Assembly (NCBI RefSeq): GCF_014237455.1
Contig: NZ_JABZFL010000099.1
Location: 1-55,664 of the forward strand
Length of the DNA: 55,664 bases
Source: Desulfobacula sp.
Lineage (GTDB): Bacteria; Desulfobacterota; Desulfobacteria; Desulfobacterales; Desulfobacteraceae
Direction: 5' to 3'
The translations under genes were made by a program, and so were the position numbers. Of the stretch, positions 1-55,664 are shown piece after piece (the stretch's first letter is position 1; every line of letters starts with the position of its first letter). The notes under the pieces were generated by a model. It did no database searches and had not been told where the DNA came from. It saw only the letters and a list, made by a program, of their open reading frames with translations.

Positions 1-87
1 CTGGCTGTATAATCGTTTGTTCTTCTGATTAATAATGCCAATAAAATTATTACTTGAATGTAAGTCGATTCCGGCATAAGTTTTCAT
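1..87 (-). CDS. IS110-type transposase, N-terminal 29 codons (runs off window)
   Basis: The minus strand encodes MKTYAGIDLHSSNNFIG and 12 more residues before the window ends. The opening 'YAGIDLHS' is typical of the RuvC-like DEDD domain that starts IS110-family transposases, with D8 as the first catalytic acidic residue. A strong Shine-Dalgarno sequence (AAGGAGGTG) lies just before the ATG at 87. IS110-family enzymes cut and join DNA through the DEDD domain plus a C-terminal serine, guided in characterised members by a bridge RNA from the element's non-coding end. Only the start is visible, so integrity and subgroup (IS110 or IS1111) cannot be judged. The upstream part of the element should lie to the right of 87. 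Confidence 0.82.
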   Translation of the reverse strand, partial: MKTYAGIDLHSSNNFIGIINQKNKRLYSQ

Positions 88-164
88 AAAGCACCTCCTT
101 TTGTATAAGAGAATGACACCTTATTATTCCACAGCTTTAGCAGCTGTGGAAGGGGAGGTGCTTT
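88..164 (-). promoter_or_regulatory. Nested inverted repeat in the transposase leader that can bury its ribosome-binding site
   Basis: An 11-bp perfect inverted repeat (88-98 and 154-164; AAAGCACCTCC/GGAGGTGCTTT) encloses a second perfect hairpin, TTCCACAGCT at 127-136 with AGCTGTGGAA at 142-151. Read as minus-strand RNA, the inner arm of the outer stem contains the GGAGG ribosome-binding site of the IS110-type transposase. A transcript starting upstream of 164 could therefore fold the site away, while one starting inside the stem could not. The same interval is where IS110-group elements encode bridge RNA. The repeats are seen directly; both functions are inferred. Confidence 0.6.
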
Positions 165-310
165 CAATTAAGCACGAAATAGCTCAATTTTATTTATAAA
201 AGGCCCTTTATATGATTATCAGGCTTGTAATAACTTAATATGAAAGATTACTATCATTTGTTTTTATACAAATTACACAGTGAAGAGATTAAAAAAATAT
301 AAATCAAGGA

Positions 311-351
311 TTATTATCCCTGTCCAGACTATTCCCATGCCGGGATTGTTA
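311..351 (+). repeat. Dispersed repeat, copy A (decayed IS end)
   Basis: The segment shares TTATTATCCCTGTCCAGA and a following TATTC...CGGGATT.TTAC pattern with 2428-2470, in the same orientation. Copy B directly follows a decayed IS91-type transposase, so both copies are probably remnants of that element's terminal region. Copy A has no recognisable transposase beside it. Confidence 0.6.
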
Positions 352-668
352 CAGGTCTCAAAGGTATACTTAAAGAAAATTTTGATCGGTGACGCTTTTT
401 ATTAATGCAAGTAGTTGTAACTTTGAGTTGTCCTAAAAAGCGACTTCTGAAAAATTAAATCATGGGGCCGAAAATTCATTTTACGACCCCACAATCATAG
501 CCAGATTGTTCATTTTTTAACTTCAAAAATCTTTCATAAGTAGTTTAACTCTATCTCTATTTTTTCGGGGTAGGATCAGTGAACAGGAATGGTATAACCA
601 GAGAAAAGTGGCTTAATTTGCTCTCCTGTTTTTTGGGGGAGGATCATCTTCTTCCGGTATTTTGGAAT

Positions 669-698
669 CCAGGCCAAATGATACCAGGCCAAATGATA
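669..698. repeat. Perfect tandem repeat, 2 x 15 bp
   Basis: CCAGGCCAAATGATA occurs twice head to tail with no mismatch. Because the unit is a multiple of three, it gives a repeated pentapeptide in any reading frame. There is no evidence that it is translated. It probably arose by slippage or recombination in non-coding mobile-element debris. Confidence 0.75.
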
Positions 699-830
699 CT
701 TGCAATCCCATGTCGTATGGTTTAATTTATTATAATTATTCATCGAAAGTCTTCTTTTTTATGATCTTTGAGCGGCTCATATCATTGGAGGCTTATGATT
801 ATTCCCGTAATTGTCAAACTTTGGGAGTCT

Positions 831-847
831 CCCCGGCAAAGCCGGGG
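831..847. other. GC-rich hairpin upstream of the ompA-like gene
   Basis: CCCCGGC-AAA-GCCGGGG forms a perfect 7-bp stem with a 3-nt loop, followed by GTTTACC. It could be a weak intrinsic terminator or a REP-like palindrome. It lies 75 bp before the start of the OmpA-like gene. The tail is not a clean T tract, so terminator function is uncertain. Confidence 0.5.
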
Positions 848-921
848 GTTTACCCATGATAATTAGGAAAAAATTAGAATAGAAATTGGAAATTAGGGAT
901 AAATGAAAAGGAGGTTTTATA

Positions 922-1965
922 ATGGCTCATTTGAAAAAATTATTGATAGCACTTTGCCTGCTTGCGTCTGCATCGTTTGCAGAAGCATCAGGTGTTATTT
1001 CAGAGCAGATTTGTTTCCTGGAGGAAGATGGCCGGCACGCATTGATATATACGACTAACCGTTCCGACTACCCCAATTACAACATGTGGTTTCGAAACAG
1101 GGAAGGATATCAAACAGAGGATTATATCAAAAATTTTCTTTACATCTATCCTAATGAATATGCATGGGATACGATTTCAAAAAATGGCTACACCATTCTG
1201 AAAATGCCTGGAAGAAACTTCGCTGGCATGGAGCGGGTTGAACTTGAAGCCGGCCTGCATGTCACTGAAGATGGTGTGTATAATTTTAGTAATTACCGAG
1301 ATAAAGTTAAGACACCTGACGGCCATTACGGACTCTGGAACAGCCCCGACAACTTTGAAAAGATATCTTATTCATGGGTGTTTCCAGCAAATTTGGAACC
1401 AACTGAATACCGATCCAATCGCAAAGGCAAATGGGTACACCGGCACAACACTATCACATATTATGGATCAAACGTGAATGATCTCGAGTTTGAGATAGTA
1501 TACCGCCCGTCCACTCATGAAACCTATGATGCGCTTAAAGAAAAACTTGCAACTGAAACCGAGATCGAGGTTGAACAGGCGCCAACGGGCGTCAAGATTA
1601 CGGTGGCCGCAACTGTACTCTATCCGTCCGGGATCGCAATATTGTCTGACAGAGGGAAATCCGTGCTTTCCAAGGTAGCAGAGACACTCAAGAATCGCAA
1701 GAATGTGAATATCATAGTTGAAGGACATACAGACAATGTAGCGATCAGCCCTAAGCTTGTCTCGACATTTGCAACAAACTGGGAACTGGCTTCTGCTCGT
1801 TCCATTAATATTGTACACTTCCTCGTAGAAAAAGGGATAGAAGAGTCTCGTTTTGAATCGCGGTCATTCTCCTTTCAGCGACCCATTGCATCTAACGACA
1901 CAGTGGAGGGCAAGGCAAAAAACCGTCGGATCGAACTCTTGATTAAGGAGAATGGCGGAGAATAG
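922..1965 (+). CDS. OmpA-family C-terminal domain protein, secreted
   Basis: A 347-residue exported protein. Residues 1-22 form a signal peptide with a hydrophobic core and a probable cleavage after AEA. Residues 23-215 match no family I recognise and are rich in aromatic and charged residues. Residues about 220-345 form an OmpA/MotB peptidoglycan-binding domain, with the hallmarks 'VEGHTDN', 'ELASARSINIVHFLVEKGI' and 'KAKNRRIELLI'. It probably ties an envelope component to the cell wall from the periplasm. The start is fixed by AAGGAGG nine bases before the ATG. An IS91-type remnant begins only seven bases after the stop, so the gene escaped disruption narrowly. Confidence 0.85.
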   Translation: MAHLKKLLIALCLLASASFAEASGVISEQICFLEEDGRHALIYTTNRSDYPNYNMWFRNREGYQTEDYIKNFLYIYPNEYAWDTISKNGYTILKMPGRNFAGMERVELEAGLHVTEDGVYNFSNYRDKVKTPDGHYGLWNSPDNFEKISYSWVFPANLEPTEYRSNRKGKWVHRHNTITYYGSNVNDLEFEIVYRPSTHETYDALKEKLATETEIEVEQAPTGVKITVAATVLYPSGIAILSDRGKSVLSKVAETLKNRKNVNIIVEGHTDNVAISPKLVSTFATNWELASARSINIVHFLVEKGIEESRFESRSFSFQRPIASNDTVEGKAKNRRIELLIKENGGE

Positions 1966-1971
1966 AGGCGT

Positions 1972-2424
1972 GTAGATTGGCTTGCAAGATTTGTAACACA
2001 TATTCCCTGTAGATATGAGCATACTGTGCGGTATTACAGCTTTTTTTGAAACAAGTCCAGAGGGTTGAGAAAGAAGGCAAATGCTGATAATGCAATCCCG
2101 ACTATCATGTCAAATGAGATGTCTTATAGTGAAGCAAAACAGAATTGGGCTCGGTTAATTCAAAAAATATATGAGGTCGATCCTCTGATTTGCCCAAAAT
2201 ATCAGGGGACAATGAAAATTATCAGCATTGTTGATGATTTTGATATCATAACCTGAAGGTCACGCGTAGAACAAATTTTAAAACACTTGGATCTTTGAGA
2301 TATTCGCAACCATGATCCGCTTGAGATAGAACCAGTTTATATTCCTGAATTAACATATGTTGAAGATTCAGATTATGATAATAGCATGAGTATTGGGTCT
2401 GAAAAACTGATTTACCAGAGTTAA
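1972..2424 (+). pseudogene. IS91-type transposase, decayed C-terminal fragment
   Basis: In successive frames the segment reads VDWLARFVTHIP, then SRGLRKKANADN, NWARLIQKIYEVDPLICPK and QILKHLDL, which together match the C-terminal third of IS91/ISCR-like Y2 transposases. The first piece ends at an in-frame TGA just before 2050 and the frame then shifts. Two further stops are TGA at 2254 and 2296; the latter replaces the Trp expected after 'HLGL'. The final frame ends with TAA at 2422. The HUH nuclease part is absent. It is non-functional, and it marks an old insertion directly behind the ompA-like gene. Confidence 0.75.
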
Positions 2425-2427
2425 GTA

Positions 2428-2470
2428 TTATTATCCCTGTCCAGAGTATTCAAAATACGGGATTCTTACG
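2428..2470 (+). repeat. Dispersed repeat, copy B (decayed IS end)
   Basis: This is the counterpart of 311-351, starting four bases after the last stop of the IS91-type remnant. That position suggests it belongs to the element's 3' end rather than to the host. Confidence 0.6.
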
Positions 2471-2559
2471 GATATCGTTAGAAATCCAAACCGATCTTAG
2501 TCAAAGAAATGTTAAAACTTATTGTTGCTCAACAGTAAACAGTGTTGTATGATGATTTC

Positions 2560-2838
2560 ATGATCAGAAGTTTCAAGCAAAAAGGATTAAAACGCTTTTT
2601 TACAACCGGAAGTACAGCCGGAATAAACCCTAAACACGCTGCAAGATTAGAAGAACGGTTACAAGCTATACACACAGCCATGTCTATTGAAGATATGGAT
2701 ATACCCGGATGGAGGCTGCATACCCTTAAAGGCGATCATGCTGGATTATGGGCTGTTAATGTAAGCGGTAATTGGAGAGTTGTTTTTGAATTTAAAGATG
2801 GTCACGCATATGTGGTCAGTTATGAAGACTATCATTAA
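2560..2838 (+). CDS. higB: HigB-type toxin (RelE/ParE superfamily)
   Basis: A 92-residue protein, the usual size for HigB killer proteins. Family hallmarks are the start 'MIRSFKQKGLKRFF', then 'MDIPGWRLHTLKGDHAGLWAVNVSGNWRVVF' (split here: GWRLHTLKGDHAGLWAV, then SGNWRVVF) and the end 'VSYEDYH'. HigB proteins are ribosome-dependent mRNA endonucleases. I chose the ATG at 2560 over an in-frame GTG at 2542 because relatives begin at this methionine. higA follows 14 bp downstream, the inverted toxin-first order typical of hig loci. The pair sits directly beside IS debris, consistent with mobile origin. Confidence 0.88.
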   Translation: MIRSFKQKGLKRFFTTGSTAGINPKHAARLEERLQAIHTAMSIEDMDIPGWRLHTLKGDHAGLWAVNVSGNWRVVFEFKDGHAYVVSYEDYH

Positions 2839-2852
2839 AAGAGAGGAATAAA

Positions 2853-3149
2853 ATGGATATACAGCAACACAACCCTATGCATCCCGGTGCATTTATAAAA
2901 AGAGTTTATTTGCAGCCAAATAACATTGGCTCAAATGAGTTGGCTCGCAAATTAAAAGTAAGTCCGGGGTTAATAAGCCGGTTAATCAATGGAAAAACTG
3001 ATGTTTCACCTGCAATGGCATTAAAACTCTCTGTGGTATTAGGCAGATCGCCCGAAAGCTGGTTGCTCATGCAGGATAATTACGATCTTTGGAAAGCAAG
3101 AAAAGAAATTGATTTGAATAATTACAATACCATTGAATTCGCTGTTTAA
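2853..3149 (+). CDS. higA: HigA-type antitoxin (XRE helix-turn-helix)
   Basis: A 98-residue protein beginning 'MHPGAFIKRVYLQP' after a short N-terminus, with an XRE helix-turn-helix at about residues 25-75 (SNELARKLKVSPGLISRLI) and the HigA signature 'RSPESWLLMQDNYDLWKA'. It should bind HigB and repress its own promoter upstream of higB. A ribosome-binding site (AGAGGAATAAA) precedes the ATG. recB begins only 24 bp after its stop with no terminator between, so the promoter controlled by HigA may also drive recB. Confidence 0.88.
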   Translation: MDIQQHNPMHPGAFIKRVYLQPNNIGSNELARKLKVSPGLISRLINGKTDVSPAMALKLSVVLGRSPESWLLMQDNYDLWKARKEIDLNNYNTIEFAV

Positions 3150-3173
3150 ATTTAAAAATTTGAAAATAATATC

Positions 3174-6100
3174 ATGAAGCCTCTGGACCCGTTTCATATA
3201 GATCTTGAAAAAATCACCCTGATTGAAGCCAGTGCAGGGACCGGGAAAACCTATACCATCACCACCTTATACTGCCGGCTTGTGGCCAGAGGGTATCCAC
3301 TGGAATCCATCCTGGTGGTCACGTTTACGGAAGCTGCAGCAGCAGAACTCAAATTGAGAATCAGGACACGCCTTTTTAATACGCTTGCCACGCTTTCTGT
3401 TGCCGGGGACAGAGATTTTGAAGATGATCTGGCCCGATTTTTCAGCTGTGATAAAAACCCGTCATTAATCTGTCAGAGACTGCAGCTCGCGTTAACCTGT
3501 TTCGACCAGGCATCCATCATGACCATCCACTCTTTTTGTCTCAAGGTCTTAAAAGAAAATGCATTTGAAAGTCATTCCCTTTTTGATATTGAGCTGGTGC
3601 CGGACAGGTCTTTGTTTTTAAGGCAGGCGAGCTTCGATTTTTTCATGGGCCATGTTAACCATCTGGATAAGTTGTTTTTATCCTATTTAAATCAGCGCCA
3701 GATAACACCGGAAAGCTTTGTGACATCTTTTGGCCAGATCGTTTCGAAGCCAAATCTTATTCTCAAACCTCCTGTTACAACCTTTGAGAGTGTCTTTGAT
3801 GACTACAGGGAAACCCTTGAAAAAATTCATGATATTCTTTTGAACCGGGCAGGGGAGATCATTGAATTGATCCAGAATCATACAGGAGTTGATAAAAGAA
3901 GTTATACTAAAAAAAATGTTCCCGCATGGCTTGAAGCATCACGCCTGAAAATTGATCAACAAGGCGTGGACACACTTTTTAAAATGACAGAAAAAAAGGG
4001 CGATGCACTTTATAAATTTACCCAAACAAGACTGGAACTTAAAACAAAACAAGGAGAAATGCCACCTGAGCATGAATTTTTTGATTTATGTGATCAACTG
4101 CTCTCTTTTTATGAAGTGTTTGAAAATAATTTGATTAGCCTGAAAATTGAATTTTTAACTTTTTTCAACACAGAGCTTGATAAAATGAAGAAAACTCACG
4201 GCCTCTGTTTTTTTGATGATCTTGTTAACGATCTTGCCGCAGCCCTGGAAAAAGAAGATGCACAACATCTTCAAAAAGCTGTCAGACAAACCTATAAAGC
4301 CTGCCTGATTGATGAATTCCAGGATACGGACCCCAGGCAGTATGATATTTTTTCAAAGATTTTTTCTTCACAAGGCACGCCTTTTTTCATGATTGGAGAT
4401 CCCAAGCAGGCGATTTATGCGTTCAGGGGGGGAGATATTTTTGCTTATTTAAAAGCATCTAAAGAGAGTGATCAAAAATTCACCCTTGAAAAAAATTACC
4501 GGTCTGCCCCGTTGCTTGTTGATGGGATTAATGAAATTTTTTCAGGCGGTATAAACCCGTTCCTGTATGAACCCATTAAATTTTTAAAAGTTACAACGCC
4601 TGTAACCGCCACAAACTCCCTGGTTGAGAATGAACAGGTTGTTCCGCCATTGCAGTTTGGTTTTATAAGAAGAGACGATCACGCACTTGACAGGCAGGGA
4701 TTTATCAGCAAAGAGACGGCAGCCGGGATCATCCCAAAAGCTGTGGCAGAAGATATTCTCTCTTCGCTGCAATCCGGTAACCTGAAGGTCGCACGTAAAA
4801 TGCTGATCAACAACCTTTCCTCAGATCCTCAAAAGATCAGTCCGAAAGATATAGCTGTCCTTGTCCGGACTAATCTTCAGGCAGAACAGGTCAAAAGCGC
4901 CTTGTCCGATCTTAACATCTCCTCCTATCTTTTAAAAACCGGGTCTGTCTTTGAATCCCGGCAGGCCATTGATCTGCATGATATTTTATGGGCGGTGTAT
5001 CATCCCGATCATAAAGGCAGTATCAACGCAGCTTTATGTACATCCGTGTTTAATTTTTCATCGGATATGATTGTTGCACTTGATAAACAAGAAGCGCTCT
5101 TCTTTGCGTGGCAGGATCGGTTCAGATCATATAAGGAAATCTGGGAGACCAGAGGATTTGTCTCCATGGTTATGGCCCTGCTTCATTCTGATGAAGCATT
5201 CTTAAAGGCAAATCTGAGGCTTGATGAAAGGGGACTGACCAATTTTTATCATTTGGTTGAATTGATTTCACAGGCTTGTCTCAAACAGCAGTTGTCGCCG
5301 TATTATTTATTGAAATGGTATGCCCGGCAATTGTTCAAAGACCTTCGGGATGAATTTGAGGACGAACTCAGGCTTGAGAATGATAAAAAGTCTGTGGCTA
5401 TTATCACCATTCATAAAAGCAAAGGCCTTGAGTATCCAATTGTTTATCTGCCATACCTCTGGGAAGGGCTGCGAAAGCCTTCTTTTGAAAACATCCTTTT
5501 CCATGATCCCCGAAAGGATCACAGACTGACCCTTGATCTGGGATCAAAAGATTTTATAAATTCTCAAAACCATTTTGAAGAGGAAGAAAAGGCAGAACAA
5601 AGAAGATTATTATACGTGGCATTAACACGGGCGTCCGCCTTGTGCAGGATTATCTGGGGTGGTTTTAAATCAGTGAACACCTCGGCCCTCGGCTCCCTTT
5701 TGCATCCAGACGGCTGCAAAGACGATCAATCCATGCTCAACGATTTGGAACAGCTTAGATCCTCTGCAGATCAAAGCATTCTGGTTCAGCCCCATACGCC
5801 TGATTCATATAGTCATTTTGTCGACAGAACAGATTCCCCAGGTCCTGTTTTGTCTGCCCAGAAAATTACCCGGGAGATCAAGGCCTCCTGGAAAGTGTCA
5901 AGCTTTTCAGCTATTTCCCACTCCCGACACCCGGAAGCCTTTCAGGGCCGGGAGAAGTCAGATGAAAACGGAGCCGGACCTTTTATCACCCTTGCCCATT
6001 TCCCCAAAGGTGCAGGATCGGGTGATTTGTTTCATTCTGTTTTTGAAACACTTGATTTTATCAAAGGATCAGAGGAAATTTCCAAATTGGTTCAATTAAA

Positions 6101-6728
6101 GTTTGACATGTTTGGTTTTTCAGATCAGGAATTGATTCAAATGGGTGAAACCTCTGTAAAAGAAGTGCTTGAAACCAGGCTTATATCTGAAACATCAGAG
6201 TTTTGCCTGAAAGACATCCGACTTGATCAACGGTTTAACGAGATAGAATTTATTTTTCCGGTTCACTCTTTTCAGATGACGTCTGTACAAAAGGCCTTTG
6301 AACAGTCAGATCCAAAATTCAAAACATCCGGGTATCTTAAAAAACTTTCCCAACTGACGGCTCAATCCTTTAAAGGATTTATGAAGGGCTTTGTCGACCT
6401 TGTGATACACCATGAGGACAAATGGTATATTATTGATTATAAGTCCAATTATCTGGGTGATACCTATAATCAGTATTCACAGGATGCCATGTTTGATGCC
6501 ATGTCAGACCACCACTATTTTCTGCAATACCATCTCTATCTTTTGGCCCTGGACCGGTATCTTTCACACCGATTAAAAGATTATGATTATGATCGGCATT
6601 TCGGCGGTGTTTTTTATCTGTTTATCAGGGGGATGCACCCCAAATCAGGTTCACAATACGGAGTGTTTTATGATCGTCCGGGAAAAGCTGCTGTCAGCGC
6701 TCTGTCAGATAATTTCTATGACAGATAA
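3174..6728 (+). CDS. recB: RecB-like exonuclease V beta subunit (UvrD helicase plus nuclease)
   Basis: A 1184-residue protein, close to normal RecB length. The superfamily 1 helicase motifs are present: Walker A 'ASAGTGKT' (19-26), motif II 'LIDEFQDTD' (about 377), 'GDPKQAIYAFRGGDI' (about 406) and 'TIHKSKGLEYPIVY' (about 743). The C-terminal nuclease shows 'GFVDLVIHH' (about 1071) and the catalytic 'DYKSN' (about 1087), ending with 'QYHLYLLALDRYL'. In the RecBCD complex this subunit is the 3'-5' motor and the only nuclease. No recC or recD lies in the window: higBA is immediately upstream, and an opposite-strand gene follows. No clear Shine-Dalgarno sequence precedes the ATG, which suggests the native upstream context was lost. 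Confidence 0.9.
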   Translation: MKPLDPFHIDLEKITLIEASAGTGKTYTITTLYCRLVARGYPLESILVVTFTEAAAAELKLRIRTRLFNTLATLSVAGDRDFEDDLARFFSCDKNPSLICQRLQLALTCFDQASIMTIHSFCLKVLKENAFESHSLFDIELVPDRSLFLRQASFDFFMGHVNHLDKLFLSYLNQRQITPESFVTSFGQIVSKPNLILKPPVTTFESVFDDYRETLEKIHDILLNRAGEIIELIQNHTGVDKRSYTKKNVPAWLEASRLKIDQQGVDTLFKMTEKKGDALYKFTQTRLELKTKQGEMPPEHEFFDLCDQLLSFYEVFENNLISLKIEFLTFFNTELDKMKKTHGLCFFDDLVNDLAAALEKEDAQHLQKAVRQTYKACLIDEFQDTDPRQYDIFSKIFSSQGTPFFMIGDPKQAIYAFRGGDIFAYLKASKESDQKFTLEKNYRSAPLLVDGINEIFSGGINPFLYEPIKFLKVTTPVTATNSLVENEQVVPPLQFGFIRRDDHALDRQGFISKETAAGIIPKAVAEDILSSLQSGNLKVARKMLINNLSSDPQKISPKDIAVLVRTNLQAEQVKSALSDLNISSYLLKTGSVFESRQAIDLHDILWAVYHPDHKGSINAALCTSVFNFSSDMIVALDKQEALFFAWQDRFRSYKEIWETRGFVSMVMALLHSDEAFLKANLRLDERGLTNFYHLVELISQACLKQQLSPYYLLKWYARQLFKDLRDEFEDELRLENDKKSVAIITIHKSKGLEYPIVYLPYLWEGLRKPSFENILFHDPRKDHRLTLDLGSKDFINSQNHFEEEEKAEQRRLLYVALTRASALCRIIWGGFKSVNTSALGSLLHPDGCKDDQSMLNDLEQLRSSADQSILVQPHTPDSYSHFVDRTDSPGPVLSAQKITREIKASWKVSSFSAISHSRHPEAFQGREKSDENGAGPFITLAHFPKGAGSGDLFHSVFETLDFIKGSEEISKLVQLKFDMFGFSDQELIQMGETSVKEVLETRLISETSEFCLKDIRLDQRFNEIEFIFPVHSFQMTSVQKAFEQSDPKFKTSGYLKKLSQLTAQSFKGFMKGFVDLVIHHEDKWYIIDYKSNYLGDTYNQYSQDAMFDAMSDHHYFLQYHLYLLALDRYLSHRLKDYDYDRHFGGVFYLFIRGMHPKSGSQYGVFYDRPGKAAVSALSDNFYDR

Positions 6729-6837
6729 TTTGCATGGCACTCGAAGTAGATTTTAAAGGTTTCAGATATCCTGGCAGTGGAAAAGGATATTCGAATAGCT
6801 ATTATTCTTCGTTTTTTGGTATTAAGATCCTGCAAAA

Positions 6838-7206
6838 TCAATTAGACATTAGATGTTTCACTGCCGCAAGAAGTGCTTCATTGTCAATGGGTTTATTAAA
6901 AGAATATTGGGCGCCAAAATTTTTGGCAAGGTCTAAATACATTTCAGGCTCAACAACTCCACCGCCGGACATGGCTATTATTTTTGTATCCGGGTTTATT
7001 TTTTTTATTTCTGAGATTGTTTCCAACCCTTCTTTTTCCGGCATGATAAGGTCTGTAATAATGAGATCAGGCTCGTGTTCTTTAAATAGCTTAACTCCCT
7101 GACTGCCATCTTGGGCATCGATAACCGCATAACCATTTTTTTCAAACAGCTTTTTGAGCATTTTCCGAATAGATGCTTCATCGTCAATAATAAGAATCTG
7201 TTTCAT
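6838..7206 (-). CDS. Single-domain response regulator (receiver domain only)
   Basis: A 122-residue CheY-like receiver. The acidic pocket is D8-D9-E10, the phospho-acceptor is D52 (ITDLIMPEKEG), the switch residue S80 (IAMSGG), and the conserved lysine K105 (FNKPID). There is no output domain, so it probably acts by protein contact or in a phosphorelay. A longer frame starts at 7257, but the family begins at 'MKQILIIDDE', with an AAGGAA upstream, so I use 7206. No partner kinase is adjacent. The nearest kinase in the window is the PAS-GAF sensor more than 20 kb away, and no link is implied. Confidence 0.9.
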   Translation of the reverse strand: MKQILIIDDEASIRKMLKKLFEKNGYAVIDAQDGSQGVKLFKEHEPDLIITDLIMPEKEGLETISEIKKINPDTKIIAMSGGGVVEPEMYLDLAKNFGAQYSFNKPIDNEALLAAVKHLMSN

Positions 7207-7363
7207 CTGAACGTGATTTCCTTTTTTGAGATTACTTATCCAGCACCCCTTCATCATCCATCATCTGGTCAATTACAATAATAACCAGCGTACAATATAT
7301 TGTGGTGCAAGGCAAATAGATTTTCAGATGCAAAATTACGTTATATGACAAGGAATAATCAAA

Positions 7364-7396
7364 TTTTTCAATATTCCATTACGGTATATTGAAAAA
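7364..7396. terminator. AT-rich hairpin, possible terminator
   Basis: TTTTTCAATAT (7364-7374) and ATATTGAAAAA (7386-7396) form a perfect 11-bp stem with an 11-nt loop. The hairpin lies 27 bp past the end of the radical SAM gene on the minus strand. The stem is AT-rich, so its strength as a terminator is uncertain. Confidence 0.45.
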
Positions 7397-7422
7397 AATA
7401 TTTTCCGTAGCCTTTGATTTTT

Positions 7423-9087
7423 TTATCCAACCGGGTATCCAATTGAGTTAATTTGGGGGTTCACACCTTGTATCTGAATATTTTTTATTTGGTTGATAAA
7501 GGTTTGTGTCAGGTGAATATCGGCCAGATGAATATAGATCTCTCCATTGGGATGGATACCCCGGATTTTTTCGTCATGCAAAAACCATTGCAACAGTATT
7601 CTAGACAGGGGTTCCCGGTTTATTGTTTCAGGATTTTTCAGGCTGTAAAAGGGTTTTAATTCCGGCAGGGTTCCTTCTGAATCTATGAGATGTTTCATAA
7701 AGTTAAGGATGCGGGAAAGTCTTAACAGGGTAGCCGATTCGATTCTTGTTGTTGTATCATTTAACGGAAGGGCACTGGACCGCATCAGGCTGAAATCATC
7801 AGGTAAAATTTTATTGTTTTTGCAAAGCTCATAATCAAGGCTGCCTGGAGCCGGATAAAAGATGGACAGGCCCACAAGGGTTCTTTTTTGAGCAAGATAT
7901 AAAAGATCCTTTAACGAACTTTCTGCCGTCTGACCGGGTGCGGCTGCAATGATGTATGAAACCGTTTTGAGGCCATATTTTTGTGAAAGATCAAGTGCTT
8001 TTTCAAAGGCTTTTCTGACATCAGGTCGGTTGAATTTAGCCAGCTGGGTTTTTGAGGTTGAGCCCAATGACAGATTGAGCGTTTTAAACCCGCAATCTTT
8101 CATTAAACAGACAATCTCTTCATCTATGGCTGGTGGGTAAAGACCGTTCATGGCGCGCAGCTCAATTTTTTTATCTTTAAAATAAAGTTTTATTTTTGAA
8201 AAAAGTTTTATAAACCATTTCTTGTTTAAACAAAGATTTTCATCTTCAAAGTCAATAAAGCCGACATCCATATCTTTGGTCTGCAGTTTAATTTCATCCA
8301 GGACATCCTCAACAGACCGCTGCCTGAACGGGGCATGGGCGGACGAGGCGGAAATAGAACAATAGGAGCATTGCATGGGGCAGCCCCTGCTGGATACGAT
8401 AGTGGTTGAGGCCCGGTTTTTTCGCTGGTAGAAGCCATGATTTATAAGCCGGTTTTCCGGTATGGGAATGGCAGACAAATCCGGTATCCATGCAGAATCT
8501 GAAATAAAATATGCATCCTTTTCTCTAAAGGCAATTCCCGGGACCTGCCTTAGATCGGTGTCATTTTTCAATGCTTCACAGAGATCGGTCATACTGGTCT
8601 CTCCCTCTCCTCGGAGCACAAAATCAATGGCATCACATTCCAGTACTTTTTCAGGGAAAAGGGTAGGGTGATGGCCTCCCAATACAATTTTACAGTTTGG
8701 GTAAAATTTTTTTATAGTTATGGCAGTTTTTATAGACTCGTTTGAATATGCGGTAAAAAGAGAGGAAACCCCAACGATAAACGGTTCTTTTTCCCTGATT
8801 TTTGTTCCAATATATTCATAGCTGTATCCAAAATGCCTGAAAGCGTGGAAAAGAGAAAAAGCAGATATATCATTTTTGCCGTAAAAGGGTTTTAGAAAGG
8901 AAAATTCCTTAGGCCATTCGATTTTTTTAGATTTTTGGCTTGCAAGACAATCCAATATTTCAACGTCAAATCCATTGTTTATAAGGGAGGCGGCAATGGA
9001 TGCAAGTCCGTAGGGAATGGTTCTCTTTTTTGTCAGATAAAAATCTTGTATGGGTGGTTGCACCAGAATAATCTTTGATATATTCAT
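7423..9087 (-). CDS. B12-binding radical SAM protein
   Basis: A 554-residue protein. Residues 1-180 form a cobalamin-binding Rossmann-like domain (start 'IILVQPPIQDFYL', 'VGVSSLFTAYS', 'VLGGHHPTLFPE', 'VLRGEGETSMTDL'). A radical SAM domain follows, with the canonical CX3CX2C cluster motif in 'SRGCPMQCSYCSIS' (about 235). This architecture occurs in anaerobic methyltransferases and in hopanoid, RiPP or cofactor tailoring enzymes; the substrate cannot be read from sequence. No precursor peptide or biosynthetic neighbours are visible. It is a single-gene unit whose upstream divergent region holds an 18-bp palindrome. Confidence 0.87.
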   Translation of the reverse strand: MNISKIILVQPPIQDFYLTKKRTIPYGLASIAASLINNGFDVEILDCLASQKSKKIEWPKEFSFLKPFYGKNDISAFSLFHAFRHFGYSYEYIGTKIREKEPFIVGVSSLFTAYSNESIKTAITIKKFYPNCKIVLGGHHPTLFPEKVLECDAIDFVLRGEGETSMTDLCEALKNDTDLRQVPGIAFREKDAYFISDSAWIPDLSAIPIPENRLINHGFYQRKNRASTTIVSSRGCPMQCSYCSISASSAHAPFRQRSVEDVLDEIKLQTKDMDVGFIDFEDENLCLNKKWFIKLFSKIKLYFKDKKIELRAMNGLYPPAIDEEIVCLMKDCGFKTLNLSLGSTSKTQLAKFNRPDVRKAFEKALDLSQKYGLKTVSYIIAAAPGQTAESSLKDLLYLAQKRTLVGLSIFYPAPGSLDYELCKNNKILPDDFSLMRSSALPLNDTTTRIESATLLRLSRILNFMKHLIDSEGTLPELKPFYSLKNPETINREPLSRILLQWFLHDEKIRGIHPNGEIYIHLADIHLTQTFINQIKNIQIQGVNPQINSIGYPVG

Positions 9088-9161
9088 ATAAAACCTATAG
9101 GTGTCAAATAAAAGTTACGGTGTACGTATCATGTTTTGAAAATAAATAAAAACACGAAGTG

Positions 9162-9179
9162 TCTCAGACACGTCTGAGA
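9162..9179. promoter_or_regulatory. Palindrome in a divergent promoter region
   Basis: TCTCAGAC-AC-GTCTGAGA is a perfect 8-bp inverted repeat with a 2-nt centre. It lies between the radical SAM gene (starting at 9087 on the minus strand) and the small membrane protein gene (starting at 9293 on the plus strand). The size and position fit an operator for a dimeric regulator. No regulator gene is adjacent. Confidence 0.4.
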
Positions 9180-9292
9180 TATCCCAAATTCAATTCCTTG
9201 ACAACATTAGTTAAATAACAATACATACAATAAGAAAAACATATATTCACTCTGCATAATTTATTAGAATTTTCAAATTAAAGGAATTACTT

Positions 9293-9712
9293 ATGAAAAA
9301 AATGATTGGTGGATCGATAGCAATTGTCCTTGGATTGTTTTGTTTTTCAGCATTTTTCTCGGCTTTTTTAACTTTTCTGGCCGGCATAATACCATTAATT
9401 CTTATATTAGCTGGATGTCTGATAATTTATCTTAACTATGAAAGCGGGTCACCTGAAGAATTTGAGCCCAAAGAACCCGAAGCTGTTGAAACCAAACCAG
9501 TAGAAACGAAATTAACAAAAACCGACCCCGTTGAAAACATTACAGACAAGTCCACTGATGGTACTCCCAAGTTGCTGGGTAATACAGGCACACATGTTTT
9601 TCACAGCTCTGATTGCAAATTTTCAAAAAGCAAAAAATGTACTGCTGCTTTTGACACCAGGGAAGAAGCAATCCAGAAAAGTTATAAACCTTGCGGCATA
9701 TGTAAACCTTAA
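9293..9712 (+). CDS. Small membrane protein with Ada-like cysteine (zinc) domain
   Basis: A 139-residue protein. Two hydrophobic segments (about 6-24 and 27-48) are followed by an acidic, Pro/Glu/Thr-rich linker (50-95). The C-terminal domain (96-139) reads 'HVFHSSDCKFSKSKKCTAAF' then 'REEAIQKSYKPCGICKP'. Four cysteines in this arrangement match the metal-binding fold of Ada N-terminal domains, often fused to nucleases or membrane anchors. The domain probably binds zinc or DNA; it has no catalytic part here, and its role is unknown. A weak AAAGGAA site precedes the ATG. Confidence 0.75.
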   Translation: MKKMIGGSIAIVLGLFCFSAFFSAFLTFLAGIIPLILILAGCLIIYLNYESGSPEEFEPKEPEAVETKPVETKLTKTDPVENITDKSTDGTPKLLGNTGTHVFHSSDCKFSKSKKCTAAFDTREEAIQKSYKPCGICKP

Positions 9713-9897
9713 ACGGGAACAAAAATTGAAAGTATTTGATGATAACTCAAAACAGTTCGAAGTGAGAAATTCTGTCATCATTGTCAAAAATTGATAAATG
9801 CTGACGGGAGTGAACTTGTTAAACCTGTAGACAAATAGAGGTATAAAAGATGAGGTTGTTATGTTATTTTTTAATTCTATTTTTCACTAATGTTGTT

Positions 9898-10512
9898 TTA
9901 TTGGCCTGTCATCGCAAGCTTTATACCAAGGGCTGCAAATGTGGCGGCGAATGATCGCTGTAGCCAGATAATTATCTTTGGTGAGTTGACAACGTGTCTT
10001 CTAACTCCATTTGCTGATATACCATACAGGATGAAAATAATTAATGTCATAGCCATGAATACAACGCTCAGAATAAACATATCAAACAGTGGCGATGAAG
10101 TGTTTGGGGAGACAAAAAGTGGCAGGAAAGCCAGGAAGAATATCGATAGTTTGGGATTAAGGATATTAATCAAAAACCCCCTTGTTGCAATTTGTCTTAA
10201 ACCGTTTTTGTGGAAAGGGGAATTAAATTTAAGTGCTCCTGTGTCACGCCACATTAACCATGCAAGATAAAGCAAATAGGCAGCACCAGCATATTTAACC
10301 GCCTGGAAGGCGACAGCACTCATATGAAGAATGGTAGATAATCCAAGTATGCTTGCAGACAGGTGAGGGATAATGCCTGCTGTGCAACCGCAAGCTGCGG
10401 CAATACTTGCTCGCCACCCAAGAAAAAGACCTGTTGACACAGTATAAATCACTCCTGTTCCCGGTATCAGAACCACGATCAATGATGTAATTAAAAATTC
10501 TGTGTTAAACAT
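9898..10512 (-). CDS. LysE/RhtB-family amino acid exporter
   Basis: A 204-residue integral membrane protein with about six hydrophobic segments. The LysE-family signature is near the N-terminus (IPGTGVIYTVSTGLFLGWR), with 'AGAAYLLYLAWLMWRD' and 'GFLINILNPKLSIFFLAFLP' following. Members export amino acids or homoserine-type compounds in antiport. The start is ATG at 10512, preceded by AGGAG; an ATG six bases upstream overlaps that site and is unlikely. An XRE-cupin regulator gene lies just upstream on the same strand. LysE-type exporters are often controlled by such regulators, so a regulatory pair is plausible. Confidence 0.88.
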   Translation of the reverse strand: MFNTEFLITSLIVVLIPGTGVIYTVSTGLFLGWRASIAAACGCTAGIIPHLSASILGLSTILHMSAVAFQAVKYAGAAYLLYLAWLMWRDTGALKFNSPFHKNGLRQIATRGFLINILNPKLSIFFLAFLPLFVSPNTSSPLFDMFILSVVFMAMTLIIFILYGISANGVRRHVVNSPKIIIWLQRSFAATFAALGIKLAMTGQ

Positions 10513-10594
10513 TACCATCTCCTATTAAAATACACATAACTCAATTGGTGAATATATCATGTCATTTGGAAAAAAGAAGGCCGCATGAATTTTC

Positions 10595-11167
10595 TTACTG
10601 CCGGTTTCTTTTGTAAAAATAAATCACCACTAAAAGCCGTGATTTTTTATCCCCAAGGCTTTTGCCGGAATGGGGAACGCAGGAGTCAAAGTAAACATTG
10701 TCGCCCTTTTCTAAAACATACGTCTCTTCTCCATATAAGAATTCAAGGGTGCCTTCCATGACATACATAAATTCTTCGCCCTCGTGGGAGTACATTTTTC
10801 TAATCTCCCAGGGCGCATGGATGATAAAGGGTTCCATGTTTTTCCCCGGCTTGTTTTCAGCCAGGATTTCATAATCATATCCGGAAAACCGTGAGGTTTC
10901 TTTAATGATTTTCCGGTTTTTTCCTCTTGAAAGGCAGAGTCTCACATCCGTTGGAGGTTTTATGTTTTTTGAAAGTATGGTGGTTACTTCAACCTCGAGG
11001 GCACCGGCTATTTTGGTGAGAGTGGAATAGGGCGGTGCCTTTTCAGACCTTTCAATTTTAGACAGGTAGCCTTTTGTCAATCCGGTTCTTTTTGCAAGGG
11101 CCTGCAGGGTGAGCTTTTTCCGGGTTCTAAGCTTTTTGATATTATTGGAAATGATTTTTTCATCCAT
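10595..11167 (-). CDS. XRE-family transcriptional regulator with C-terminal cupin sensor
   Basis: A 190-residue protein. The helix-turn-helix (residues 10-65) contains 'LTLQALAKRTGLTKGYLSKI'. A cupin_2 barrel (about 110-185) shows 'MYSHEGEEFMYVMEGTLEFL' and 'LEKGDNVYFDSCVPHSGKS', retaining the His/Glu pattern of metal- or ligand-binding cupins. Regulators of this build sense small amines, amino acids or metabolites and act locally. Candidate targets are the LysE exporter downstream, the dehydratase block at 11.4-17.4 kb and the amino acid importer. An inverted repeat around the promoter at 17.47 kb would be a testable operator. Confidence 0.87.
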   Translation of the reverse strand: MDEKIISNNIKKLRTRKKLTLQALAKRTGLTKGYLSKIERSEKAPPYSTLTKIAGALEVEVTTILSKNIKPPTDVRLCLSRGKNRKIIKETSRFSGYDYEILAENKPGKNMEPFIIHAPWEIRKMYSHEGEEFMYVMEGTLEFLYGEETYVLEKGDNVYFDSCVPHSGKSLGDKKSRLLVVIYFYKRNRQ

Positions 11168-11378
11168 GGCAGCAGCTTTTGTATTTTTAATTTTTTTGTC
11201 AACCGTTTTTTATTTTTTTGGAGTAAAGGTTAATTTGTGGGAGGGGTAAAAGCCAGTACCAAAACAAGCTGAAAAAGACTATAAGGTTTGCCATGAGCAT
11301 GTCAATAAGATGATAAAAGGCTCAAAGATTTTTTCAGGATGGCTGGAGAACGGTGTGTTCTCCAGCCAGGCATGGAGG

Positions 11379-12701
11379 TTAGAGGGCTGTTTCCGGGTGA
11401 AATACATTGACTTCTTTTAAGTCTTCTCCCAGATACTCCCGTTCATTTGGCCCCAATATTCCCAAGGACAGGCAAATTAAGGTCCATAAATGAACCACAG
11501 GGTACTCTCCGCCATAGTGCTCGCTGAGTTCATGGATTTGAGCATGGCAATTATGACAGGCTGCAATGCAGTAATCAGCACCCGTGGCCTTAATCTGTTC
11601 GTCTTTTATTTTTCCGTATTCAAGGCGCTCGTCTTTAAACCCTGATTGAAGGAAACCGCCGCCGCCGCCGCAGCAATAATTATTGGATTTGTTTGGTTGC
11701 ATATCTATAAAATTTTCTTCTCCGACAACTGATTTAACAACAAACCGCAAATCTTCGGCAATAGGATCTCCATAGCTTTTTCTTACGATTTGACAAGGGT
11801 CCTGTACGGTGAATTTTATTTTAAGGTCTTTATTCCAGTCGGAATTGACCTTTAATTTCCCTTCACGGATCCATTTTGCATAATATTCGTACATGCTTTT
11901 AACGTCAAAGTTATGCTCAAGGTTGAATTTTTTCAGTCCTGACAGGACTGAGAAAGTGACGTGACCTCACTCGGTATTGAGATAGGTCTTACAGCCCAGT
12001 TTGTTGGCCTGGTCCACACTGATGCCTGTTGTATGCTTCCATGCATCATCATCAGCCAGGAACATGCAATAGTTTTCGCCTCCCCAACCCCGGCTGCCAT
12101 AGGTCCAGTCAACACCTGCCAGATGGAGGATCTTCCACAGGGGTACCATTTCATCGGGTTCCGTCACAGGTTCCCTTGAGTTCTGGTTCAGGAAAAACTC
12201 AGCCCCTTCCTTGTCAATGGGGGCCTGCATATCGGCAAATTCCGGCTGGGCCTCCTGGTATTCTTCCAAAACATCCTCAACCACAAATTCAAAATCTTCC
12301 GGGGAGGCTGCCATGGCGCTGCAGCTTTCATTTTTCATGGCCGCGTCACAGGACCCGAGGATTCCCTTTGGTCTTTCTTCTCTGGGGCGCATCTGTCGGG
12401 CATTAAAAATCAATTGGGGGATATCGATCTGCATGGGACATACATAAATGCAACGCATGCACATGGTACACATCCAGGGCCAGTTAGATGCGGCAATTTC
12501 CTCATCCATACCTAATGCAGCCATTCGAAGAAATTTTCTGGGATCCATATTATCAAGTCCTGTGGCAGGACACCCTGATGCGCATGCACCACAAGTTAAA
12601 CAGGCACTTAAATTGCCGCCGTCCGGCAGCAACTCTTTGACTTTATCCAAAAAAACATTTTTTCGTTTCGTATTTCCAAGCTTAAGGACGGCTACCGTCA
12701 T
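11379..12701 (-). CDS. HdrC-HdrB fusion iron-sulfur protein, selenocysteine-containing
   Basis: A 440-residue protein if the TGA at 11967-11969 is read as selenocysteine (Sec245). The N-terminal HdrC-like part has two 4Fe-4S motifs, C34/37/40/44 (CLTCGACASGCP) and C78/81/84/88. The C-terminal HdrB-like part has two CCG domains. In the first, the conserved Cys of 'TECGH' is replaced by Sec in the frame 'LNTE-U-GHVTFSVLSGLKKF'. The second has 'DPCQIV', 'YCCGGGGGF' and 'CHNCHAQI'. Homology runs straight through the TGA, and a SECIS-like hairpin follows it. HdrBC modules move electrons to disulfides or between soluble carriers and membrane complexes. A normal ribosome-binding site (AAGGAA) precedes the ATG at 12701. 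It is downstream of the CGGC gene on the same strand. Confidence 0.85.
11933..11951 (-). promoter_or_regulatory. Bacterial SECIS hairpin for selenocysteine insertion
   Basis: On the minus strand, 22 nt of sequence separate the TGA (11969-11967) from the loop of a perfect hairpin: TCAGTCC, loop TGTCA, GGACTGA. The loop carries G at its second position. Both the distance (bacterial SECIS loops lie roughly 16-37 nt after UGA) and the loop G fit SelB recognition. The hairpin lies inside the coding sequence, as in formate dehydrogenase. Confidence 0.75.
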
Positions 12702-12720
12702 TGCTTATTCCTTTCTATTT

Positions 12721-13065
12721 TTAATGGTAATCGTGAGTACCTACAACAACCTCAATACCGGTTTTTTCCTCTATGATGCTTGCCAGATCCTTTGCCCCGG
12801 TATAGGGACATCCTGGTACGGCATTGGTCAGGCAGGAACTTAAATATATTTTATCAGGTTTGATTTCAGATAATTTCATTGCCATGCCAATGGCGGGAAC
12901 AACAGTTCTTCCGGGACATTCACATTTAACAAAGGCAACAACCTGTGATGGAGTTTCAAATGTACCATCACCCAGGGAGGCTGCTTTCAGGCACCGCCAC
13001 TCGCCGGGACACCCGTAACCCTGGTCCATATAAGAACCACATCCGACAACCGCTACTTTTTCCAT
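12721..13065 (-). CDS. CGGC-domain protein (DUF1847-like)
   Basis: A 114-residue protein starting 'MEKVAVVGCGSYMDQGYGCPG'. It is rich in cysteines (GCPGEWRC, 'FVKCECPGRT', 'SSCLTNAVPGCPY'), matching the CGGC family of small putative metal-binding proteins of anaerobes. Its biochemical role is not established. I start it at 13065, where AAGGAG precedes the ATG, rather than at an upstream ATG at 13110. The HdrBC selenoprotein follows 19 bp after its stop, so the two are very probably co-transcribed and may act together in electron transfer or cluster delivery. Confidence 0.75.
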   Translation of the reverse strand: MEKVAVVGCGSYMDQGYGCPGEWRCLKAASLGDGTFETPSQVVAFVKCECPGRTVVPAIGMAMKLSEIKPDKIYLSSCLTNAVPGCPYTGAKDLASIIEEKTGIEVVVGTHDYH

Positions 13066-13125
13066 TTTTAAATTTCTCCTTGATATAGAGTCCTTTGTTT
13101 TTAAAACCAAATCTTAAATAGAAAG

Positions 13126-13142
13126 AGCATAATGCATGCCAA
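13126..13142 (-). promoter_or_regulatory. Candidate sigma-54 promoter for the CGGC-HdrBC pair
   Basis: Minus-strand TTGGCATGCATTATGCT keeps the invariant GG and GC with exactly ten bases between them, and matches TGGCAC/TTGCA at nine of eleven positions. It lies about 60 bp before the CGGC start codon. No activator gene is adjacent, and no upstream dyad was found, so this is tentative. Confidence 0.4.
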
Positions 13143-13266
13143 AAAATGCGTTGTTCAATATTTTTAAAAATAGTTATAAAATTAGCGGGTTATGATTTTA
13201 AAAAGACTCTTTTTGTTTTGCAGGGTTGCAGACATGCGATCATTCATTCATCAATAGTTTTAAATC

Positions 13267-13448
13267 TGCGACCTGTCCGTGGCTATCCCAAGTGATGAGG
13301 AAGAAGAGATCATTACCATCCCCAACAAAAGTATTATCGGAGAAATCCTTCTTATGCAGTGAGTCTGGCTGTATTTAATGCATTAAAAGAGAACGGCATT
13401 GATATTCCGTTCCCACAAAGGGATGTAAGAATTGTATCAAAGGTATAA
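13267..13448 (+). pseudogene. MscS-type mechanosensitive channel, C-terminal remnant
   Basis: One frame reads 'EEIITIPNKSIIGEILLMQ' then a stop. The adjacent frame continues 'SLAVFNALKENGIDIPFPQ' and RDVRIVSKV to TAA at 13446. These match the 'IPN...' segment and C-terminal tail of MscS channels, but the segment between them (roughly 80 residues in relatives) is deleted and the frame is broken. There is no start and no membrane domain. It is a non-functional relic next to the TPR gene. Confidence 0.7.
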
Positions 13449-13530
13449 ATCGGATTTTAACCTCATTGCAATCTTTACGATTATAATTATATTAACATCA
13501 TAATAACTATTAAGAGCAAAGGTTTTTATT

Positions 13531-14157
13531 ATGGTGAAAAATAAAGAAACAGAAAGTAAAGCCGCTGTGAAAAAACAGACCCTGATGGGTGCAGTCCTGC
13601 TGTCATTGTGCATTGGGTTTATCGGCGGAACCGTATATTCTTCATTTAAACTTGCTTCTGATAAGCAGGTGCAGCAGGAAAAAGTTGCCGGTGTAAACAA
13701 TCAGGAAAGAGAACAACAGGACAATTCAATTGAGTTTTCTTCAAGAATATTAAAACTTGAACAATATTTAGAGCAACACCCCAAAGATGCAGAGGCATGG
13801 GCTCAGTTGGGTCACCTTTTTTTTGATTCAAATCAGATAAAAAATGCCATTGAGGTCTATGAAAAATCTTTGGCAATAGAGCCGGGAAATACAGGGATCA
13901 TCACTGATTTGGGGGTGATGTATCGAAGGAATAAACAGCCCCGAAAGGCCATCGAAGCCTTTGACAAAGCCATTTCAATCGATCCCGCCTTTGAAATCGC
14001 ACGATTTAACAAGGGTGTTGTGCTTTTGCATGATTTAAATGATGTGGCGGGTGGCATAAAGGCATGGGAAGAGCTTGTTGAACAAAATCCCATGGCCATG
14101 GCTCCCAACGGGGGGTCAGTTGATGCCCTGGTTCAGAGAATGAAAAAGCAAAAATAG
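13531..14157 (+). CDS. Membrane-anchored TPR protein
   Basis: A 208-residue protein. One N-terminal transmembrane segment (about 18-38, LMGAVLLSLCIGFIGGTVY) follows a basic cytoplasmic stretch, so the bulk should be periplasmic. Three TPR units lie at about 80-185, with typical 'AEAWAQLGHLFFDSNQIKNA' and 'NTGIITDLGVMYRRNKQPRK' helices. The layout resembles CcmI/NrfG-type scaffold proteins, but no cytochrome maturation genes are nearby. It is transcribed against the dehydratase block that surrounds it. An AAAGGT precedes the ATG. Its specific role is unknown. Confidence 0.8.
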   Translation: MVKNKETESKAAVKKQTLMGAVLLSLCIGFIGGTVYSSFKLASDKQVQQEKVAGVNNQEREQQDNSIEFSSRILKLEQYLEQHPKDAEAWAQLGHLFFDSNQIKNAIEVYEKSLAIEPGNTGIITDLGVMYRRNKQPRKAIEAFDKAISIDPAFEIARFNKGVVLLHDLNDVAGGIKAWEELVEQNPMAMAPNGGSVDALVQRMKKQK

Positions 14158-14248
14158 ATATCCCGGTAGGGGATTTATGGATCAATTCATACCGGATTGG
14201 CGAAAGCTTAAAAAAGAATTGGATCGAATCAGCCTGTAAAAAGGCCGC

Positions 14249-15016
14249 TTACAGCCTTGATGCCAGTACAGCAGCACCAATGGCACCATTCTCCTGGGCA
14301 AAATCCCCCACAATGAGTTCAAATCCAAGACGCTTTTCAAGGGCCGTTATCATACCTTTGTTTTTTGCTACACCACCGGTCATCATTACCGGTTCTTTGA
14401 TGTTGATTTTAAAAGCAAGGATGGCAACACGGGCGGCAGCAGATTCATGAATGCCGGCAATAATATTTTCCCTTTTCTGCAACCCTGCGATCATGGAAAT
14501 GACCTCTGATTCTGCAAACACCGTGCAGATGCTGCTGATTTTTGACGGTTTGTCTGCCTTAAGACTGAAGTCTCCCATTTGATCCAACTCAACTTCCAGG
14601 GCATTGGCCATGACTTCAATAAAGCGGCCTGTACCTGCCGCACATTTGTCATTCATGGCAAAGTTTTCAACCTGGCCGTTTTTATCTAGAAGAATAGCTT
14701 TGCTGTCCTGGCCGCCGACATCAATTATTCCCCGTATATCGGGATTCATAAAATGCGCACCGGTTCCATGACAGATGATTTCCGTCATGGCCGTGTCTGC
14801 AAAATTTACGCTGGCCCGGCCATAGCCCGTGGAAACAATGGCTGTTATATCTATTTTTGAAACCCCCACTTTTTCTAAAACTGCTTCAAAAACTGTGATT
14901 CCTGCGTTTAAGGGATTATACCCGGTCGGTATGACATGGGTGCCCAGAAGTCGATTTTTTTTTATTAACGCGGCCTTGGCTGTGCTGGAACCAATATCGA
15001 TGCCTGCATAAATCAT
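14249..15016 (-). CDS. 2-hydroxyacyl-CoA dehydratase/benzoyl-CoA reductase activase (BadF/BadG/BcrA/BcrD ATPase)
   Basis: A 255-residue protein of the ASKHA fold. Motifs: 'YAGIDIGSSTAKAALI' (phosphate 1), 'IDVGGQDSKAI' (phosphate 2), 'KCAAGTGRFIEVMANAL' with the bridging [4Fe-4S] cysteine, the second cluster cysteine in 'SSICTVFAESEV', and 'MTGGVAKN'. These are features of HgdC-type archerases, dimers that couple ATP hydrolysis to one-electron injection into the dehydratase or reductase. The ATG at 15016 has AAGGA upstream and lies one base from the stop of the preceding gene, so translation is probably coupled. It is the last gene of the three-gene operon. Confidence 0.93.
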   Translation of the reverse strand: MIYAGIDIGSSTAKAALIKKNRLLGTHVIPTGYNPLNAGITVFEAVLEKVGVSKIDITAIVSTGYGRASVNFADTAMTEIICHGTGAHFMNPDIRGIIDVGGQDSKAILLDKNGQVENFAMNDKCAAGTGRFIEVMANALEVELDQMGDFSLKADKPSKISSICTVFAESEVISMIAGLQKRENIIAGIHESAAARVAILAFKINIKEPVMMTGGVAKNKGMITALEKRLGFELIVGDFAQENGAIGAAVLASRL

Positions 15017-15017
15017 G

Positions 15018-16247
15018 TTAACTGTTCCTTTGTTTGATGATTTCCATGAATGCATCAATCCGAGTCTCCACCTGGGATTGTGAAAAGTTTCTGGGGTCCA
15101 CCATATCGGCCTCAATCATGAGAACCGGAATATTTGTTTTTTCTCGAACGATTTTCATAATATCCATCTGTCCAAAAGAGTAGGGCTTGCAGGAACGGTT
15201 TGAATGCATGACCAATCCGTTGATGTCATAAAATTTAATCATTTCAAGCACCTGGTCTGCCATCTGGTCTACTCCGATGTTCAGATAGATCCGGGTGTAG
15301 GCTTCGGCAATGGAATCCAGAAAATTATTTTCATCCGTATATTTTATGGCACTGCACCAGGCCGAAGTATAAGTGTCTGCTACAAGACAGGCATTGTGAT
15401 CGGAGAATTTGTTGGACAGCCATTTGAGTCGATACCAGATGGGCAGATTGTCCCATAAAAGCCTGTATTTTTCATTGGGAACCATACTGATGCCATCTTT
15501 GATGCGCTGCTCCATTTCCTCTAACAGGTCTTTATAAAAATCAACAGCGATCTGCGTCCCCCGCAATGTGACAATCAGGGCAAGAAAAAAGAATGCATCA
15601 AAGGCAGACATGGGCGATGGATTGCGGGCAGTGGTGTTGAGAACTTTCTGCCAGAGCATCTGGCTCTTATAGGCAAGTTTGCCCACCTGTGCCATTTTTT
15701 CATAATCAAAGTTTCTTTTTGTGATTTTTTCAAGAAAGACAATATATTCATCAATCTGGGCCCGGACATATTTGGCGATTTCAGGGGAATATCGGGTATG
15801 GCAGATGGGAGTATCCAGGATAAACAGGGGCACCTTATAGAACCGGGCCTGGACTTCATACCACTTCAGCACAGTGCCGCAGATATTATTGCAGCAGATC
15901 AGCATGTCCGGTTTCGGCAGTCCTCCTATGGGCCCACCTTTGACAACCGAGCAGGAGATATCCGTCCTTGCATAGGAACACAGATCGGAACTGTATCCCA
16001 TATCTTCGGCTTTTGTGCATAGATCTTCTCCCATTTTGGATGCTCCGATCATGGCCCCATGATTTTCAGGATAAACAGGGATGATATCCATTGCCACCAG
16101 AGGTTCTACCGGCCCGCCGGAAGTGATCCAGGCAACCTGTTTATTGTTCTGTTCTGCGGTCATGGCATCCAGGTAATAGGTGGTCATGATATCCCGCATT
16201 TTTTTGGCACACTTTATTTTTCTTTTGTCTGAAAGCTTATCCGGCAT
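15018..16247 (-). CDS. 2-hydroxyacyl-CoA dehydratase family subunit (HgdA/HgdB/BcrB-like), 409 aa
   Basis: The protein belongs to the HGD-D/BcrBC fold. It shows 'VAWITSGGPVEPLVAMDIIP' near the N-terminus, cysteines in 'DLCSYARTDISCSVV' and 'ICCNNICGTVLKWYE', and 'GLVMHSNRSCKPYSFGQ' near the C-terminus, the usual places for iron-sulfur ligands. It should pair with the 370-residue subunit encoded just upstream to form the heterodimer that receives electrons from the activase. The substrate class (2-hydroxyacyl-CoA dehydration or aryl-CoA reduction) cannot be decided from motifs alone. The gap to the upstream gene is 14 bp and to the activase one base. Confidence 0.9.
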   Translation of the reverse strand: MPDKLSDKRKIKCAKKMRDIMTTYYLDAMTAEQNNKQVAWITSGGPVEPLVAMDIIPVYPENHGAMIGASKMGEDLCTKAEDMGYSSDLCSYARTDISCSVVKGGPIGGLPKPDMLICCNNICGTVLKWYEVQARFYKVPLFILDTPICHTRYSPEIAKYVRAQIDEYIVFLEKITKRNFDYEKMAQVGKLAYKSQMLWQKVLNTTARNPSPMSAFDAFFFLALIVTLRGTQIAVDFYKDLLEEMEQRIKDGISMVPNEKYRLLWDNLPIWYRLKWLSNKFSDHNACLVADTYTSAWCSAIKYTDENNFLDSIAEAYTRIYLNIGVDQMADQVLEMIKFYDINGLVMHSNRSCKPYSFGQMDIMKIVREKTNIPVLMIEADMVDPRNFSQSQVETRIDAFMEIIKQRNS

Positions 16248-16261
16248 ATGGCAAGTCCTTT

Positions 16262-17374
16262 TTAAATGTAATGAATAAAGGTTTCAAAACGGGTGGATAA
16301 CTGCCCGAGGTTTTGCTGCTGATCATCCATTTCAATCAAAAGGGTTTTTATGTTTTCTTTTTCAAGGAATTCTTTTAAATAGGGATAATCAAATGCATGG
16401 GGGTCACAGAATTTGAGCAGCATAAAAACAACCCCGTCGGCCTTGTTTTTTTTTGCAAGGGATATCATATTCTCACCACGGGCAGTGGCCGAAGAATGTT
16501 TTGCAGGACAGATTATGCGATCCATATATCGTGTGGCAATAGCTGTCAAAGGTTCTTCATCTTCCAGAATCTGGCCCTCGAACCATCGCTGGCCTGTACA
16601 AAGGTCGTCTCCCACGATAACGCCGCCGGCCGCTTCAATGGCTGTATAGATATCAGGGGAGTCACAGATCGAACCGGAAACAACGATTCGTTTGCCATTT
16701 TGTTCAGGAGTATCCATCTTTTCTATATTGGCCGCAATGGCAGGCAAAAGATCGGCCACCTCATCCCGATCCATCACCATTGATCCTTTGACAATGGTAT
16801 ACAGATCAGCGCCTTTTATGATTCCAGGCTTTTGGGATTGAAGGGCATAGATTTTTGACAGGTTTTTTCTGATGAGATTGAATTTTTTAATGGACTCCCG
16901 AAGATCTGTATCGGTGATTTCTCTTCCGGCAGCTATCTCAAGGTCCTTTTTAAATTTGGTCAGAACATCCACCATATAAATTTTTGCACTCTGTGTGTTC
17001 AGTTTGACCGGCAGGACTACATCTGCAAAAAATTCATATCTCCCCTTCATGCGCCAGATGTCACTCAGGCGCTGGATGGAATCACAGGTATGGGGAAATA
17101 CGGTTCCATCAAGGAAATCAAGCCGTCCTGACAGACTGTCCTCCAGCACACCCCGGACCAGGGAACAGCAATAAGTCTGAAGATGTTGTTCCGCCAGGAT
17201 AATGTCTGATTTTGATGAAAACAGACGCATGGGATGAAATCCTGCCGCATATATCAATTCCTCCGGTGCATAGGAACATAAGGTCCCGACAATTTTTTTT
17301 TGTTTTGCTTTTATTTTATCAGCAAAGGCTGACACATCTTTTGTGGCATCATGAAAAATTTTGATTTCTTTCAT
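16262..17374 (-). CDS. 2-hydroxyacyl-CoA dehydratase family subunit (HgdB/BcrC-like), 370 aa
   Basis: The first gene of the operon. It has the family start segment 'GTLCSYAPEELIYAAGFHPM' (a cluster cysteine), 'TVFPHTCDSIQRLSDIW', 'VSGSICDSPDIYTAIEAAGG' and 'MLLKFCDPHAFDYPYLKEFL'. The cysteine pattern (C-S-Y, H-T-C-D, K-F-C-D-P) is that of the catalytic-cluster subunits. I start at 17374, where GGAG precedes an ATG, rather than at an upstream ATG at 17419. A strong sigma-70-type promoter lies about 100 bp upstream. Together with the next two genes it forms a complete activatable dehydratase/reductase. Confidence 0.9.
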   Translation of the reverse strand: MKEIKIFHDATKDVSAFADKIKAKQKKIVGTLCSYAPEELIYAAGFHPMRLFSSKSDIILAEQHLQTYCCSLVRGVLEDSLSGRLDFLDGTVFPHTCDSIQRLSDIWRMKGRYEFFADVVLPVKLNTQSAKIYMVDVLTKFKKDLEIAAGREITDTDLRESIKKFNLIRKNLSKIYALQSQKPGIIKGADLYTIVKGSMVMDRDEVADLLPAIAANIEKMDTPEQNGKRIVVSGSICDSPDIYTAIEAAGGVIVGDDLCTGQRWFEGQILEDEEPLTAIATRYMDRIICPAKHSSATARGENMISLAKKNKADGVVFMLLKFCDPHAFDYPYLKEFLEKENIKTLLIEMDDQQQNLGQLSTRFETFIHYI

Positions 17375-17462
17375 ATTAAGTATCTCCAGCGTGCTCACCT
17401 TTTTGGTGAAGCTTTTCAAACCTAAGTGTAATCAAGCTGATATCAAACAGAAAACGCATTTT

Positions 17463-17509
17463 TGTCTGTCGGTTTCTATATCGAACACCGGTCGACATGT
17501 CAACAGACA
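17463..17509. promoter_or_regulatory. Inverted repeat bracketing the dehydratase operon promoter
   Basis: TGTCTGT (17463-17469) and ACAGACA (17503-17509) are perfect inverted copies. One overlaps the expected transcription start of the minus-strand operon and the other overlaps its -35 box. Sites flanking a promoter in this way often bind a repressor. The XRE-cupin protein at 10.6 kb is one candidate. The region also lies upstream of the divergent ABC importer. Confidence 0.4.
17475..17503 (-). promoter_or_regulatory. Sigma-70-type promoter of the dehydratase-activase operon
   Basis: The minus strand has TTGACA (17503-17498), a 17-base spacer and TATAGA (17480-17475), near the consensus in sequence and exact in spacing. 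The predicted start near 17468 leaves a leader of about 95 nt before the ATG at 17374. Confidence 0.7.
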
Positions 17510-17592
17510 CAAGTTGGTTCAGGATTAGGGGTGGCGGGTTTTTTCATTCCATGTTATCTTTTGTTTTTATTAAAAAAATAAAAGGTCAAGTC

Positions 17593-18366
17593 ATGCGTCG
17601 TGTGATAAAGGGTGTCAAACCCTTTATATTCATTTTTTTTATTTGTCTTATTTTTATTATCGGGTATCGAAATCTCGAATATAACTGGCAGTGGTATCGG
17701 GTTAAATCTTTTTTGTTTATTTTTGAAAATGGAAAATTTACAAGGGGTCTGCTGCTTGAAGGGCTTTTCATCACCCTTAAGATTTCTTCTATCAGCCTTA
17801 TTCTCTCATTTGTCATTGGTTTTTTGTCTGCCTTTGCAAGATTGTCTTCCTCGCCCATGCTTAGGTTAGTATCATGGCTTTATGTGGAAACCATCCGGAA
17901 TACCCCGCTTTTGATCCAGATATTTTTAATCTATTTCGTGATTTCGCCGGTATTCAATATTTCTGCCTTTCTTTCTGCAGTCATTGCGTTAAGCCTGTTT
18001 GAAGGCGCTTATTCTTCCGAGATTATCCGGTCCGGCATCATCAATATCCCAAAAGGCCAGTATGAAGCCGCCCAAAGCATTGGATTGTCTGTTCCCGGTA
18101 CTTACATCAAAGTGCTTATTCCCCAGATGTTGAGACAAACGCTTCCCATGCTTGCCGGCCAAAGCGTGTCATTAATAAAAGATTCAGCCCTGGTCAGTAC
18201 GATTTCCATCTATGACCTGACCATGCAGGGGCAAAGAATTGTTTCTGAAACATTTTTAACTTTTGAAATCTGGTTTGTTGTGGCATTATGTTACCTGATT
18301 ATTACAGCCGGTCTTTCTTTTATAATCAGACGTTTTGAAAACCAACTTAAATTTATCAACCAATAA
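17593..18366 (+). CDS. Polar amino acid ABC transporter permease (HisM/GlnP family), first copy
   Basis: A 257-residue inner-membrane protein with a long N-terminal extension and about five hydrophobic segments. The coupling 'EAA' loop, where the ATPase docks, is 'YEAAQSIGLSVPGTYIKVLI' (about 158-177). 'YVETIRNTPLLIQIFLIYF' is the conserved periplasmic-edge segment of the family. I start at ATG 17593 (AAAGGT upstream); the frame is open further upstream but without a start signal. It overlaps nothing and is followed 32 bp later by the binding protein gene. No ATP-binding subunit is encoded next to it. Confidence 0.88.
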   Translation: MRRVIKGVKPFIFIFFICLIFIIGYRNLEYNWQWYRVKSFLFIFENGKFTRGLLLEGLFITLKISSISLILSFVIGFLSAFARLSSSPMLRLVSWLYVETIRNTPLLIQIFLIYFVISPVFNISAFLSAVIALSLFEGAYSSEIIRSGIINIPKGQYEAAQSIGLSVPGTYIKVLIPQMLRQTLPMLAGQSVSLIKDSALVSTISIYDLTMQGQRIVSETFLTFEIWFVVALCYLIITAGLSFIIRRFENQLKFINQ

Positions 18367-18398
18367 TGGTGAATGAAAAATTTCATAAGGAGATAAAA

Positions 18399-19193
18399 AT
18401 GAAAAAGATTCTATGGTTAAGTATTCTGTTTTTATTGGTTTTAGGCGGCGCTTCATTCGCCCAGGAGAGTGTTATTGAAAAGATCCAGAAACAAGGGGTC
18501 ATAAGGGTGGGAATGTCCACCTTTGTCCCCTGGGCTATGAAAGATAAGCAGGGCAATCTTGCAGGGTTTGAAATAGATGTGGCCAAAAAACTGGCCCGGG
18601 ATATGGGCGTTAAGATTGAGTTCGTTCCCACAGCATGGTCCGGCATTATCCCGGCACTTCTAACCGGTAAGTTTGATGTGATCATTGGGGGTATGGGGAT
18701 CACCCCTAAACGGAATTTAAAAGTAAATTTTACTATCCCCTATGACTACTCGGGCATGTCAATGGTTGCTCACAAAGCCCGCGCCAAAGGATTTTCTTCT
18801 CTGGCGGATTTTAATAAAAAAGAAGTCAGCATTGCCTTAAGACTCGGGACTACAGCAGAACAGGCAGCAAGAAAATATATGCCCAATGCCGACTTAAAGC
18901 TGTTTGAGAACGAGAGCCAGGCCCTTCAGGAGTTAAATCTGGGCCGGGTTCATGCCGTTGTGTCTTCTGCTCCCATGCCGGTATTCCATGCACTCAAATA
19001 TCCGGATAAATTATTTATTCCCATCAAGGAAAATTTTACCAAGGAACCCATCGGGTTTGCCATCAGAAAAGGGGATCATGATGCATTGAATTATCTGAAT
19101 AACTGGATTTTGAATATGCATGCCCAGGGGTTTTTAAAAGAGAAAAAAGCATACTGGTTTGAATCCAAAAAATGGGAAGACCTTGTTAAATAA
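18399..19193 (+). CDS. Amino acid ABC transporter periplasmic binding protein
   Basis: A 264-residue SBP_bac_3 family protein. Residues 1-21 are a signal peptide ending ASFA. The family start 'IQKQGVIRVGMSTFVPWA' is followed by 'LAGFEIDVAKKLARDMGV', 'WSGIIPALLTGKFDVIIGGM' and 'LRLGTTAEQAARKY'. 'ITPKRNLKVNFTIPYDYSG' contains the arginine that normally binds the ligand carboxylate. AAGGAG lies directly before the ATG. The ligand is probably a polar amino acid or related acid. Its position between two permeases suggests one importer with a heterodimeric pore. Confidence 0.9.
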   Translation: MKKILWLSILFLLVLGGASFAQESVIEKIQKQGVIRVGMSTFVPWAMKDKQGNLAGFEIDVAKKLARDMGVKIEFVPTAWSGIIPALLTGKFDVIIGGMGITPKRNLKVNFTIPYDYSGMSMVAHKARAKGFSSLADFNKKEVSIALRLGTTAEQAARKYMPNADLKLFENESQALQELNLGRVHAVVSSAPMPVFHALKYPDKLFIPIKENFTKEPIGFAIRKGDHDALNYLNNWILNMHAQGFLKEKKAYWFESKKWEDLVK

Positions 19194-20064
19194 GAAATTT
19201 CTAAAATTTACCATCATTGATATGGCAGTGATTATTTTTATTATTGCTGCAATATTTTTATTTTTTTCAAGGATGAGCAGTGCGCTTGACTATAAATGGG
19301 GATGGGATGCGATACCGTCTTATTTCTTTTTTTTAGACGATGCCACTGGAAAATTGAAAGCCAATATCCTTGTCAAGGGGTTTGCCACAACGGTTAAACT
19401 CAGTTTCTGGGCAACTCTTCTGGGATTTTTGCTGGGGACCATATCCGGTGTCATGGGGGCAAAGGGATCGTTTGAGCAGCGATTTGTCAGCAGAACCTAT
19501 GTGGAAACCATTCGGAACATCCCCTCCCTTGTATTGGTCATTATTTTTTATTATTTCGTATCCAGCCAGTTTCTGGATGCACTTTATCTGGATCAATGGT
19601 TAAGAAGCAGTTCCCAGACGGTTCAACAGATAGTCGGATTTTTATTTTCAGAGCCCGGCCAGATTAATGCCTTTATCTCTGCTGTTATTGCCCTTGGAAT
19701 TTACGAGGGAGCTTATGTGTCGGAGATTGTCCGAGGCGGTATCATCTCCATACCGGATGGTCAATGGGAGGCCGCCTGGTCCATCGGTCTGTCCAGGCAA
19801 AAGACATTTTTACTTGTAATTCTGCCTCAGACCTTCAGAAGGGTAGCATTTCCCCTTGCAGGGCAGTTCATATCCACCATAAAAGATTCAGCCATTGTGT
19901 CTGTTATTTCAATTCAGGAGCTGACCTTTCAGGGGATGGAACTGATGGCGGCCACCTTTTTGACGTTTGAAATCTGGATCACGATTACATTTCTTTATTT
20001 TATCCTGACATTTTCACTCTCACGATCAGTGGCTTTTCTTGAAAAGAAATACGCCTTAAAGTAA
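19183..20064 (+). CDS. Polar amino acid ABC transporter permease, second copy
   Basis: About 293 residues with family segments 'YVETIRNIPSLVLVIIFYYF', 'AFISAVIALGIYEGAYVSEI' and the EAA loop 'WEAAWSIGLSRQKTFLLVIL'. It is longer than the first permease because of inserted residues at 105-135. There is no good ATG at the start. I choose TTG 19183, which overlaps the end of the binding protein gene by 11 bp and would allow coupled translation; TTG 19159 is an alternative. It forms the heterodimeric pore with the first permease. asd on the opposite strand ends eight bases downstream. Confidence 0.85.
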   Translation: MLNKKFLKFTIIDMAVIIFIIAAIFLFFSRMSSALDYKWGWDAIPSYFFFLDDATGKLKANILVKGFATTVKLSFWATLLGFLLGTISGVMGAKGSFEQRFVSRTYVETIRNIPSLVLVIIFYYFVSSQFLDALYLDQWLRSSSQTVQQIVGFLFSEPGQINAFISAVIALGIYEGAYVSEIVRGGIISIPDGQWEAAWSIGLSRQKTFLLVILPQTFRRVAFPLAGQFISTIKDSAIVSVISIQELTFQGMELMAATFLTFEIWITITFLYFILTFSLSRSVAFLEKKYALK

Positions 20065-20071
20065 TAATTGC

Positions 20072-21178
20072 TTAAAGAATGATATTCAGAATCCGGCGAA
20101 GCGGTTCAGCCGCACCCCAGAGCAATTGATCCCCAACTGAAAAAGCAGTGAGATAATCATCACCAAGATTCATCTTCCTGATTCGTCCCACAGGAATCGT
20201 CAATGTCCCGGTTACCGCAGAAGGTGTCAGGTCTCTGATAGTGTCTTCCTTTAAATTGGGAACCACTTTAACCCAGGCATTATTTTCGGCCAGCATGGCT
20301 TCAATTTCATTGAGCGGAATATTTTTTTTCAGTTTGATGGTAAACGCCTGGCTGTGGCATCTCATGGAACCGACTCTGACACATTGGCCGTCAATGGGAA
20401 TCGGATTGTCTGACCGTCCGATAATTTTATTGGTTTCAACAAATCCCTTCCATTCTTCCCTTGTCTGACCATTATCCATTGCCCGGTCAATCCAGGGGAT
20501 CAGGCTGGCTGCTAAAGGAACAGCCCAGTTTTGAACGGGAAGTTCAGGGGATCTCATGGTATGGATGACATTCTTATCCAGTTCCAGAATAGCAGAGGCC
20601 GGGTTCTCAAGAACAGGGGATGCCATTTTACCAATGGTCTGCATCTGGGTCACAAGCTCTTCCATATTTTTGGCACCGGCCCCGGAGGCTGCCTGGTATG
20701 TCATGGAAGTCAGCCATTCTATCAAATCGTTTTCAAACAAGCCGCCAAGGGCCATCATCATGAGGGATACGGTACAATTGCCGCCGATATAATTTTTAAT
20801 GCCATCGGATAAGGCATCATCAATGACCCTTCGGTTCACAGGATCAAGGACAATAACGCTTTTATCATCCATTCTCAAGGTTGATGCCGCATCAATCCAG
20901 TATCCGTTCCAGTTTTGTTCAGCAAGTCTGGGCCGGACAGATTCTGTGTATGATCCCCCTTGGCAGGACAGGACAATATCCATGTCCAGCAGGCTGTCTA
21001 TATCATATGCATCGACCAGTGGGGGCGTTTCAATGCCAACATCAGGGCCTTTTTGGCCAATTTGGGAGGTCGTGAAAAAAAGAGGGGTAAACCGGTTGAA
21101 ATCATTTTCCTTTATCATTCTTTCCATGAGCACAGAGCCAACCATTCCCCGCCAACCCACAATTCCAACTTTTTTCAT
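20072..21178 (-). CDS. asd: Aspartate-semialdehyde dehydrogenase
   Basis: A 368-residue enzyme, the length of the enterobacterial type. It reduces aspartyl phosphate to the semialdehyde with NADPH, feeding lysine, threonine, methionine and diaminopimelate synthesis. Motifs: the dinucleotide-binding start '[18 protein letters not shown]', the catalytic cysteine in '[17 protein letters not shown]', '[15 protein letters not shown]', and '[16 protein letters not shown]' with the active-site His. The start is ATG 21178 with AAGGAGAGG upstream; an upstream ATG at 21196 lies before that site. It stands alone, not in a lysine operon. Confidence 0.95.
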
Positions 21179-21384
21179 TGTCCTCTCCTTTCTCAATCCA
21201 AAATTGGCAAACTGTCAAAATCGAATGATAATTTTTAAATAAATTTCAAGTTAAACAAGATTCATACTCTTTTTTTTTAAAAGATGCCAGTGTTTACAAA
21301 AAAGCATGACCGATTAATTTAAAAATGGACATAAAAAGTCGTTAAAAATTGTAAAAAAATGGTAAATATGGCAATGTGAGAGAC

Positions 21385-21714
21385 ATGTTAACACCATTTA
21401 CTCAAAAGGCGCTTTGTGTCATTCAGAATATTCCAGAAGGCAAGGTTATGACCTATGGCAGGGTAGCCGCTCTTGCCGGAAAACCAAACGGTGCCCGGCA
21501 GGTTTCAAGACTTCTTCATTCAATGTCAAAAAAATATGATCTGCCCTGGCACCGTGTTGTCAACTCAAAAGGGAAAATATCCTTGAAACCGTCCCATGGA
21601 TATGAGCTTCAAAAAGCGCTTCTTGAATCAGAGGATATTAAATTTTCCAAACCTGATACCATTAATTTTAAGTGTTATTTATGGAACGATTCTGCTTCAA
21701 TGAAAAGACCCTGA
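21385..21714 (+). CDS. Alkyltransferase-like (ATL) DNA-binding protein
   Basis: About 109 residues of the O6-alkylguanine-DNA alkyltransferase fold: 'IPEGKVMTYGRVAALAGKPN' with the DNA-binding helix 'GARQVSRLLHSM'. The catalytic 'PCHRV' is replaced by 'PWHRVV'. Proteins with Trp in place of Cys are ATLs, which cannot dealkylate but bind O6-alkylguanine and hand it to nucleotide excision repair. A GTG start at 21376 is equally possible. The C-terminus extends some residues past the usual end. It may be monocistronic; the DUF2889 gene converges on it from the other strand. Confidence 0.85.
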   Translation: MLTPFTQKALCVIQNIPEGKVMTYGRVAALAGKPNGARQVSRLLHSMSKKYDLPWHRVVNSKGKISLKPSHGYELQKALLESEDIKFSKPDTINFKCYLWNDSASMKRP

Positions 21715-21726
21715 TATAAATTTTTG

Positions 21727-22296
21727 TCAAAAAGACTGCCGGGCTTTTATTGCCTGTTCAAGATTTTTCATTTTCAGACCTTGCCGGGTCCACATCCGGC
21801 AGGAGTCGATTAAAAATTTTTTTTCGTTGAAGCTGTCAAGATCCTTTGGGGCAGGGGGTTTATCTTTTCTTTTCTGTGTCAGCCAGCCATGGACAATTTC
21901 CTGGCCCATGACAATGATCAACTGGCAAAGATGGGTACATCCTTTCTTTCCCCCCATGATATCGCGAATATTTTTTGAAAATCCCGATTTAATCTCAAGC
22001 CCTTTTAACTTTTCAATGGTATCAAGTGTGCTGCTGCATTCAGGCATGGGGACATGGATCATCTTGCCTTCGGCATCTTCTATCATGAGAGGATCGGGCG
22101 TTACCATCAGTTTTACATCCATATGGTGGATGATTCCCGGCCCTGTTACAGCCCCTGCCACATCAAACACGCTAATATACCGCCGGTCTTTTAATACCCC
22201 ATGGACAATCATCCGGGAATTTGTGTGGGGATAGGTGGCAAGCCGGATATCTCGTGTATGTATTTTGGATTTGTTTTCTATTATTTTATTTAGCAT
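21727..22296 (-). CDS. DUF2889-domain protein
   Basis: A 189-residue protein with the pattern of DUF2889: 'IHTRDIRLATYPHTNSRMIV', 'GPGIIHHMDVKLMVTPD', 'IEKLKGLEIKSGFSKNI' and 'GGKKGCTHLCQLI'. The conserved His and Cys in 'GCTHL' and 'IIHHMDV' suggest metal binding. The family's function is unknown; homologues often accompany aromatic or acyl-CoA degradation genes. The start at 22296 begins just beyond the palindromic region at 22.4 kb. Confidence 0.78.
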   Translation of the reverse strand: MLNKIIENKSKIHTRDIRLATYPHTNSRMIVHGVLKDRRYISVFDVAGAVTGPGIIHHMDVKLMVTPDPLMIEDAEGKMIHVPMPECSSTLDTIEKLKGLEIKSGFSKNIRDIMGGKKGCTHLCQLIIVMGQEIVHGWLTQKRKDKPPAPKDLDSFNEKKFLIDSCRMWTRQGLKMKNLEQAIKARQSF

Positions 22297-22365
22297 GGAC
22301 CATTATGTAAACTTTTTTTTCCTGAAAATCAAACTTGAGAGACTCTTGAGACTGTTAGAAGAGCG

Positions 22366-22433
22366 TTTTATCGATTGTTGCCTTCATAAGTCTAAATTTA
22401 GACTGAGAAGTTACTGGCAACAAATCGATAAAA
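22366..22433. repeat. 68-bp nested imperfect palindrome
   Basis: The arms TTTTATCGATTGTTGCC (22366-22382) and GGCAACAAATCGATAAAA (22416-22433) are inverse copies differing by one inserted base. Between them lies a perfect 16-bp palindrome, AGTCTAAATTTAGACT (22389-22404), flanked by TTC and GAA. The structure lies between the DUF2889 gene and the IS91-type element. It encodes no recognisable protein. The rest of 22297-22687 is AT-rich and shows nothing else I can name. Confidence 0.75.
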
Positions 22434-22687
22434 TGTGTGAACTGAATTATTTAGGTAGGGCTATGGGGATTATATAATTTGCTTTTGATTCATTAATCCA
22501 AAATTATTTTTTAACAACAAACTTTTATTTTGGAAAAAGTGATATTTCCATTCTTTTATGTAAAAAATACCCATCTCAAAATGTATATATTTCATTTGAT
22601 TGTATCCCATTTTTTGTTTTAGACATAACTATCCGGTATCGCTAATGTGACGATCCTTGCTGTCTTGCACTCCCATTAAAATCGTTA

Positions 22688-23867
22688 TCAGGAAGAATTT
22701 AAAAACTGATTTGGTAACCCTTTAATGATCGTCATTTTCCCTTCTTTGCACTTGGGGCAACATAAAAGATCATGGCCGGTCAATCTGTGCATCATCTCAA
22801 GATATGTCTCTTCTGTTTTCTGAGGTATTTTGGCATCAGGATCAATCAGCTTTCGGATAAGCTTGATCGCTTGCTTTTTATTCCTGTGTGATAAAAATCC
22901 AAAATACCGAATTTTCATAAAATTATGCGGGAGCACATGAAGCAGGAACCTGCGGATAAACTCATGAGCAGATACTGTCATTGTTTTGGATGTATTATTG
23001 TCAGCCCTGTCCCTGTATTCAAAACATACCTGGCCATTATCAATGGATTTGATCCGGTTGTTTGATATGGCTACTCTGTGGGTATAGCGGCCAAGATACT
23101 CAAGCACCTGTTCAGGACCGGCAAAAGGACGTTTGGCATAGGTGTTCCATTTCACCATAAAAAGTGACTGAACAAAACTTTTGAATTCCTGCTTAGACTT
23201 ATATTTTGCCATTTTGCCTTCTAAAGACAGTTCATTATTCAAATATGCTTTTTTTAAAAGCCCAAGATATCGTTTCTTGAACTCTTTTGACAGAGACTGC
23301 ACCCTGCACCCTGAACAGAAACGATTTTTTTGAAGGATTCCATCGGTTTTTATCAAAGGAGAGAGCGCCTCCTGCAACAAGGCAATGAATATGAAAATGA
23401 TCTGTAAGCTTTTGCGACCAGGTGTGAAGAACACTAATAAACCCAAGTTGCCCTTGGACCTTCCACTGCGGATCACGTGCAAACACCTGCAATGTCTGAC
23501 TGACAGCAGCAAAAAGATAACTCAACATGATTTTTGGATTAAGCAATATGATGGGATTAAGCTCATGGGGTATGGTAAAGACCATATGAAAATAATTGCA
23601 GGGCAGCAAATCTGCCGTTCGATCATTGAGCCATTTTTCTTTCACCATGGTCTGGCATTTGGGGCAGTGCCTGTCCCTACAGGAGTTATAGGCAATTCGT
23701 TCAAAACTGCAATGGTCACACTGTTCAACATGACCCCCAAGTTGAGCAGTACGGCAAATCTTAATCTTGTGCATGACCTTAAGTTTTTTGTAAGGCAGAT
23801 TCGTTTGTTTCTGGTATTCCTTGCCGTAAAGACGAAAGATATCTCCAACTTCATGTTTGTTTTTCAT
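22688..23867 (-). pseudogene. IS91-family (Y2, HUH) transposase, frameshifted
   Basis: The N-terminal part has a zinc-binding segment 'NSCRDRHCPKCQTM' and the HUH nuclease motif in 'DHFHIHCLVAGGALSFDKN'. The C-terminal part, in another frame, has 'WNTYAKRPFAGPEQVLEYLG', 'RYTHRVAISNNRIKS' and a last zinc pair 'LLCCPKCKEGKMTI'. The break is a 7-bp tandem duplication, TGCACCC twice at 23298-23311. Removing one copy restores the frame 'FRVQSLSKEFKKRYL'. Such enzymes move DNA by rolling-circle transposition. The ATG overlaps the stop of the upstream recombinase (ATGA), so the pair was translationally coupled. It ends with TGA at 22690-22688. Confidence 0.85.
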
Positions 23868-24726
23868 TTTTTCCCCTCCTGATCCCCATACATACAGTCA
23901 AGAGGGCTTTTAAGTTCTGTTACTCTTTCTTGTACCAGGTGAAGATAAATGAGGGTGGTTTTTATGGAAGAATGCCCAAGGAGTCGTTTGATGGTGTAAA
24001 GATCTGTTCCCTGGGTAAGGAGGTGAGTTGCAAAGCTATGCCTGAGAGTGTGTATCCCTCGTCCTCTTTTTATGCAGGCTTTTTTTTTGCGATGTCATAA
24101 GCTGAGCTGGCCCCTGAATAGCCAATGTGTTTTTCTTTATCATAACCGGGGAAAATCCATTTGCCGGGTTTATATTTTTGCCAATATACTCTGAGTTCAT
24201 CAAGCAAATGACTGGATAAGACTGTATAACGATCTTTTTTGCCCTTGCCTTGTTCTACCCTGATCATCATTCTTGAAGGGTCACTTTCAATATGTCTGGG
24301 TTCAAGTCTTACAACTTCACTGATTCTAAGGCCTGCACTGTATACCGTTTTAAGCAAAGTTCTGTGTTTAAGGTTGGCTGTAGATTCAAACAATTTTTTC
24401 ACTTCTTTAATACTCAAAATATTTGGAAGCTTTTTGATTCTTGGTCTTGGGGGTAATTTAAAGTTAGTCTCATCCCATTGCAGAATATTTTTATAAAAAT
24501 AAGAAAGCCCAGACAAATGAACATTGCAACTTCCCCAGGATAATTTGCATTCTTGAAAAAGATGGAGCAGATATTCCTGGATCTGTTCGTTATTAATCAG
24601 ATCCGGAGATTTGTTGTGAAATTTTGCAAGCCTCTTAACCGCAGCCAAATAATTTTTTATGGTGTAGGGTGAAAGCCGATGAAGAATCATGTGATTGACA
24701 AATTGGGTTCTAAGATCATGGCCCAT
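23864..24726 (-). pseudogene. Tyrosine recombinase (XerD/phage integrase type), frameshifted at an A9 run
   Basis: The N-terminal SAM-like domain ('LSPYTIKNYLAAVKRLAKFH') and part of the catalytic domain ('VYSAGLRISEVVRLEPRHIE', with the first Arg) are in one frame up to 'AKKKPA' and a TAA. The second half, '[17 protein letters not shown]' and '[20 protein letters not shown]', carries the H-R-H-Y residues but is one frame away. The break lies at nine A residues (24081-24089 on the plus strand). Ten (or seven) would restore a protein of about 287 residues ending in TGA at 23864. The slip could be real decay, a sequencing error or a slippage site. Its stop overlaps the transposase start. Confidence 0.82.
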
Positions 24727-25028
24727 TGTAATACCTCCTTGATAAAAATTAATAAAACCGGCCGATGATTAAGCCGCAGGAAGTATTGTAGATTTATTTT
24801 GAAAAAATGAAAATGTTGATTGAATTTTAGCAGTTGGGACGCACACTTCCGCGAAGCGGTTCAGTTCTCCCTGTAAGTCTCCCCTTTATTGAAAATTATC
24901 CAATTACACATGCCGTATCTGATTTTTTTTATCCCCAGGTGCAATAGTAAACTTGATTGGTTCAGGGAGAATCTGCTGGAATGTTCTTTATATCAGATCA
25001 ACTGACCAATCGATTAATTTTCTATCTA
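24727..25028. other. Intergenic beside the IS91-type element
   Basis: The stretch holds the promoter and ribosome-binding region of the recombinase, then AT-rich sequence. A perfect small hairpin, CCGC-GAA-GCGG (24849-24859), is followed by GTTCAGTTC and may mark the element end. I see no gene. Confidence 0.4.
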
Positions 25029-25503
25029 TTATAGATTGCCGTCACAGCTATATCCATTTTTATTGCGGATAGTGCCATCAGGACAAATAACATTGGCCCA
25101 CACAGTAGAGCTTAAACCTACTTTTTTTAAATTGGCGTTTTTAAAATTGGCACTTTGAAGATTAGAACCACTGATAATCGCTCCGGTTAAATCAGCACCT
25201 TCAAAATTGCAATCAGACAAGTCGCATGCACGTAAATCAGCACCTTTTAAATTCGCATTACGAAAATCGCTTCCACATAATACTGACAAATGGAAAATGG
25301 TATTGGTAAGATTTGCCTTCTGAAAATTTACATTACGCAAAGTAGCATTTTTAAAATTGACACCGCTTAATTTACATTTTTTTAGAGATGCCCCGCTCAG
25401 ATCACTCCTCCATATCAGTATCAGCATAAGCTACAGACATTAACGATAAACTTAAAATAATAACCCCAATTGTTAATAGAGAAAAAGCAATTCTCGGTCA
25501 CAT
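25029..25503 (-). pseudogene. Secreted pentapeptide-repeat protein, broken at its N-terminus
   Basis: From about 25427 downward one frame encodes roughly 100 residues of A(D/N)LXX repeats (SDLSGASLKK, 'FRNANLKGADLRACDLSDCN', 'FEGADLTGAIISGSNLQSAN') ending in a cysteine pair, 'VICPDGTIRNKNGYSCDG'. Upstream, in another frame, a good signal peptide reads IAFSLLTIGVIILSLSLMSV then AYADTDMEE and a stop. Joining the two would give a normal exported pentapeptide protein. Its own start also looks lost: ATG is followed at once by TGA (25503-25498). Two lesions make a real product unlikely. Confidence 0.65.
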
Positions 25504-25558
25504 ATCATTTTTAAGCTTAGCGCACCTGTTTTTTCATCGGAGCATACCGCCTTCAAGG

Positions 25559-25779
25559 TTAACAGGCTTCATGTGTCAGTTCATCTGTTGGCGCCTGATT
25601 CAGAATATCCCGTAGCTGGGTATCTTGGGAATGGATTCTATGTTAAACATGGTTTTTAAATTGTTCAAATTCCAGGCTTTTTGCAATCTGCGCTGGAAAG
25701 TAAGTAGCGAGGGATCCTGAAAATACATTATGGCAAAACCGGTCATGAAAAAATCATGCAGTCTGTCTTTAATCCTGTC
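25559..25779 (-). pseudogene. Transposase fragment (ISNCY/IS4-like N-terminal region)
   Basis: The minus strand reads 'DFFMTGFAIMYFQDPSLLTF', 'NLNNLKTMFNIESIPK' and, after a frameshift, 'TQLRDILNQAPTDELTHEA' to a stop. This matches a family of DDE transposases whose N-termini contain 'L.D..MSGFAMF.L..PSLL.F' and 'NL...FGI..IP.DTQ.R.ILD'. Only about 70 codons remain. It is a relic of another insertion in this region. Confidence 0.6.
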
Positions 25780-26115
25780 TGCTTCACGGCTTGCGCGTTA
25801 AGACCGCCTGGTGTTTGAGCGTGGCGAGTTCAGGCGGTTAGCGAAAGACATCTTAGAACTTGTCACAATGGCCATCCGGCGGACGTAAGGTAAGCAGCCT
25901 GGAACGGGTTATGGTAAATTTCTTATGGCAAATATCCAGACTGTCTGAATAAATAAGGGGCAAACACTTTTGATGATTCAATAAAAGCTCTTTTACCCCT
26001 TAAATTCGTATCGGCAGGCATATTAAATTTTATCAGTTTTCAGCCAGCAGTTCAAAATGAGCTTGTGGATGGACACAAGCCGGGCAGCCTTCAAGGCCTG
26101 AAAATATTTTAACCT
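25780..26115. other. Intergenic, decayed insertion DNA
   Basis: There is no gene. GACCGCCTGG... and ...CAGGCGGTTA at about 25802-25840 form an inverted pair, and AAGGGGCAAA/TTACCCCTT occurs near 25957-26000. These may be terminal fragments of the ISNCY/IS4-like element, but the limits are unclear. Confidence 0.35.
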
Positions 26116-27870
26116 TCACTCCCGGCCTGCCCCAAAACCGTTTTTACTTGTTAAACGGTATCCTTTCCATCCCCTTTTTTGTTTCTCCTGGCCGTGGTTT
26201 ATGGGTTCTCTTTGTTGCATTAACCGCCCTTTATGGATCTTCCTGGGTTGTGCTGACTGTGACTTCTGGATCTTTCTTTGTTGCATTAACCGTGCTTCAT
26301 GGATTTTTCTGGATTGTGTTAATCGTTTTTTTTGAACTTTTATGGGTCGTGTTAACTGAGCTTTTTGAATTTTCCTGGGTTGTGGCGACCGGGCTTTCTG
26401 GATTTTTATGGGTTGCCTATGCTTTTTTTTCACCTGGCCCATCCGTGGAGGGATAATCGGCTGTGAAATATGCGTCCGTTTTACCAGCGCTCTTTTTTTT
26501 AAGTCTTTTGTTTTAGTAATAGAAATTCTTTTTTGCTGTCGCTGTGTTTTAACTTTTTCCAATGCTGAGTAATGGGGTCGAATGCGAGGAGGACTGTTAG
26601 AAAAATGATGGCGTTTACGGTCTTTTTTTATTTTTCTGATATCATGTATCCTGCCAACAGAACGGTATCTCGCCTTAATTTGGTCTCTTTGAATATTATG
26701 CAACCGAACCTTGCGATAATCCCGGTGACGGTAAAGCTGATTTCTGGCAATAATAATCGCGTGAGCATAGTTAACGTGTGATCGATGAAGATTGTATCTG
26801 GGTTGTTTGGGAAATCGGTGACTGTAACGGCCCCAATGGCGGTGACTATAATACCTTTCATACCAAGCCAACGGATACCATCCAATATAGATACCGCTGC
26901 TGACCCAGGAAACCCGACCGGGATACCAGCCAAAGCTGATGCCGACACTAGATAAGCTAACGCTTACAATCGGGGGCGTCCAATACCAACGTCCACTTGT
27001 AAAAAGCCAACTCCCGTAGTGGTGAGTAACATACCCAAAAGGTTCCGCCGGGATCCAGCACTGGTCTCCATTCCAAAGTGTCCAATGGCCGATCGAGTAG
27101 GGCGACCAACCGACTGCTATCGCTGTGGGGCGCCAAAACCTATGGTGCCTGCCTCTATAATAGACGTTTTCCCAAATTCCGTTTTTATCAAGCGCATAGG
27201 CTTCATAGGTAAGATTATTTGGCAAGTATTTTCGAGACTCCTGGCTGCTCAAACGGGATTGCCAGATATTTTCCCTCATGTAATTCCAGTTGTTCCAGTT
27301 GACATTTAACAATGGTTCAGATGTCGATATTCCAATATCATCGGCCATCAATGCGGATGAGCCAGCTAAGACTTCGTATTCAGTATCACCAGAATTATGA
27401 ACAAAATCCAAACGACCCTTCAGGGCTATAAATTCCGCAGAATTTTCTCCAACCGTAACGTCGAAGACAACTTTATCTGAAGAGTGGGCGGTTCCGAATG
27501 GAGTAATAACTTCAATCTCGGTCTGAAAGTCGGAACTCTGAAAGCGTGCCGTGCCGGATAACAAGTGTATGGAAGTAACATTGGCTCCAAGTCTTTCAAC
27601 CCGTACCTGTGTATTTTCCCTCATTCTTAAAAGAGTGTAATTCGGAATAATTATTTCCACCCGGGTCTTTTCAGAGGAAGATATAAGATCATTAACCCCG
27701 AATGGTGAATCTTCAATCAAGGAAATCCAATCTTGCTTCTCTTCAACATATCGAAGCAGTTCATTGCCTTCGATCCGGGTAATACGTCCGACAAATGCAG
27801 CATCTTTAGAAAAAACGACCGCAGAAGTAAATAAAATAAACAGTGTTACCAGGCAAATTATTTTTTTCAT
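26116..27870 (-). CDS. FecR-domain secreted protein with aromatic middle (DUF6600-like) and basic repeat tail
   Basis: 584 residues. Residues 1-21 are a signal peptide. A FecR-like domain follows at about 25-180, with 'LISSSEKTRVEIIIPNYTLL', then 'VRVERLGANVTSIHLLSGTA' and 'FDVTVGENSAEFIALKGRLD'. The middle (about 210-360) is rich in Trp, Tyr, Gly and His in the DUF6600 style ('WSPYSIGHWTLWNGDQCWIP'). The last 160 residues are very basic, with repeats of about 12 residues such as 'QPRKIQKAQLTRPIKVQ'. It is probably an envelope or matrix protein; the tail could bind polyanions. The start at 27870 has GGAG upstream. It is an intact gene between IS relics. Confidence 0.8.
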   Translation of the reverse strand: MKKIICLVTLFILFTSAVVFSKDAAFVGRITRIEGNELLRYVEEKQDWISLIEDSPFGVNDLISSSEKTRVEIIIPNYTLLRMRENTQVRVERLGANVTSIHLLSGTARFQSSDFQTEIEVITPFGTAHSSDKVVFDVTVGENSAEFIALKGRLDFVHNSGDTEYEVLAGSSALMADDIGISTSEPLLNVNWNNWNYMRENIWQSRLSSQESRKYLPNNLTYEAYALDKNGIWENVYYRGRHHRFWRPTAIAVGWSPYSIGHWTLWNGDQCWIPAEPFGYVTHHYGSWLFTSGRWYWTPPIVSVSLSSVGISFGWYPGRVSWVSSGIYIGWYPLAWYERYYSHRHWGRYSHRFPKQPRYNLHRSHVNYAHAIIIARNQLYRHRDYRKVRLHNIQRDQIKARYRSVGRIHDIRKIKKDRKRHHFSNSPPRIRPHYSALEKVKTQRQQKRISITKTKDLKKRALVKRTHISQPIIPPRMGQVKKKHRQPIKIQKARSPQPRKIQKAQLTRPIKVQKKRLTQSRKIHEARLMQQRKIQKSQSAQPRKIHKGRLMQQREPINHGQEKQKRGWKGYRLTSKNGFGAGRE

Positions 27871-28265
27871 GATAATCTCCAATTTTAGTTTATTAATTGA
27901 TCGTTTTGATCATTTATTAAAAAATAATAGAGCAAAGGGTGTGCCAAAAATAAAAATATCTTTTAATAGATTGAATTTACAGCAGATGTTTAAATATTAT
28001 GCAAAATAAGCATTGATACTGAACCGGTGATATTGTGTACTTTTTACTCAGGACGATGTATCCAGGTGTATATAAATTACCCATAGATGGCGGGGAAAAT
28101 CGTAACAAACAAAACTGACCACATCACTTCCCAAAAACTACACCATCACAAACTTACCAATAATTTGTACCATAAATACATTGGCGCCTAACAATCTTAT
28201 TTTTGTTCAAATCCGGGAAAATAATTTTCAGAATAAGGTGGGTATATTAAATTTAATTTTCATTT
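27871..28265. other. Intergenic, nothing recognised
   Basis: AT-rich sequence. It should contain the promoter of the FecR-like gene near 27.9 kb. I see no RNA gene, clear repeat or coding region here. The truncated IS4-type fragment begins at its right-hand edge. Confidence 0.4.
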
Positions 28266-28712
28266 GGACTTGAGCAGCTTCAATTCGTTTTTGAAAATCT
28301 TTACAAGCAGGCTGTAAGCGTGCTTCCACAAGAGTATAAATCACTTGGAGAGCTGATATCCATTGATGGTAGTTTGATTGATGCTGTTTTTTCAATGTAT
28401 TGGGCTGATTATCGCAGAGGATCTAAAAAAGCTAAAGCCCACTGCGGGTTTGATATTAACAGAGGTATACCAAATAAAATATTCCTGACTGATGGCAAAG
28501 CAGGCGAACGTCCCTTTGTAAGCCGTATACTTTCAAAAGGTCAAACAGGAGTTATGGACAGAGAATATCAGTTTCATAAGGATTTTGACCTGCTTCAAGA
28601 AGAGAATAAACATTTTGTCTGCCGAATTAAAGCAAAAACCATGAGGACGATCTTAAAAGAAAATGCTATTGATCCAGATAGTCAAATTTTCAACAATATG
28701 GGAAAGGCATAA
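28266..28712 (+). pseudogene. IS4-family transposase, internal fragment
   Basis: About 148 codons read 'FENLYKQAVSVLPQEYKSL', 'LISIDGSLIDAVFSMYWADY', 'KAHCGFDINRGIPNKIFLTD' and 'GQTGVMDREYQFHKDFDLLQ'. 'SIDGS' and 'VMDREY' supply the first two acidic residues of the DDE triad. The third (YREKW region) and the N-terminal helical domain are missing, so this is a truncated copy. It ends at TAA, 28 bp before the sensor kinase stop. Confidence 0.78.
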
Positions 28713-28739
28713 CCAAATTAATCAAGATTCCATTACATT

Positions 28740-30665
28740 TTATTTGACAATCTTTTCATGAAAAGGAAAAAAGCAGGTTACAATCGTCATGCCGTCACAT
28801 GCAGGTCCGGCAATTTTTTTGCAGTCTTGTATTGAACCCGGACAGGCGTCCTTGTTTTTGGGAATACGTTGACATCGGTTTGATGTCATGGAGATTTTAA
28901 AATTATATCTTTCTGAAAATATTTTCATTCGCAGAAGGTCAGCTCCTTTTCCCCCCGCATTAAAATCAAAGGGTCGTTTTGATGAGTAATCCAGTATATC
29001 CTGGGTGGAGAAAAAACCTTCAAAAATTCTTTTTTGGGCTTCTTCGGTAAGTCCGATCCCATGATCTTTTACCACAAATTCCACACCTTTGTCTTTTTGA
29101 TGCGTAAAGATCTCTATTTTTCCTCCATCCGGTGTGTTTTCAATGGCATTCCGAATAAGGCCATCCACAGTTTTTCTTAATGGTTCAGAAGGAATCCATA
29201 TCGGGGAAGAAGCTTTAAGATGGGTCACCAGAGAGATATTTCTATGGGCCATATCAGGCTGAATGGCTTTGATCCTTTTTTCAACAAACGGATTCAGAAA
29301 AATATTTATGACAACAGGATCACGGGTGCTGAAAATGTCTTCAATCTTTTGTCTTACTTTGGCAATAACCCCTTTTTCTCCGGTTTCCTCTGCAATAAGG
29401 GCTTCAAATTCATCCTGGCATTGTTCAAGAATAAGGGAAAAGAATTCATGATGAAAGACTTCCTTTTTTTCAACAATATCATAGACTTCACCTTCAATCC
29501 CAATAATACGATCCAGGTTTCTTTGTATCCTTTCAAAAGTTGGCCGCCATGTTTCTTCGGGAAGATCCCTCAGCCTTCTTGAAAGGATTTTAAAAGAGCT
29601 TAAAAGAATTGCCACAGGCGTCTTCAGTTCATGGGACAAATGGCTGATCATTTTATCTTTCGCACGGTTCAGGCTTTTTAACTCTTCATACGCTTTTCTC
29701 AATTCCCTTGATACCCTGGCATTTTCGATTGAAAGCGCAACGGTAGCTGAAAGAGTGTTCAAGGTTTCAAGGTCTGTATCATCAAAATCCCCTGTTTTTT
29801 TATTATCGGCTGCCAGTATGCCAATAATGCGATCTTTATTCCTTAAAGGAACTAATACGACATTTTTAATTTTGTATCCGATTTTTCGGTCCCTTGATTG
29901 ATAGTGGCTCAGGTCATCGGAAAAGTTATTGACAATCATGGGATTGCCGGTCTTTACCACCTGACCGGACAGGAGCTCATCCAGTGAAAAATGAGCTTTT
30001 TCAATACGTTCCCGTGTGTTTGGATCATCGTGGGCGGCACTTAAAAAATAAAATCCTTTTTGACTCTTATCCAGTAAAATTGTATTGGCGCTTTCAGTAC
30101 CAAGGAGTTCTTTGATTTCAGTGTTTACGTAAAAAAGGAGTTTTCTTAAGTCGGGGTATCGGGGTAGCGCCTGGCTGATTCGGTTCATGGCGCTGCGATT
30201 GCGTTTGATCCGTTTTTCCATGGTCACATCCCTGAGGACAATAATCATCCCTTCAGGATTATTATTCTGATCCTTGTCCACGCCGATTCGAATTATCACA
30301 TCCAAAATTTTGCCGTCTTTTGTAAGCCGTTTGGTGTTTATTCGCAGGACGTTTTTTCGGATGGGCAGGGCTTTAATCCTGTTGATCAGTTCATCCCTAA
30401 GGAAGTCAGGGATATATTTCCCCCCTTCTTCACCTTTCAATTCTTCTAACGTCCAGCCAAAGGTTTTGGTAAACGCTGGGTTCAAATAAGTAATCTGCCA
30501 TTTTGCATCCCTGACAAGGACGGGATAGGGCAGGAATTTTAAAAATCTCTTATAGTTTCTTCTTGCCGTCCGATTGACCTGTTCGGTTTCTTCGGATTTC
30601 AGGGATTCTTTTTCCAGGGCTTTTATCCTGAGCTCTAATTCTTTATATGTGGGGTTTTGAATCAT
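28740..30665 (-). CDS. PAS-GAF sensor histidine kinase with cysteine-rich C-terminus
   Basis: 641 residues without transmembrane segments, so cytoplasmic. Order: a short coiled coil (10-35), PAS with PAC (about 40-160), GAF (about 175-320), dimerisation and phospho-acceptor helix with 'SHLSHELKTPVAI' (His near 344), and HATPase with N box 'LIRNAIENTPDGG' (about 505), 'VKDHGIGLT' and 'GGKGADLLRMK'. Just before the C-terminus lie four cysteines (about 598, 608, 615, 623) in 'RCQRIPKNKDACPGSIQDCK', a pattern I recall from other desulfobacterial kinases that may bind a metal or cluster. The start is ATG 30665 after AGGGA. No response regulator adjoins it. Confidence 0.87.
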   Translation of the reverse strand: MIQNPTYKELELRIKALEKESLKSEETEQVNRTARRNYKRFLKFLPYPVLVRDAKWQITYLNPAFTKTFGWTLEELKGEEGGKYIPDFLRDELINRIKALPIRKNVLRINTKRLTKDGKILDVIIRIGVDKDQNNNPEGMIIVLRDVTMEKRIKRNRSAMNRISQALPRYPDLRKLLFYVNTEIKELLGTESANTILLDKSQKGFYFLSAAHDDPNTRERIEKAHFSLDELLSGQVVKTGNPMIVNNFSDDLSHYQSRDRKIGYKIKNVVLVPLRNKDRIIGILAADNKKTGDFDDTDLETLNTLSATVALSIENARVSRELRKAYEELKSLNRAKDKMISHLSHELKTPVAILLSSFKILSRRLRDLPEETWRPTFERIQRNLDRIIGIEGEVYDIVEKKEVFHHEFFSLILEQCQDEFEALIAEETGEKGVIAKVRQKIEDIFSTRDPVVINIFLNPFVEKRIKAIQPDMAHRNISLVTHLKASSPIWIPSEPLRKTVDGLIRNAIENTPDGGKIEIFTHQKDKGVEFVVKDHGIGLTEEAQKRIFEGFFSTQDILDYSSKRPFDFNAGGKGADLLRMKIFSERYNFKISMTSNRCQRIPKNKDACPGSIQDCKKIAGPACDGMTIVTCFFPFHEKIVK

Positions 30666-30830
30666 TGCATTCCCTGACGAAGTTAGAAATATTAACAAAA
30701 GATGGTATAAATAGCTTTGATTACCAATTGCTGTTAGTACTGTAAAGAAAAATTTATTTGATTTTTTAGTGATTTCAAGTTAAAGGCATTCTTTGAACAA
30801 AAGTTTTTGTACCGCCAAAAAGGAGGAAAC

Positions 30831-31520
30831 ATGGACAGCGAATCATATGGACAACACATTATTTTTATCACCATTTTAATATTTATTTTTTTCTTGAGCT
30901 ATTGTTCACTCCCGGAAACTGATACTTTGATGAGTGAGCACAAAATATCAAAAAAAGCGCAAACCAAAATTCTTCAGCCCCGAAATAATGAAGAAAAAGC
31001 AGTTCAAGAGGAATCTGTTGTAAAAAAATCCGAGGAGATTAAATCGGATACAACTACTGCACCAACTGAGGAATCGTCTGTTCTCTTACAGGAAGCCAAA
31101 GTTGAGGAGCAAACGATTAAAACCGTAACAGGGAATGGGGAAAAAATACTGCAAATAGATGTAATTTCAATGGAGAATCCCTTATATAAAGTACATAAAA
31201 AAGGGATCGTACAATTTACCCATAAAAGGCATGTGGAAGAATATTTAATTGCCTGTGGCAGATGCCACCATGATGAAACAGGAAAACCATTGAATTTAAC
31301 TGCTAATGATGATCCCAAAGGATGTATTGAGTGTCATAAGGAAACAGAGAAACCAAAGGGTGAAAAACTTGAGAAAAAAGAAAAAATAGCAAAATATCAT
31401 TTTGAAGCCCTCCATGCCAACTGCATTGACTGCCACAAGGATTATAACAAGAAAAAAGGGGATCCCAAGGGCAAGGTGCCGGCACCGGCATCCTGCACAA
31501 ATTGCCATCCAAAGAAATAA
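30831..31520 (+). CDS. Class III-type cytochrome c, four haem motifs, membrane-tethered
   Basis: 229 residues. One hydrophobic segment (about 9-27) ends 'FFLSYCSLPETD'; it is either a membrane anchor or a poor lipobox, because Tyr at -1 is unusual. A charged, low-complexity linker (30-110) follows. The C-terminal domain has four CXXCH motifs: CGRCH, CIECH, CIDCH and CTNCH. Further His residues ('VHKKGIVQFTHKRHVEE' and 'KYHFEALHANC') can serve as axial ligands. It is related to the periplasmic tetrahaem cytochromes c3 of sulfate reducers. Start at 30831, GGAGG upstream. It should carry electrons at the periplasmic side; the redox partner is not adjacent. Confidence 0.87.
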   Translation: MDSESYGQHIIFITILIFIFFLSYCSLPETDTLMSEHKISKKAQTKILQPRNNEEKAVQEESVVKKSEEIKSDTTTAPTEESSVLLQEAKVEEQTIKTVTGNGEKILQIDVISMENPLYKVHKKGIVQFTHKRHVEEYLIACGRCHHDETGKPLNLTANDDPKGCIECHKETEKPKGEKLEKKEKIAKYHFEALHANCIDCHKDYNKKKGDPKGKVPAPASCTNCHPKK

Positions 31521-31576
31521 GCAATACTGGCAAACCAGCCGAATTGTCAGGCATAACAGGCAAAGTTCTGTCTGGA

Positions 31577-31960
31577 TCAGATATCGGGATTGGTTTTTTT
31601 GGAGTTGTGACGCCAGCAGTATTGTTTACTGCATCCAGGCATCATAAATGTTTTTTCAATGGTCTGTTTATGGGCAAAATTGTCGAGAATCTTTAATGCA
31701 TTCCCGGTAACAAAAGAGATGAGTTTAATATCGCTCTCAACGATTAAATCCGCAGGTTTCGTAGAAATAGCACCACATACCAGAACGGAAACCTTCATTT
31801 TTTTAAGAATTTTTATCAGATCAGAAGGTATTGCAGGCTTAAAGGATTTATATTCTTTTTTTATTATCCTCTGGTTTTCAATTTGCGTGACAAGAAGTGT
31901 GCCCGCAGCATCAAAAACAGGCGAGACTCGGTTTCCCCAGACGGTTATTGCTAGTTTCAA
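31577..31960 (-). CDS. NifX/NifB-type dinitrogenase iron-molybdenum cofactor family protein
   Basis: 127 residues of the Nitro_FeMo-Co fold: 'MKLAITVWGNRVSPVFDAAG' and 'LKKMKVSVLVCGAISTKPAD'. Such small proteins bind iron-sulfur or iron-molybdenum clusters and are common, outside nitrogen fixation, in sulfate reducers. The tail 'MMPGCSKQYCWRH' adds cysteine and histidine ligands. The start codon is TTG with GGAGG six bases upstream. A sigma-54-type promoter lies 35-50 bp before it, and a dyad lies about 125 bp further up. The gene for a sigma-54 activator is the next one upstream, so control by that activator is likely. Confidence 0.85.
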   Translation of the reverse strand: MKLAITVWGNRVSPVFDAAGTLLVTQIENQRIIKKEYKSFKPAIPSDLIKILKKMKVSVLVCGAISTKPADLIVESDIKLISFVTGNALKILDNFAHKQTIEKTFMMPGCSKQYCWRHNSKKTNPDI

Positions 31961-31993
31961 TGATATCCTCCATTTGTTCTGATTTCATACGAA

Positions 31994-32010
31994 ATGCAAA
32001 GCATGTGCCT
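31994..32010 (-). promoter_or_regulatory. Sigma-54 promoter of the NifX-like gene
   Basis: On the minus strand, AGGCACATGCTTTGCAT contains GG and GC with exactly ten bases between, matching the TGGCAC-N5-TTGCA consensus at ten of eleven positions. The expected transcription start, near 31984, leaves a leader of about 24 nt with the ribosome-binding site. Confidence 0.75.
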
Positions 32011-32104
32011 GAATGAAATATTTTGGATAAATTGATTATATATCTTTAAATATTAATTAGTTAAAGAAAAAAGGAACCCAGATGGTTTAATTGGGATAAT
32101 GAAA

Positions 32105-32129
32105 AGAGTCGCAAAAGTAAGACGACTCT
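32105..32129 (-). terminator. Intrinsic terminator after the sigma-54 activator gene
   Basis: The minus strand has AGAGTCG, an 11-nt loop and CGACTCT, followed by TTTCATT. It lies 35-60 bp past the activator's stop codon and before the NifX-like promoter, so it insulates the two units. Confidence 0.6.
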
Positions 32130-32130
32130 C

Positions 32131-32147
32131 ATTGCAAGCGTTGCAAT
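32131..32147. promoter_or_regulatory. TTGCAA dyad, candidate upstream activator site
   Basis: ATTGCAA-GCG-TTGCAAT is a perfect palindrome about 125 bp upstream of the sigma-54 promoter of the NifX-like gene, the usual distance for an enhancer. A related dyad with TTGCA/TGCAA arms precedes the activator gene at 33556. Confidence 0.55.
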
Positions 32148-32163
32148 AAAAGAAGATGCGGTC

Positions 32164-33507
32164 TTATAAGGTCATTCCCAGCTTCTTAATCCTTCTGAAA
32201 AGGGTACTTTTATGGATACCCAGATCTTTAGCTGCAGCACTGCGGTTATAATTGTTGCGTGCCAGAGCATCGGTAATGAGTTTAATTTGTGCTGATTTAA
32301 CAGGATCGCTATCGATATTTTCATTGATATTGGATGGCAGGGATAAAAATCCGGGTAAATGATTCAGTTTTATGTAGCCCTCGGAACAGAGGACGAATGC
32401 ATGTTCAATGATATTTTCAAGTTCCCGGATATTGCCTGGAAATTCATGGGACATAAATGCCTGAAGGACTTTTTTGTCAATTCCCTGGATAAATTTTCCC
32501 TGGCGGATATTCATCTTCTGGATAAATCGATCCACAAGAAGGGGGATATCTTCCATTCTATGTCTTAGCGGTGGTAAGGAAAGCCGGATAACATTAATCC
32601 GATAATAGAGGTCCTGTCTGAATTGGTTTTGTGAGATAAGGTCAGAAAGTTCTCTGTTGGTTGCTGCAATGATTCGTATGTTGGTCTTTTCCTGACTCAA
32701 GGCACCAAGGGGGGTGAACTCATGATCCTGAAGAACCCGAAGAAGGCTGACCTGAAAAGCCGGACTCGTATCTCCGATTTCATCAAGAAAGATAGTGCCG
32801 CCATCGGCAAGGGCAAATTGGCCGGGTTTGTCCTTCATGGCATTGGTAAACGCCCCCTTTTTGTATCCAAACAGTTCGGATTCCAGAAGTGTATCGGGAA
32901 GTGCCCCGCAATTTATGGCAATAAACGGTTTTTTTTCTCTGTGGCTCGTATTATGGATGGCCCGTGCAAGCAATTCTTTTCCCGTGCCGGTTTCTCCCTC
33001 TATCAGAACCGAAGAATCACTGTCTGATATCTGGGGCAGGATATTAAAGATATTCTTCATGGCATCGCTGTTGCTGATCATATCTTCCATTTTAAATTTT
33101 GTTGAGAGCTCTTTTCTGAGTTGTTCAACAAGAGAGTGATCCCTGAAGGTTTCAATTCCGCCGATAACATCCCCATTTTTATCGATCAAAAGAGAAGTGG
33201 ATGCTGTGATGGGTATTTTTTTCTTTTCGATATTAATAATATAGCCGGACGAGTTGATAAAGGGGCGGCCTTCCTCCATGGTTCTTTTGAGTGCACAGCC
33301 TTCTTCACACATATTGGAACGAAAGACTTCCCAGCAATGTCTACCAATGGCATCTTTACGTGAAATGCCGGTTATCTCCTCGGCTGCCCGGTTAAAAGAT
33401 GTGATTTTCCAATTATAATCTATTGTAAAAACACCATCTGATATGCTTTCAAGAATGATCTTGGTAGTATCCTCAGAAAGCGGCCCAAGCATTTTTTTAT
33501 TTATCAT
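32164..33507 (-). CDS. Sigma-54-dependent transcriptional activator (PAS-AAA+-Fis)
   Basis: About 447 residues. A PAS domain (about 15-125) contains 'SISDGVFTIDYNWKITSFNR' and a cysteine pair in 'VFRSNMCEEGCALKRTM'. The AAA+ domain follows with Walker A 'IEGETGTGKELLARAI', Walker B 'GGTIFLDEIGD' and an arginine finger region 'RQDLYYRINVIRL'. The sigma-54 contact loop is GAFTNA, not the usual GAFTGA. The C-terminal Fis helix-turn-helix is 'NRSAAAKDLGIHKSTLFRRI'. The start is unclear; ATG 33507 or GTG 33543 are possible, neither with a strong ribosome site. It probably controls the NifX-like gene and perhaps the oxidoreductase operon. Confidence 0.9.
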   Translation of the reverse strand: MINKKMLGPLSEDTTKIILESISDGVFTIDYNWKITSFNRAAEEITGISRKDAIGRHCWEVFRSNMCEEGCALKRTMEEGRPFINSSGYIINIEKKKIPITASTSLLIDKNGDVIGGIETFRDHSLVEQLRKELSTKFKMEDMISNSDAMKNIFNILPQISDSDSSVLIEGETGTGKELLARAIHNTSHREKKPFIAINCGALPDTLLESELFGYKKGAFTNAMKDKPGQFALADGGTIFLDEIGDTSPAFQVSLLRVLQDHEFTPLGALSQEKTNIRIIAATNRELSDLISQNQFRQDLYYRINVIRLSLPPLRHRMEDIPLLVDRFIQKMNIRQGKFIQGIDKKVLQAFMSHEFPGNIRELENIIEHAFVLCSEGYIKLNHLPGFLSLPSNINENIDSDPVKSAQIKLITDALARNNYNRSAAAKDLGIHKSTLFRRIKKLGMTL

Positions 33508-33555
33508 TTTTTTTAGTCCAGTGTTTTTTGTCTTGTTTGTCACTATTTAAACCAA

Positions 33556-33577
33556 ATGGTTGCACTTTTGCAACCAT
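33556..33577. promoter_or_regulatory. Inverted repeat upstream of the sigma-54 activator gene
   Basis: ATGGTTGCA-CTTT-TGCAACCAT is a perfect 9-bp inverted repeat between the end of the ferredoxin-like gene and the activator start. It could terminate the oxidoreductase operon, although the following TTGGTTT is a weak T tract. It also shares TTGCA/TGCAA arms with the dyad at 32131, so autoregulation is possible. Confidence 0.5.
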
Positions 33578-33595
33578 TATGTGACTGAACATCAA

Positions 33596-33931
33596 TTATC
33601 CTTTGGTCCAGAGAATGGCTTTTCTTTTTTTTGGGATTATTTTTTGTAACGATTCGATTTTACCGTATGCCAGGCAATTTGCCATGCAGTGTTTTACGCA
33701 GGCAGGTTCCAGCCCCTGTTTGACACGACCGGCACAAAAGACACAGGCCCTGGTAAAGGTGGGGATATTGGTAATGAACAATTTGTCATTGGGAAGGGTG
33801 TGGATAAATTCTATTACTTCAACGCCTCCCGCTTTCCCGGCCGGCCTGTTATATTCTTGTTTGCAGGCCACTTCACAGGCCTTACAGCCGGTACAATATT
33901 CATAATCAATCAGCATTGCATATTCTGACAT
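33596..33931 (-). CDS. Short 4Fe-4S electron-transfer subunit of the molybdopterin oxidoreductase
   Basis: 111 residues, much shorter than the usual four-cluster DmsB/PsrB subunit. The first motif is 'YCTGCKACEVACKQEY' (C13/16/19/23). The second segment, 'CVFCAGRVKQGLEPACVKHC', supplies four more cysteines, so two cubane clusters are probable. It begins six bases past the stop of the catalytic subunit gene, with AAGGA before the ATG, which implies a stable complex. No membrane subunit follows, so electrons probably go to or from a soluble carrier. Confidence 0.87.
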   Translation of the reverse strand: MSEYAMLIDYEYCTGCKACEVACKQEYNRPAGKAGGVEVIEFIHTLPNDKLFITNIPTFTRACVFCAGRVKQGLEPACVKHCMANCLAYGKIESLQKIIPKKRKAILWTKG

Positions 33932-33936
33932 ATTTT

Positions 33937-36372
33937 TTATCCTTTCGCCTTGTATACTTTGCACAGCATGGTTTTTATGGGAGAGCCCAATCCTGCTTTT
34001 CCTTCATGGGACATGGGGATAAGCTGGTTGACATTGACATCCCAGACACCGAAAAGCTCCGGTTCTTTACCTTCTTTCTCCGGAAACCACCATCCATGTT
34101 CGGCCATGACAATATCCGGATGGATAACCGGAGTGACCAAGGCTTTTACCGTGATTTTTCCCAGCCAGTTCTCCACGCATACCTTTTCTCCGTGCGCGAT
34201 TCCATATTTTTTTGCTGTATCCGGATGAATTTCTAAGACCGGATCTCTTTGCTGTTCACGAAGCCAGGGGATTTGCCTGTGTTCCGAGTGAAAAAAGGGT
34301 CCCATTCTTCGTCCTGTGCTGAGGATGAGCGGATACTCCTTAAACAGGTCCGGCGTGCTGACAGGGCTGTAGGGCGGTTCTTCATGATAGGGCAGGGGGT
34401 CAAGCTCCCATTTTTCAAGCCAGGAGGAATAAAGCTCAATTTTCCCTGATGGCGTTCTGAATCCAGGCTTTTTGTCTTGCCTGAGCAGGCCTTTTTCATA
34501 CCTGAAGTAGGGCTTGCTGGGGTGGCCTTTAGGAGGGATCATCCAGGTCTTGTCACAAAGATCTTTATAGGTCATGTCCGCAGATTCCAGAAGAGTGTCA
34601 AAGAGCTGATGAACATTGTCATAGGGAAAGTCTTTCATGAACCGTTTACAAAGCTCAAGATTGATTTCAATATCTGATTTGCAGTCACCCACTTCAACAA
34701 CTTTTTTGATGGCCTGCAAGGGGACCCACCAGGCTTTTAACGAGTCTTTTTCAAGAAAGGTTGCCGCTGGCAGGATTACATCACAGAGCATGGCGGTCGG
34801 TGTCATGAAAAGATCCACACAAACAGTAAAATCAAGTTTTTTAATGGCGTCCCGCCATTTTTTGGGTTCCATGCCGGTGCAGGCAATGGGGTTGGCTGTC
34901 TGTATCCACATGCCCTTGATTTCATAGGGGTCGCCCGAAAAAATCTGCTCCAGGACTTTATCCGGCTGTGCCCATGCCCTGAAGTCTTTAATTGCGCCAT
35001 AATCATGCATGCCGATCCTTTTTTCCATCACATCCGGGGGAAGACTTAAGATGGACCCGCCGGTATGATAGGGATAGGTCACCACATCATAGGCATACCG
35101 GGCAATGGCATTGCCGCCGGGGTTGTCAAGGTTGCCGGTCAGACACCAGAGATGGTTGATGGCCTGGGATGTTGGAACCGTTGACGGGATAGTATCAATG
35201 GGAAGACCCCAGTGAAGTGCGGAAGGCTTGCTTTTAGCATAGATGCGGGCGGCTTTTATGATTTTATCTGGTGCTACCCAGGTGATTTTAGAGACTGCCT
35301 CAGGCGTATACTGTTCAGCATTTTCTTTATATAAAGTCCATACAGTTTTTGTCTTTGCTTTTGAACCATTGGCAAGGGTAAGGTTAAATTCGCCCTCCAT
35401 GGACGGTTTTATATCACTTTTTTGATATACCTGGTTGTCAGATTCCCATACCACAAAACTGTCTGAAACAGGATCGTGGGCGACAAAATTGATATCAGAG
35501 CCGTTTTCTTTCAGATCACTTTCTCTTAACAGGGCCGGAGAATCCTGATCAGTTCTCACAAGAAAAGGAGAATTGGTCCATTTTTTAATAAATTCCATGT
35601 TGATCAGGTCTTCTTTGATCATGACATGGATAAATCCAAGGGCAAGTGCGGCATCTGTTCCAGGTCTTAATTGGAGCCAGAGTTTTGCCCTGGAGGCAAT
35701 CCAGGTGCATCTGGGGTCAATGACCAGAACCTCGGTGCCCCTTTTCATCAGATCAATGTACCAGTGACCAAAAAAGCCGTCCGGGCAGGTCGCGGGAAGG
35801 TTTTGACCCCATATGGTAACGGTTTCAGGGATTTGGTATTCAGGGTCATCGTATCTTTTTTCATGCCACTGGGACGCATCCACCACGGCAAAATCTCCCT
35901 GGGTAATGGACATCATCATCAGGCGAGGCGTATAGCAGGAGATGCCTGAAAGGCCGAACATCCAGTTGGGGCTCCCATAGGCATAGGCCAGCATGGAGAT
36001 CCATCCGCCGATATCCCGCCCTGTTCCCTGGTGAAAGATAACAGATTCAGGACCATGGTCATCCCTTATTTTTTTCATTTTCTCTTCAATCAGATCAAAG
36101 GCTTCATCCCATGAGATTTCTTCAAATTTGCCTTGTCCGCGTTCTCCGACCCGTTTCAACGGCTTTTTAAGTCGGTCCTTATGGTACATGTACTGTGTCA
36201 TGGAAAGGCACCGGGAGCATAATCTTCCCTGGTTCCAGGGATGATCCGGATCTCCTTCCACCTTGATCACTTTATTGTCCTTTACATGAACCAGTATGCC
36301 ACAGCCGCCATGACACCCCGGACCAGGTGACCAGGTCGTTGTTTTAATTATTTTCACTCCATTATCTTTCAT
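33937..36372 (-). CDS. Molybdopterin (Mo/W) oxidoreductase catalytic subunit, DMSO reductase family
   Basis: 811 residues. An N-terminal iron-sulfur domain has cysteines 20, 24, 52 and 55 (CHGGC ... LCSRC), followed by the family core: 'EISWDEAFDLIEEKMKKI', 'TEVLVIDPRCTWIASRAKLW', 'LRPGTDAALALGFIHVM', 'HLWCLTGNLDNPGGNAI', 'TGRRMGPFFHSEHRQIP' and a C-terminal dinucleotide-binding domain. 'GISCYTPRL' may hold the metal-ligating Cys. There is no twin-arginine signal, so it is cytoplasmic. Overall it resembles uncharacterised family members and, loosely, acetylene hydratase; the substrate is unknown. It forms an operon with the short ferredoxin-like subunit. Confidence 0.9.
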   Translation of the reverse strand: MKDNGVKIIKTTTWSPGPGCHGGCGILVHVKDNKVIKVEGDPDHPWNQGRLCSRCLSMTQYMYHKDRLKKPLKRVGERGQGKFEEISWDEAFDLIEEKMKKIRDDHGPESVIFHQGTGRDIGGWISMLAYAYGSPNWMFGLSGISCYTPRLMMMSITQGDFAVVDASQWHEKRYDDPEYQIPETVTIWGQNLPATCPDGFFGHWYIDLMKRGTEVLVIDPRCTWIASRAKLWLQLRPGTDAALALGFIHVMIKEDLINMEFIKKWTNSPFLVRTDQDSPALLRESDLKENGSDINFVAHDPVSDSFVVWESDNQVYQKSDIKPSMEGEFNLTLANGSKAKTKTVWTLYKENAEQYTPEAVSKITWVAPDKIIKAARIYAKSKPSALHWGLPIDTIPSTVPTSQAINHLWCLTGNLDNPGGNAIARYAYDVVTYPYHTGGSILSLPPDVMEKRIGMHDYGAIKDFRAWAQPDKVLEQIFSGDPYEIKGMWIQTANPIACTGMEPKKWRDAIKKLDFTVCVDLFMTPTAMLCDVILPAATFLEKDSLKAWWVPLQAIKKVVEVGDCKSDIEINLELCKRFMKDFPYDNVHQLFDTLLESADMTYKDLCDKTWMIPPKGHPSKPYFRYEKGLLRQDKKPGFRTPSGKIELYSSWLEKWELDPLPYHEEPPYSPVSTPDLFKEYPLILSTGRRMGPFFHSEHRQIPWLREQQRDPVLEIHPDTAKKYGIAHGEKVCVENWLGKITVKALVTPVIHPDIVMAEHGWWFPEKEGKEPELFGVWDVNVNQLIPMSHEGKAGLGSPIKTMLCKVYKAKG

Positions 36373-36579
36373 GGTAATCTCCCTAATTGAGCCCCAGTTT
36401 TGAGTATAGTAAAATTTTTAAAAATAACAAAAATTGAAAAATGAAACAAGAACAGAAAAATTGAAAGGCAGAATTCTCTTGATTTTCTTGCTATTTACGT
36501 TTGATTGTGGCATCTATAAAAATTCAAATAAAGAAATGGTAATTCAATATAGAGAAAGCTTTCACAAGGAGTAAGTTTA

Positions 36580-39186
36580 ATGGAACAGCGGTATCATCCT
36601 GAATTGGTAGAACCTGAGTGGCAGGCATACTGGAATAAACATCAGCTTTTTAAAGTCACTGAAGATTCCTCAAAAGAAAAATATTATCTGTTAGAGATGT
36701 TTCCTTACCCTTCCGGTAAAATACATATCGGTCATGTGCGTAATTATACCATTGGTGATGTGGTTGTCAGGTACAAACGGATGAAAGGCTTTAATGTTAT
36801 TCATCCCATGGGGTGGGACGCATTTGGCATGCCGGCTGAAAATGCAGCCATTGCGAATAATACCCATCCTGCTGCCTGGACATATGACAATATAGGCGCC
36901 ATGCGGGAGCAGCTTAAAAAGATGGGATTTTCATATGACTGGGACCGTGAAATCGCCACCTGCCGGCCGGAATATTATAAATGGGAGCAATGGCTTTTTC
37001 TTAAAATGCTTGAAAAAGGAATGGCTTATCGAAAAGAATCCTATGTGAACTGGTGTGAAAAATGTCAGACGGTTCTTGCCAATGAACAGGTTGAGCAGGA
37101 TAAATGCTGGAGATGTTCCCAGACGGTTCAGCAAAAAAAACTGTGGCAGTGGTTTTTTAAAATTACAGATTATGCCGAAGATCTTCTGGTCCATTGTGAT
37201 AAACTGCCGGGATGGCCTGATAAAGTAACCGTGATGCAGAAAAACTGGATTGGCAGAAGTGTTGGATCTCAATTAAAATTTAAAATTGATGGCAGGGATG
37301 AAGATATTGAGGTTTTCACCACAAGACCGGATACGGTTTTCGGTGCAACCTTTATGTGCCTTGCTCCGGAACATCCGCTGGTTGAAAGCCTTTCAAAGGG
37401 GACACAAAAGGAAAACGAAGTGGCAGCGTTTGTTCAAAAGGTATCCAGCCAGGAAAGATCTGCCGAAGGCATAGAAAAATATGAAAAAGAAGGGGTTTTT
37501 ATCGGTACCTATTGTATTAATCCTGCAACCGGTGAGAAAATTCCGGTTTACACAGCCAATTTTGTTTTAATGGAATATGGAACCGGTGCCATCATGTCCG
37601 TACCAGCAGGGGATCAGCGGGATTTTGATTTTGCCAGGAAATATGGTCTTGACATCAGGGTGGTGGTGCAGCCGGAAGGGGAGAACCTCAACGGAAGCAC
37701 CATGAAAGAAGCCTACACCGATGAGGGGGTGATGGTAAATTCCGGTGAATTTAATGGACTGGACAGCAAAAAAGCCATAGATGTCATGACAGACTGGCTG
37801 GAAAAAAAGGGCAGGGGAAAGAAAACGGTTTCCTATCGATTAAGAGACTGGGGGATTTCAAGACAACGGTATTGGGGCGCGCCGATTCCGGTTATTCACT
37901 GCCCGGATTGCGGTGTGGTTCCTGTCCCCGAGACCGATCTTCCCATAAGACTTCCTGAAGACGCAGATTTTCTTAAAAAAGGGGGGTCTCCCTTGCCGAC
38001 GCTTGATTTTTTTGCAAAAGCCACCTGTCCGGAATGCGGCAGACAGGATGCAAAAAGAGATACTGATACCATGGATACCTTTGTGGAGTCTTCGTGGTAT
38101 TATTTAAGATATTGCTCACCAAGATATGAAGATGGTATGTTTGACCCTGAGGCCGTAAAATATTGGGCTCCCGTGGATCAGTACATCGGTGGTGTAGAAC
38201 ACGCGGTGCTTCACTTATTATATTCAAGATATTTTATGCGGGTATTAAATACGCTTGGAATGATTGATTTTAAAGAACCGTTTACCCGACTGCTTACTCA
38301 GGGCATGGTCTGCAAGGAAACCATGACATGTCCTGACCATGGATATCTTTTTCCCGAAGAAGCGGTGAAAAATGTTGAGGACAATCTTGTGTGCACAAGA
38401 TGCAACAATGATGTAGAGGTCGGACGGGTTATTAAGATGTCCAAATCCAAGAAAAATGTGGTTGATCCCAATGAACTGCTTGGAAAATATGGTGCCGATG
38501 TGGTCCGGTTATTCTGCCTGTTTGCAGCTCCTCCTGAAAGAGATCTTGAATGGAGTGAGGACGGGGTTGAAGGCAGTAACAGATTTGTAAACAGGGTGTG
38601 GCGTCTTGTACTGGAATGCTTGGAAAAGATTGATGGATCAGACGAGCCCTTTACCGGCCCAGCCTCCGACCTGTCATCAGCACAGGCAAAAGATCTCTAT
38701 ATCAAGGCAAACCAGACCATACAAAAGGTCACGGATGATATTGATAAAAGTTTTCATTTTAATACAGCCATTTCTGCTGTAATGGAACTTGTAAATGCAT
38801 TGTACGTGATTGATCTTGATTCCGCAGACACTGAGTTGAAAAAAGTGATTCGGTTCAGTCTTGAGAACACCCTGTTACTATTGTCTCCAATTATCCCGCA
38901 TTTTTGTGAAGAGCTTTTTAAAAGATTAGGCAAGAATGGATCAATTATAGAGCAATCCTGGCCCGAATACAGAAAGGATTCTCTAAAAACAGACGATGTT
39001 CTTGTTGTGGTCCAGGTAAACGGGAAACTTCGATCAAAATTTACAATCAATGCAGACAGTGAAGAGACTGAGATCAAAGAAACAGCACTGGCTGATAAAA
39101 AGATCAAAAAACATATGGGTGATAAAGAACCCAAAAAGGTTATTCTTATCAGAAAAAAACAAACACTTATAAATATTGTGGTTTAA
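36580..39186 (+). CDS. leuS: Leucyl-tRNA synthetase
   Basis: 868 residues, full length for a bacterial LeuRS. The class I signature HIGH is 'PYPSGKIHIGHVRNY' (about 42) and KMSKS is 'KMSKSKKNVVDP' (about 620). The CP1 editing domain is present ('FTTRPDTVFGATFMCLAPEH' and 'GTGAIMSVPAGDQRDFDFA'), with a zinc-like domain 'CEKCQTVLANEQVEQDKCWR'. The anticodon-binding and C-terminal domains end in 'KKVILIRKKQTLINIVV'. It charges tRNA-Leu in the cytoplasm. AAGGAG precedes the ATG. lptE follows immediately, with its ATG one base after the leuS stop. Confidence 0.97.
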   Translation: MEQRYHPELVEPEWQAYWNKHQLFKVTEDSSKEKYYLLEMFPYPSGKIHIGHVRNYTIGDVVVRYKRMKGFNVIHPMGWDAFGMPAENAAIANNTHPAAWTYDNIGAMREQLKKMGFSYDWDREIATCRPEYYKWEQWLFLKMLEKGMAYRKESYVNWCEKCQTVLANEQVEQDKCWRCSQTVQQKKLWQWFFKITDYAEDLLVHCDKLPGWPDKVTVMQKNWIGRSVGSQLKFKIDGRDEDIEVFTTRPDTVFGATFMCLAPEHPLVESLSKGTQKENEVAAFVQKVSSQERSAEGIEKYEKEGVFIGTYCINPATGEKIPVYTANFVLMEYGTGAIMSVPAGDQRDFDFARKYGLDIRVVVQPEGENLNGSTMKEAYTDEGVMVNSGEFNGLDSKKAIDVMTDWLEKKGRGKKTVSYRLRDWGISRQRYWGAPIPVIHCPDCGVVPVPETDLPIRLPEDADFLKKGGSPLPTLDFFAKATCPECGRQDAKRDTDTMDTFVESSWYYLRYCSPRYEDGMFDPEAVKYWAPVDQYIGGVEHAVLHLLYSRYFMRVLNTLGMIDFKEPFTRLLTQGMVCKETMTCPDHGYLFPEEAVKNVEDNLVCTRCNNDVEVGRVIKMSKSKKNVVDPNELLGKYGADVVRLFCLFAAPPERDLEWSEDGVEGSNRFVNRVWRLVLECLEKIDGSDEPFTGPASDLSSAQAKDLYIKANQTIQKVTDDIDKSFHFNTAISAVMELVNALYVIDLDSADTELKKVIRFSLENTLLLLSPIIPHFCEELFKRLGKNGSIIEQSWPEYRKDSLKTDDVLVVVQVNGKLRSKFTINADSEETEIKETALADKKIKKHMGDKEPKKVILIRKKQTLINIVV

Positions 39187-39187
39187 T

Positions 39188-39697
39188 ATGAAAAATTTAA
39201 AATGGGTTTTATTCGTTTGTGTACTTGCACTTTTTGCATCCTGCGGTTACCAGTTTGAGGGCGGCGGATATATTAAAAATGATGTGACGCGTGTCGCTGT
39301 GAAGGTTTTGGAGAATGAAAGTTCTGAAACAGGGGCAGGTATTGCCTTTACCAATGCTCTGATCCGGGAGATTATTCAAAAGACCGACACGAAAGTTGCA
39401 GATGAATCCCAGGCAAGAGCTGTTTTTGAAGGAACAATCAAAGCGATCACCTTCGCTACCCTGTCACGTTCAACTACGGAATCTGTGATAGAAAGAAGGG
39501 TCACCGCCACAGTTGATCTGAAACTTACAGATAAGGATGGTGACGTGATCTGGTCTGTCAAGGATTTTACTTCATATGAAGAATACACTGTATCTGAAGA
39601 TAAGATCACTGATGAAAGTGATAAAAGAGAAGCTGTGGATAAAATTGCCACAAGAAGCGCTGAAAAATTAATCAGTAGAATGATGACTAATTTTTAG
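39188..39697 (+). CDS. lptE: LptE-like outer membrane LPS-assembly lipoprotein
   Basis: 169 residues. The signal peptide ends in a lipobox, 'LFASCGYQF', placing the lipid on Cys. The rest fits LptE: 'TRVAVKVLENESSETGAGIA', 'FTNALIREIIQK' and 'VERRVTATVDLKLTDKDGDV' by pattern. LptE plugs the LptD barrel for lipopolysaccharide insertion. leuS-lptE adjacency is typical of many Gram-negatives. The ATG lies one base past the leuS stop and lacks its own clear ribosome site, so translation is probably coupled. Confidence 0.88.
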   Translation: MKNLKWVLFVCVLALFASCGYQFEGGGYIKNDVTRVAVKVLENESSETGAGIAFTNALIREIIQKTDTKVADESQARAVFEGTIKAITFATLSRSTTESVIERRVTATVDLKLTDKDGDVIWSVKDFTSYEEYTVSEDKITDESDKREAVDKIATRSAEKLISRMMTNF

Positions 39698-39707
39698 AAT
39701 GAAAACA

Positions 39708-39752
39708 CTAAAGACAGGGATTACACCTTGTCAGTGAAAATCCTGTCTTTAG
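39708..39752. terminator. Bidirectional terminator between lptE and rpsT
   Basis: CTAAAGACAGGGAT (39708-39721) pairs with ATCCTGTCTTTAG (39740-39752), with one bulged base. The two convergent genes end on either side. The rpsT-side exit reads TGTTTTC; the lptE-side exit has no strong T tract. Confidence 0.6.
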
Positions 39753-39781
39753 TTGGTTGAACGAAAAAAAATCCGTGAATG

Positions 39782-40036
39782 CTATGTATTCATGAACTTG
39801 AATAGTCTTGAAATTTTTCTGGAAGCAGTCTTTTTATGAATAACGCCCTTTTTAGCGGCTTTGTGAATTGCAGATTGAGTTTTTCTCATGAGTTCATCTT
39901 TGTTATCACTGCCTTCTTCTTTTGCAGCGTAAACAGTTTTTTCCAAATTTTTAAGAGTGGTTTTTACAGATCTGTTTCTAAGCCGTCTTACCTGACTCTG
40001 TTTTGCCCGTTTTTTTGCAGATTTATGGTTAGCCAA
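39782..40036 (-). CDS. rpsT: Ribosomal protein S20
   Basis: 84 residues, highly basic, beginning 'MANHKSAKKRAKQSQVRRLR' as in nearly all bacterial S20 proteins. It binds 16S rRNA in the small subunit. It is monocistronic on the minus strand, between convergent lptE and divergent murJ. A consensus promoter lies upstream. Confidence 0.96.
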   Translation of the reverse strand: MANHKSAKKRAKQSQVRRLRNRSVKTTLKNLEKTVYAAKEEGSDNKDELMRKTQSAIHKAAKKGVIHKKTASRKISRLFKFMNT

Positions 40037-40098
40037 CTTGGTTTTGCTCCTTGTTTAAGTGTATTGAATTTAAAATTTTGCCACATTTCAAATTTATA

Positions 40099-40127
40099 AA
40101 AATATATGATTTGTCGGTTTTTGTCAA
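40099..40127 (-). promoter_or_regulatory. Sigma-70-type promoter of rpsT
   Basis: TTGACA (40127-40122), a 17-base spacer and TATTTT (40104-40099) on the minus strand. The -35 box overlaps the ribosome-binding site of the divergent murJ gene (AAGGA at 40126-40130). Confidence 0.65.
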
Positions 40128-40136
40128 GGAAAAGTT

Positions 40137-41684
40137 GTGAGAAAGATATTAAAAAATACGGCATTGATAAGCATTTTAACTTTTAGCAGTCGTGTTCTTG
40201 GGGTTATCCGGGATGCACTCATCGCCATGTATTTTGGCACATCTTCCCAAAGCGATTCCTTTTTTATCGCCTTCAGGCCGTTTGATCTTGTCCGAAAATT
40301 ATTTTCCGAAGGAATTTTGGGTATTTCATTTGTACCGGTCTTTTCTGAAACCCTGGAAAAGGAAGGGCACTCAAAGGCTGTTGCAATGGCGTTCTCTTTT
40401 TTTTGTTTTTTATCCCTGGCGGGTATTCTTATTGTCCTTGTCGGGATTTTTTTTGCCCCGCTGATTATTAAGATGATCGCCCCGGGGTTTGTCGGATTTT
40501 CATATAAATATGGACTGACCATTATATTATTTAAAATTATGCTGCCATATTTCTGGCTGGTTCTTATCAGTGCCCTTTGCATGGGGGTGTTGAATTCTTT
40601 GGGAAATTTTGGCGTTCCTGCCATTGCACCGGTTGTATTTAATCTTGTGGTGATTTTGTTTACAATCCTGATATCAAAGTATTTTGAAATTCCTGTTATG
40701 GGCCTGGCACTCGGGGTTACTATCGGCGGGGTTCTTCAGCTTATCATCCAGGTCCCCTTTATGATTCGCCTTGGGATGTTGAAAATTCCATCGTTTCAAT
40801 TTTTTCATCCCAAGGTGTTAAGAGTGATTAAAATAATGATTCCCTGTATGATTGGAGCAGCCTCCTACCAGATTAATATCATGGCGGCCTCCTTTTTTGC
40901 TTCAACACTGGATGAGGGCAGTGTGTCTTTTGTCTACTATGCAGACCGGCTGGTGCAATTTCCTTTGGCACTGTTTGCTGTTTCTGCTGCCATGGTTTTT
41001 TTGCCGGAGCTTTCAAGAAAGGCAGCCCTGGGACGAATGGATGAAATCGCAGCTTTGTTTTCGCACGGGGTGAAACTTGTGTTTTTTATAACAATACCGG
41101 CAATGGCAGGATTGATGGCCCTGAATGAAAAAATTGTTGCCTTTTTGTTCGGACGTGGGGCCTTTACTGATTTAGCCATTCACCAGACAGCAGAATGCCT
41201 GATTTTCTTGAGTTTAGGCTTGTGGGCATTCACAGGGGTTCGGTTGTTTGTCACATTGTATTATGCCTTATCCAATATAAGAGTTCCATTTTATTCGGGA
41301 ATTATTGCCATAGGCTTGAACCTGATTTTTTGTTCTTTGTTTATTGACGCCCTTGGACTTAAGGGACTTGTTTTGTCCGTTTCCATATCTGCCATGGCAG
41401 GATTTGTCTATTTGTTTATCAGCATCCCCGGAGCCGTGAATATTGATAAATTTGAGATCATTGTTTCTGCTTGCAGATCACTTTTTTTATCTGTTATAAT
41501 GTTTTTTCTTGTTAAACAGGCGGCAGCATTTGTTTTGGTGAAGGAGAGCAATTCGTTTTGGTTTGGAACCGGGGTGGTGGGCTGCATCTGTTTAGGAATG
41601 GTTTTTTACCTGGGTGTGAATCTCCTGATTTCAAGCCCTGAACTGAAATTGCTGAAAAAGGGAATGATACAGAAAAAATCATGA
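40137..41684 (+). CDS. murJ: Lipid II flippase MurJ
   Basis: 515 residues of the MATE/MVF superfamily with about 14 transmembrane segments. Family markers are 'LTFSSRVLGVIRDALIAMYF', 'DSFFIAFRPFDLVRKLFSEG', 'FVPVFSE' and 'LYYALSNIRVPFYSG'. It flips lipid-linked peptidoglycan precursor across the inner membrane. The start is GTG, with AAGGA six bases upstream. The stop overlaps the ftsB start (ATGA), opening a chain of coupled genes. Peptidoglycan export and division genes in one operon make sense functionally. Confidence 0.95.
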   Translation: MRKILKNTALISILTFSSRVLGVIRDALIAMYFGTSSQSDSFFIAFRPFDLVRKLFSEGILGISFVPVFSETLEKEGHSKAVAMAFSFFCFLSLAGILIVLVGIFFAPLIIKMIAPGFVGFSYKYGLTIILFKIMLPYFWLVLISALCMGVLNSLGNFGVPAIAPVVFNLVVILFTILISKYFEIPVMGLALGVTIGGVLQLIIQVPFMIRLGMLKIPSFQFFHPKVLRVIKIMIPCMIGAASYQINIMAASFFASTLDEGSVSFVYYADRLVQFPLALFAVSAAMVFLPELSRKAALGRMDEIAALFSHGVKLVFFITIPAMAGLMALNEKIVAFLFGRGAFTDLAIHQTAECLIFLSLGLWAFTGVRLFVTLYYALSNIRVPFYSGIIAIGLNLIFCSLFIDALGLKGLVLSVSISAMAGFVYLFISIPGAVNIDKFEIIVSACRSLFLSVIMFFLVKQAAAFVLVKESNSFWFGTGVVGCICLGMVFYLGVNLLISSPELKLLKKGMIQKKS

Positions 41685-41983
41685 AAATGGTCGAAAAAAT
41701 CGGTTTTTACATTTCAATATTTATTATCATTGTATTGTTATTTCTTATTGTTTTTTCAACAAACGGTGTCTTGGATTATAAACTGTTAAAAGGAAAGGAA
41801 ACCGTTATTTTAAACCAGGTCCGGACGGCTGATCTTGCAAATCAAAAACTTGAAGATGAAGTAAAAAGTTTAAAAATCGATATGAATTATATCAAACATG
41901 TGGCAAAGCATGAACATGATATGGCTGAAGAAGATGAGCTTATCTTCAAAGACAAATCAGATAATAAAAGGAAGACACCATGA
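41681..41983 (+). CDS. ftsB: FtsB/DivIC-type septum formation initiator
   Basis: 100 residues: an N-terminal transmembrane helix (about 8-27), then 'GVLDYKLLKGKETVILNQV' and a coiled coil (about 40-75, with 'NQKLEDEVKSLKIDMNYIKH'). The end 'VAKHEHDMAEEDELIFK' resembles the FtsB/DivIC 'ArelgmvkpdEi.f' segment. It acts at the division septum with FtsL and FtsQ. Its ATG overlaps the murJ stop, and its own stop overlaps the next ATG. Family assignment rests on size, topology and that C-terminal pattern. Confidence 0.8.
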   Translation: MKMVEKIGFYISIFIIIVLLFLIVFSTNGVLDYKLLKGKETVILNQVRTADLANQKLEDEVKSLKIDMNYIKHVAKHEHDMAEEDELIFKDKSDNKRKTP

Positions 41984-42255
41984 GTCAGGAGTTAAAAACG
42001 CTTGAATTTGCAAAAATTTATGAAAGTCAGGGCTATTACAAAGATGCCTTTGAAATTTATTTGTTTCTGGATGCAAAGGAAACTTCTAACGAGATCAAAG
42101 CCGGTTTAAATCGAATGGAAAAAAGGATGGAAGAGGAAGGTCAGGAAATTCATTCTGAAGAAAACATATCCGGGCTTTTTGAAAAATGGCTGATGTTGTT
42201 GGTTTTAAAACAACGGCTTGATACTTTTAAAAAAATAAAAGCACGTCGTTTGTAA
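41980..42255 (+). CDS. Small TPR-like hypothetical protein
   Basis: 91 residues, soluble. The N-terminal 45 residues form one helix-turn-helix unit like a single TPR ('TLEFAKIYESQGYYKDAFEI', then 'YLFLDAKETSNEIKAGLNRM'). The C-terminal half is a basic helix ending 'LDTFKKIKARRL'. Start (ATG) overlaps the ftsB stop by four bases. I do not recognise a named family. Conserved position between ftsB and a rhodanese gene would suggest a link to the cell envelope. Confidence 0.7.
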   Translation: MSQELKTLEFAKIYESQGYYKDAFEIYLFLDAKETSNEIKAGLNRMEKRMEEEGQEIHSEENISGLFEKWLMLLVLKQRLDTFKKIKARRL

Positions 42256-42257
42256 TA

Positions 42258-42761
42258 ATGACTTTAAAAGAGACAAAAGGCACTTTTTTTCTTATTTTTT
42301 TTGCATTGGCAACAGCTTTCTTTTATAATCATTTTTCCCCATTCGGCATCGCATTATTTGGCCAGTGGCAGACATCAAATGGGGTTGTTAATGCTATTTC
42401 AAAGACAGATTTGGTCAATGCTTCAATTGAGATAAATAACCCTGAAATTATAAGGCGGATTATTCAGGAAAAGAAGAGAATAGTTCTGGATGTCAGACCT
42501 CTCGAATTTTACGAAGAAGGGCATCTTCCGGGAGCATTGCCCTTTCCATTAATGGAATTCGACACGGTCATCGATAAGCTGTTAGAAATGACAGATCAAC
42601 AGTCTCCCATCCTGATTTATTGTTCCGGTTTTGAGTGTATGGACAGTCATAATGTTGCAACAAATTTGGAAAATATGAGATTTACGAATGTCAAGGTGTA
42701 TCCGGGAGGTTTCAGGCAGTGGCAGGAAATGGGCCATGATATAGAAAAAAATGAAAAATAA
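42258..42761 (+). CDS. Membrane-anchored rhodanese-like protein
   Basis: 167 residues. One transmembrane segment (about 8-26) precedes a rhodanese domain (about 65-165) with 'RIVLDVRPLEFYEEGHLPGA', the active-site loop 'LIYCSGFECMDSHNVATNL' and 'NVKVYPGGFRQWQEMGHDI'. The active-site Cys lies in 'CSGFEC', with a second Cys five residues on. Rhodaneses move sulfane sulfur; the anchor suggests a periplasmic location. The gene ends inside the next gene by 11 bp. Confidence 0.87.
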   Translation: MTLKETKGTFFLIFFALATAFFYNHFSPFGIALFGQWQTSNGVVNAISKTDLVNASIEINNPEIIRRIIQEKKRIVLDVRPLEFYEEGHLPGALPFPLMEFDTVIDKLLEMTDQQSPILIYCSGFECMDSHNVATNLENMRFTNVKVYPGGFRQWQEMGHDIEKNEK

Positions 42762-43188
42762 TAAGATTGCTATTATTTTTTTTTTGATCAAACTGATTCT
42801 CGGCATTACGTTTGTCTATGCCGGTTATCATAAGGTTACAGATCCTGCGGGGTTTGCTAAAATCTTATATGGGTATGCGATTTTCCCAGGTTTCAGTATT
42901 AATATTCTGGCCATCTCCATTCCATTTATCGAACTTATTGCAGGGTTCTGCCTGATTTTTAATATTTTGTCCAGACCAGCACTTTTACTGGTTAATACAT
43001 TGCTTTTGATCTTTATCCTTATGATCGGATTTAATCTTTTGCGCGGACATCAGTTTGATTGCGGCTGTTTTTCATTCTCAAGCCACCCCCAGACCCTATC
43101 AAATATTTATTTATTGATCAGAGATCTCTTATTGCTTTTATCAGGGATTTATCTGTGGATGAAAACTAAAACAGGAGCATTGCGATGA
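42751..43188 (+). CDS. MauE/DoxX-family membrane protein
   Basis: 145 residues with four hydrophobic segments. The N-terminal segment 'LILGITFVYAGYHKVTDPAG' with 'FAKILYGYAIFPG' is typical of MauE/DoxX proteins, and 'RGHQFDCGCFSF' carries the cysteine pair of the MauE type. Such proteins are linked to disulfide or thiosulfate chemistry at the membrane. Next to a rhodanese, a thiol/sulfur role is a reasonable inference. The start overlaps the rhodanese gene, and the stop overlaps the LysM gene. Confidence 0.82.
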   Translation: MKNNKIAIIFFLIKLILGITFVYAGYHKVTDPAGFAKILYGYAIFPGFSINILAISIPFIELIAGFCLIFNILSRPALLLVNTLLLIFILMIGFNLLRGHQFDCGCFSFSSHPQTLSNIYLLIRDLLLLLSGIYLWMKTKTGALR

Positions 43189-43862
43189 AACTCAAAGGCA
43201 AGCCCGAATCAAAAATATCGGCAACAAAAACCAATATTCATAAAAAACGGACATCTGAAGTCCGGGATGGCGATAAAAAGTTTGGTGCCTCCCTTTTAAA
43301 TAAAAATGAATTTACCCTGATTCTTTTAGGAGCCCTGCTGCTGACCATTATTATATTTTTCCTTTTTTTCAGATCTTCAGATTCTAAAGTCGAGCCGGTT
43401 AAAAAAAGTGTTTCAACTACATCCTTTACTGACCTTGAAAAGAGAATAGAAAAAATAGAACAGGCACTTGAGCTTAAGGGAAAGTTTTCCGGATCAGCCA
43501 AGGGTAATGCAGAAAAAGCTATGCCGGGTATTGATCCCATAAAGGAGCGGGTGGCACGGCTTGAAACGGCATTTTCAAGCAAATTTGATTCTTTAACAGT
43601 CAGAATGGATAAAATTGAAAAAAACATTTCTCTGTTTAAAAACAAGCCTGCTGCAACAGCGGAGACGCCAAAATCTTCAATACCGATAAAAAAAGCCATG
43701 AAAAAAACAAAAAGTGCTTCCGTGTTTCATACAGTGCAAAAAGGGGAAACCCTGTACAGTATCAGTAAAAAATATAATACCAGTATTGCAAGCCTGCTGA
43801 AACTCAATAATCTGTCCGCCAATGCAAAGATTTACCCAGGGAGTAAGATGATTGTCCGGTAG
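43185..43862 (+). CDS. LysM-domain cell wall protein
   Basis: 225 residues: a basic N-terminus (1-45), one transmembrane segment (about 46-62, LILLGALLLTIIIFFLFF), coiled coils (about 78-95 and 118-150), and one LysM domain at the C-terminus, 'VFHTVQKGETLYSISKKYNT' with 'ASLLKLNNLSANAKIYPGSK'. LysM binds peptidoglycan glycan strands. A single-pass protein with a periplasmic LysM domain suits an operon that starts with murJ and ftsB. Its ATG overlaps the preceding stop. Confidence 0.87.
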   Translation: MKLKGKPESKISATKTNIHKKRTSEVRDGDKKFGASLLNKNEFTLILLGALLLTIIIFFLFFRSSDSKVEPVKKSVSTTSFTDLEKRIEKIEQALELKGKFSGSAKGNAEKAMPGIDPIKERVARLETAFSSKFDSLTVRMDKIEKNISLFKNKPAATAETPKSSIPIKKAMKKTKSASVFHTVQKGETLYSISKKYNTSIASLLKLNNLSANAKIYPGSKMIVR

Positions 43863-43893
43863 TATTTCAACAATCAGATAGAGTACAATTATT

Positions 43894-44541
43894 TTACCCG
43901 CTTTTGACCCGGGTAATGAAAGATTCAACCTTATTTAAATTTTTTATGCCATAGCTTTTTTCAACACCGGAAGAGACATCCACAGCAGCAGGTCTTGCAG
44001 CCTTAATGGCCTGACAGATGTTGCCGGGATGAAGTCCTCCGGCAAGAACAAGAGGTATTTTTGTTTTCAATTGAAGGGAAAGTTCATAATCCCAGGATTC
44101 TGCATTTCCGCCGGGAAGGGCCCCTTTTCCATATTCAATCAGAAAAAAAGAAGCGTTTTTGTATCTGGATGCCTGTGTCAGAAAGGGCTCTTTCGTTGCA
44201 AAGAGTGCTTTAATGACCAGCAGTTTTTTTTCTAACAGGCGGTCGACAAGGTCAGGGGGTTCATTCCCATGAAGCTGCACCCCCTTTAAAGCGCATTGAT
44301 TGACTTTCTCCATGATGCTATCATAGGATTCATCTACGAACACACCAATGGTGAGGATATGATTCGGTAAAATTTTTGAGATCAGGGCGGCTTTTTGTAT
44401 TGTCACATTTCTGGGACTTTTTTCAAAAAAGACCAGTCCTATGGCATCTGCGCCTAGGTTGGCACATTCAAGGGCATTTTCAGGGACGGTAAGCCCGCAT
44501 ATTTTTATCCAGGGTGTTTTTTGAGATGGTTTTTTGATCAT
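43894..44541 (-). CDS. trpF: Phosphoribosylanthranilate isomerase
   Basis: 215 residues, TIM barrel, third chemical step of tryptophan synthesis. Motifs: 'WIKICGLTVPENALECANLG' with the catalytic Cys, 'DAIGLVFFEKSPRNVTI', 'GVFVDESYDSIMEKV', 'LVLAGGLHPGNICQAI' and 'AVDVSSGVE'. It is the last gene of the trp operon in this window; trpB and trpA do not follow. A TTACCCG/CGGGTAA inverted repeat (43894-43916) overlaps its 3' end, converging with the LysM gene. Confidence 0.95.
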   Translation of the reverse strand: MIKKPSQKTPWIKICGLTVPENALECANLGADAIGLVFFEKSPRNVTIQKAALISKILPNHILTIGVFVDESYDSIMEKVNQCALKGVQLHGNEPPDLVDRLLEKKLLVIKALFATKEPFLTQASRYKNASFFLIEYGKGALPGGNAESWDYELSLQLKTKIPLVLAGGLHPGNICQAIKAARPAAVDVSSGVEKSYGIKNLNKVESFITRVKSG

Positions 44542-44548
44542 AGAGTCG

Positions 44549-45346
44549 TCACTTAACGTTTCTGAGTTCCTTAATGAACGATTCCGTGTCTTTGGCTCTT
44601 ACAATGCTTTCACCCACAAGAAAGTTGAAGATATTGAATGAGAGGCCTTTTTGTATGTCTTTAAAGGATGAGATGCCGCTGGCCTCCACAGGAATAATAC
44701 CGTCGGGAAGAATCGCTGCAATCCGCGTGGAGACATTAAGATCGGTTTCAAGGGTTTGAAGGTTGCGATTGTTCATATCCACTACTTTTGCCTCGCAATC
44801 ATAGGCCGTTTCAAATTCTTTTTCCGAAGTGATTTCAACAAGCGGCTCCATGCCAAGTTCTCTTACAAGGTTGATATAATCTTTGAGCTGGTCTTTGGAC
44901 AGAATGGTGGTGATCAGCAGAAGGGAAGACGCCCCTGCTTTTTTTGCTTCGTAAATCTGGTAGGAAGTGATGATAAAATCTTTTCTTAATACCGGAAGAT
45001 CGGTATGGGCACATACGTCTTCAAGGTCTTTTAAACTTCCTTTAAAATATTGCGATTCCGTCAGGACGGAAATGGCACGGGCACACGCTTTGGTATATTT
45101 TCTCGCATAAAGTGTTGGATCAAGGTCCGGCCTGATATCACCCTTGGAAGGAGAGGCTTTTTTTATTTCTGCAATAATACCAATGTCATCGGAGCTGCTT
45201 TTTTCCATGGCTGTTAAAAAGCCTGCTGCAAGCTTAGTCTCTTCAGCTTCCCTTCGAATCGTGTTCAGCGGTATACGGGATTTGTTTTTTGATACTTCCA
45301 AGGATTTTATTTTCAGTACCTCTTTTAAAAAGCCTTCAACTCCCAT
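44549..45346 (-). CDS. trpC: Indole-3-glycerol phosphate synthase
   Basis: 265 residues, TIM barrel. Motifs: 'GIIAEIKKASPSKGDIRPDL', 'VLTESQYFKGSLKDLEDV', 'LPVLRKDFIITSYQIYEAKK', 'VDMNNRNLQTLETDL' and 'VEASGISSFKDI'. It closes the indole ring from CdRP. I start at ATG 45346 (AGGGAG upstream), one base past the trpD stop; the frame is open further upstream inside trpD, where a start is unlikely. Confidence 0.95.
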   Translation of the reverse strand: MGVEGFLKEVLKIKSLEVSKNKSRIPLNTIRREAEETKLAAGFLTAMEKSSSDDIGIIAEIKKASPSKGDIRPDLDPTLYARKYTKACARAISVLTESQYFKGSLKDLEDVCAHTDLPVLRKDFIITSYQIYEAKKAGASSLLLITTILSKDQLKDYINLVRELGMEPLVEITSEKEFETAYDCEAKVVDMNNRNLQTLETDLNVSTRIAAILPDGIIPVEASGISSFKDIQKGLSFNIFNFLVGESIVRAKDTESFIKELRNVK

Positions 45347-45347
45347 A

Positions 45348-46367
45348 TCAGCTGTTCTCCCTGGTATAGTCTGAAAGCAGTTCAAGTTTTTCAAGCGCTT
45401 TTCCCGAATCAATGGATTGTTCCGCCAGGGTGATCCCGTTTTTTATAGTATCGGCCATTTCAGCAGCAACCAGGGCTGCACCTGAGTTTAGAATGATAAT
45501 ATCCCTTTTGGGTCCTTGTTTTCCTCTGAGTATTGACAGTGTGATGGCTGCATTCTCTTTTACATCACCACCTTTAAGGTCTTTTGGGTCTGCATAGTCT
45601 TCAAAGAAATCAAGAGGATCAAGATCATAGGACCGGATAGTTTCATCATTAAGTTCTGATATCCTTGTGGGAGCTGTAGTGGTGATTTCATCCATTCCGT
45701 CATGCCCGTGAACCACAAACGCTTTATGAACACCCAAAAGTTTCAGGGCCCGGGCAAACATTTCAGTTAACTGGGGGGCATAGACCCCTAAAAGCTGGCA
45801 ACTTGCAGCAGCCGGATTGGTCAAGGGCCCCAGCATATTAAAGATACTTCTGATACCGCAATCCTGTCTTGCTTTACCGGCATATTTCATGGAACCGTGA
45901 TACATGGGGGCAAACATGAATCCGATGCCGATTTCATTAATGGCTTCCTCAACGATTTCAGGATCCGCATTCAAATTCACGCCGAGTTCTTCCAAAACAT
46001 CAGCGCTGCCGCATTTGCTTGAAATTTTTCTGTTTCCGTGTTTGGCAACCGTCACGCCGGCGCCTGCCACAACAATAGCCGTGGTTGTGGAGATATTGAA
46101 TGATCCGGACGCATCCCCGCCGGTTCCAACGATATCAATGACCTTTTTAGACAGGGCCTGAATCCTTATTGCTTTACGCCTCATGGCCCTTGCTGCTCCG
46201 GCAAGCTCTTCAAAGGTTTCTCCTTTTGTGGCCAGTGCTGCCATAAATGCCCCGATCTGGGCTTCGGTGACAGTGCCTGAAAAAATATCCATGAGCATTG
46301 ACGCGCTGCTGTCCTGGTCAAGGTTCTGTTTGGCTATGATTTTTTTTAAATTTTCTGTAAACGTCAC
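45348..46367 (-). CDS. trpD: Anthranilate phosphoribosyltransferase
   Basis: 339 residues, usual length for TrpD. Motifs: 'VDIVGTGGDASGSFNISTTT' (split here; PRPP-binding), 'KHGNRKISSKCGSADVLEEL', 'FMFAPMYHGSMKYAGKAR' and 'RSIFNMLGPLTNPA'. It transfers the phosphoribosyl group of PRPP to anthranilate. It is separate from trpG, unlike in enterobacteria where they are fused. Four bases separate it from the trpG stop. Confidence 0.96.
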   Translation of the reverse strand: MTFTENLKKIIAKQNLDQDSSASMLMDIFSGTVTEAQIGAFMAALATKGETFEELAGAARAMRRKAIRIQALSKKVIDIVGTGGDASGSFNISTTTAIVVAGAGVTVAKHGNRKISSKCGSADVLEELGVNLNADPEIVEEAINEIGIGFMFAPMYHGSMKYAGKARQDCGIRSIFNMLGPLTNPAAASCQLLGVYAPQLTEMFARALKLLGVHKAFVVHGHDGMDEITTTAPTRISELNDETIRSYDLDPLDFFEDYADPKDLKGGDVKENAAITLSILRGKQGPKRDIIILNSGAALVAAEMADTIKNGITLAEQSIDSGKALEKLELLSDYTRENS

Positions 46368-46371
46368 GGTT

Positions 46372-46941
46372 TTATGCTCCTTTGATGAAATTTCTGATCA
46401 GTCTTTTCCCCAGAGTGGTCATAAAGGATTCAGGATGAAACTGGACACCCTGGGTTGGATGCTCTTTATGTCGAATCCCCATGATTTCACCATCTTCAGT
46501 CTTAGCGGTAATGGTCAGGCAGTCGGGAAAATTTTCTTGGGAAACCGCTAGGGAATGATACCGCATGACGGTAAAGGGTTTGTTGATGCCTGAATAAATT
46601 TGTTCTCCGTCAGAGGTGATTACGGATGTTTTTCCATGCATGATCTGTTTTGCATGGATGATTTTTCCGCCAAAGTTCTGGGCAATGACCTGGTGGCCTA
46701 GGCAGACGCCAAGAAGGGGAACAAGCCCTGAAAAATGTTTGACAACCTCAAGGGAGATGCCCGCATCTTCAGGACGGCCGGGTCCGGGAGAGATGACAAT
46801 AGCCCCTAAGTTTAAAGCCTTAAGATCATCAATGGACACCTTGTCGTTTCTGAACACCTCCACATCCACCCCTGTATGAAGGATATAGTGAACCAGGTTG
46901 AAGGTGAATGAATCATAGTTATCGATCACTGCAACTAACAT
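46372..46941 (-). CDS. trpG: Anthranilate synthase component II (glutamine amidotransferase)
   Basis: 189 residues, class I amidotransferase. Start 'VAVIDNYDSFTFNLVHYI'; nucleophile Cys in 'LLGVCLGHQVIAQNFGG'; catalytic His in 'TQGVQFHPESFMT'. It supplies ammonia to TrpE; in many bacteria it also serves p-aminobenzoate synthesis. The ATG directly abuts the trpE stop (TAAATG), giving tight coupling. Confidence 0.95.
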   Translation of the reverse strand: MLVAVIDNYDSFTFNLVHYILHTGVDVEVFRNDKVSIDDLKALNLGAIVISPGPGRPEDAGISLEVVKHFSGLVPLLGVCLGHQVIAQNFGGKIIHAKQIMHGKTSVITSDGEQIYSGINKPFTVMRYHSLAVSQENFPDCLTITAKTEDGEIMGIRHKEHPTQGVQFHPESFMTTLGKRLIRNFIKGA

Positions 46942-48432
46942 TTATCGGCCTCCGCTATTATTGCCAAGAGTAAGTTTTAGGGCCATCTCTACACTTTTTG
47001 CCTTATTTTGGCACTCCAATAATTCTTTTTGGGGGTCAGAATCATATACAATCCCGGCCCCGGCCTGAACCGTCAGTTTGTCATCTTCCATGACAGCTGT
47101 CCTGATGGTTATGGCAAAATCCATGTTTCCGGTAAAGGAAATATAACCTGCGGCCCCACCATAAACTCTTCTTTGGGTATTCTCAAGTTCAGATATAATT
47201 TCCATGGCACTGATTTTGGGTGCACCGGACAATGTTCCGGCCGGGAACGTGGCTTTGAACAGATCATAGGCATCAACACCTTTTTTCATATCGCAGGTGA
47301 TATTGGATACCAGATGCATGACATGAGAGTACCGTTCAATCACCATGGTATCGGTGACCTGAACAGTTCCGGCTTTTGCCACACGGCCTAAATCATTTCT
47401 GCCAAGATCAATGAGCATGACATGCTCGGCTTTCTCTTTTTCATCATTTAGAAGCTCATCAGCCAGTTTTCTATCTTCCTGTTCGGTTTTACCCCTGGGT
47501 CTTGTACCGGCGATGGGTCTTAAAGTGGCGACATCATTTTCAAGTCTGACCATGGTTTCGGGTGAAGAGCCTGCAATGATCATGTCTTTAAAGTTTATGA
47601 AAAACATGTAGGGGGAAGGATTAATGTATCGCTGGGCACGGTAAATCAGGATCGGATCAACATCTGCACGACATGAGAACGCCTGGGAATAAACAGCCTG
47701 AAAAATATCTCCTTCAACAATATGCTCTTTGATTTTTTCGACGCCTTTTATATAATCCTGTGGTTTTGTTTCAGATTCAAGTTGAACTTCAGAGGATTGA
47801 AACTGTTTTGTTTGCATAAAAGGGGTGTTGATGGTTTCAAGCATCTGGTCAAGATCATTTTGAGCCTGTTCAAATATGGTCTCGTGATCATTGCTATCAG
47901 TGAGGTAACATATTTTAAGACAGGTCAAGGTCTGTTTTATATTATCAAAAATGATCATTTCATCCGGAATGATAAAATGGGCATAAGGCGTATCCTTGGG
48001 CAGTGAAACCGGAATGTCTTCAAAAAATGAGACCATTTCATAGGTGAAATATCCTGTAAATCCGCCCCAGAACCTGGGCAATTCAGGAATCTGGGCAGGT
48101 TTAAACTCTTTGGAGAGTGTCCGGACCACGTCCAGGGGATCATTGTTGTGAGCAATTTTTCTGGTTTCATCCTTTGTTTGTATCTCAACATCCTGTGAAA
48201 AAATTTTAATGGTGCCGAACGCAGACACTCCCATAAAACTGTATCTGGCCCATCTTTCTCCGCCTTCGACACTTTCCAGTAAAAAATTTTCTTTCTCTTT
48301 GCTGAAAAATTTTTGTAAAATGGAAACAGGTGTTTCCATATCTGCAAGAATCTGAGTGCAGACAGGAATGACATTGCAGATTTCAGCAAGGGTTAAAAAT
48401 TTTTGTTTTTCAGGGAATTGTTTTAAAATCAT
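46942..48432 (-). CDS. trpE: Anthranilate synthase component I
   Basis: 496 residues. The N-terminal domain carries the feedback-site segment 'NFLLESVEGGERWARYSFMG' (LLES motif for tryptophan binding). The catalytic domain has 'LRPIAGTRPRGKTEQEDRKL', 'MLIDLGRNDLGRVAKAGTV', 'HLVSNITCDMKKGVDAYDL' and 'FPAGTLSGAPKISAMEII'. It converts chorismate and ammonia to anthranilate. I start at ATG 48432 (AAGGAA seven bases upstream); an ATG at 48450 lies directly at the end of the attenuator's T tract and is unlikely. Expression is controlled by the upstream attenuator. Confidence 0.96.
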   Translation of the reverse strand: MILKQFPEKQKFLTLAEICNVIPVCTQILADMETPVSILQKFFSKEKENFLLESVEGGERWARYSFMGVSAFGTIKIFSQDVEIQTKDETRKIAHNNDPLDVVRTLSKEFKPAQIPELPRFWGGFTGYFTYEMVSFFEDIPVSLPKDTPYAHFIIPDEMIIFDNIKQTLTCLKICYLTDSNDHETIFEQAQNDLDQMLETINTPFMQTKQFQSSEVQLESETKPQDYIKGVEKIKEHIVEGDIFQAVYSQAFSCRADVDPILIYRAQRYINPSPYMFFINFKDMIIAGSSPETMVRLENDVATLRPIAGTRPRGKTEQEDRKLADELLNDEKEKAEHVMLIDLGRNDLGRVAKAGTVQVTDTMVIERYSHVMHLVSNITCDMKKGVDAYDLFKATFPAGTLSGAPKISAMEIISELENTQRRVYGGAAGYISFTGNMDFAITIRTAVMEDDKLTVQAGAGIVYDSDPQKELLECQNKAKSVEMALKLTLGNNSGGR

Positions 48433-48450
48433 TTCTGTTTCCTTAAACAT

Positions 48451-48486
48451 AAAAAAAGGCTGCGACAGTGTTTTGCTGCCGCAGCC
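48451..48486 (-). terminator. trp attenuator terminator hairpin
   Basis: On the minus strand GGCTGCGGCAG and CTGTCGCAGCC form an 11-bp stem (one G-U pair) around a 7-nt loop, followed by seven T residues and then the trpE leader. The 5' arm contains GCGGCAGC. This is the exact complement of GCTGCCGC, which lies near the end of the leader peptide gene, so an alternative antiterminator can form. Confidence 0.88.
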
Positions 48487-48512
48487 CCTGATTTTTTATT
48501 TTTTTTGAACGA

Positions 48513-48596
48513 CTATTCTGGCGGCAGCATGGACCCTATCCAGCCTTGCCACCACCGATTAACGCTATCTTTAATATTTAAAATATTTTTTTTCAT
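48513..48596 (-). CDS. trpL: trp operon leader peptide
   Basis: A 27-residue open frame starting MKKNILNIKD and containing Trp at positions 15, 16 and 19 (RWWQGW), ending in TAG at 48515-48513. Three Trp in five residues, directly before a terminator hairpin and trpE, is the hallmark of attenuation. The Trp codons lie in a segment (GGTGGCA) that can pair with TGCCGCC near the peptide's end, giving the 1:2 pairing. A ribosome stalled on Trp codons would free the second segment to form the antiterminator. The ribosome-binding site is weak. Confidence 0.85.
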   Translation of the reverse strand: MKKNILNIKDSVNRWWQGWIGSMLPPE

Positions 48597-48623
48597 ATCA
48601 TTTATGTTCTTTTGTTTCGGGAT

Positions 48624-48652
48624 AAAATAACCAGAATTTTATTTTATGTCAA
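48624..48652 (-). promoter_or_regulatory. Sigma-70-type promoter of the trp operon
   Basis: TTGACA (48652-48647), a 17-base spacer and TATTTT (48629-48624) on the minus strand. The expected start is about 20 nt before the leader peptide ATG at 48596, the right distance for an attenuated operon. I see no TrpR-like operator. Confidence 0.72.
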
Positions 48653-48659
48653 GGAAAAT

Positions 48660-48677
48660 GTTTCTCTAAATAGAAAC
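48660..48677. terminator. Small hairpin after the nitrilase gene
   Basis: On the minus strand GTTTCT-ATTTAG-AGAAAC is a perfect 6-bp inverted repeat followed by ATTTTCC. It lies 64 bp past the nitrilase stop and eight bases before the trp -35 box. It may be a weak terminator that separates the two operons. Confidence 0.4.
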
Positions 48678-48740
48678 AATCCTGCTCAACCCTTCTAAGG
48701 CGTCAATTTAAGCCTTTTGATAAATTTCTTTGCCCTGTTA

Positions 48741-49535
48741 TCAGACAAGAGGATTATAAAATTCAGGCCTTCTGTCGCCGAACAAATCATTATTTTCAGT
48801 GATCGCTTTGTCTCTGGCAATTGCCAGGTCGATTGTCTGCACCACAACCTGATCTTCTTCGGAGTTTGACTGTGCCATAATATCTCCCTTTGGCCCGACA
48901 ATTTGACTATTGCCTGTGAACGAGAGTTCTCCGCGGGGGCGAATTTCTTTTCCCGTTCTGTTTGCTGTTACTGAATAGACCGAGTTTTCAAGAGAACGAG
49001 TAATCATGGCTTTCTGGCAATGTTTCAGTACTAAGTTGGAGGGGTGACAAAGCACGTCTGCTCCTTGCAGTGCAAGTACGCGAGCCACCTCTGGAAACAC
49101 CCAGTCGAAACAGATCATTACCCCTAATTTGGCCCCCCGGATTTTAACGATTTCAAGAGGGGTATTCCCAGGATCGAAGTACTCTTTTTCAGTATTGAAA
49201 AGATGGAGTTTTCGGTAGGTATGAATAAGTCCTGATGGCCCAATCACCAGTGCACTGTTATAGAGCTTGTCTCTTTGTCGTTCGGCAAATCCCACCACCA
49301 GGTGGAAATCATTGTCTCGACAAAATTTTGACAACCGGATGACAGTTTGAGAGTCAGATACGTCTTCTGCCAGAGTTTTAAGCTCTTTTCGATCCTCAAA
49401 AAAATATCCTGTGAATGCCAGCTCAGGGAGTACAATAAGATCCGCATTAACCCCTGCAAGTGTGTCTTGCACCTTTTCCAAATTTTGTGCGGGAGCACCA
49501 AATTCGGGACAGTATTGGTAATATCCTATTCGCAT
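48741..49535 (-). CDS. Carbon-nitrogen hydrolase (nitrilase superfamily)
   Basis: 264 residues with the Glu-Lys-Cys triad of the superfamily: Glu in 'LIVLPELAFTGYFFED', Lys in 'TYRKLHLFNTEKEYF', Cys in 'GVMICFDWVFPEVARVLALQ'. These enzymes hydrolyse amides, N-carbamoyl compounds or nitriles; the C-terminal 'FGDRRPEFYNPL' resembles amidase members. The substrate is unknown. A good ribosome site (AAGGAA) precedes the ATG. It follows a PanE-like gene by 22 bp on the same strand, so the two are probably one operon. Confidence 0.9.
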   Translation of the reverse strand: MRIGYYQYCPEFGAPAQNLEKVQDTLAGVNADLIVLPELAFTGYFFEDRKELKTLAEDVSDSQTVIRLSKFCRDNDFHLVVGFAERQRDKLYNSALVIGPSGLIHTYRKLHLFNTEKEYFDPGNTPLEIVKIRGAKLGVMICFDWVFPEVARVLALQGADVLCHPSNLVLKHCQKAMITRSLENSVYSVTANRTGKEIRPRGELSFTGNSQIVGPKGDIMAQSNSEEDQVVVQTIDLAIARDKAITENNDLFGDRRPEFYNPLV

Positions 49536-49557
49536 TTTATTCCTTCCATGATTAATT

Positions 49558-50481
49558 TTATTCTGGATACTGCTCTAATACCTGAATAATTTGAAGCACG
49601 GTTTGATTCGCTGGTGTTTTCACACCATGAGTTTTACCCAATTCAACTATTTTTCCTCCAAAAATCTCAATTTCGGTTTTGCGTCCTGCCTCAATATCCT
49701 GCAGCATTGACGTTTTCCCTTGTGGAGATAAAACCTTTAGAAACGAATACCATTCTTCTATATCCCGGTTTGTCAGATTTACCCCCATAATATCTGTCAA
49801 TGCAATTACTTCTTTCATCAACTCTTCCATTAACCCCTGGGCTTCCGGAGATTTTTGGAAAACACCAAACGGAGCTCGCATTACAGCGGATGCCTGGTTC
49901 ACCCCGACATTGATCATGAACTTCCACCACATCATCCGGATCATATCTTCCGGTGTTTCATAAACGATTCCTGCCCTGTCAAATGCTTCTTGCACACAGA
50001 GAACTCGTTGGCTGAGATTGGTAGTATTGACAGCCTCACCAAAATAGTGCTTCCCCGGCTTGGTATAAATCGTCTGGTTGCCATGACGGACCGCATCTAT
50101 TGCAACAGAGATAGTATATAGCATCTTGTCCATGCCATAGATGGAACCAATGTATTCCTCACTCTCAAGGCCATTCATAACAGACATAATGGTGGTTGAA
50201 TCACTGATAAGTTTTTCCAAACCCTGAACTGCTTTTTTGAGATGATGATGTTTCAGAGTTACGATAATGAGATCAACAGTCGAAGTGGCCTCATCAGGGT
50301 GGATGGCCGGGATGGCATAAGATTTTCCATTGACGACTAAACCATTGGTTTTGAGCTTGTCTAAACGGCGACCTGTAGCAATCAATACTGTTGAAAAACC
50401 AGTAGTATCGAAAAATTTGCCGGCAAAATAAGACCCCATTGCCCCGGCTCCAAGAATGGCCACTTTTTGGATTTTTTGCAT
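49558..50481 (-). CDS. panE: 2-dehydropantoate 2-reductase family protein (ApbA/PanE)
   Basis: 307 residues. Rossmann start 'VAILGAGAMGSYFAGKFF' (GXGXXG), 'VDLIIVTLKHHHLKKAVQGL', the linker 'MNGLESEEYIG', and the C-terminal helical domain 'MMWWKFMINVGVNQASAVMR' with the catalytic Lys. In pantothenate synthesis the enzyme reduces ketopantoate with NADPH. The family is broad, and pairing with a nitrilase rather than panB or panC leaves the true substrate open. AAGGAA precedes the ATG. Confidence 0.85.
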   Translation of the reverse strand: MQKIQKVAILGAGAMGSYFAGKFFDTTGFSTVLIATGRRLDKLKTNGLVVNGKSYAIPAIHPDEATSTVDLIIVTLKHHHLKKAVQGLEKLISDSTTIMSVMNGLESEEYIGSIYGMDKMLYTISVAIDAVRHGNQTIYTKPGKHYFGEAVNTTNLSQRVLCVQEAFDRAGIVYETPEDMIRMMWWKFMINVGVNQASAVMRAPFGVFQKSPEAQGLMEELMKEVIALTDIMGVNLTNRDIEEWYSFLKVLSPQGKTSMLQDIEAGRKTEIEIFGGKIVELGKTHGVKTPANQTVLQIIQVLEQYPE

Positions 50482-50633
50482 TGATTATTCCTTTCGTCCC
50501 TTATCTATATAAAGTGATGAAGGAAAAATCAATCAGGGAAAACCCCTAATTTTTTAAAATTACCAGGTGAGGATTTGGAAGAAATATGGTAAAAACAATA
50601 ATTTGATTTTGATTAATTTTAGGATATTAACCC

Positions 50634-52154
50634 ATGCTATTGATTTTTCCACCCGTTGCTAAACCGTGTGAACCGCCGGCCGGTGTGGCGCTCTTGTCAT
50701 CTGCATTAAAAGAGAACAGACGTTCCTGCCATGTATATGATGCAAATGTTGAAGGGCTTTTATATCTGATTAATTCAGATATTGATCCCATTGATTCCTG
50801 GTCAAAAAGGGCATTGAAGAACAGAGAAAAAATATTGTGTGATTTAAAAGACAAATCTTTGTATGAAAACATGGACCGGTATCATCAAAGGGTTTATGAT
50901 TTGAATAAGCTGTTGTCCATCAGTGTGGATACGAAAAGATTCAGGATTACCCTAAGCGATTATTCAGATTCCAGGCTTTCTTCTGTTAACAGCAAAGATT
51001 TATTGAAAAGTGCAGGACAGTATAAAGAGAATCCGTTTTACCGGTTTTTTGAAGACAGGGTAAGACCTCAAATTCTGAACTCAGATTCAAAGCACATTGG
51101 CATTTCCCTTTGTTATCTGAACCAGGCCTTGGTCAGTTTTGCTCTTGCCGGATGGATAAAGGATAGTTTTAAAGACAAAAAAATTATCATGGGCGGAGGG
51201 CTTATATCCTCCTGGATGAGCAGGCCGGATTATAATGATCCCTTTAAAGACCTGGTTGATGTCATGATCAGGGGGGAGGGAGAACAACCGCTTCTGAAAC
51301 TTTCCGGTGTAAAAGATATTTCTAAGAAGCATTATGTTCCGGATTATGATTTTGTAAAAGATGATCTTTATATCGCACCGGGAAAAGTTCTGCCTTTCAG
51401 GGCATCCATTGGATGCTACTGGAGCAAGTGCCGGTTCTGCCCCGAAAAGGCGGAAATCCGTCCCTATAGTTCCCAGCGGGCTTCAAAGGTGTTACAGGAT
51501 TTAAAAGCGGTTGATCAAAAATATGCGCCTGACTATATACATTTAATTGACAATGCCGTTACCCCGGCTTTTTTAAAAGCCCTGGCAAAGAATAAATTTG
51601 GATTTAAATGGTATGGATTTGTGAGATTTGAAAAAGAGTTTCTGGACCCGGGTTTCTGTCATGATCTTAAACGGTCGGGATGCGATATGTTAAAACTGGG
51701 TCTTGAATCAGGTGACCAGGGCGTGCTGGACCAGATGAACAAGGGAACCAATCTGAATTATGTGTCAACCATATTAAAGAACCTTCATCAGGCCGGGATC
51801 TTAACTTTTGTCTACCTTCTTTTTGGAACAAGTTTTGAGGACGAGAAGGCTGCGTTTAAGACGCTTGAATATATAAAGGCACATGAAAAATATATTAATT
51901 ATTTAAACTTGGCTGTATTTAATCTTCCCAAATTCAGTGATGATGCCAAAGATCTTGATACCCGGGAATTTTACCATGGCGATCTGTCATTGTATTTAAA
52001 TTTTACCCATCCTTTTGGGTGGGACAGAAGGCAGGTTAAACAATTTTTGGATAAAACATTTAAGAAACAGGTGTCTGCCGGGTCGGGCATTCGTAAAAAC
52101 CCAGCCTTTTTTTCATCAAACCATGCTGTATTTTTTAAACCCCAGGGGAAATGA
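50634..52154 (+). CDS. B12-binding-like radical SAM protein with CX4CX2C cluster motif
   Basis: 506 residues. The N-terminal part resembles a cobalamin-binding domain ('LLIFPPVAKPCEPPAGVALL', 'GISLCYLNQALVSFALAG', 'KIIMGGGLISSW', 'MIRGEGEQPLLKLS') but carries a long insertion at about 50-145. The radical SAM cluster motif is 'SIGCYWSKCRFCPEKAE', CX4CX2C rather than the usual CX3CX2C. Downstream are 'YIHLIDNAVTP' and 'LKLGLESGDQGVLDQMNKGT'. Substrate unknown. cinA starts three bases after its stop, so they share an operon. It is not closely similar to the radical SAM protein at 7.4-9.1 kb. Confidence 0.84.
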   Translation: MLLIFPPVAKPCEPPAGVALLSSALKENRRSCHVYDANVEGLLYLINSDIDPIDSWSKRALKNREKILCDLKDKSLYENMDRYHQRVYDLNKLLSISVDTKRFRITLSDYSDSRLSSVNSKDLLKSAGQYKENPFYRFFEDRVRPQILNSDSKHIGISLCYLNQALVSFALAGWIKDSFKDKKIIMGGGLISSWMSRPDYNDPFKDLVDVMIRGEGEQPLLKLSGVKDISKKHYVPDYDFVKDDLYIAPGKVLPFRASIGCYWSKCRFCPEKAEIRPYSSQRASKVLQDLKAVDQKYAPDYIHLIDNAVTPAFLKALAKNKFGFKWYGFVRFEKEFLDPGFCHDLKRSGCDMLKLGLESGDQGVLDQMNKGTNLNYVSTILKNLHQAGILTFVYLLFGTSFEDEKAAFKTLEYIKAHEKYINYLNLAVFNLPKFSDDAKDLDTREFYHGDLSLYLNFTHPFGWDRRQVKQFLDKTFKKQVSAGSGIRKNPAFFSSNHAVFFKPQGK

Positions 52155-52157
52155 ACC

Positions 52158-53414
52158 ATGATTGCTCACATTCTGTCAACGGGTGATGAAGTTCTTTTAG
52201 GAGATATTGTTGATACCAATTCAGCCTTTCTTTGCAGTGCGCTAAAAGAAATGGGCATTGACGTTCAAAAGATCGTGGCAGTGGGCGATGATGTTAATGA
52301 CATTGCATCAGTCATTGGCGACAGTTCTTTGACGGCAGATATCTGCCTTGTGACCGGTGGCCTGGGCCCAACCCGGGATGATCTGACAGCTTTTGCTGGC
52401 GGCAAGGCAGCAGATGACAGGCTTGAGCTGAGCCAGGACGCTTTGGCATCCATGAGATCTTATTTTAAGAAAAGAGGATTTGTCTTGACCAAAGACAATG
52501 AAAAACAGGCCATGCTGCCATCAAGCTCGAACATGCTGATAAATTATAATGGTACGGCTCCGGGATTTTATATGAAGATCAATAGATGCCTGTTTTTCTT
52601 TATGCCGGGCGTGCCGTCTGAAATGAAAATTATGTTTGAAAAAGAAGTCAAAAAGATATTGGTCAATGAATTCAGCCTTACTGATGATATCCTGATTGAA
52701 CGGCTGACAGTGTTCGGCCTTACCGAATCAAAGGTCGGGTCATTATTAAAAGGGTTTGAAACAAAATTTTCTGAACTGCGGCTGGGATTTCGGGCGACTT
52801 TTCCTGTGATTGAAGTCAAAATAATTTTAATTGATTCCCGTGAAGACAAAGATATATCTGATATTGCAAGAGCAAAACAATGGGTGATACAACAGCTTGA
52901 AAACAAGGTGATATCCGATCGGGGATTAACCATTGCACAGGAGGTGGGGCGATTGTTGACAAAACTAAAGAAAACCCTTGCCATTGCAGAATCCTGTACA
53001 GGCGGCCTGATATCAAATATGGTGACCGATGTGGCAGGCAGTTCTAATTATTTTTTATTTTCAGGCATTACCTATTCCAATGATGCAAAAATAAATATTT
53101 TGAATGTCAGAAAAGAGACGATTGTTGAATATGGGGCAGTTCATGATCAGACCGCCCTTGAAATGGCTGAAGGTGTAAGACGTAAAGCCGGTGCTGATTT
53201 TGCCATCTCAACCACCGGTGTTGCAGGACCTGGCGGTGGCACTGAAGAAAAACCGGTTGGCATGGTATGTATAGGACTTGCAGGGTCTGAATTGTCAATG
53301 GCCAAAACATACCGGTTTTCTTTTGATGACAGGGTTAAGAATAAAAAAATATTTGCCACGACAGGTTTGGAGCTTTTAAGACGGCATCTTGTTTTGTTGG
53401 ACAAAACACCTTAA
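52158..53414 (+). CDS. cinA: CinA-family nicotinamide-nucleotide amidase / ADP-ribose pyrophosphatase
   Basis: 418 residues with both CinA parts. The N-terminal MoCF-like domain (1-170) has 'AHILSTGDEVLLGDIVDTNS', 'CLVTGGLGPTRDDLTA' and 'FFMPGVPSEMK'. The C-terminal PncC domain (about 260-415) has 'TLAIAESCTGGLISNMVTDV', 'YSNDAKINIL' and 'STTGVAGPGGGTEEKPVGMV'. It deamidates NMN in pyridine nucleotide recycling. AGGGGA lies before the ATG. Its last 39 bp overlap the 3' end of the opposite-strand hydrolase gene. Confidence 0.94.
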   Translation: MIAHILSTGDEVLLGDIVDTNSAFLCSALKEMGIDVQKIVAVGDDVNDIASVIGDSSLTADICLVTGGLGPTRDDLTAFAGGKAADDRLELSQDALASMRSYFKKRGFVLTKDNEKQAMLPSSSNMLINYNGTAPGFYMKINRCLFFFMPGVPSEMKIMFEKEVKKILVNEFSLTDDILIERLTVFGLTESKVGSLLKGFETKFSELRLGFRATFPVIEVKIILIDSREDKDISDIARAKQWVIQQLENKVISDRGLTIAQEVGRLLTKLKKTLAIAESCTGGLISNMVTDVAGSSNYFLFSGITYSNDAKINILNVRKETIVEYGAVHDQTALEMAEGVRRKAGADFAISTTGVAGPGGGTEEKPVGMVCIGLAGSELSMAKTYRFSFDDRVKNKKIFATTGLELLRRHLVLLDKTP

Positions 53415-54134
53415 AAACCAGGCTATGGCCTCTGTCTCAAATTCAGCCTGATCTTTTTTGTCTGTCATCTGGTGGTCCCCGTTTTTATGGATGATCAATC
53501 GTTTGGGCTCATTTGCCAGTTTGTAAATATCTTTGGCATTTGAAACCGGAACCACTTCATCGGCATCCCCGTGAAAAATAAGCACATTGAAAAGGGTATG
53601 GATTTTATCTCGAATATTAAATAAAAGGTTCTGCTTGAAAAAGCTTAAGGGCAGGGCAGGCCGGTTTTCATTGGCATCCATTGGAATATTTTCAATAGTG
53701 CGGCTCTTTACGGGTGCTGAACAGAGCACAGCCCCGCAAAGATTGATATTCATCTGTAAAAGCGTTTCCCAGGCATTTATACAGGTAGCCCCTCCCATGC
53801 TGGAGCCGAAAACAACCAGGTCACGGCTTGTTTTTTCAAGTGATAAGATATGATTTACAGCATTGATAAAATCATGGGTTCGTTTTTCAAGGGAAGTGTC
53901 TTTGATAAAGTCACCCTGGCTTTCACCGCAGCCCCTGTGATCGAATCGGAAAAAGGCCATATTGTTTTGGATAAGAAGTTTTGCTAATACGGTTTGCTTT
54001 GCAGATTCTTTTGATCCTTCAAGGCCGTGTGAGCCGACAACAAGGGGTGGCTTTTTTGCCTTGGGCAGGTGCAGAATCCCTTTAAGTGAAAACCCCCGGG
54101 ATATGAATTCAATGTCATAAGAGCTTTTTTCCAT
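53376..54134 (-). CDS. Alpha/beta hydrolase (serine aminopeptidase/esterase type)
   Basis: 252 residues without a signal peptide. The fold shows the oxyanion segment 'PPLVVGSHGLEGSKESAKQT', 'FFRFDHRGCGESQGDF', the nucleophile elbow 'LVVFGSSMGGATCINAW' (GXSXG), the acid in 'LIFHGDADEVVPVSNAKD', and the His in 'IHKNGDHQMTDKKD'. It is probably a cytoplasmic esterase or lipase-like enzyme of unknown substrate. It converges on cinA with a 39-bp overlap. A short AAGGT site precedes the ATG. Confidence 0.88.
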   Translation of the reverse strand: MEKSSYDIEFISRGFSLKGILHLPKAKKPPLVVGSHGLEGSKESAKQTVLAKLLIQNNMAFFRFDHRGCGESQGDFIKDTSLEKRTHDFINAVNHILSLEKTSRDLVVFGSSMGGATCINAWETLLQMNINLCGAVLCSAPVKSRTIENIPMDANENRPALPLSFFKQNLLFNIRDKIHTLFNVLIFHGDADEVVPVSNAKDIYKLANEPKRLIIHKNGDHQMTDKKDQAEFETEAIAWFLRCFVQQNKMPS

Positions 54135-54200
54135 ACCTTGTCTTTATGCCATTAAACCTTTATAATATCAAGTTTTGAAAACTTGAAAGAAATAAATATT

Positions 54201-55589
54201 ATGACAATTAAGAAAAGAAAAGCGTATGAACTGGAAATTATTGATCTTGCCTTTGGGGGCAGGGGACTTGCAAAACCTGATGGTCTTCCGGTTTTTATCG
54301 ATCGGTGTGTCCCGGGAGATGTTGTGTTCGCAAAGATTACAAAAAAGAAAAAATCCTGGGCAGAAGGAAAGCTGATAAACATTATAAAGGAATCTGCCTT
54401 AAGAAATCAGGGAAAATGCCAATACTGCAATTTTTGCGGGGGATGCAAATGGCAGCAGCTTGGATATGATCTTCAGCTTGAATATAAAAAAAGACATGTG
54501 ACAGAATCCATGGAGCATATTGGTGGACTGAAGGATGTCCGGGTGAAGGATGTTATACCGTCTGACAGGATTTATGAATATCGGAATAAAATGGAGTTTT
54601 CCTGTTCCTCAAAAAGATGGTTGCTACCCTGGGAGCTTGAAAATGATGAGATTAAAAAGGATTTTGGTATTGGACTTCATGTGCCCGGCACCTTTGACAA
54701 GGTCATTGATATTAAGCAATGTGAAATCATGCCGAACCTGGGCAATAAGATATTAGACGATGTTAGAAGTTTCATAAAAGAATCAGGTCTTGATGCCTAT
54801 CATTTAAGGACACATGAGGGGTTCTGGCGGTTTTTAATGCTCCGGCATTCCGTGGCCTTTGATACATGGATGGTTAATATTATAACCAAAACAAAAAGAA
54901 TTGACGTGGTTCAGAAACTTGCAGACTTGCTGGCACAAAGACATCCACAGATTAAATCCATATTGAACAATATAACGGATTCAAAATCAGGTGTTTCAAT
55001 CGACAAGGAAGAAATAGGTCTTTATGGTGAAGATCACATAATGGAAAAGCTGGGGAAATTTGCATTTAAAATATCGGCTAACTCATTTTTCCAGACCAAT
55101 ACAAAGTCCTGTGAAAAATTATATTCTAAAGTATCGGAATATGCAGAATTGACAGGCAAAGAAGTTGTGATGGATCTTTATTCCGGAACCGGCACAATCC
55201 CCATATGGCTGTCAGGACAGGCAAAAATGGTGGTTGGCATCGAGATTGTCAAAAGTGCAGTTATTGATGCAAAGCAGAACGCAAGGCTGAATGGAATTGA
55301 AAACTGTGAATTTCTTGAAGGAGATATCAAGGATGTTCTGCCACAATTAAAGCAAAAGTTCGATGTGATGATTATTGATCCGCCAAGAGTTGGCATGCAC
55401 AAGGATGTTGTTCAACAGGTCCTTTCGATCGGTCCTGAAAAAATTGTCTATGTATCCTGCAATCCGGCAACCCTTGCCCGGGATCTTGAAATGCTGGGTC
55501 CAAAATATGAGGCCAGGGAAATTCAACCAATAGATATGTTCCCCCATACCTATCATATTGAATCTGTTGCCTTACTTTTAAAAAAGTAG
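54201..55589 (+). CDS. rlmD: RlmD/RumA-type 23S rRNA (uracil-5-)-methyltransferase
   Basis: About 462 residues. An N-terminal TRAM domain (1-60) contains 'IDLAFGGRGLAKPDGLPVFI' and 'RCVPGDVVFAKI'. The [4Fe-4S] cysteines are 'CQYCNFCGGCKWQQ' plus a later Cys. The Rossmann methyltransferase domain has 'VMDLYSGTGTIPIWLSGQAK', 'IIDPPRVGMHKDVV' and the catalytic 'YVSCNPATLARDL'. It methylates U1939 (or a related uridine) of 23S rRNA. I prefer ATG 54201 over TTG 54183. The promoter region (54135-54200) is shared with the divergent hydrolase. The gene ends 75 bp before the window edge. Confidence 0.88.
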   Translation: MTIKKRKAYELEIIDLAFGGRGLAKPDGLPVFIDRCVPGDVVFAKITKKKKSWAEGKLINIIKESALRNQGKCQYCNFCGGCKWQQLGYDLQLEYKKRHVTESMEHIGGLKDVRVKDVIPSDRIYEYRNKMEFSCSSKRWLLPWELENDEIKKDFGIGLHVPGTFDKVIDIKQCEIMPNLGNKILDDVRSFIKESGLDAYHLRTHEGFWRFLMLRHSVAFDTWMVNIITKTKRIDVVQKLADLLAQRHPQIKSILNNITDSKSGVSIDKEEIGLYGEDHIMEKLGKFAFKISANSFFQTNTKSCEKLYSKVSEYAELTGKEVVMDLYSGTGTIPIWLSGQAKMVVGIEIVKSAVIDAKQNARLNGIENCEFLEGDIKDVLPQLKQKFDVMIIDPPRVGMHKDVVQQVLSIGPEKIVYVSCNPATLARDLEMLGPKYEAREIQPIDMFPHTYHIESVALLLKK

Positions 55590-55664
55590 AAGGGGTCAGG
55601 TTTGCCTTATTCCTTCTTCTCTTTGAGTTTGGAAAACAGGCAGGTTAGAATAATCATATCATCT
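55590..55664. other. Window edge, nothing recognised
   Basis: After the methyltransferase stop come AGAAGGGGTCAGGTTTGCC and pyrimidine-rich sequence. GGGGTCAGGT tracts of this kind often flank REP-associated transposase genes, but no such gene is visible before the sequence ends. Confidence 0.3.

Follow-up and report, generated by a model that had tools for sequence, protein, structure and literature searches.

A selenocysteine-containing HdrC-HdrB-type iron-sulfur protein downstream of a CGGC-domain gene in Desulfobacula sp.

Organization of the locus

The window analysed here, the whole stretch of 55,664 nucleotides of a Desulfobacula sp. contig, carries an HdrD-like gene on its minus strand. 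The gene forms one frame of 440 residues, from an ATG at 12701 to a TAA at 11381–11379, with a single in-frame TGA, so that the split at 11969–11967 from which the original prediction started was borne out (Table 1). The TGA is codon 245 and has 244 codons before it and 195 after; an annotation halting there would break the gene in two. A CGGC-domain gene lies directly upstream, and the HdrD-like gene begins 19 bases after it. The hairpin just past the stop codon, a possible transcript end, has no T run and is absent from the list of our terminator scan, which found 8 terminator-like sites where 3.8 were expected (sd 2.2); the promoter scan stayed at chance level (8 found, 6.6 expected).

Table 1. 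Features of the HdrD-like locus (positions are those of the window)
Feature	Position	Strand	Evidence
Hairpin of 12 bp just past the HdrD-like stop codon, possible transcript end	11340..11368	-	Fold z -6.4, 0/200 shuffles as good
Sec-containing HdrC-HdrB-type (HdrD-like) iron-sulfur protein, 440 residues, Sec at 245	11379..12701	-	Frame with one TGA; Pfam Fer4_8 and CCG; HmcF/TmcB/DsrK models through the TGA
Second CCG domain, residues 298–389; Cys 303, 343, 344, 382, 385 of a predicted non-cubane cluster	11535..11810	-	Pfam PF02754; each Cys in 144/144 rows; aligned with EtfD D2 ligands
SECIS hairpin, 7–8 bp stem, loop GUC, starting 15 nt past the TGA	11933..11951	-	Pairing, covariation, loss in Cys homologues
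TGA codon read as selenocysteine 245, motif E-U-G-H	11967..11969	-	Homologue codons
HdrC-like two-[4Fe-4S] domain, residues 31–92; Cys 34, 37, 40, 44, 78, 81, 84, 88	12426..12611	-	Pfam PF13183; each Cys in 144/144 rows
CGGC-domain protein, 113 aa, directly upstream of the HdrD-like gene; ORF extendable to a TTG at 13110	12721..13062	-	Pfam PF08821, 78.8 bits

Pfam recognized only iron-sulfur and CCG domains in the protein (Fer4_8 at residues 31–92 and one CCG at 298–389), and the first CCG domain was without a Pfam match. The NCBIfam models for HmcF (residues 72–397), TmcB (77–402) and DsrK (67–396) nevertheless cross the TGA without a frameshift, which agrees with the earlier claim that homology continues in one frame on both of its sides. 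What the protein has in common with these three families is an alignment over residues 67–402 that passes through the selenocysteine position. The scores fall far below the cut-offs (114.3 against 400 bits for DsrK NF045796, 170.2 against 750 for HmcF NF045711, 169.7 against 735 for TmcB NF045724), and we therefore place it in the HdrC-HdrB superfamily as none of those curated proteins.

A script run over the window for frames with a single TGA and at least 70 codons on either side returned three, the HdrD-like frame among them. The frame at 36694–37272 falls entirely over another long ORF. A second selenoprotein at 50631–53414 was considered and rejected, given that this region consists of two adjacent frames (506 and 418 aa) in which the TGA is a normal stop with an ATG right after it. 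By eye these frames are radical-SAM-like and CinA-like, and the junction looks like an ordinary gene boundary.

Selenocysteine at codon 245

A pattern scan of the genome contigs collection turned up 484 relatives, and the 80 best were retained. All 80 have TGA at codon 245 and match without any other stop. The original prediction had proposed checking this column for Cys or Sec in homologues; when this was done in a wider set of 144, reaching down to 28% identity, the codon was TGA in 120, TGC in 22 and TGT in two, so that residue 245 is only ever Sec or Cys, even among relatives at 28–35% identity. Two rows removed from this set also have a stop at codon 245, given as TGA. The flanking residues are nearly as constant: His247 occurs in 144/144 rows, again including the 28–35% relatives, Glu244 in 143 and Gly246 in 142. 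On a quick tree of 111 rows, with many weak branches, the Sec/Cys state requires eight changes, while gene contexts clustered. Selenium and sulfur would thus have been swapped several times at this position, reaching down to the DsrK/HmcF-type relatives, which in the same genome (28–35% identity) read ECGH and hence have Cys.

The hairpin had been described as a stem TCAGTCC/GGACTGA starting exactly 15 nt past the TGA, and it is found just so. It is better drawn as eight pairs, from +16/+34 to +23/+27, closed by the three-nucleotide loop GUC at +24 to +26. Among 106 unique Sec sequences 790 of 848 pair cells are paired, compared with at most 384 when the partners are slid and with a mean of 707.5 (maximum 727) in 1000 within-column shuffles. 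For five of the eight pairs there are sequences in which both partners have changed (18, 2, 10, 5 and 38 sequences). The outermost pair, +16/+34, is weakly kept (76/106), and the other seven form in 96 to 106 of the 106 sequences. Among Cys homologues of at least 50% identity (n = 16) only 60 of 128 cells are paired. Bacterial SECIS elements have a G early in the apical loop, and G is the first loop base in all 106 unique Sec sequences. A conserved apical G in SECIS is likewise named in a figure legend of PMC1794560. Codons +7, +8, +10 and +11 show no synonymous change (same-codon use 1.0) across 99 homologues, the Sec rows with at least 70% identity, a value that none of 167 background codons matches.

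Minimum-energy folding of the six Sec rows below 50% identity gave the hairpin in two (L194, L195), a variant of it in three (L191, L192, L204) and another fold in L193. For the window sequence itself, 199 of 200 shuffles fold less well than the 29-nt hairpin (z −3.2). The 45-nt stretch does not stand out in this way (z −1.7; 14/200 shuffles as good), and so the case for the hairpin rests on conservation and covariation. The Rfam SECIS families gave no match.

A search of the genome for selA, selB, selC and selD, proposed with the prediction, recovered all four above cut-off (tRNA-Sec 76.5 bits, selB 346.1, selA 596.9, selD 370.6). The selD gene (contig C37, 10289–11212) has one in-frame TGA of its own.

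The locus therefore unites what marks a bacterial selenoprotein: a TGA at a Cys/Sec column, a covarying SECIS that is lost in Cys homologues, and the Sec genes. Codon conservation, hairpin covariation and these genes lend strong support to the predicted pair of Sec at 245 and a SECIS hairpin, and, short of chemistry, residue 245 is almost certainly selenocysteine. That the protein is instead no selenoprotein, the TGA being a nonsense mutation, an assembly error or the border of two separate genes, has the stop codon itself in its favour and nothing more; set against the TGA in 80/80 best relatives, the covariation and the Sec machinery, its probability is negligible. UGA might also have a dual output, read as Sec when selenium is at hand and as a stop when it is not, with a deliberate ferredoxin-like product of 244 residues under selenium limitation. 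The two-[4Fe-4S] domain does sit entirely upstream of the TGA. However, no data call for it, and the genome holds two more Sec paralogues (72% and 58% identical), its nearest Cys relatives being just 34% and 32% identical; we consider this quite improbable.

Relation to known families

By its sequence the HdrD-like protein is an HdrC-HdrB fusion related to DsrK, HmcF, TmcB, HdrD and EtfD, and it is probably soluble. The best matches of its predicted structure (pLDDT 89) are HdrB chains (E 5.7e-6 to 4.8e-5), and a profile search of PDB sequences retrieved HdrC, HdrB and the mycobacterial EtfD (9ojn). Both halves resemble the methanogen HdrB/HdrC (PDB 5odc, 8rvu) in sequence and fold. HdrB holds a pair of non-cubane clusters, according to extracts of PMC13083937, whereas in the HdrD-like protein the second site alone is complete: of the Cys set that HdrB and HdrD types have in both CCG domains, the second domain keeps all and the first only U245.

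The family to which the protein belongs is already in print. An "Fe-S oxidoreductase (GlpC)" was listed among selenoproteins in 2006 (Zhang and Gladyshev, PMC1794560) and again in a 2026 review, which in the portion available gives its motif as UGH (PMC13188914). The HdrD-like protein has U-G-H at residues 245–247, and relatives of it stand beside HdrA or HdrL plus MvhD, judged against the printed motif and operon (hdrA, frhD). Likened in this way by motif and context, the two share the Sec in U-G-H, the occurrence in Deltaproteobacteria and relatives adjoining HdrA and MvhD/FrhD; the window copy differs in lying apart from hdrA, after a CGGC gene. A second precedent is hdrD4 of Desulfobacterium autotrophicum HRM2, described in excerpts of PMC2702500 as a Sec-containing heterodisulfide reductase subunit. 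Going by that description, the HdrD group of HRM2 resembles our protein in joining HdrC and HdrB domains with no membrane part, and HdrD4 also in being a selenoprotein. The HdrD-like protein thus joins the published UGH/"GlpC" family as a further true selenoprotein, a new member and not new as a kind. Selenoproteins as such are no surprise in these sulfate reducers; the position of the Sec matters more. Our literature search, which mostly excluded subscription journals, found no paper on the mechanism of the Sec in this family.

Cluster ligands of the two CCG domains

The structure of EtfD allows the two CCG domains to be considered ligand by ligand. Extracts of PMC13083937 give its D1 as a linear [3Fe-4S] cluster held by Cys503, 538, 581 and 584, and its D2 as a non-cubane cluster held by Cys637, 672, 673, 709 and 712 together with His583, which completes D2 and renders it non-catalytic. 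In a profile alignment to 9ojn, hand-counted and of low identity, U245 falls on Cys581, H247 on His583, and C303, C343, C344, C382 and C385 on Cys637, 672, 673, 709 and 712. The five cysteines of the second domain occur in 144/144 rows. The remaining D1 ligands (Cys503, 538 and 584) align with A167, W199 and V248, so that one of four D1 ligand positions, U245, is kept. The two proteins therefore share an HdrC-HdrB-like soluble part, the Cys581/His583 equivalents and all five D2 cysteines. EtfD has a membrane region of five transmembrane helices and a D1 cluster, three ligands of which are missing in the HdrD-like protein.

This alignment suggests that the cluster of the first CCG domain is probably gone and that the second is complete, perhaps capped by His247. 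The original prediction had put the Sec at a probable cluster ligand or redox-active position. An ordinary first CCG cluster is unlikely, because the other three ligand positions are A167, W199 and V248; a redox-active or second-cluster role fares better. We also observed that Cys118 and Cys212 are invariant in 130/130 homologues of at least 50% identity and missing in 14/14 below it. Either is a possible partner of Sec245.

The CGGC protein and the gene neighbourhood

The CGGC subfamily (E 1e-15 or better) was found in 32 of 86 family genomes. Of these 32, 21 have it ahead of a listed HdrD-like gene in the same orientation, the two matches being 22–170 bases apart; some of the 11 exceptions may be due to a contig end or to a neighbour missing from the list. 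Such pairing suggests that the two proteins work together. Across the wider homologue set the neighbourhood is more varied: HdrA, or HdrL plus MvhD, is encoded on the same strand within 4.5 kb in at least 61 of the 144 rows, at least 30 of these also having MetF or MetV, and a CGGC gene adjoins the HdrD-like gene in at least 14, all three counts being lower bounds as many loci are short.

A search of the literature for "CGGC domain" gave no match. The cysteine pattern of the CGGC protein (C-x-GR ... C ... C-P/H-Y, by eye) invited comparison with MvhD and with the HdrA N domain, and such a remote relationship was rejected as evidence. With hhalign, MvhD gave 1.2% at first and then 9.4%, and HdrA-N 1.8%, while MetV, the intended control, gave 16.9%, leaving the relation unsupported. 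Foldseek with the weak model of the protein (pLDDT 66) had no hit under E 1e-3; at rank 8 (E 0.025) came a chain A, which we take to be HdrA, from an Elp-Hdr complex. The best phmmer hit among PDB sequences had an E value of 0.18.

Possible role of selenocysteine 245

The explanation that we favour, with some but by no means full confidence, is a UGH-family selenoprotein in which Sec245 is redox-active beside a cluster. Electrons would pass from the two N-terminal cubane [4Fe-4S] clusters to a single non-cubane [4Fe-4S] cluster of the second CCG domain, with Cys303, 343, 344, 382 and 385 and perhaps His247 as its ligands. The first CCG domain would have lost its own cluster, with Sec245, two residues ahead of His247, as the sole surviving ligand position. 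In the least certain step, the selenolate of Sec245 would point across the vacated first site towards the non-cubane cluster and react with a disulfide or thiol partner. Such an arrangement would make a cluster-plus-selenol active site, for which the upstream CGGC-domain protein is the likely partner in this lineage.

Some observations weigh against parts of this explanation. The histidine that makes D2 non-catalytic in EtfD (as excerpted from PMC13083937) may point to nothing more than an electron relay in our protein as well. Since the DsrK/HmcF-type relatives have Cys and the tree shows eight Sec/Cys changes, neither the fold nor the basic function depends on Sec. As to the CGGC protein, 11 of its 32 genomes are without a listed HdrD-like gene beside it, and it was found beside only 14 of the 144 rows. 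The main alternative is that Sec245 is a structural ligand, binding iron of either the non-cubane second cluster or a reduced remnant of a cluster, and that it tunes the potential for electron transfer without reacting with a substrate. The equivalent position is a cluster ligand in EtfD, as is the His two residues on, and the Cys118 and Cys212 that are invariant in homologues of at least 50% identity could complete a cluster. The substitutions at three of the four D1 positions speak against it, and so does the absence of these two cysteines from all 14 rows below 50% identity, in which U/C245 nonetheless persists. We regard a structural ligand as possible but rather unlikely.

Should the redox-active reading of Sec245 hold, one might tentatively extend it to a branch of HdrB/DsrK proteins that lost the first cluster and turned its surviving ligand into a catalytic chalcogen (Cys, repeatedly Sec) working with a His-capped non-cubane cluster of the second domain, a generalization to which we give rather little credence at present. 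In that case the active site would be a distinct one, with the CGGC protein as its dedicated thiol partner in Desulfobacteraceae. The natural exchange of Sec and Cys beside a predicted non-cubane cluster offers a ready-made probe of whether the residue is catalytic or a ligand.

Other copies and neighbouring genes

With the window copy, the genome has three Sec HdrD-like genes, the 72% copy being on contig C66 and the 58% copy on C46. The former (locus L141, 6286–7602) has no adjoining Hdr partner and is flanked by genes that look helicase-like and ParA/ParB-like by eye. Upstream of the CGGC-HdrD pair in the window, at 14249–17419 on the minus strand, lies a three-gene run of the 2-hydroxyacyl-CoA dehydratase/benzoyl-CoA reductase type, comprising two HGD-D proteins and a BadF/BcrA-type activase, all below equivalog cut-offs. 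Eight of the best 80 loci, all near relatives, share this upstream run in the same orientation, and therefore no functional link between it and the HdrD-like gene is claimed. In 17 of the best 80 loci (e.g. L083, 9019–9558) the HdrD-like gene is followed by one for a short conserved protein (about 120–180 aa); one representative had no Pfam or NCBIfam match. The 58% copy belongs to a run (locus L142, 3137–11963) of MetF-like, Sec HdrD, HdrL (1480 aa), MvhD, MetV and MetF genes, named partly by eye, and the MvhD frame of this run has an in-frame TGA of its own, in C-C-Q-Y-U.
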